DNA of 32,433 bases. It comes from Pseudomonadota bacterium. Lineage in GTDB: Bacteria; Pseudomonadota; Gammaproteobacteria; Acidithiobacillales; Acidithiobacillaceae. Below are positions 1 through 32,433 of the stretch, piece by piece (positions within the stretch are counted from its first letter, which is position 1; every line of letters starts with the position of its first letter). The position numbers and the translations under genes are program-made. The stretch is from positions 1-32,433 of the forward strand of contig JAKAVW010000002.1 of assembly GCA_021827445.1 (NCBI GenBank). Reading direction: 5' to 3'. The notes below the pieces were generated by a model. The model was given only the letters and a program-made list of their open reading frames with translations. It searched no databases and was not told the DNA's origin.

Positions 1-1
1 G

Positions 2-865
2 ACCGTGTTTATTTCCGCAACACCCGGTCCCTACGAGCTGGAGCACTCCGGGCAGGTGGTGGAGCAGGTGGTACGGCCCACTGGTCTGGTCGATCCGGCT
101 GTGGATGTCCGCCCGGCGAAAGGGCAGGTCGATGATCTGATCAGCGAAATCAACATTGTTGTGGGTACCGGTTGGCGCATTCTGGTGACGACGCTGACCA
201 AGCGGATGGCCGAAGATCTGGCCGATTATCTCCATGAACTGGGTATCAAATGCCGTTACCTGCACTCTGATATCGAGACGGTGGAGCGGGTGGAGATCAT
301 CCGCGATCTGCGCGCCGGGGTGTTCGACGTGCTGATCGGGATTAACCTGCTGCGGGAAGGCCTGGATATGCCGGAGGTGGCATTGGTCGCCATTCTGGAT
401 GCGGATAAGGAGGGCTTCCTGCGCTCGGAGCGGTCGCTGATTCAGACCATCGGGCGCGCCGCGCGCAACCTGCACGGACGGGCCATTCTCTACGCGGACA
501 GCGTCACCAAATCCATGGCCCGGGCCATAGCCGAAACCGACCGCCGCCGCGAGAAGCAGTTGCAGTTTAATGCGGAGCATGGCATCACCCCGCGCGGCAT
601 CATCAAGCCGGTGTCAGACATGATTGAGGGTGTCTACCGACGCAATGCCCAACCGGCCGCGCGCGCTGCGGAAAAAAACGCGGATTATCGTGTGCTCAAT
701 GAGCCTCAAGCCGTTTCTAAAAAAATCAAGGAGCTGGAGGAGGCTATGTACCGTCACGCCCGCAACCTGGAGTTTGAACAGGCAGCGGCGCTGCGGGACG
801 ACATCAAAAAACTGGAAACCCGCCTTCTGGGAACCGATTTGCCGGTATCTCTGGAAGAGGACTGA
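2..865 (+). CDS. uvrB: UvrABC system protein B (excinuclease subunit B), 5'-truncated by the window edge
   Basis: [52 protein letters not shown] motifs and C-terminal UVR domain ([29 protein letters not shown]). Frame is open to the window start, so the GTG at 5 is not the true start. Confidence 0.97.
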
Positions 866-963
866 AGGGGCAACCCTCGGGGAATTGCGGTTGGCGCCTT
901 GACGCCACCTTGGGCATTGCCTATCCTGTAAACCAACCGGACGGTATGCAATGACAGGAGAAC

Positions 964-5993
<5,030 letters not shown>

Positions 5994-6098
5994 AAAGAAT
6001 TCAATGGGGTGTTTTCTGAGCCATTAAATTTTTGGGGATTTTTCGGCATGGGCTATTGGGCGCGCGTAAAGAGTAGCGTAGTCTCTGCTAAGGCAGAG

Positions 6099-6413
6099 AT
6101 GCGTCTTGTAGACTTTATGCTTTTAGCCGTGTTGTGCGCCTTGCAATATCTGCTTTGGTTTGGTTCTGGAAGCTGGTGGAATGTCGTGGACCTGCACCAT
6201 AAACTGGAAACCAAGCAGGTGGTTTTGAAGCGCTTAGAGGATCGCAATGATCTTTTAACTATGCAGGTGACGAGCCTGCAAACGGGGAGTCATGCTGTTG
6301 AAGAGTTGGCCCGACGTCATTTGGGGATGATCAGTAAGGGAGAGGTGTTTGTCTGGGTGATCCCGGCCAAAGATACTCCCAACCGCGTGAATACCATTAC
6401 CCAGGTGTCCTGA
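6099..6413 (+). CDS. ftsB: Septum formation initiator / cell division protein FtsB
   Basis: Short single-TM protein with coiled coil (LQYLLWFGSGSWWNVVDLHHKLETKQVVLKRLEDRNDLL...EELARRHLGMISKGEVFVWVIP) directly after eno. Start assigned by FtsB-like N-terminus MRLVDFMLLAVLCALQY; ATG at 6048 is an alternative. Confidence 0.88.
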   Translation: MRLVDFMLLAVLCALQYLLWFGSGSWWNVVDLHHKLETKQVVLKRLEDRNDLLTMQVTSLQTGSHAVEELARRHLGMISKGEVFVWVIPAKDTPNRVNTITQVS

Positions 6414-6462
6414 GTTGTACCGGGCGGTGCGCAGGTCTGGCGATCTATCCGTTGATGCTCTG

Positions 6463-7023
6463 TCAGGCACGGTCGATGTAACTGCCATCTACCGTATTCA
6501 CTCGGATTTTTTCACCCGCATTCACAAACTGCGGGACCATAACCGTAATGCCGGTTTCCATACGTGCGGATTTGTAGGAGCCAGTAGCGGTTTGTCCCTT
6601 AATGGCGGGGTCGGCTTCACTCACCTCTAAAACGACCACAGGCGGCAATTCAACGCCAATGGGTCTTTCGTTATGCAGGTTGACCTGGATTTCGGTATTG
6701 GGCAGGAGATAGCCGGTTTGTCCTTCGAGCAGATCCTCACTGAGAATGAGCTGCTCAAAGCTCTCGTTATCCATAAAGACATAGCCGGTGGCATCTGCAT
6801 ACAGATACTGCATGGTACGCGGCTCGACGACGGCCTTCTCCATACTTTCTCCGGAGCGGAAGCGTGTATTGGATTTGGTACCCGTCTCAATATTCTTCAT
6901 CTCGACCTGCACGAAGGCGCCGCCTTTGCCGGGCTTCACGAAATCGGTTTTGAGTACACGCCAAAGCCCTTTTTCATGTTCCAGAATATTGCCGGGGCGG
7001 ATATCAAAGGCGGAAATCTTCAT
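6463..7023 (-). CDS. efp: Elongation factor P
   Basis: MKISAFDIRPGNILEHEKGLWRVLKTDFVKPGKGGAFVQVEMKNIETGTKSNTRFRSGE...; conserved lysine in PGKGGA loop. Confidence 0.97.
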   Translation of the reverse strand: MKISAFDIRPGNILEHEKGLWRVLKTDFVKPGKGGAFVQVEMKNIETGTKSNTRFRSGESMEKAVVEPRTMQYLYADATGYVFMDNESFEQLILSEDLLEGQTGYLLPNTEIQVNLHNERPIGVELPPVVVLEVSEADPAIKGQTATGSYKSARMETGITVMVPQFVNAGEKIRVNTVDGSYIDRA

Positions 7024-7112
7024 ACTGTAGTCCTTCTGGGCATTCCCTTTAGAGGGCGTGAATTGTACTCTAGAGGCTTATTTCTGACCAGCCCGGTCCC
7101 TGAGAGGTAATC

Positions 7113-7415
7113 ATGTCTGAGCCCCGTACCCAGCCCCTGGAGATTCGTCCCCTCATGATCAGTCGTATCATGGAGGTCGATTGGGCCGATGGTCACACCA
7201 GTTGCCTGACCTTTGAACACCTGCGGGTGGAATGTCCCTGTGCGGAGTGTAAAGGGCACACCCCCGATCAGGCACAGATCATTACCGGTAAGGAAAATGT
7301 GAGTGTTGTGGATGTGGTGCCGGTGGGTAACTACGCGGTGCAGCTGCATTTCAGTGATGGCCATAATACCGGCATTTTCACTTGGGAGTATCTGCGTAGG
7401 CTGGATGGTGCGTGA
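7113..7415 (+). CDS. DUF971 domain protein (gamma-butyrobetaine hydroxylase-like N-terminal domain)
   Basis: VDWADGHTSCLTFEHLRVECPCAECKGH ... GNYAVQLHFSDGHNTGIFTWEYLRRL is the DUF971 pattern. Confidence 0.9.
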   Translation: MSEPRTQPLEIRPLMISRIMEVDWADGHTSCLTFEHLRVECPCAECKGHTPDQAQIITGKENVSVVDVVPVGNYAVQLHFSDGHNTGIFTWEYLRRLDGA

Positions 7416-7446
7416 GCGTTTCTGGAGTTAAAAATTCTGAAATTTC

Positions 7447-9318
7447 ATGGATGCTGAACCGATAGAAGACACGCAGAGAACTATTGAGGCGGCGGAAACA
7501 TCTTTCGTTCTTGGCGACTTTCTGCGCACGTTAACCAGCCAGCCTGGTATTTACCAGATGGTTGGCCCAGGGTGCCGCCTGCTCTACGTGGGCAAGGCCC
7601 GCAATCTCAAGCGCCGTGTCAGTTCTTATTTTCAAAAGCAGCGCCACAGTCCGAAAACATTGGCGATGCTGGCACAGGTAAAGCGGGTCGAAGTGGTAGT
7701 GACCCACACCGAAACTGAAGCGCTGGTGTTGGAAGCCAATCTCATCAAGCGCCACCTCCCACCTTATAATATCCTGCTGCGCGATGACAAGAGTTACCCC
7801 TACTTGTTTATCGAAAGCAGTCACGACACGCCGCGCATGAGCTTGCATCGGGGTGCCCAAAAGGTTAAAGGGCACTATTTTGGTCCGTATCCTGCTGTCA
7901 CCGCGCTGCGTGAGAGCATGGTGCTCTTACAAAAAGCCTTTCGCTTACGGACCTGCGAGGATCATACCTTTTACCATCGTAGCCGGGCTTGTTTGCAGTA
8001 TCAGATTCGCCGTTGTAGTGGTCCCTGCGTGGGGCATATCAGCGGGGAGGATTACGCGCGCGATGTGACGGACGCTATCCGCTTTCTGGAAGGGAAAAAC
8101 GACGACGCGATCCGGAATCTGGGGGCGAGGATGCAGACGGCGGCGGAGCAACTGGATTTCGAGGAGGCAGCGCGGCGCCGTGATCAGATCGCGGCGTTGT
8201 CCAAGATTCAGGAGCGTCAGTATGTGGCGCAAGCGGGTGGGGGCGATTTTGATGTGCTGGCGGCCGCAGCAGAGAATGGGCAGTGGGTAGTATATGTCAG
8301 CTTCATCCGTAATGGACGGCAATTGGGCGGACGCTCTATTTTTCCGCGCCACACAGAGGAAGTACGGGCACCGGACGTTCTCGCGGCATTCCTCATGCAG
8401 TTCTACAGTCATAAAGAGGTGCCGGGGAATCTGCTGGTCAATGTGCTGCCGCGTTCGCCGACCTCACTCGCGGAGGCTCTGAGCAGCGAAGCCGGGCACC
8501 GGGTCATGATTGACCAGCCGCAGCGCGGTCCACGCAGGCGCTGGATGGCATTGGCGTTCACCAACGCCGTGGGAGCGTTGCGCCAAAGGGCGCAGACCGC
8601 CACCGCTGGACAGCGGCGTATGTTGCTGTTGCAGGAGCTTTTTGATCTCGCGGAAGCGCCGCAACGGGTGGAGTGCTTTGATATCAGTCACACCCGAGGC
8701 GAGGCGGCGGTGGCATCTTGCGTGGTTTTCGGTGAAGATGGAGCACTGAAAACTGAGTATCGCCGCTTCAATATCCGGGATATCCAGGGCGGGGACGATT
8801 ACGCGGCTATAGAGCAGGCTGTGCATCGCCGCTATGCACGCTTGCAAAAAGAAGGTTTGGCCTTGCCGGAGATCGTCCTTATTGACGGTGGCCCCGGACA
8901 AGTGGCCAGGGCGCAGGTGGCTTTGGATGCATTGGAGATAGAGTGTATTCATCTGTGTGGAGTAGCGAAAGGGACGACGCGGCGTCCGGGGATGGAGATG
9001 CTGCATATCCCCGGAATGGCCGCTGCGCGACAATTTGACGATGACGACCCGGTATTGCTGGTGATTCAGGAAATACGCGACGAAGCCCATCGTTTTGCCA
9101 TTACTGGTCATCGGGCGCGACGCGGTAAGGCACGGCAGGAGTCTGATCTGGATGGCATCGCCGGGATCGGACCCCGACGGCGAGCCACGCTGTTACGTGC
9201 ATTTGGCGGTTTACGGGGGATTCGTGACGCCGGTATAGAGGATTTGCAGCGCGTAGAAGGTATCCATTTGGAGCTTGCGCAGCGGATATATGATTTCTTT
9301 CACGTAGGACGTGCCTGA
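7447..9318 (+). CDS. uvrC: UvrABC system protein C (excinuclease subunit C)
   Basis: GIY-YIG-type N-terminus (PGIYQMVGPGCRLLYVGKARNLKRRVSSYFQ), LEANLIKRHLPPYNILLRDDKSYPY, UVR motif, ECFDISHTRGE, C-terminal HhH IAGIGPRRRATLLRAFGGL. Confidence 0.97.
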   Translation: MDAEPIEDTQRTIEAAETSFVLGDFLRTLTSQPGIYQMVGPGCRLLYVGKARNLKRRVSSYFQKQRHSPKTLAMLAQVKRVEVVVTHTETEALVLEANLIKRHLPPYNILLRDDKSYPYLFIESSHDTPRMSLHRGAQKVKGHYFGPYPAVTALRESMVLLQKAFRLRTCEDHTFYHRSRACLQYQIRRCSGPCVGHISGEDYARDVTDAIRFLEGKNDDAIRNLGARMQTAAEQLDFEEAARRRDQIAALSKIQERQYVAQAGGGDFDVLAAAAENGQWVVYVSFIRNGRQLGGRSIFPRHTEEVRAPDVLAAFLMQFYSHKEVPGNLLVNVLPRSPTSLAEALSSEAGHRVMIDQPQRGPRRRWMALAFTNAVGALRQRAQTATAGQRRMLLLQELFDLAEAPQRVECFDISHTRGEAAVASCVVFGEDGALKTEYRRFNIRDIQGGDDYAAIEQAVHRRYARLQKEGLALPEIVLIDGGPGQVARAQVALDALEIECIHLCGVAKGTTRRPGMEMLHIPGMAAARQFDDDDPVLLVIQEIRDEAHRFAITGHRARRGKARQESDLDGIAGIGPRRRATLLRAFGGLRGIRDAGIEDLQRVEGIHLELAQRIYDFFHVGRA

Positions 9319-9320
9319 TT

Positions 9321-9911
9321 GTGATAAAACGGCTGCCCAATTTCCTGACAGTTCTGCGCATCTTATTGGTGCCTATTTTTGTGGCGCTTTTTTACTGGGG
9401 GAGCGATGTGCGTACTTTTGGTGCCACCGGCGTTTTTGCGGTGGCGGCAATTACGGATTGGGCCGATGGCTATCTGGCTCGGCGCTATCAGGGGGTGTCC
9501 CCCTTTGGTACCTTTCTGGACCCGGTTGCAGATAAGATCATGGTGGTCACTGCGCTGGTGCTCATCGCGTCTTCGGGAGAGATGCCCAAGATTCTGGCGG
9601 GTATTCTGATCAGTGTGATTGTTGGCCGGGAAATCACTGTGTCTGCGCTGCGTGAGTGGATGGCGGAGCTGGGGGAGCGTAAAATGGTAGCGGTTTCTTG
9701 GCTGGGCAAGGCGAAAGCGACTACACAGATGATTTCGATCCTGCTCCTGGTCTACGAACGACCTCTGTTTAGCCTGTCAGGACGGAATCTGGGCATGGTT
9801 CTCCTGGTCGTGGCGGCAGCGATGACACTCTGGAGTATGGTAGGCTACTTGCGTGCCGCTTGGCCCAGCTTGATGGCCAGCGGCGGCGTTCGTCTTGACA
9901 GGGACCGGTGA
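9321..9911 (+). CDS. pgsA: CDP-diacylglycerol--glycerol-3-phosphate 3-phosphatidyltransferase
   Basis: CDP-alcohol phosphatidyltransferase motif D(W)ADGYLARRYQGVSPFGTFLDPVADK; multiple TM helices; GTG start. Confidence 0.95.
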   Translation: MIKRLPNFLTVLRILLVPIFVALFYWGSDVRTFGATGVFAVAAITDWADGYLARRYQGVSPFGTFLDPVADKIMVVTALVLIASSGEMPKILAGILISVIVGREITVSALREWMAELGERKMVAVSWLGKAKATTQMISILLLVYERPLFSLSGRNLGMVLLVVAAAMTLWSMVGYLRAAWPSLMASGGVRLDRDR

Positions 9912-9923
9912 TCCCGGTAGTCT
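9895..9923 (+). promoter_or_regulatory. Sigma70-like promoter for tRNA-Gly
   Basis: TTGACA (9895-9900), 17-nt spacer, TAGTCT (9918-9923), about 10 nt before the tRNA 5' end. Confidence 0.55.
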
Positions 9924-9933
9924 TTGCGGCCAT

Positions 9934-10008
9934 GCGGGAATAGCTCAGTGGTAGAGCACAACCTTGCCAAGGTTGGGGTCGCGAGTTCGAGCCTCGTTTC
10001 CCGCTCCA
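9934..10008 (+). tRNA. tRNA-Gly (anticodon GCC)
   Basis: GCGGGAA...TTCCCGC acceptor stem, D arm AGCTCAGTGGTAGAGC, anticodon loop CTTGCCAAG, GTTCGAGCC T arm, encoded CCA. Confidence 0.96.
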
Positions 10009-10014
10009 CAATCG

Positions 10015-10046
10015 AGGGAAAGCGTTCAGTCTTTCCCTTTTCTTTT
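10015..10046 (+). terminator. Putative Rho-independent terminator between tRNA-Gly and tRNA-Cys
   Basis: 8-bp stem AGGGAAAG / CTTTCCCT with 8-nt loop followed by TTTCTTTT. Confidence 0.5.
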
Positions 10047-10048
10047 AA

Positions 10049-10122
10049 GGCTGGGTGGCAGAGTGGTCATGCAGCGGCCTGCAAAGCCGTGGAAGCCGGT
10101 TCGATTCCGGCCCCAGCCTCCA
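10049..10122 (+). tRNA. tRNA-Cys (anticodon GCA)
   Basis: GGCTGGG...CCCAGCC acceptor stem, anticodon loop CTGCAAA, GTTCGATTC T loop, encoded CCA. Confidence 0.95.
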
Positions 10123-10330
10123 ATATCGCTGAAATATTTTGCACGGTGAGCGCCCTGTTCCTGTGTGTCTACGTCGCCAACAGGCGACCTAGCGATTCTT
10201 CTTATTGTTCTGGTCATCTGTCGGCTAACGGTTTCAGGGGGCACCAGAGATCATATTCCCACTTTCTCTGGGTGCGTGGTATAACGATGCCGAAGCATCT
10301 TGTCCCCGCGAACATCCTTGGTATTCGCCC

Positions 10331-10993
10331 ATGCTGCTGATGAAATCTCTCCCGACTGTTCGTGAGCCCAGACTTTATCTGAGCATGGAGAGGTCGTATC
10401 TGGCCTCTATTAAATTTCTTTTTGTGGCTTTTGGTACGGGCATTCTTTCCAAGAAGCTCACTCTGCTGCTGGGTGCCCTGCACTTTGATTTGCTGGTCCC
10501 GTTTTTTCAGGACCTTTATTATCTGCTGACATGGCCTGTTCTTGCGCTGTTGTTTCTTGTCTTTTATTTGTTCATTTCAGACTTGCGTTATGTCAATAAA
10601 GGGGCTCCAGTGACGGCCCGCGAGATTCAGGACCCCCGCATTTATCTGTCAGCGGAGAGGACTTTTTTAGCATGGATACGCACGGGCATCAGTATTGTGA
10701 TATTTGGGTTTGTCATTGCGAAGTTTAATTTCTTCCTGAGCAATCTTGCCCTGATACTGCATACCAAGATTACGTTGCAAATGACCTTCGCTGGTATGGA
10801 TGTGGTGTTCGTCGTGTTGGGGGTGATCAGTATCAGCATGGGTACCGTAGGTTTTTTTCTGACGCTGCATCAGGTAGATCATGGGGCCTATCGCCCGCAT
10901 GTCACCCTCTATGCGGCGTATGGCTTATCTTTTTTTGTCGCCATGGCCATTTTGGGCTATCAGCTTTTCCAGGTCGGGGTAGTGCATGGCTGA
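10331..10993 (+). CDS. DUF202-like integral membrane protein with two apparent DUF202 repeats
   Basis: REPRLYLSMERSYLASIKFLFVAFGTGIL and QDPRIYLSAERTFLAWIRTGISIVIFGFVI are parallel DUF202-type motifs; hydrophobic TM segments. Confidence 0.75.
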   Translation: MLLMKSLPTVREPRLYLSMERSYLASIKFLFVAFGTGILSKKLTLLLGALHFDLLVPFFQDLYYLLTWPVLALLFLVFYLFISDLRYVNKGAPVTAREIQDPRIYLSAERTFLAWIRTGISIVIFGFVIAKFNFFLSNLALILHTKITLQMTFAGMDVVFVVLGVISISMGTVGFFLTLHQVDHGAYRPHVTLYAAYGLSFFVAMAILGYQLFQVGVVHG

Positions 10994-11963
10994 GTTAAAC
11001 AGGCATATCGCAATGGATAAAATCCTATCCGTGGCCCCCATGCTCGACTGGACAGACCGTCATTGTCGGCATTTTCTGCGCTTGGTATGCCCTTCCTGTG
11101 TGCTTTATACGGAGATGATCACCACCAGTGCGCTGCTTCTGGGGCGTGACCCTGGGCGATTTCTCGAATTCTCTGCAGCAGAGCACCCCCTGATTTTGCA
11201 GTTAGGGGGGGATGATCCTGTGGCGATGCGTGCGGCCGCGGCGATGGGGCATGCCTATGGCTATGACGGCCTCAATTTGAATGTGGGCTGTCCCTCGCCG
11301 CGGGTGCAGCAAGGCCGCTTTGGGGCCTGTCTGATGACGACGCCTGAACTGGTCGCCGAGTTGGTGGCAGCGATGGGAGAAAGTGGCTTGCCTGTTAGTG
11401 TGAAACATCGTCTCGGTCTGGATCGGGAAGAGGACTACGCGACGCTGCGTGCTTTCATCGAAACCGTCGCGATGGCGGGATGCCGACACTTCATTGTTCA
11501 TGCGCGTAATGCCTGGCTGAAGGGTCTCAGTCCGGCTGAAAACCGTGACGTGCCGCCCTTGCGCTGGGATTGGGTGCATCAGTTGAAAAAAGAGTTGCCA
11601 CATCTGACCATTGAGATCAATGGAGGCTTTAACGATTTGACGGCGGTGACGGCGCAGTTTTCCGCAGTGGATGGGGTTATGATCGGGCGTGCTGCCTATC
11701 ATCATCCCCTACTGCTGGCGGAAATTGAACGTGCCATGGGGCGCAGGGAGACCCTGCCAGTGCCCGAAGTGATCTTGTCGGGGTTGATAGAATATGCGGA
11801 ACAATGGGGAGAGGCGTTGCCTGCACCGCGTTTGAGTCGCCATTTGCATGGGTTGCGCTTTGGGCAAAATGGCGCGGGAGCATGGCGTCGCTTTCTGGGT
11901 ACCGCTGAAACCGGCGAGAGCGCCGCAGAGTTCCTGCGGCGCGGTATGTCGCTGTTGGATTGA
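10986..11963 (+). CDS. dusA: tRNA-dihydrouridine(20/20a) synthase DusA
   Basis: SVAPMLDWTDRHCRHFLRL, YTEMITTSALL, LNLNVGCPSPRVQQGRFGACLM, VSVKHRLGLD, FIVHARNAWLKGLSPAENR, INGGF. Confidence 0.96.
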   Translation: MAELNRHIAMDKILSVAPMLDWTDRHCRHFLRLVCPSCVLYTEMITTSALLLGRDPGRFLEFSAAEHPLILQLGGDDPVAMRAAAAMGHAYGYDGLNLNVGCPSPRVQQGRFGACLMTTPELVAELVAAMGESGLPVSVKHRLGLDREEDYATLRAFIETVAMAGCRHFIVHARNAWLKGLSPAENRDVPPLRWDWVHQLKKELPHLTIEINGGFNDLTAVTAQFSAVDGVMIGRAAYHHPLLLAEIERAMGRRETLPVPEVILSGLIEYAEQWGEALPAPRLSRHLHGLRFGQNGAGAWRRFLGTAETGESAAEFLRRGMSLLD

Positions 11964-11966
11964 AAG

Positions 11967-12260
11967 TCAGGCGAAGACGTGGTGGCTCATGGCCAGCAGA
12001 CGCAGGGTGCGCTGATCGCGGATGCGAAAGTACACACGACTGGCTACCCGTCGTACCAGTACCAAGCCGCTGTCCTGCAACAGGGCAAGATGCTGCGATG
12101 CATTGCTGTGGCTGGTATTGATGGCTTTCACGAGGTTTTGCATGCTCATTTCGCCGCGTCCCAGCAGGCAGATAATCTTGTAGCGCAAGGGGTGAGACAT
12201 GGCTTTGATCACCCCGGAAAGCTGCTGAATTTCGCGTTCGGGAAGAATGGGATTTTGCAT
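11967..12260 (-). CDS. ArsR/SmtB-family winged-helix transcriptional regulator
   Basis: MSHPLRYKIICLLGRGEMSMQNLVKAINTSHSNASQHLALLQDSGLVLVRRVASRVYFRIRD is a typical ArsR HTH and wing. Confidence 0.9.
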   Translation of the reverse strand: MQNPILPEREIQQLSGVIKAMSHPLRYKIICLLGRGEMSMQNLVKAINTSHSNASQHLALLQDSGLVLVRRVASRVYFRIRDQRTLRLLAMSHHVFA

Positions 12261-12523
12261 GGTTAAGCTCCTATTATCAGGTTTTGATCTTCGCTCTCAG
12301 CTATTAGCATGGATCATGCCATATTGCTTTAGTATCATGAAATTATTATAGAAAGTGAAAAAATATTCAGAAAAATGAGGCGCCACATCGGGCCAGACTG
12401 TAGACTGCTGGCTACGCTTTTCAGCGGGGCGTATTAGAATTATTGATTTTTATATGGTTTTTTCTGTTTGCAACGGGCGACAAGCAGATGATGGCAGAGC
12501 ACATGTGGCCTCCGCCAGTCGAT

Positions 12524-13987
12524 TCAGGTTTGATTACGCCAGTAATGGTCTTCTTTGTCCATGATCCGGGTGGCTTCGTCTGGTCCCCAGGAGCCGGCGG
12601 GGTAGGTGAGGATATAGTCGGTCTCCCGTCCCCAGGACTTGATGATAGGGTCGACGACGCGCCAAGCCCACTCGACCTCGTCAAAACGAATGAACAGGGC
12701 TTTGTCGCCCTCCATCACATCCAGCAGCAGGGCTTCATAAGCATCCAGTTCCTGCTCCCCTTCTTTGCGGTAGGATGCGTTGAGTTGTACGGGTCGAACA
12801 CGCATCTCTAATCCTGGTTCCTTGATCTGGATTTCAATTTTCAGACTTTCCGGTACTAAGGAAAGCAGTATCCAGTTAGGCTCAATACGTTCGATACTGG
12901 TTTCGCGAAAGAGTTGTTGCGGTGTATGACGGAAGCGGATGGCTACGCTGGAGGTTTTGGCGGTAAGACGCTTGCCGGTACGCAAATAAAAGGGCACCCC
13001 GCGCCAGCGCCAGTTATCGATGTAAAACTTGGTGGCGACAAAGGTTTCTGTCACCGAGTTGGGCTCCACACCCGCCTCGTCCTGATAGCCGGGGACGTGT
13101 TTGTCGTGGACAACGCCAGGCCCATACTGCGCGCGCATGGCATAGGCGGTAACGGCCGATTTGGGAATAGGGCGGATTGAGCGTAGGACTTTGACTTTTT
13201 CGTCGCGCAGGCTATCTGCCTCCAGAGAAGGTGGTGGTTCCATGGCGACCAGGGTGAGAATCTGCATCAGGTGATTTTGCAGCATATCGCGCAGAGCACC
13301 GGCCTGATCATAATAACCCGCCCGATTTTCAATGCCGATATCTTCGGCCACGGTGATCTGAACGTGGTCGATGTAATTGCGGTTCCAGATCGATTCAATG
13401 GCCAGGTTGGCGAAACGGAAGACCAGCAGGTTCTGGACAATTTCTTTGCCGAGATAATGATCAATACGGTAGATCTGGTCTTCGTGGAAGTGACGATGCA
13501 ATTGCTCATTGAGCTGTACGGCACTTTCCAGCCCATCACCGAAGGGCTTTTCAATCACAATGCGGTAATCGCCATCCTGATTAAATCCGGCCTCAGAAAG
13601 GTGCTGTACTACCGGGACGAAATCGGCCGGACGAATGGCGAGATAAAAAATGGTGCCTGCCGGCTTTTCGGCCCCCTCCGGGGTCAGCAGGTTGCGGAGT
13701 TTGGCGTAAGATTCCGGCTCATGGATTTCACCGTGCACATATTCAAAATGCCTGCAGAAATCGGCAAAGTGGTCCTCGTGATAATTGCTGGCATAGGTTT
13801 CCAGTTGCTCCTGAAGAAAGTTTTGCCAAGCCTCACCATCCCAAGGGCGACGACCAAAGGCGATAATACGCATTTCATCAGGCATCATGCCCGCGCATTG
13901 TAAGTGATACAGGGCGGGGAGCAACTTCTTGCTGGCGAGATCACCGGTGGCCCCGAAGATGACGAACTGACAATTACAGTTGCTCAT
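12524..13987 (-). CDS. zwf: Glucose-6-phosphate 1-dehydrogenase
   Basis: FVIFGATGDLASKKLLPALY, RIVIEKPFG, RIDHYLGKEIVQNLLVFRFAN, GVPFYLRTGKRL, WELDAYEALLLDVMEGD-type C-terminus. Confidence 0.97.
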   Translation of the reverse strand: MSNCNCQFVIFGATGDLASKKLLPALYHLQCAGMMPDEMRIIAFGRRPWDGEAWQNFLQEQLETYASNYHEDHFADFCRHFEYVHGEIHEPESYAKLRNLLTPEGAEKPAGTIFYLAIRPADFVPVVQHLSEAGFNQDGDYRIVIEKPFGDGLESAVQLNEQLHRHFHEDQIYRIDHYLGKEIVQNLLVFRFANLAIESIWNRNYIDHVQITVAEDIGIENRAGYYDQAGALRDMLQNHLMQILTLVAMEPPPSLEADSLRDEKVKVLRSIRPIPKSAVTAYAMRAQYGPGVVHDKHVPGYQDEAGVEPNSVTETFVATKFYIDNWRWRGVPFYLRTGKRLTAKTSSVAIRFRHTPQQLFRETSIERIEPNWILLSLVPESLKIEIQIKEPGLEMRVRPVQLNASYRKEGEQELDAYEALLLDVMEGDKALFIRFDEVEWAWRVVDPIIKSWGRETDYILTYPAGSWGPDEATRIMDKEDHYWRNQT

Positions 13988-14908
13988 TCAGTCCTCCTTT
14001 TGCACGGTGTGGCCACCAAACTGGTTACGCATCATCGCCAGGAGCTTGGCGGCGTAGTCGTCGCGCCCCTGAGAGGCCCAACGCATTTGCAAGGCGAGGG
14101 TGATGACCGGTGCGGGAATTTTCAGTGCGAGAGCGGCTTGAGCCGTCCACAAGCCTTCGCCGGAGTCCGCCACTACGGGCGCGATATCGGCGAGCACCTG
14201 ATCTTTGGCGAGGGTGTCGGCGGTGAGGTCGAGGAGCCAGGAGCGGACGACGCTGCCGTAGCGCCACATTTCGGCCACCCTAGCGAGGTCCAGCCCGAAT
14301 TCGGTTTTGCCCTGCAGGATGGCGAAACCTTCGGCGAGGGCCTGCATCATGCCGTATTCGATGCCGTTGTGGACCATTTTAACAAAGTGACCGCTACCAA
14401 CCGGCCCGCAGTGTAGCCAGCCCCTGTCGGCGCCCGGTGCCAGTGCCTCCAGAAAAGGTGTTACCTGAGTTACGGCTTCCTGGCTACCACCGACCATCAA
14501 GGCATAACCTTCTTGCAAGCCCCAGACACCGCCCGAAACACCGGCGTCTATGTAATGTACCCCGGCCGCCTCCACTTTTTTGGATTGGGCGACGGAGTCC
14601 TCATAAAAGGCATTCGCGCCGTTAATCAGTATGTCGCCCTTGCTCAATAAGGGAAGAATGGAGTCGATATGACTCTGGGTGGCTTCTCCAGCGGGAAGCA
14701 TGAACCAGATGATCCGGGGGCTGGGCAAGGCTTGAACGAGGGCTTCCAGACTATTGGCAGCGTGCATGCCTGTTTCTTTAGCCAGATCCGTGGCTTTTTC
14801 GGTATGGCGATTGTAAATAGTAACTTCCAAACCCTTGAGATGCAGACGCCGCGCCATATTGGCACCCATTCGACCTAAACCGACCATCCCGATGCTTTTG
14901 TTACTCAT
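13988..14908 (-). CDS. gnd: 6-phosphogluconate dehydrogenase, decarboxylating (short GndA/YqeC type)
   Basis: MVGLGRMGANMARRLHLKG, DAGVSGGVWGLQEGYALMVGG, HCGPVGSGHFVKMVHNGIEYGMMQALAEGF; directly upstream of zwf. Confidence 0.93.
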   Translation of the reverse strand: MSNKSIGMVGLGRMGANMARRLHLKGLEVTIYNRHTEKATDLAKETGMHAANSLEALVQALPSPRIIWFMLPAGEATQSHIDSILPLLSKGDILINGANAFYEDSVAQSKKVEAAGVHYIDAGVSGGVWGLQEGYALMVGGSQEAVTQVTPFLEALAPGADRGWLHCGPVGSGHFVKMVHNGIEYGMMQALAEGFAILQGKTEFGLDLARVAEMWRYGSVVRSWLLDLTADTLAKDQVLADIAPVVADSGEGLWTAQAALALKIPAPVITLALQMRWASQGRDDYAAKLLAMMRNQFGGHTVQKED

Positions 14909-15032
14909 TATTTACTCCTCTGCGTACAGGCCTGACCGAAACTGCTACTATCAGTATAGGCGCATAAAGGGTGGGCATCTCTAACCTGCGGCGGTCTGCG
15001 CGAAAATTTTCTGTTTTGACAAGGGAGATCCA

Positions 15033-16217
15033 ATGATACTTGGTACACCGCTCTCTGCTTCCGCTACCCGTCTACTCATGCTCGGTGCGGGTGAACTGGG
15101 CAAGGAAGTCCTCATCGCTGCACAACGTTTGGGGGTAGAGACTATTGCGGTAGATCGTTACGCCGATGCCCCGGCTATGCAGGTAGCCCATCGTGCCCAT
15201 GTACTGGATATGACCGATCCAGAGGCCATTCTGGCACTTGTCAAACGCGAGCGCCCGCATTTTGTGGTGCCGGAAATTGAGGCCATTGCGACCTCCGCGC
15301 TGGCGGAAATTGAGGCGGCAGGCTGGGCGACGGTGGTGCCTTCGGCACGCGCGGTGCAGTTGACCATGGATCGCGAGGGTATCCGCCGCCTTGCTGCGGA
15401 AGAATTGGGCTTGCTGACGTCGCCTTATCGCTTCGCCGGTACACTGGCAGAGTTAGAAGAAGTAGCGGCGGTGCTGGGCTTTCCCTGTGTGATCAAGCCC
15501 GTCATGTCCTCTAGTGGTAAGGGGCAGTCCGTAGTACGCGACGCGGCGGAACTGGCGCTGGCATGGCAGGAGGCACAGACGGCGGGACGGGTCGGTGGCC
15601 AGCGGATCATTGTCGAAGGCTTTGTCGACTTCGACTTCGAGATTACCCTGTTGACGGTGCGTTCTGCCTTTGGGACGACATTTTGTGCGCCTATCGGGCA
15701 TCGTCAAGAGGCCGGTGATTATGTGGAGTCCTGGCAGCCACAGCCCATGAGTGAGGCCGCTTTGCAACAGGCGGAAAAGATGGCGCAATTGGTGACTGAT
15801 GATTTGGGCGGGCGGGGGCTGTATGGGGTGGAGTTTTTCGTGCGCGACGAAGAGGTCATCTTCAGTGAGATCTCACCCCGGCCCCATGATACGGGGCTGG
15901 TGACTTTGGTCAGTCAGCGGCAGAACGAGTTTGACCTGCACTTGCGTGCTATTTTGGGTTTACCGGTGCAGCCGGGCTTTCGGCGCCCGGCGGCTTCTGC
16001 GGTAATTCGTGGGAGGGATCTGGGTTGGGGACCGGTGTATTCAGGACTGGAGGAGGCGCTGGCGGTGCCGGAAAGCGATCTGCGGCTTTTTGGCAAGCCG
16101 ACGGCCAGCAAGCTCAGACGCCTCGGGGTGGGTATTGCTGGCGCCGATGATGTGGAGGAAGCCCGGAAGCGCGCCTGCCGGATAGCTGCGGCGATAATGA
16201 TCAGCCCCGCGTCCTGA
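15033..16217 (+). CDS. purT: Formate-dependent phosphoribosylglycinamide formyltransferase
   Basis: [50 protein letters not shown]-grasp ([18 protein letters not shown]), [22 protein letters not shown]. Confidence 0.96.
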
Positions 16218-16267
16218 TCGGGGTTAATCCCGCGGTAACGCAATGCGATCTCAGTTTTTGGGGTGAT

Positions 16268-17449
16268 CTAGCCGTTTATAAAAGCGCTGATGCGGTCCAG
16301 TGCCATCTCCAGATTCTTATCGCTGGTCGCAAAGGACAGGCGGATATGGCTAGGCGTGCCGAAGGCCGAGCCGGGTACTACTGCCACTCCGGCCTCCAGC
16401 AAGGCTTCAGCCAGGGCAAGATCGTCACGCAGGCCTTTCGCCGCTATGACTTCGCGAAATCCCGGAAAGCTGTAAAAGGTACCATCGGAGGGCATGGCGG
16501 CGACACCGGGCAGCGCTTTCAGGCGGTTGTAAACGTATTGGTGGCGCCGCTTGAAGGCATGCACCATTTCGTGGATGGCGCTGTCGCCACCTTCCAGTGC
16601 TGCCTGGGCGGCCACCTGGGCGATGGAGGTGGGATTGGAGGTGCTCTGGGACTGTACCGTATTCATCGCGGTGATCAGCGCTTTGGGGCCAGCACAGTAG
16701 CCGATGCGCCATCCGGTCATGGCATAGGCTTTGGACACGCCATTCATGATGATGCAGCGCGGGATCAGATCCGGGCAGGCATTGGCGATGTTGACGAAGT
16801 CTTCATCGTAGAAACGAATTTTCTCATACATGTCATCGCTGGCGATGAGGATATGCGGATGATGGCGAAGTACTTCACCCAGGGCTTCCAGTTCGGTGCG
16901 GCTGTAGACCACGCCAGAGGGGTTGGATGGGCTGTTGATGACCAACAGACGGGTACTGGGGGTAATCGCCTCTTCCAGTTGCTCCGGGTTGATCTTGAAA
17001 CGCTGGCTGGCGTCGGTGCCGATGATGACGGGACGCGCTTCTGCCAGTAGCACCATGTCCGGATAAGATACCCAGTAGGGTGCGGGAATGATAACTTCGT
17101 CGCCTGCATCCAGAAGAGCCTGACAAAGATTGAAGAAGCTTTGCTTGCCGCCGACGGAAACGAGAATTTCGTCGGGATGGTATGACAGATAATTGTCGCG
17201 GGCGAATTTGCCGATGATCGCGGCTTTCAGCTCCGGCGTGCCGCCGACAGCGGTGTATTTGGTGAAGCCCCGGTGGATGGCGGCGATGGCTGCTTCCTTG
17301 ATGTACTCCGGGGTGTCGAAGTCCGGTTCGCCTGCACCCAGACTGACAATGTCCTTCCCTTCGCGGCGCAGTTGTTGGGCACGGGCAGTGACCGCAAGCG
17401 TGGGGGAGGGGCGCACCGCATTCACGCGGCGGGAAAGGCGGATATCCAC
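16268..17449 (-). CDS. Class I/II pyridoxal-phosphate aminotransferase (aspartate aminotransferase type)
   Basis: DIRLSRRVNAVRPSPTLAVTARAQQLRREGKDIVSLGAGEPDFDTPEYI, INSPSNPSGVVYS, SKAYAMTGWRIGYCAGP. GTG at 17449 preferred over the track start 17506. Confidence 0.92.
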   Translation of the reverse strand: MDIRLSRRVNAVRPSPTLAVTARAQQLRREGKDIVSLGAGEPDFDTPEYIKEAAIAAIHRGFTKYTAVGGTPELKAAIIGKFARDNYLSYHPDEILVSVGGKQSFFNLCQALLDAGDEVIIPAPYWVSYPDMVLLAEARPVIIGTDASQRFKINPEQLEEAITPSTRLLVINSPSNPSGVVYSRTELEALGEVLRHHPHILIASDDMYEKIRFYDEDFVNIANACPDLIPRCIIMNGVSKAYAMTGWRIGYCAGPKALITAMNTVQSQSTSNPTSIAQVAAQAALEGGDSAIHEMVHAFKRRHQYVYNRLKALPGVAAMPSDGTFYSFPGFREVIAAKGLRDDLALAEALLEAGVAVVPGSAFGTPSHIRLSFATSDKNLEMALDRISAFING

Positions 17450-17866
17450 GATTATCAACTCCAGGAGCAATCTCATCGGGCGCGGGAAATGCGCGCAAGA
17501 GCGCAAATGATAAGCATCCTTCGACTAAAATCAACTATTTTGCGTAAGGCAGGTATTTCACGGGATGTGGGGTGTGAAGGATTGGTATTACACCCCGACT
17601 AAAAGAGTACGGTTTTCATCACATAACTATCTGGAAGATCTGGCGAATGGGAGGACTTCCGTGCCATCAAGCAATTGCTGGGTTTGCAGGCAATGGAAGC
17701 GCAGGTGCTGCGCGACGGCGAGGAGTTGTGGGTGGCGATCAGTACCGTGATCCGCTGGTCGGCGGCACGGTGAATGCGAGGCCCCTGCTGACTTGGGCGA
17801 GCAACCTGAGCGCCAGGCGGGTGAATGGGGTATGCTGTGGCATTCTTGGTGCATTGAAGGTGAGTT

Positions 17867-19708
17867 GTGGCGCAAAATCCCTGGCAACGTCCGGTCAACA
17901 AGAATGTCTGGGTGTTGTGGAAACTGAAGCCGTTTTTGCAGGCACATCGTGCTTTGCTGCTTCTGTATGTGCTGGCTCTGTTGCTCAGCGCCGCGAGTTC
18001 GCTGGTGCTGCCGCAAGGCGCGCGCTGGATTCTCGATAAAGGGTTTCATAGTTACTCCGCGCTGATGTGGATCAGTATCGCCCTGCTGGGGCTGGGACTG
18101 TTCACCGTCGCCATGCGCGCCTTACGTGATGCCCTGGCCACTTGGATCGGACAAGGGGTGGTGGCGGACCTCCGTACCGCAGTGTTCAGTCATGCCTTAC
18201 GTTTGCCAGCGGTTTTTTATGAGGCTTTTCGCACTGGAGAGGTGATTTCCCGGCTCAGCAGCGATGTGACCATCCTGCGCTTTGGGTTGACGGGGGTGTT
18301 GGGGCGCAGCCTGCAAAGCGGTATTACCCTGATCGGGGCGCTGGCACTCATGGCCGCCACCATGCCACGACTGATCATACCCGGTATGGTCGTTTTACCT
18401 TTGCTGGTGTTCATCAACCTGAAATCCGGGCGCCTGCAACGTCGCTATAGTCGTAAAGAACAGGATTATCTGGCTGATCTGAGCGCGCATACGGAAGAGT
18501 CGGTTAATGGTATACGGGTGATTCAGTCATTGACCATGGAGCCGCAGACGGAAGAACATTATCGGCGCGATATCCGGTTTTTGCTGGAGCAAGTTTGGTC
18601 CCGGGTGATGGTGCAATTGTGGTCCACCTTTTGGACTGGTGGGCTGGTGTTTCTGGCGCTCAGTGTGATGCTCTATTGGGGTGGTTTGGCCGTGTTGCAC
18701 CACGAAGTGGGGATCGGGGTGCTGGCGGCTTTTCTGCTCTACGCGCTGATGGCAGCGACTTCGCTGGCCGCCCTCGGTGAGTTGTGGGGTAGTATGGCAC
18801 GTCTGGCCGGAGCGACGGAGCGACTGTTGGCGCTGCTGGATGAGATGCCGGAGGCAAGCTTTCCTGTTTCCCCTGTGCAGGATTCAGCGCCAACGCTTGT
18901 CGACGGCGGACTGCCGGCGCAGTGGGTAAGGCCCGCCAGTATGTATCTGGACAAGGTATCTTTCAGTTACCCGTCACGCCGCGATTTCAATGCGATTGAA
19001 AATATCACGCTCGACATTGCCGCAGGAGAAACGGTGGCTTTTGTGGGTTCCTCGGGTGCTGGTAAAAGTACGGTTTTTTCCTTGTTACTGCGCCATTATC
19101 AGCCGAGTCAGGGCCGCATTTTTCTGGATGGTGTGGATGTCAATGCCTTACCGCTCCGCTCGTTGCGTCAACAACTGGCGATGGTGCCTCAGCATCCGGT
19201 GATTTTCTCCATGAGCATTGCGGAAAACATCATGATGGCCCGTCCGGACGCAAGCGAGGCTGCCCTTCAGGAAGCGGTGCGTGCGGCGAGGGTGGATGAA
19301 TTTTCTGATCGCCTGGAGGGGCGACTGCAGACCCATGTGGGGGAGAAAGGCGTTACTTTGTCGGGCGGGCAACGCCAGCGTATCGCCATTGCCCGCGCTA
19401 TTTTGCGTAATCCGCGCGTGCTGATTCTGGATGAGGCCACCAGTGCTCTGGATGCGGAAAACGAACGCATTATTCAGGAGGCGCTGGGCAATCTCACCGC
19501 ACAACGCACTACCCTCGTTGCGGCACACCGGTTGGCGACGGTTATTCATGCGTCACGTATTGCGGTGTTGGATAAGGGTAGGCTGATCGCTGTGGGGAAT
19601 CACAGAGAGCTTCTGAATGCCTGTCAGATTTATCGTCAGTTCGCCCAATTGCAGCGTTTGTATGAGGGAGCGGAAGCTGGGTCGGAACTTCAAAAAATTC
19701 GTGCGTGA
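17867..19708 (+). CDS. ABC transporter, TM plus ATPase fusion (MsbA-like exporter)
   Basis: N-terminal six-TM exporter domain, Walker A VGSSGAGKST, signature LSGGQRQRIAIARAI, Walker B VLILDEATSALD. GTG start. Confidence 0.92.
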   Translation: MAQNPWQRPVNKNVWVLWKLKPFLQAHRALLLLYVLALLLSAASSLVLPQGARWILDKGFHSYSALMWISIALLGLGLFTVAMRALRDALATWIGQGVVADLRTAVFSHALRLPAVFYEAFRTGEVISRLSSDVTILRFGLTGVLGRSLQSGITLIGALALMAATMPRLIIPGMVVLPLLVFINLKSGRLQRRYSRKEQDYLADLSAHTEESVNGIRVIQSLTMEPQTEEHYRRDIRFLLEQVWSRVMVQLWSTFWTGGLVFLALSVMLYWGGLAVLHHEVGIGVLAAFLLYALMAATSLAALGELWGSMARLAGATERLLALLDEMPEASFPVSPVQDSAPTLVDGGLPAQWVRPASMYLDKVSFSYPSRRDFNAIENITLDIAAGETVAFVGSSGAGKSTVFSLLLRHYQPSQGRIFLDGVDVNALPLRSLRQQLAMVPQHPVIFSMSIAENIMMARPDASEAALQEAVRAARVDEFSDRLEGRLQTHVGEKGVTLSGGQRQRIAIARAILRNPRVLILDEATSALDAENERIIQEALGNLTAQRTTLVAAHRLATVIHASRIAVLDKGRLIAVGNHRELLNACQIYRQFAQLQRLYEGAEAGSELQKIRA

Positions 19709-19833
19709 TCGGGCCTGGCGAACTAAAGTTGAGACGAAGAGTCTCATTTCTAGTAGCAGGGCGTTTTTTATAAGCACGAGTGAGGTACCATATATCGGGT
19801 ATATTGGTGGCAATCTAGGGAGGGAGGCCCCGT

Positions 19834-20214
19834 ATGAGTACGGATTTTGAGCAAAATACGGCCTGGATCAGGCGGGCACAAACAGACATGAAGGCTTTTG
19901 TGGAAGGATTGGCGGCACGTCTGGAGGGTGACGTGCCGGGTTTTGTAGAAGTGGAACGCAAAAAGGATGGATTCTTTGCGAAAAGCAGTCACATCGAATC
20001 AATCATTATCCACACCAATAATAACGACTATATCCTCAAAAAAGAAGGCGCCCATATCAGCACGGTGCGCGCGAAAACCGTACGCGGCGTAGTGCTCAAA
20101 CATGAAGATTTATCGTTAGCCGTCTGGCTGGAAAGCTTGGTCGCTGATCTGGCTGATCTCTCCGGTGAAATGCAGGGTGCCAGCAATACCTTGCATGACT
20201 TTCTTATGGGGTAA
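19834..20214 (+). CDS. Uncharacterised 126-aa protein, first gene of the PspA-linked cassette
   Basis: ORF with GGGAGGGAGG RBS, no coding overlap upstream, 15-nt gap to the next gene; no family recognised by eye. Confidence 0.75.
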   Translation: MSTDFEQNTAWIRRAQTDMKAFVEGLAARLEGDVPGFVEVERKKDGFFAKSSHIESIIIHTNNNDYILKKEGAHISTVRAKTVRGVVLKHEDLSLAVWLESLVADLADLSGEMQGASNTLHDFLMG

Positions 20215-20229
20215 TTTGAAGGAGGGTTT

Positions 20230-21207
20230 ATGTCCATTTGGGACAAGATCAAACAGGGTATCGAGGAAGTCGCACATGATGCCCAGCGTGCCGCAGAAAA
20301 TATTGGTCAGAATGCCAGCAAAGGTATCCGCTCACAAACCCCCGAAGAAATGCAGCGTTACTCTGAATGGGAGCTGGCGCTGCGCCAACACCGCCTCCCT
20401 TCTTTTGTACAAAGCCGAATGTTTCAGACCAGTCAGGGGCAATTGCCCTGGATCAGTACGGCGCGAGCGTCTGAGTTGCTGTTGCAGCGCAGTCACGGTG
20501 TACAACCCATTGGTATGGTGACCGGTAACTGCTGGTACCATTTTGGTTATTCATGGACGCAAGGGCACTATGATGGCTGGCATACGGCAGTGGAACGTAT
20601 GCGCCTGGAGGCACTCGCCCTGGGAGCGAATGCGATCGTCGATGTGCGGATGAAAGTGCATCATGGTGAGCACGAAGATATGGATTATGGCGTTACCGGC
20701 ACCGCTATCCGCATTCGCGGTTTGCCGCCGTCTGCGGAGCCGGTCGTGGCTACTGTCTCGGCACTGGAGTTCGTACGGTTGCTGGAAGATGGGGTGGTGC
20801 CTGTGGGCATCGCTATCGGTGCCAACTTTGATTGGTACAGCCCGTGGATGGGTACCATGGCTGAGCAGGCCGCGCAGTCCTCTCCCTTTGCGGCGCGCTA
20901 CTGGAATATGGAAATCTCCGATCTGTCTACATTCCAGGAAAATGTCCGTCGTCGCGCTCTGTACGATTTACGTGAAGATGGGCGGCGTATGGCGGCCGCG
21001 GTATTGGCGCATACCAGCACCACTCAGATGTTTCGGGTTGCCGCCGATCAGGATAACCCGGAACGCTTTCTGTGCCGTCACATCAGTATTGGCACAGCCA
21101 TCAGTTATTTGCCGAAAAACGCCCCTCAGCACGAATTGATTCCGATGATTTCACTCCTTGACCATCCATTGAAAAGTGCCGCCACGGCACGAAAGGATCT
21201 CATATGA
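20230..21207 (+). CDS. Protein with a YbjQ/DUF74 (heavy-metal-binding-like) unit and a second diverged unit
   Basis: [13 protein letters not shown]...[24 protein letters not shown]...[11 protein letters not shown] resembles the YbjQ core (A...AxxxGANAIVGVR...GTAV). Second half [28 protein letters not shown] appears to be a diverged copy. RBS AAGGAGG. Confidence 0.72.
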
Positions 21208-22028
21208 CCGATACCGCTGAACAACTGGCTCCCCATGCCGTCGAACGTCTGAAGGGTTTGCGATCGCAGGGCAGCCACGAAGGCATATTTACCTCCGATC
21301 TCTCCGTCAATGAATTTGTTATGGTTCGTAAGGCCAATTTTGAGCCTTTAGGGCTGGTGGTAGGATCCTGCATTTACCATATGGGTATTCAGTATGGTAA
21401 CTGGAATCAGAACATGGAGATGGATGTACTGTCCCAGGCGATGTATCAGGCCCGCGAACTGGCTATGAGTCGCATGGAACAGGAGGCTATCCTGCTACAG
21501 GCGGATGGTATTGTCGGTGTGCGCCTGGAAGTCAAACGCATGGAATGGGATCAGGAGATTCTCGAATTCATGGCGATTGGTACGGCTATCGCGCATCGCA
21601 GCGGCGCCTCTGGATTCAAGGGAGTAGGGGGTAAACCTTTTACCAGCGATCTCAGCGGGCAGGATTTCTGGATGTTGCTGCAGGCGGGTTATCGGCCGAT
21701 GGAAATGGTAATGGGCTCCTGTGTATATCATGTGGCCCACCAGGGTCTTTTGAAATCCATGGGCAATGTGGGGCGCAATACAGAAATGGAGCAATTTACG
21801 CAGGCCATGTATGACGCGCGTGAACTGGCCATGGAGCGTATGCAGCATGAGGCCCAGGAGGCCCAGGCGGATGGAATTACCGGCGTGCAACTGCATGAAG
21901 GTAGCCACAACTGGAAGCCGCATATCATTGAGTTTTTTGCGGTGGGCACGGCAGTGAAGGCCATGGAAAACGCCGACGCACTGGTCGATGGTCTGAGACC
22001 ACAACTGGTGATTCCGGTTAACGATTGA
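21204..22028 (+). CDS. Protein with two tandem YbjQ/DUF74-like units
   Basis: Two alignable ~100-aa repeats: [31 protein letters not shown]...[18 protein letters not shown]...[11 protein letters not shown]...EFMAIGTAI and [31 protein letters not shown]...[18 protein letters not shown]...ADGITGVQL...[13 protein letters not shown] overlap with the upstream gene. Confidence 0.78.
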
Positions 22029-22067
22029 TGCAATGAGCATCGCGATGCTGTCGCAAGGAGTGATCTG

Positions 22068-22802
22068 ATGTCGATATTTAAACGTGCCGCAGAAATACTG
22101 GAAGGCAAGGTGAATCATTTTCTCGATAACGCGGAGGATCCCGGAGAAAGCCTGGACCTGTCTTATGAGAAAATGATTACGAATTTGCAGGATACCAAAA
22201 GACATCTTGCTGATGTGGTGACCGAGCGGGTGTCTCTGGAAAATCAGATGGCGCAGGCGCAGAAGGCCGCCGACAAAGCGGATGCGGATGCGCGAACGGC
22301 GCTGGGTGCCAACCGGGAAGATCTGGCGCGCGCTGAGCTGGCCCAGAAGCAGTCCGAATTGCAGAAGATCGCTTCTCTCAAGGAAGCGCATGACACGGTG
22401 GCGGCACAGGCGCAGAAGCTGACGGATTATGAGAGCAAGCTGCAGGACCATATCGAACAGTTCCGGACCCAGAAGGAAGTCACCAAAAGTGAGATGACCG
22501 CGGCGCAGGCGGAAGTTAAAGCTGGAGAGTCGCTCACGGGCATCGGCCAGGGTATGAACGACGCCGGTGAGGCCATGCGCCGCGCCGAGGATCGTACCCA
22601 GCAGATGGAATCCAAGGCGTCGGCCTTGGATGGTCTGATGGAGTCCGGTGCGTTGAATGATCCCCTGGATAGTCGCAGCCAGACTGAAAAAGAGCTCGAC
22701 AAAGTGCGTGCGACGAGTGGTGTGGATGATGATCTCGCTAAGCTCAAGGCGGAAATGGCGAAGGATAAGGGCACATCGGGGAGCGGCATTACCGGGAGTT
22801 GA
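22068..22802 (+). CDS. PspA/IM30 (Vipp1) family protein
   Basis: MSIFKRAAEILEGKVNHFLDNAEDPGESLDLSYEKMITNLQDTKRHLADVVTERVSLENQM plus long alanine/glutamine-rich coiled coil is the PspA/IM30 pattern. RBS AAGGAG. Confidence 0.88.
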   Translation: MSIFKRAAEILEGKVNHFLDNAEDPGESLDLSYEKMITNLQDTKRHLADVVTERVSLENQMAQAQKAADKADADARTALGANREDLARAELAQKQSELQKIASLKEAHDTVAAQAQKLTDYESKLQDHIEQFRTQKEVTKSEMTAAQAEVKAGESLTGIGQGMNDAGEAMRRAEDRTQQMESKASALDGLMESGALNDPLDSRSQTEKELDKVRATSGVDDDLAKLKAEMAKDKGTSGSGITGS

Positions 22803-22831
22803 GGGCTCTGGTAGGTGCTTTGGGCAGAGGA

Positions 22832-22860
22832 TTGACCGACTCCCCGTCTGTAGGTATAGT
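22832..22860 (+). promoter_or_regulatory. Sigma70-like promoter for tRNA-Arg
   Basis: TTGACC (22832-22837), 17-nt spacer, TATAGT (22855-22860), 11 nt before the tRNA 5' end. Confidence 0.65.
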
Positions 22861-22871
22861 ACGCCCTCCAC

Positions 22872-22948
22872 GCGCTCGTAGCTCAGCTGGATAGAGCAAC
22901 TGGCTACGAACCAGTAGGTCGGCGGTTCGACTCCGTCCGAGCGCACCA
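22872..22948 (+). tRNA. tRNA-Arg (anticodon ACG)
   Basis: GCGCTCG...CGAGCGC acceptor stem, AGCTCAGCTGGATAGAGC D arm, anticodon loop CTACGAA, GGTTCGACTCC T arm, encoded CCA. Confidence 0.96.
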
Positions 22949-22955
22949 ATAAATC

Positions 22956-22992
22956 AGGCACTTAGCGCAGCAAGCTAGTGCCTTTATTTTTC
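22956..22992 (+). terminator. Rho-independent terminator after tRNA-Arg
   Basis: AGGCACTTAGC / GCTAGTGCCT stem (one bulge) followed by TTATTTTT. Confidence 0.7.
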
Positions 22993-23214
22993 GGGCTAAC
23001 CCAGGGCTAACCGCAGAAAGAAAAACGGCGCTGTCGGCAGGGAGGAGTAGAGTGGTTTTTGAGGTACCCTGAAAAAAGATCGGAAGCAGGATCGAATCAG
23101 ATCGAGCCCGCCCCATAATGGTGGGTCTGTACCAAAAGCAATCATTATAAAATGAAAAATGATAGCGAGTGTTTATGCGTAAAAAATGGCCCCATAAGAA
23201 TAATGAACGCTTAT

Positions 23215-23523
23215 CTAACTCAGCATTTCAAGCAATACGGAGTGCCACTCCGAAAGGGCTATCTCGCCCATTTTTCCAGCCAGGCGGTGCTTGTCTACTG
23301 CACGAATCTGGTCGAGCAATATGCGGGCTGGTTTACCCGTAAACACCAATTCCGGCCTGCAACCCAGTGGTTGCCCTGCGCTGGTCAGCGGGGCCACGAT
23401 GACACGAGGTAATGCTGAATTGAGATCGTCTGGAGACACAATCAAAGCTGGTCGCGTCTTTCTGATTTCAGTGCCCACAGTGGGATCGAGATTCACCCAG
23501 TACACCTCACCACGCTTTACCAT
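23215..23523 (-). CDS. mazF: MazF/PemK-family mRNA interferase toxin
   Basis: VKRGEVYWVNLDPTVGTEIRKTRPALIVSPDDLNSALPRVIVAPLTS...VLLDQIRAVDKHRL-type MazF motifs. ATG at 23523 or 23529. Confidence 0.92.
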   Translation of the reverse strand: MVKRGEVYWVNLDPTVGTEIRKTRPALIVSPDDLNSALPRVIVAPLTSAGQPLGCRPELVFTGKPARILLDQIRAVDKHRLAGKMGEIALSEWHSVLLEMLS

Positions 23524-23753
23524 GCCCACTCTTCAACACCTTCATCTACAGGTATCTGGTTTAGAGGTTCCACGTCCATATCTGACCGATAGCCCTCAAA
23601 CCACCCTGCGCGCATCGCGCGCAGGGGCCTTATAACCAAAGCGTTACCTTCCACGGCAATATCTACGTCATCATCCATCCCGCAGGCCGCCAGAAATGGT
23701 GCTGGAATGAGAATGCCACGTGAATTACCTATCTTCCGTATGGTGGATCGCAT
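23517..23753 (-). CDS. mazE: MazE/AbrB-family antitoxin
   Basis: MRSTIRKIGNSRGILIPAPFLAACGMDDDVDIAVEGNALVIRPL swapped-hairpin AbrB motif; overlaps mazF start; internal ATG at 23753 with GGGGGAG RBS preferred over the track start. Confidence 0.88.
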   Translation of the reverse strand: MRSTIRKIGNSRGILIPAPFLAACGMDDDVDIAVEGNALVIRPLRAMRAGWFEGYRSDMDVEPLNQIPVDEGVEEWAW

Positions 23754-23775
23754 ACAATATCTCCCCCGCAATGAA

Positions 23776-23796
23776 ATTATAATAATGTTATAACAT
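23776..23796 (-). promoter_or_regulatory. mazEF promoter -10 (TATAAT) and adjacent perfect 12-bp palindrome, candidate operator
   Basis: TATAAT on minus strand at 23781-23776; ATGTTATAACAT palindrome at 23785-23796, just upstream of mazE. Confidence 0.45.
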
Positions 23797-24139
23797 GTGA
23801 GCGATGGAACGCAAGCCGTGTTGTGAATCACTCATCTGCGACGTTGGTGATACGAACAGATACAGGGAGGTCGCATAGTCCAATATCTGGACATTCGCTA
23901 TCGTTCTCACCGCCTCGTCTAAGGTAACCGTCTCTTTTCCGCAGTTCTGTTCGCCGATCGCAAGGGATGCGGTGTCGAGACTGTTGGTCAATTTCAATGC
24001 CGGCGCTTTTTGTCAACATCGTCATTGGCCCCTTTCTAAACTTGTTCCGGCTGCATGCCATAGAGTTAGCCATTCAATCATGATTTGGATATTCACGCCG
24101 TGCGTATTGCTCTGTGCGTTGCACGATCATCTACTAGTA

Positions 24140-25555
24140 CTAGATCTCCGTTGAGAAAAAGGGCGTGGATAGCGCCTCAAAGTGCTCGCGGAACTGATGG
24201 TAATATTCCCGGTACTGCGAGGCGGCTGTGGTCTCTGGCAGGAACACCTGCTCCGCTGCGGGCTGGCGGGTCTGCAGGGTTTCCAGTTCGCCGAGATCGA
24301 TGCTGGCGGCGAGGAGCGCGCTGCCGAGGGCGGGATCACCGTGGGCAATGACTTGCACGGGCTTGTCGAGAATGTTGGCGCGCATTTGCATCCAAGGCAA
24401 ATTGGCTGTACCCCCACCGGTGCTGCGGATGGCACCGACGATGGCGATCTGCTGTTCCTCAAGCGTGGCGTAACACCAGGCTTCGATATAGCTGAGCCCT
24501 TCGAGCAAGGCTTGAAAGCGCACTTCGGCAGCGAGAGGGGGGATGCTGCTGCCGGGCCATTGGGGGGCGTTGAGGGGATAACGCTCGCCGGTGGTCGGCA
24601 GCGGATACAGGAGTTGGCCGCTGGGCGTCGCGGGTTTGAGGGCGGCACTCAGTGCCACCATTTGTGGGCGGCTGAAGTGGCGGAGTAGCGCGGCGCCACC
24701 GCTGTTGGAGGCGGCGCCCACCAGCGTATGCCGACCCAGATAATGGCTGTAAAGACCCTTCCCGGCATAGGGACGCGTATGGACGACCTTGATGGCGAGG
24801 GTCGAGCCGAGACTGCTGAGTGCCTGTCCGGGGCTATGAAGTCCGGCGGCGATGGCGGCGGCGACGCTGTCGGTACAGCCAGCGCGCACTACGGTATGCG
24901 CCGGTATCTGTAAACGTCGTGCCCAGTCCGGCCGCACGGTTCCGTAGTTTTCTCCCTCGCGTAGCGCGTGCGGCAACAGGGCGGGATTCACGTCGGCAAT
25001 TTTAAGCAGCCCTAACAGCGCCGGCGGGTAACTGAGCCGCGCCCCATCTAACCCCAGTTTGAGCAGATTGCCGCGATCCGCTTGGCCAAAGAGGCCAGTC
25101 AGCTGGGCGGCCACCCAGTCAGCCTGATGATGGAGGTAACGCAGGCGTGGATAGTGCGGATCGTGACGGCGTAGCCAGAGGAGCTTGCTGAGCGAGCTGG
25201 CGGCACCCAGCGCGGCGTCACCTGCGGGCCATTCGCGCGCCAGCCACGTCGCTTCTTCCTGGGCGCGTTGATCGGAGTAGAGCAGAGCAGGGCCGAGGGG
25301 AGCACCTCGGGTATCACAGGGCAACAGGGTCGCAGAGGTGCCATCGATGCTGATGGCAGTCAAGGCCCGCCAGCCAGTAGGGGACTGCCGTATTAGCGTG
25401 GCGGCGAGCTGCTCGATGCCCTCGAGCCAGACTGTGGCTTCGGTGAGGGGACCAGGGTAGGGAAGTGCCGCGTGTGCGACGATCTGCAGGCCGTCGTCGA
25501 TGAGCACTCCGCGCACGCCGGAGGTGCCGAGATCAATCCCCAGGTAGGTGGGCAT
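24140..25555 (-). CDS. FGGY-family carbohydrate kinase (xylulokinase / D-ribulokinase-like)
   Basis: YLGIDLGTSGVRGVLIDD, ISIDGTSATLLPCD, GCTDSVAAAIAAG, LGSTLAIKVV, GAIRSTGGGTANLPWMQMRANILDKPV. Confidence 0.88.
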   Translation of the reverse strand: MPTYLGIDLGTSGVRGVLIDDGLQIVAHAALPYPGPLTEATVWLEGIEQLAATLIRQSPTGWRALTAISIDGTSATLLPCDTRGAPLGPALLYSDQRAQEEATWLAREWPAGDAALGAASSLSKLLWLRRHDPHYPRLRYLHHQADWVAAQLTGLFGQADRGNLLKLGLDGARLSYPPALLGLLKIADVNPALLPHALREGENYGTVRPDWARRLQIPAHTVVRAGCTDSVAAAIAAGLHSPGQALSSLGSTLAIKVVHTRPYAGKGLYSHYLGRHTLVGAASNSGGAALLRHFSRPQMVALSAALKPATPSGQLLYPLPTTGERYPLNAPQWPGSSIPPLAAEVRFQALLEGLSYIEAWCYATLEEQQIAIVGAIRSTGGGTANLPWMQMRANILDKPVQVIAHGDPALGSALLAASIDLGELETLQTRQPAAEQVFLPETTAASQYREYYHQFREHFEALSTPFFSTEI

Positions 25556-25769
25556 CCGGGTGTCGTCAGTATTCGAGGGTCTGTTGGCTGGCCCAGTGCA
25601 GGGGCGGAAGCTGGTTTTGAGTGGTGGGCACCGGGAGCGCCTCCTGTTTAAACGTGCTTAAATTATACTATAGCAAAAACTCTCGTGCCCCATGAGTCTC
25701 TCTCCACCATCGTCCTCTTGGCCTTCAAGTGTTCTCGCGAGTGTTTGGCAATGCTCGCCGACGAGCCCC

Positions 25770-25801
25770 CTATAATATTTAATCTTGATTAAATATTATA
25801 G
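25770..25801. repeat. Perfect inverted repeat, 15-bp arms, 2-nt centre
   Basis: CTATAATATTTAATC TT GATTAAATATTATAG read directly in the intergenic AT-rich region. Confidence 0.9.
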
Positions 25802-25906
25802 TAATTATATTTAACTTTTGTTAACTAGAAGCCTCCCCTATACTACACTTCAGTTATCGCCACTCTGTGCGCGCCGATAAATCTCTATGGGGAGAGGGGA
25901 CGAGCT

Positions 25907-26071
25907 ATGAGGTTTTGTGGCAAATCCAATAAGTATTCGCGAACTGGGCTAGCTCTGCGTCCAAAGCGATCTGCGACAATAGTATCACATTCAGCCGATG
26001 GGTACGAAGAAGAAATCGTTCTCTGCTGTTCGGTGTTGCTGCATCGGAAAAGAGCGGTGTACGGGTTCTGA
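25907..26071 (+). CDS. Possible 54-aa small ORF
   Basis: ATG...TGA reading MRFCGKSNKYSRTGLALRPKRSATIVSHSADGYEEEIVLCCSVLLHRKRAVYGF, preceded by purine-rich GGGGAGAGGGGACGAGCT. Below the track length cutoff. Confidence 0.3.
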   Translation: MRFCGKSNKYSRTGLALRPKRSATIVSHSADGYEEEIVLCCSVLLHRKRAVYGF

Positions 26072-26124
26072 CCATAGCAAAAAATGACAATAAATATATT
26101 TATCCAATACAGTGGGGTTATGCG

Positions 26125-26976
26125 ATGTCAAAGGCTATGTTTCTACGAATATTTATTGGGTTATTTGGTATGGTATTTATCGTGCTAACATTCTGGTTGA
26201 GCGCATACTTTCATTTGAACATTTCGATAAAGCTGGTAATTGTTTTGGCTTTTGCGTTGGCGACATTTTTTGCAGAAGTGATAATAGCCATCGATAATCT
26301 AGAAAAAAGATTAAAAAATGCTTTCCCGTCATTGGAGCTTTCTCTTAAGGATCAGATTGCACTCAATGAAACCATAAAGCTATATAATAAACTAAAAAAG
26401 AATAACACGGGTATTTCTACCAGAATAGCTCTTGCGGATTTTGAGAAAATACATCATGTATTAAGTCAGGCAGAAAAAAATGGAGACTTTGTTTTTCATG
26501 ACATTTATTCAGCTTCGATGATCTTGCTAGCGGCATTAGAGCCAGGACAGTCATTTAAAGTTGTAAGCAACCTTACCAAAAGGTTTTATTGGAAATCAGG
26601 GAAGGACATGTCTGAACATGCAAAGCTAAACTATCGGCAGGCAAAAAGAGGTGTCCACATTGAACGTATATTTATTTTAAACAACAAAGATGATTTATCT
26701 GAAATAAAAGAAATCATGGAAGAACAGGAAGAAAATAATATCAACGTATCGTACGCTTTTAGAAGCGATTTAGACAAGCTGTTGCCATATGCTAGCTTTG
26801 CCATATCAGAAGAACAAACAGCAGGGATAATATCACACAGGGAGGATTCTTTGGGAAAAGTGACTATCACATCGAATAATGAAATAATCACTGATCTTGC
26901 CACAAAATTTGATGATATAAAAAGACAAGCACAAACTGTCAAGCTTGCATCAGAAATTCACCAGACTAATACCTAA
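26125..26976 (+). CDS. Uncharacterised membrane-anchored protein (two N-terminal TM helices plus soluble domain)
   Basis: TM helices FLRIFIGLFGMVFIVLTFWLSAYF and IKLVIVLAFALATFFAEVIIAI, then soluble region with NYRQAKRGVHIERIFILNN...EEQEENNINVSYAF; AT-rich composition. Confidence 0.75.
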   Translation: MSKAMFLRIFIGLFGMVFIVLTFWLSAYFHLNISIKLVIVLAFALATFFAEVIIAIDNLEKRLKNAFPSLELSLKDQIALNETIKLYNKLKKNNTGISTRIALADFEKIHHVLSQAEKNGDFVFHDIYSASMILLAALEPGQSFKVVSNLTKRFYWKSGKDMSEHAKLNYRQAKRGVHIERIFILNNKDDLSEIKEIMEEQEENNINVSYAFRSDLDKLLPYASFAISEEQTAGIISHREDSLGKVTITSNNEIITDLATKFDDIKRQAQTVKLASEIHQTNT

Positions 26977-27327
26977 ATTCGTGTGTTTCTCATCGCTGTA
27001 ACCCCACTAGCGGTAAAAGCTCGCAGCACTCACGGATACTTTGCGGCAATAAGGCACCAACGCTCAATTCGCTGACAGTCTGCTTATCCACAGCGCCTGC
27101 TGCGCAGGCTTCCGCACTGCGCCGTCGGCATTCTTCCCTGTGACTGATTGCATCTCTAAGACTCTCCTTGATCACCATCGGGAACCTAATTGTCTATATT
27201 CTAAGAATCAGAAATATAATACTGCTGAGTTACCCGTTGCCTGGAATCCGCTGGTTCCGAGCATGCCTTGTTGGCTGACTCCGACACTGAAATGCTCCAC
27301 GAAGCCTCCGGGGGCTTACTTTGAAAG

Positions 27328-28356
27328 TCAGCCATTATTCCACAAAGAATGATCCCTTTTGAGGAACTCGTCATATGGAATATAGTGAGAGCAATCGGAG
27401 GAAAATGTCAATCCTACTGTACCGTTAAAGATATTGATCGATCCAGAGCGAAGATAAAACATTCCTTTCATGAGTCTCAACGTTCGCAAATTACTCAATA
27501 TAGCCCGAATCTCTTGGTGGGTTACCACAGTTCCGTCTGGATAGGAGCGCTTGGGATACGCCAAACAAATAGCCGGATCAATTAGTTCTTCCATGGTCAG
27601 CAGACGATACCGATACGGATCATCCATCACCCAAAGTATGGCCTGGCTGCTGGAGAAATGCAGAATTACATGATACACCCCATGTACGAGTATCAATTCT
27701 TCCACCACACTAAGCACGGTATCCAGATGCCGATCCATTTTGCTTTCCGAGCGCATCTTCGTAACGACCGTATCTGAAATGAACGGGTCTCCTTCGAACC
27801 GCCGGGAATACCGGGGCTCTTCGTATATTTCGCCTGGCTGAGGCAAGTCCCTCAAAGCAAAATCGGCACCTATGAAACCGAGAAGCATTCCGTCACTGTC
27901 ACGTACAAATTGGACAGCGGTTAATGACGGCCGTAGCGCCCGCAGACTGATGTAAGCTTCGCATAACAGAAAATCGACAGCTTGGACGCCTTCTCGGATG
28001 TAGGGCCATTGCTGATACTGCGCCTCGCGATTTTTGTCAGAATACTCGGCGGCCAGCAAGGCTTCTCTGGTGTACGGCCGGTCTGATCGATCCCGGCCAA
28101 AGTGCTCGCCGAGCAGACCTTCACGGCTGATGTTGGACGTTATCTGCACTCCACCGGTGTCCAACGCATATAGAAATTTACAGTGCGGCACAGTGGAGAA
28201 GGCCTCGTTCAATGCAGCCTCCATTTTCGGACGGTCACCCCACACATGACTGCATGCATCCGCCAGGTGTCGCAACGGGTCGTACAGCAACCCGGTAAGC
28301 AACGCACGTTGCTGAAATACCCGTCTGGGCAGAGAAGAGTCTTCGTGCGTACTCAT
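27328..28356 (-). CDS. PDC/Cache-like sensor-domain protein encoded downstream of dabA
   Basis: CKFLYALDTGGVQITSNISREGLLGEHFGRDRSDRPYTREAL resembles PDC/dCache sensory cores (…D..G.QIS.N…GRDRS.RPY…). No TM helix, kinase, GGDEF or HTH seen. Confidence 0.75.
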   Translation of the reverse strand: MSTHEDSSLPRRVFQQRALLTGLLYDPLRHLADACSHVWGDRPKMEAALNEAFSTVPHCKFLYALDTGGVQITSNISREGLLGEHFGRDRSDRPYTREALLAAEYSDKNREAQYQQWPYIREGVQAVDFLLCEAYISLRALRPSLTAVQFVRDSDGMLLGFIGADFALRDLPQPGEIYEEPRYSRRFEGDPFISDTVVTKMRSESKMDRHLDTVLSVVEELILVHGVYHVILHFSSSQAILWVMDDPYRYRLLTMEELIDPAICLAYPKRSYPDGTVVTHQEIRAILSNLRTLRLMKGMFYLRSGSINIFNGTVGLTFSSDCSHYIPYDEFLKRDHSLWNNG

Positions 28357-28483
28357 AAAAAAGTACCCTCCATGGTTGCTGGTCTCTCCCGCCGACGTTG
28401 GTCAGATCTCCCACACATGGCTTCCATATTTCCTCCAATGGCCATCTCGGGCGAGTTCTTGGTGCGCAATGCAGCAGGATTTT

Positions 28484-30958
28484 TCACGTCATCCGTTGCC
28501 ACTGCTTGTCGAATACGCGTCGATAAACACTTCCAGCATCATCGATTTGGAAGAGATAAAGCCAACCATTATCCACCAGTTCTCGGACGAGAGCGTGGCG
28601 GGAAATGACGCTTTCCATCTCCGCCTGTGGTGCCTCAATCAACACGTTGAGACGGACCGGTTCATGGACCCAACGATTACCGTCGTGCAGAGACTGCAAG
28701 GCAAACCCGACACGCAAGTCCCCTCCATTCCCCTCAAGAACGCCGATAGATCCCCCAACGACATTATGTAGCACTTTATTGCCACTACCGAAACGCAAAT
28801 TGTCTACCATGGAGCCGTAGTATTGCATATTGATCCAGTTTGCCACCACCATGGGTGCGGTCATAATCAATTCCAATGTGGAGAAGCCCGCGTCTTTTTG
28901 CCAGTCATAATCATGCAAAAAAGCCCTACCCTCCAAATCAACACCCCTTGTCCTCTGGCGGGGTGCCGCAATAAAAGCGGCGTTGCCAGCTAGTGCCCAT
29001 TCAGGTCTGACCTCGGCCCAGTCCCGAGTGCGTCGTTGCATATCGCGCGTGACTACATCAGGAGCTTGAGAGGCCGTACCCAGCAGGGTGGCGCGCTCCA
29101 TCCGCGTAAGTGCCCCAGCATCGGCCAACCATTGGCGGAGTTGCGCCAGATCTTTGGCGTGTGTTGCCGGCAAATCCTGCGTATCGAAGAGCATCACTTC
29201 ATCTGTTGTGGTGTCATGCAATCCGGCGATAAAATAGGTATCTTCCGGAATTCTGAGCCCTTTCTCTTCAAGACCTCGACGGGTTGCCGGATCGTTTAGC
29301 AAGGTTACCGCAATCCTGGCACTGGCTTCTCCCGTCTGTCCGGCGCAAGCGCCGCAATCGAGTCCAGTCCCCTGCGGATTATTGACCGTAGTGCTGCCAT
29401 GGCCCGCCAACAAGATCAGGCGTGCGAATGTCTGCGTCAGCCCCATGTTTTTTAGAATGAATTCACCGACCCCCGCCCGCTCACCCTCTGGAATTCCGGT
29501 GCTTTTCGCACTGGATTTACAGTTACCACTAGCGACCAACTGTGGGCGCAGTCTCTGTTTCATCTCAATATTAAGGCCCCTTTCGTCTGGATGGGGTACG
29601 GTGCGGGTCCAACCCATGCTGTCACCGAAAAGCTTCGGGGCATATAGCAATCCGGTGGCTTCTACAAAGGTGAAAGTCGACACCGCTGATGTTTTGAAAC
29701 TCTTCCAGGCGGTGGCTACCCGGAGATGCAATTGCCTTTTTGCGACCTGCCGTTGCGTTTCATCCTCGCCCGCATGACTCAGGTCCTCGCACACCCGATA
29801 AGGAGGATTGAAAATGACAGGGAGATGCCCTTTAGGCGCATTTGCACCGAACGGAACGTACTCCATGAGCACGCCAAAGAAGCCCGCAAACCCCAAGGTT
29901 TGAATGCCTGGTGCCACTGTTTCTAGCGCTCGTCGGATGATTTCGGAACGTACGTCTATGCAAAACGCAGCCTGCACCACAGGTCGCTCAGTGGCCGCAT
30001 TGGTTGACTTCGATGCTTTTAGTGATTTAAACAATGAACGCTGATAGCCGATCTCCAGTGCGGTCTGCAAAATGGCATCAACGTGCTCCGACGGTTTTCC
30101 TGTCGCCCTATTTTGTTGGGTGTGCAGCATCAGGCGCCATTGCTTTTGTACGGCGATATCGGCGCAGGTCTTGTGAAGAATGGCATCCCAACACACGCGG
30201 ACGGCGAGGAGATCGCGCAAGGAATGGTTGGTCTCCCCCTTCAACTCGGCCTGCCAACGCACATATCTAGCCCAACCCGCCCAGCCTCCGATACTCAGGA
30301 GTGCTGCAAAGAGATAATCATCAATCAGATCGAACGGGACGGAGAGTTCCTTCAGAGCCCAGGCAACGGCTGTTTCAGGGGCTGCCGGGAGTGCAGCTGT
30401 AGCCTCTCCAATCCCGCGCAAACCAATCATCCGCGGGCTCTTGTCGAAATGCATGAACTTTAACCAGCCCTGATACAGAGGGCCATCGCGCCACGGCATG
30501 CTCCATGCGGCCTGCCCCTCATCAAAGTAAGCTGCGCAATATTGGCTAATCCTTTCCACAACGAAGCCCGGCCAATCCCGATGATCGTCAGCAAATATGG
30601 CATCCGCGAAGACTGGGAATGGCACATTTCGGCTTGCCGATCGTTGTTTCATCGCCTGCTTGAGCTGGGTCACATCCCAAATACTGTGCATCTCCTGCAG
30701 TGCCGCGTTCAAATCCTCTTGGGTGATCCGTCCGTTGGCGATCTGTTCTTCATAATATGGCCGTGGCATTGTCAGCCCTTCGCCGGTCATCTTGCGAAGC
30801 GTCTGATCCGCTTGCCAGAAAGGTTGATCGCGCAACCCAAAGTAGGGATTTACCGCAACAAAGTGCTTGAGCGGCCAGAGGGGAGCAATTCTCTGGCAGG
30901 CGCCTTCAATGTTCGCTTTGATGTCCTGATGCGGGGCGGATGTCTCTGGTGCTTTCAT
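28484..30958 (-). CDS. dabA: Inorganic carbon transporter subunit DabA (DUF2309/UPF0753)
   Basis: IAPLWPLKHFVAVNPYFGLRDQPFW, CIDVRSEIIRRALE, GFAGFFGV, HGSTTVNNPQGTGLDCGACAGQTGEASARI, FIAGLHDTTTDEV. Confidence 0.95.
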   Translation of the reverse strand: MKAPETSAPHQDIKANIEGACQRIAPLWPLKHFVAVNPYFGLRDQPFWQADQTLRKMTGEGLTMPRPYYEEQIANGRITQEDLNAALQEMHSIWDVTQLKQAMKQRSASRNVPFPVFADAIFADDHRDWPGFVVERISQYCAAYFDEGQAAWSMPWRDGPLYQGWLKFMHFDKSPRMIGLRGIGEATAALPAAPETAVAWALKELSVPFDLIDDYLFAALLSIGGWAGWARYVRWQAELKGETNHSLRDLLAVRVCWDAILHKTCADIAVQKQWRLMLHTQQNRATGKPSEHVDAILQTALEIGYQRSLFKSLKASKSTNAATERPVVQAAFCIDVRSEIIRRALETVAPGIQTLGFAGFFGVLMEYVPFGANAPKGHLPVIFNPPYRVCEDLSHAGEDETQRQVAKRQLHLRVATAWKSFKTSAVSTFTFVEATGLLYAPKLFGDSMGWTRTVPHPDERGLNIEMKQRLRPQLVASGNCKSSAKSTGIPEGERAGVGEFILKNMGLTQTFARLILLAGHGSTTVNNPQGTGLDCGACAGQTGEASARIAVTLLNDPATRRGLEEKGLRIPEDTYFIAGLHDTTTDEVMLFDTQDLPATHAKDLAQLRQWLADAGALTRMERATLLGTASQAPDVVTRDMQRRTRDWAEVRPEWALAGNAAFIAAPRQRTRGVDLEGRAFLHDYDWQKDAGFSTLELIMTAPMVVANWINMQYYGSMVDNLRFGSGNKVLHNVVGGSIGVLEGNGGDLRVGFALQSLHDGNRWVHEPVRLNVLIEAPQAEMESVISRHALVRELVDNGWLYLFQIDDAGSVYRRVFDKQWQRMT

Positions 30959-30960
30959 GT

Positions 30961-32433
30961 CTACTCCTCCGGGAACTGAACTTGTGGATTTGCCGCATCC
31001 AGTGTTTTCCCTCTCTTCGATGCGTGAAGAAAGGCCATCTGGCTAAAAACCAGATCAACATACAGTCCATTGTATAGGTCCACATATACGGCCTGCCAAA
31101 AAGGCGACTTCTGCAGACGGGGTAAAAGTTGCTGAATGTGTAACAAGGAAAGAAAAGCCACGACGATAAGCGCCAGTAACCAGCTTGGAATATGATCAGC
31201 CTGCACGGTATCACTGGGAATGCTGGTTCCCAGCAAGTCGGTAGACAGATCATGCAGCCCAAAATAGGCTGAACAGACAATGATGCTTAACAGCGCCACT
31301 CGCGAAAACAAGGTGCCGGCACCGACCCCAGACCTATTCATGGCTTGCAGCAGGAGCTGGCCCATCGCAATGGCGACGATGACGCCGATCGTCAGCAAAG
31401 TGGGCTGCTTTTGCAAATCAATGCCAAATGCCATGGCAACCCCAAAGGTGACTAGCCCTGATATAAGAATTGCCAATTCCGCGCGTCCGAGCGTTTGTTT
31501 AGTATTGAGCTTCTGGATCGTCGGCCCACGGAAATTGTCTACCACGCTTCCGGAAGACAGGAACGCATGCGCCTTATAGACGGAGTGGGCGACAATATGG
31601 AGTACGGCTATACTGTACAAACCTAAACCGCATTCCATAAGCATGAAACCCAATTGCGCAGAAGTGGAATACGCCAGTGATTCTTTGATATTAGTTTCCG
31701 TCATCATCATGAGAGATGCCACTGTCGCAGATAAAAGCCCCGCGAGAATGAGTACGGTCCAGGCCCAACTTACGTGGGTGATCATGGGACTGACACGCAA
31801 GAGCAGGAATGCCCCGGTATAAATGAGTCCCGCATGTAATAGCGCCGAAACCTGTGTGGGAGCCTCCATAACCTGAATAAGCCAACCCTGCAGCGGGAAT
31901 GTCCCGCTCTTTAAAATTGCACAGAGCACAATCAGGCCCGTTGCAATCTGCAAGCTTGCAGGAAGACTGCCGTGCCACGCGTGCATCCACTGTGCGATCC
32001 CTGAAAAGCCTGTCCTTCCGGTGGTCCGTGCCATCAGCAGAAAAGCAGTGAAAAGGCTCACGTCGGCGATGCGCGAAAACAAATATTTTTTGCGTGCGGC
32101 TATCACGGCGAGCGGACGTTCGCGATAGAATATCAATAACTCATGTAAAAACAGGCTGGCGGCGATAAATGAAATCCAGAATCCCCAGCTATTATCTGTC
32201 ACAATCAGCACTAGAAATGCGCCAACCGTCAGACTCAGCCACCTGTGAAAGCGTCCCTCATGAGCATCCCCTACCATATACGTGGCGGAGTATCGAGAGA
32301 CAATCATTCCCATAAAGGAGACCAACGTGAACATGACGAGCGTCAATGGATTAACCAGCGTTCGGACGGCAAATGAACCTAATTTCCAAGGCAGATGGGT
32401 CGACAGATAGGTCTGTGAATGCTGTATTATCGT
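30961..32433 (-). CDS. dabB: Inorganic carbon transporter subunit DabB (NuoL/MrpA-like proton-conducting membrane protein), 5' end outside the window
   Basis: NuoL/MrpA-like core LKSGTFPLQGWLIQVMEAPTQVSALLHAGLIYTGAFLLLR, TNIKESLAYSTSAQLGFMLMECGLG, HIVAHSVYKAHAFLSSGSVV. Hand translation upstream of the track start stays open to 32433 (...WKLGSFAVRTLVNPLTLVMFTLVSFMG). Confidence 0.92.
   Translation of the reverse strand, partial: TIIQHSQTYLSTHLPWKLGSFAVRTLVNPLTLVMFTLVSFMGMIVSRYSATYMVGDAHEGRFHRWLSLTVGAFLVLIVTDNSWGFWISFIAASLFLHELLIFYRERPLAVIAARKKYLFSRIADVSLFTAFLLMARTTGRTGFSGIAQWMHAWHGSLPASLQIATGLIVLCAILKSGTFPLQGWLIQVMEAPTQVSALLHAGLIYTGAFLLLRVSPMITHVSWAWTVLILAGLLSATVASLMMMTETNIKESLAYSTSAQLGFMLMECGLGLYSIAVLHIVAHSVYKAHAFLSSGSVVDNFRGPTIQKLNTKQTLGRAELAILISGLVTFGVAMAFGIDLQKQPTLLTIGVIVAIAMGQLLLQAMNRSGVGAGTLFSRVALLSIIVCSAYFGLHDLSTDLLGTSIPSDTVQADHIPSWLLALIVVAFLSLLHIQQLLPRLQKSPFWQAVYVDLYNGLYVDLVFSQMAFLHASKRGKTLDAANPQVQFPEE

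Follow-up and report, generated by a model that had tools for sequence, protein, structure and literature searches.

The gene that follows dabBA in this genome encodes a protein with a Cache fold at its N-terminus and a separate C-terminal domain, a domain that is widespread in Gammaproteobacteria and strongly associated there with RuBisCO. In the reading that we favour, which is plausible, though unproven, and falls a little short of probable, the protein belongs to a family of soluble sensors with which autotrophs detect metabolites, and one branch of this family acts on the DabAB transporter. The window, that is, the whole stretch of 32,433 nucleotides that was analysed, is placed in the genus Acidithiobacillus, near A. 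ferrivorans, because the closest relatives of the sensor protein come from an Acidithiobacillus MAG (97%), A. ferrivorans (94%), and A. ferruginosus (90%). The features of the locus are as follows.

27328..28356, minus strand: sensor-like gene, 342 aa, Cache domain and C-terminal domain
27331..27750, minus strand: C-terminal domain, residues 203–342, presumed output (model pLDDT 91, pTM 0.87)
27733..27792, minus strand: conserved linker, residues 189–208, family consensus GDPSIRxT...R.ES.MD
27847..28335, minus strand: single Cache/PDC domain, residues 8–170, with a long N-terminal helix (profile and fold matches)
27976..28056, minus strand: insert of ~25 residues (about 101–127), D...E..YQQWP (alignment, G007 and G479 sequences, tree)
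28353..28427, minus strand: short 24-codon ORF, strong ribosome site GGAGGAAATATG (GGAGG)
28484..30958, minus strand: dabA (Pfam DabA PF10070, 3.1e-284)
30961..32433, minus strand: dabB (Proton_antipo_M, 3.7e-35), 2 nt upstream of dabA

An earlier note on this DNA had described a 342-residue reading frame at 27328–28356, on the same strand as dabBA and 127 nt from dabA, which is confirmed here, with the peptide that it quoted present in the translation. The genes dabB, dabA, and sensor lie in this order on a single strand, the 5' end of dabB falling past the window limit, where the contig end cuts the gene and overlaps contig C53. The sensor gene is a true coding gene, since its substitutions relative to four close species fall mostly in the third codon position (13/7/58 changes by codon position against A. 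ferrivorans, with 54 synonymous and 19 non-synonymous codons), and since a peptide search recovers 45 homologous loci in sequenced genomes. No terminator-like site was found in the 127-nt gap between dabA and the sensor gene, and promoter-like sites around this region do not rise above chance level. The stop codon of the 24-codon ORF overlaps the ATG of the sensor gene (ATGA), and four further Acidithiobacillus genomes preserve its frame, with a single length difference of 3 nt (23–24 codons across the five genomes), the ORF being absent from A. ferruginosus and Ferrovum among the compared loci. This ORF could be a leader whose translation is coupled to that of the sensor; its conservation is not proof of coding, the compared species being too similar. 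The contig that continues past the right end of the window (G000:C53, L101) carries a second, divergent dabB-dabA-DUF6671 cluster, in which the dabA frame aligns with just the initial third of the family and is apparently truncated.

An intact sensor gene adjoins dabA in eight Acidithiobacillaceae genomes of two genera, and all intact copies detected in this family of bacteria are the next gene after dabA (the source genome G000, G002, G009, G011, G013, G014, G007, and G479, the last from the other genus), with the order LysR-dabB-dabA-sensor in G007, a dabA split by an insertion in G002, and a longer dabA-sensor gap of about 0.8 kb in A. ferruginosus (G009). In Ferrovum, the sensor gene comes about 2–4 kb after dabA, separated from it by DUF6671 and a LysR gene. 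The 11 dab-linked sequences, from Acidithiobacillaceae and Ferrovum, group into a single clade (100/100 support) and require one change on the tree, and this linkage has outlasted deep divergence, since the DabA proteins of the clade have diverged to 44–57% identity. All dab-linked members, and only those, carry the YQQWP insert, which is modelled with low confidence. In none of the homologue-bearing genomes and 78 class-sampled carriers did an intact member from outside the clade turn up within 2 kb of dabA; the nearest case in the class sample was G587, with dabA about 3 kb away on the opposite strand. The dab neighbourhood of intact sensor genes is a property of one clade. Decayed remnants also lie behind dabA: G012 retains an N-terminal piece, and G026 has a copy with a frameshift. 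The latter is likely a second, independent dab association, because it lacks the insert and is closest to another branch.

The earlier note had proposed a Cache sensor linked to dab and a survey of dab loci for it. The conserved dabB-dabA-sensor order, recurring in Acidithiobacillaceae and Ferrovum, bears this out, but a sensor specific to dab is rejected for the family as a whole, with DabA present in only 21 of 43 genomes from the homologue search and 28 of 78 class-sampled carriers (36–49%). Nor does the sensor occur wherever dabA does: most dabA loci in the same order, 15 or more of those compared, lack it, so that the note's own refuting condition, absence from other dab loci, is borne out by half. 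Being neighbours does not by itself establish a functional tie, and the clade may have inherited its dab link from one ancestral event.

Several observations concern the dab loci themselves. In one close relative (L003:4796-9872), dabA is interrupted by a 555-aa frame inserted into it, the sensor gene behind it being intact. In acidophiles, dabA is often followed by DUF6671 and a second unknown gene, as an alternative or in addition to the sensor gene (loci of the DUF6671 type being L006:7161-8656, L090, L091, L092, and L101), and a LysR gene flanks several dab loci. The och operon of Leptospirillum comprises NuoL-like and DUF2309 genes, which were shown to share a transcript with two more genes and to respond to chromate by induction (PMC9080137); going by its description in the parts of that source consulted, where it is not named DabAB, the pair corresponds to dabBA, and the unnamed third gene of the operon may be either the sensor gene or DUF6671. 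In the literature searched, no description of DabAB regulation was found.

Whilst the dab linkage is confined to one clade, the C-terminal domain is present in 105 of 369 genomes drawn evenly from the class. Of the 79 genomes with a long-frame match, 72 have RuBisCO, compared with 115 of the 290 others; long-frame matches were defined by frame length, so that a few may carry another sensor. When one genome was taken per family (138 families), RuBisCO was present in 42 of 44 domain carriers and 33 of 94 non-carriers (Fisher p about 3e-12, uncorrected for deeper phylogeny), and among the genomes bearing homologues in the peptide search it was present in 40 of 43. The domain is not strictly a RuBisCO trait, since three genomes of another class in the phylum sample carry it without RuBisCO. 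The neighbourhoods of family members outside the dab clade are very mixed, with no common neighbour found (the most frequent family, NYN, accounts for 3 of 62 neighbours).

The strong RuBisCO association without DabA, these mixed neighbourhoods, and the single clade that accounts for all intact dab-linked cases would suit the main rival to an action on DabAB, in which the protein senses metabolites or redox state in the cytosol of chemolithoautotrophs generally and has a target unrelated to DabAB, its place behind dabA in one clade going back to a founder event and being retained through shared transcription. This is a serious possibility, if on balance a rather improbable one, with the persistence of the dab linkage at a DabA identity of 44%, across two genera and Ferrovum, the clade-specific insert, and the decayed member of another branch that also lies behind dabA all arguing against it. 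If the sensor does act on DabAB, as we favour, the family would serve autotrophic (RuBisCO) metabolism generally, and in one clade the gene would have become fixed behind dabBA, probably co-transcribed with it, where the sensor would most likely adjust the activity, assembly, or expression of DabAB, perhaps via the YQQWP insert. A bolder form of this proposal, in which the family is a new class of cytosolic metabolite sensors dedicated to autotrophs, its output domain is new and works with interchangeable sensors, and in the acidophile clade the insert binds DabA or DabB to gate the uptake of inorganic carbon in response to a Calvin-cycle metabolite, is speculative and unlikely. A widespread, undescribed domain that is coupled to a sensor and found mainly in RuBisCO-bearing Gammaproteobacteria offers a direct handle on how carbon uptake and fixation are matched to metabolic state, with the dab-linked clade providing a testable partner.

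The PDC/Cache-like core recognised in the earlier note is borne out by both profile and fold comparisons. The dCache_1 family is matched by 26 of 44 family members (best 9.2e-8), the window protein alone falling below the dCache_1 threshold with no Pfam match, and the family profile matches the PDC domains of KinD (6e-4) and PctA (4e-3) in the PDB. A Foldseek search with the protein model (pLDDT 83.7, pTM 0.84, with a helix at residues 8–37) returned KinD, DctB, Tlp3, and PctA among its matches, with 22 at E ≤ 0.001. Archease, matched in the PDB at E 1.1, was rejected as chance; the viral fold library gave no match at E ≤ 0.001, and PADLOC and plasmid searches gave no result.

Just seven residues stand ahead of the first helix of the sensor protein, and the most hydrophobic 19-mer (1.76, starting at residue 214) lies inside the folded C-terminal domain, where a short helix is followed by a strand. 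From hydropathy and the model we read the protein as having no membrane segment, with no candidate outside the folded C-terminal domain for the flanking transmembrane segments typical of extracellular Cache receptors. Domain profile searches of the sensor protein and its family found no kinase, GGDEF, EAL, MCP, or HTH domain. These results agree with the earlier note, which had seen no transmembrane segment, kinase, GGDEF, or methyl-accepting domain, and the sensor is apparently a cytosolic, single PDC unit without a membrane anchor. The note's remark that a stand-alone cytoplasmic Cache domain is unusual stands in that soluble Cache domains are uncommon, but YkuI_C and Diacid_rec provide precedents (PMC4822843).

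The sensor has in common with the dCache_1/PDC domains of PctA, KinD, and DctB the PDC fold with its long N-terminal helix, together with conserved RP-aromatic and Y positions of the pocket. In contrast to these proteins, the sensor appears soluble, comprises a single PDC unit, and lacks a kinase, GGDEF, or chemotaxis output. YkuI of Bacillus subtilis (EAL and YkuI_C) likewise contains a Cache-type domain, from a family that is principally intracellular (PMC4822843), and is matched by Foldseek at 4.8e-4. However, YkuI has an EAL domain, which is not found in the sensor family, where the Cache domain comes first and is followed by an unrelated partner domain, and the YkuI_C profile matches only 3 of 44 members (best 0.061).

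The amino-acid-binding dCache_1AA motif of PctA consists of Y121, R126, W128, Y129, Y144, and D173 (PMC10104139). These positions were mapped onto the sensor via the profile alignment, with the numbering offset being that of the present analysis. R126 and Y144 correspond to R93 and Y135 of the sensor, each present in 44 of 44 members, and the W128 position is occupied by a tyrosine (Y95) in all 44. The D173 position corresponds to D165, kept in 32 of 44 members and replaced by Tyr in the other 12, with the Y121 position occupied by Arg and the Y129 position mostly by Met or Leu. A dCache_1AA amino-acid sensor was rejected, because Y121 and Y129 are not retained, W128 is replaced by Tyr, and D173 is only partially kept. 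The retention of Arg at the carboxylate-binding position suggests an acidic small ligand. We propose that the protein is a soluble small-molecule sensor, probably dimeric, whose Cache domain would bind a small metabolite, probably one that bears a carboxylate or other anionic group. The Tyr at the D173-equivalent position in 12 of 44 members, together with the lack of a known ligand, would also fit a scaffold or assembly factor in which the Cache domain is a ligand-free dimerisation element, however the invariance of R93, Y95, and Y135 in 44 of 44 members goes beyond the needs of a pure scaffold, and we consider this role very unlikely.

The Cache domain is followed by a linker in which G189, I193, R202, S205, and D208 are invariant in all 44 members, and in which residues 192–201 are modelled with a pLDDT below 50. 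This invariance, combined with low model confidence, fits a hinge or contact segment. For residues ~200–342, to which the earlier note could assign no fold, prediction yields a separate and confidently modelled domain at 203–342, composed of a helix and three strands, twice. With the one search program used, the best PDB fold match had an E of 0.1, short of the 0.001 cut-off, and on this basis we claim no new fold; the domain belongs to no Pfam family.

A second protein of the source genome (G000:C270, L002:901-2082, 393 aa) has the same linker (GDPSMRET...R.ES..D) and C-terminal domain, with 31% identity to the sensor over residues 187–264, however its sensor half is a cyclic-nucleotide-binding domain instead (cNMP_binding, PF00027, 3.8e-21). 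Since the linker is retained while the sensor is exchanged between Cache and cNMP_binding, the C-terminal domain is most simply read as an output module to which different sensors can be attached. In the proposed mechanism, the GDP-S-I-R linker would signal to the C-terminal domain what state the sensor is in, and that domain would act through contact with another protein. A regulator of gene expression, in which the ligand-bound Cache domain controls the C-terminal domain through an unrecognised capacity of the latter to bind nucleic acid or RNA polymerase at dab or cbb promoters, could draw on the resemblance of the cyclic-nucleotide-binding relative to Crp-type sensors at its N-terminus, however it is very unlikely, with neither a helix-turn-helix nor any other family or fold that binds DNA found in the C-terminal domain, and with the LysR gene that flanks several dab loci able to fill such a role.

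Short frames of only about 165–250 aa that contain the C-terminal domain also occur. The gene of the cyclic-nucleotide-binding protein (L102:7424-13332) directly precedes a two-partner secretion pair (ShlB-type and TPS domains). Additionally, the source genome encodes another Cache protein (G000:C370, L124:9381-10394), which has hydrophobic C-terminal segments and relatives in other members of the class, and whose gene lies near genes judged, on reading their sequences, to be PrkA-like.
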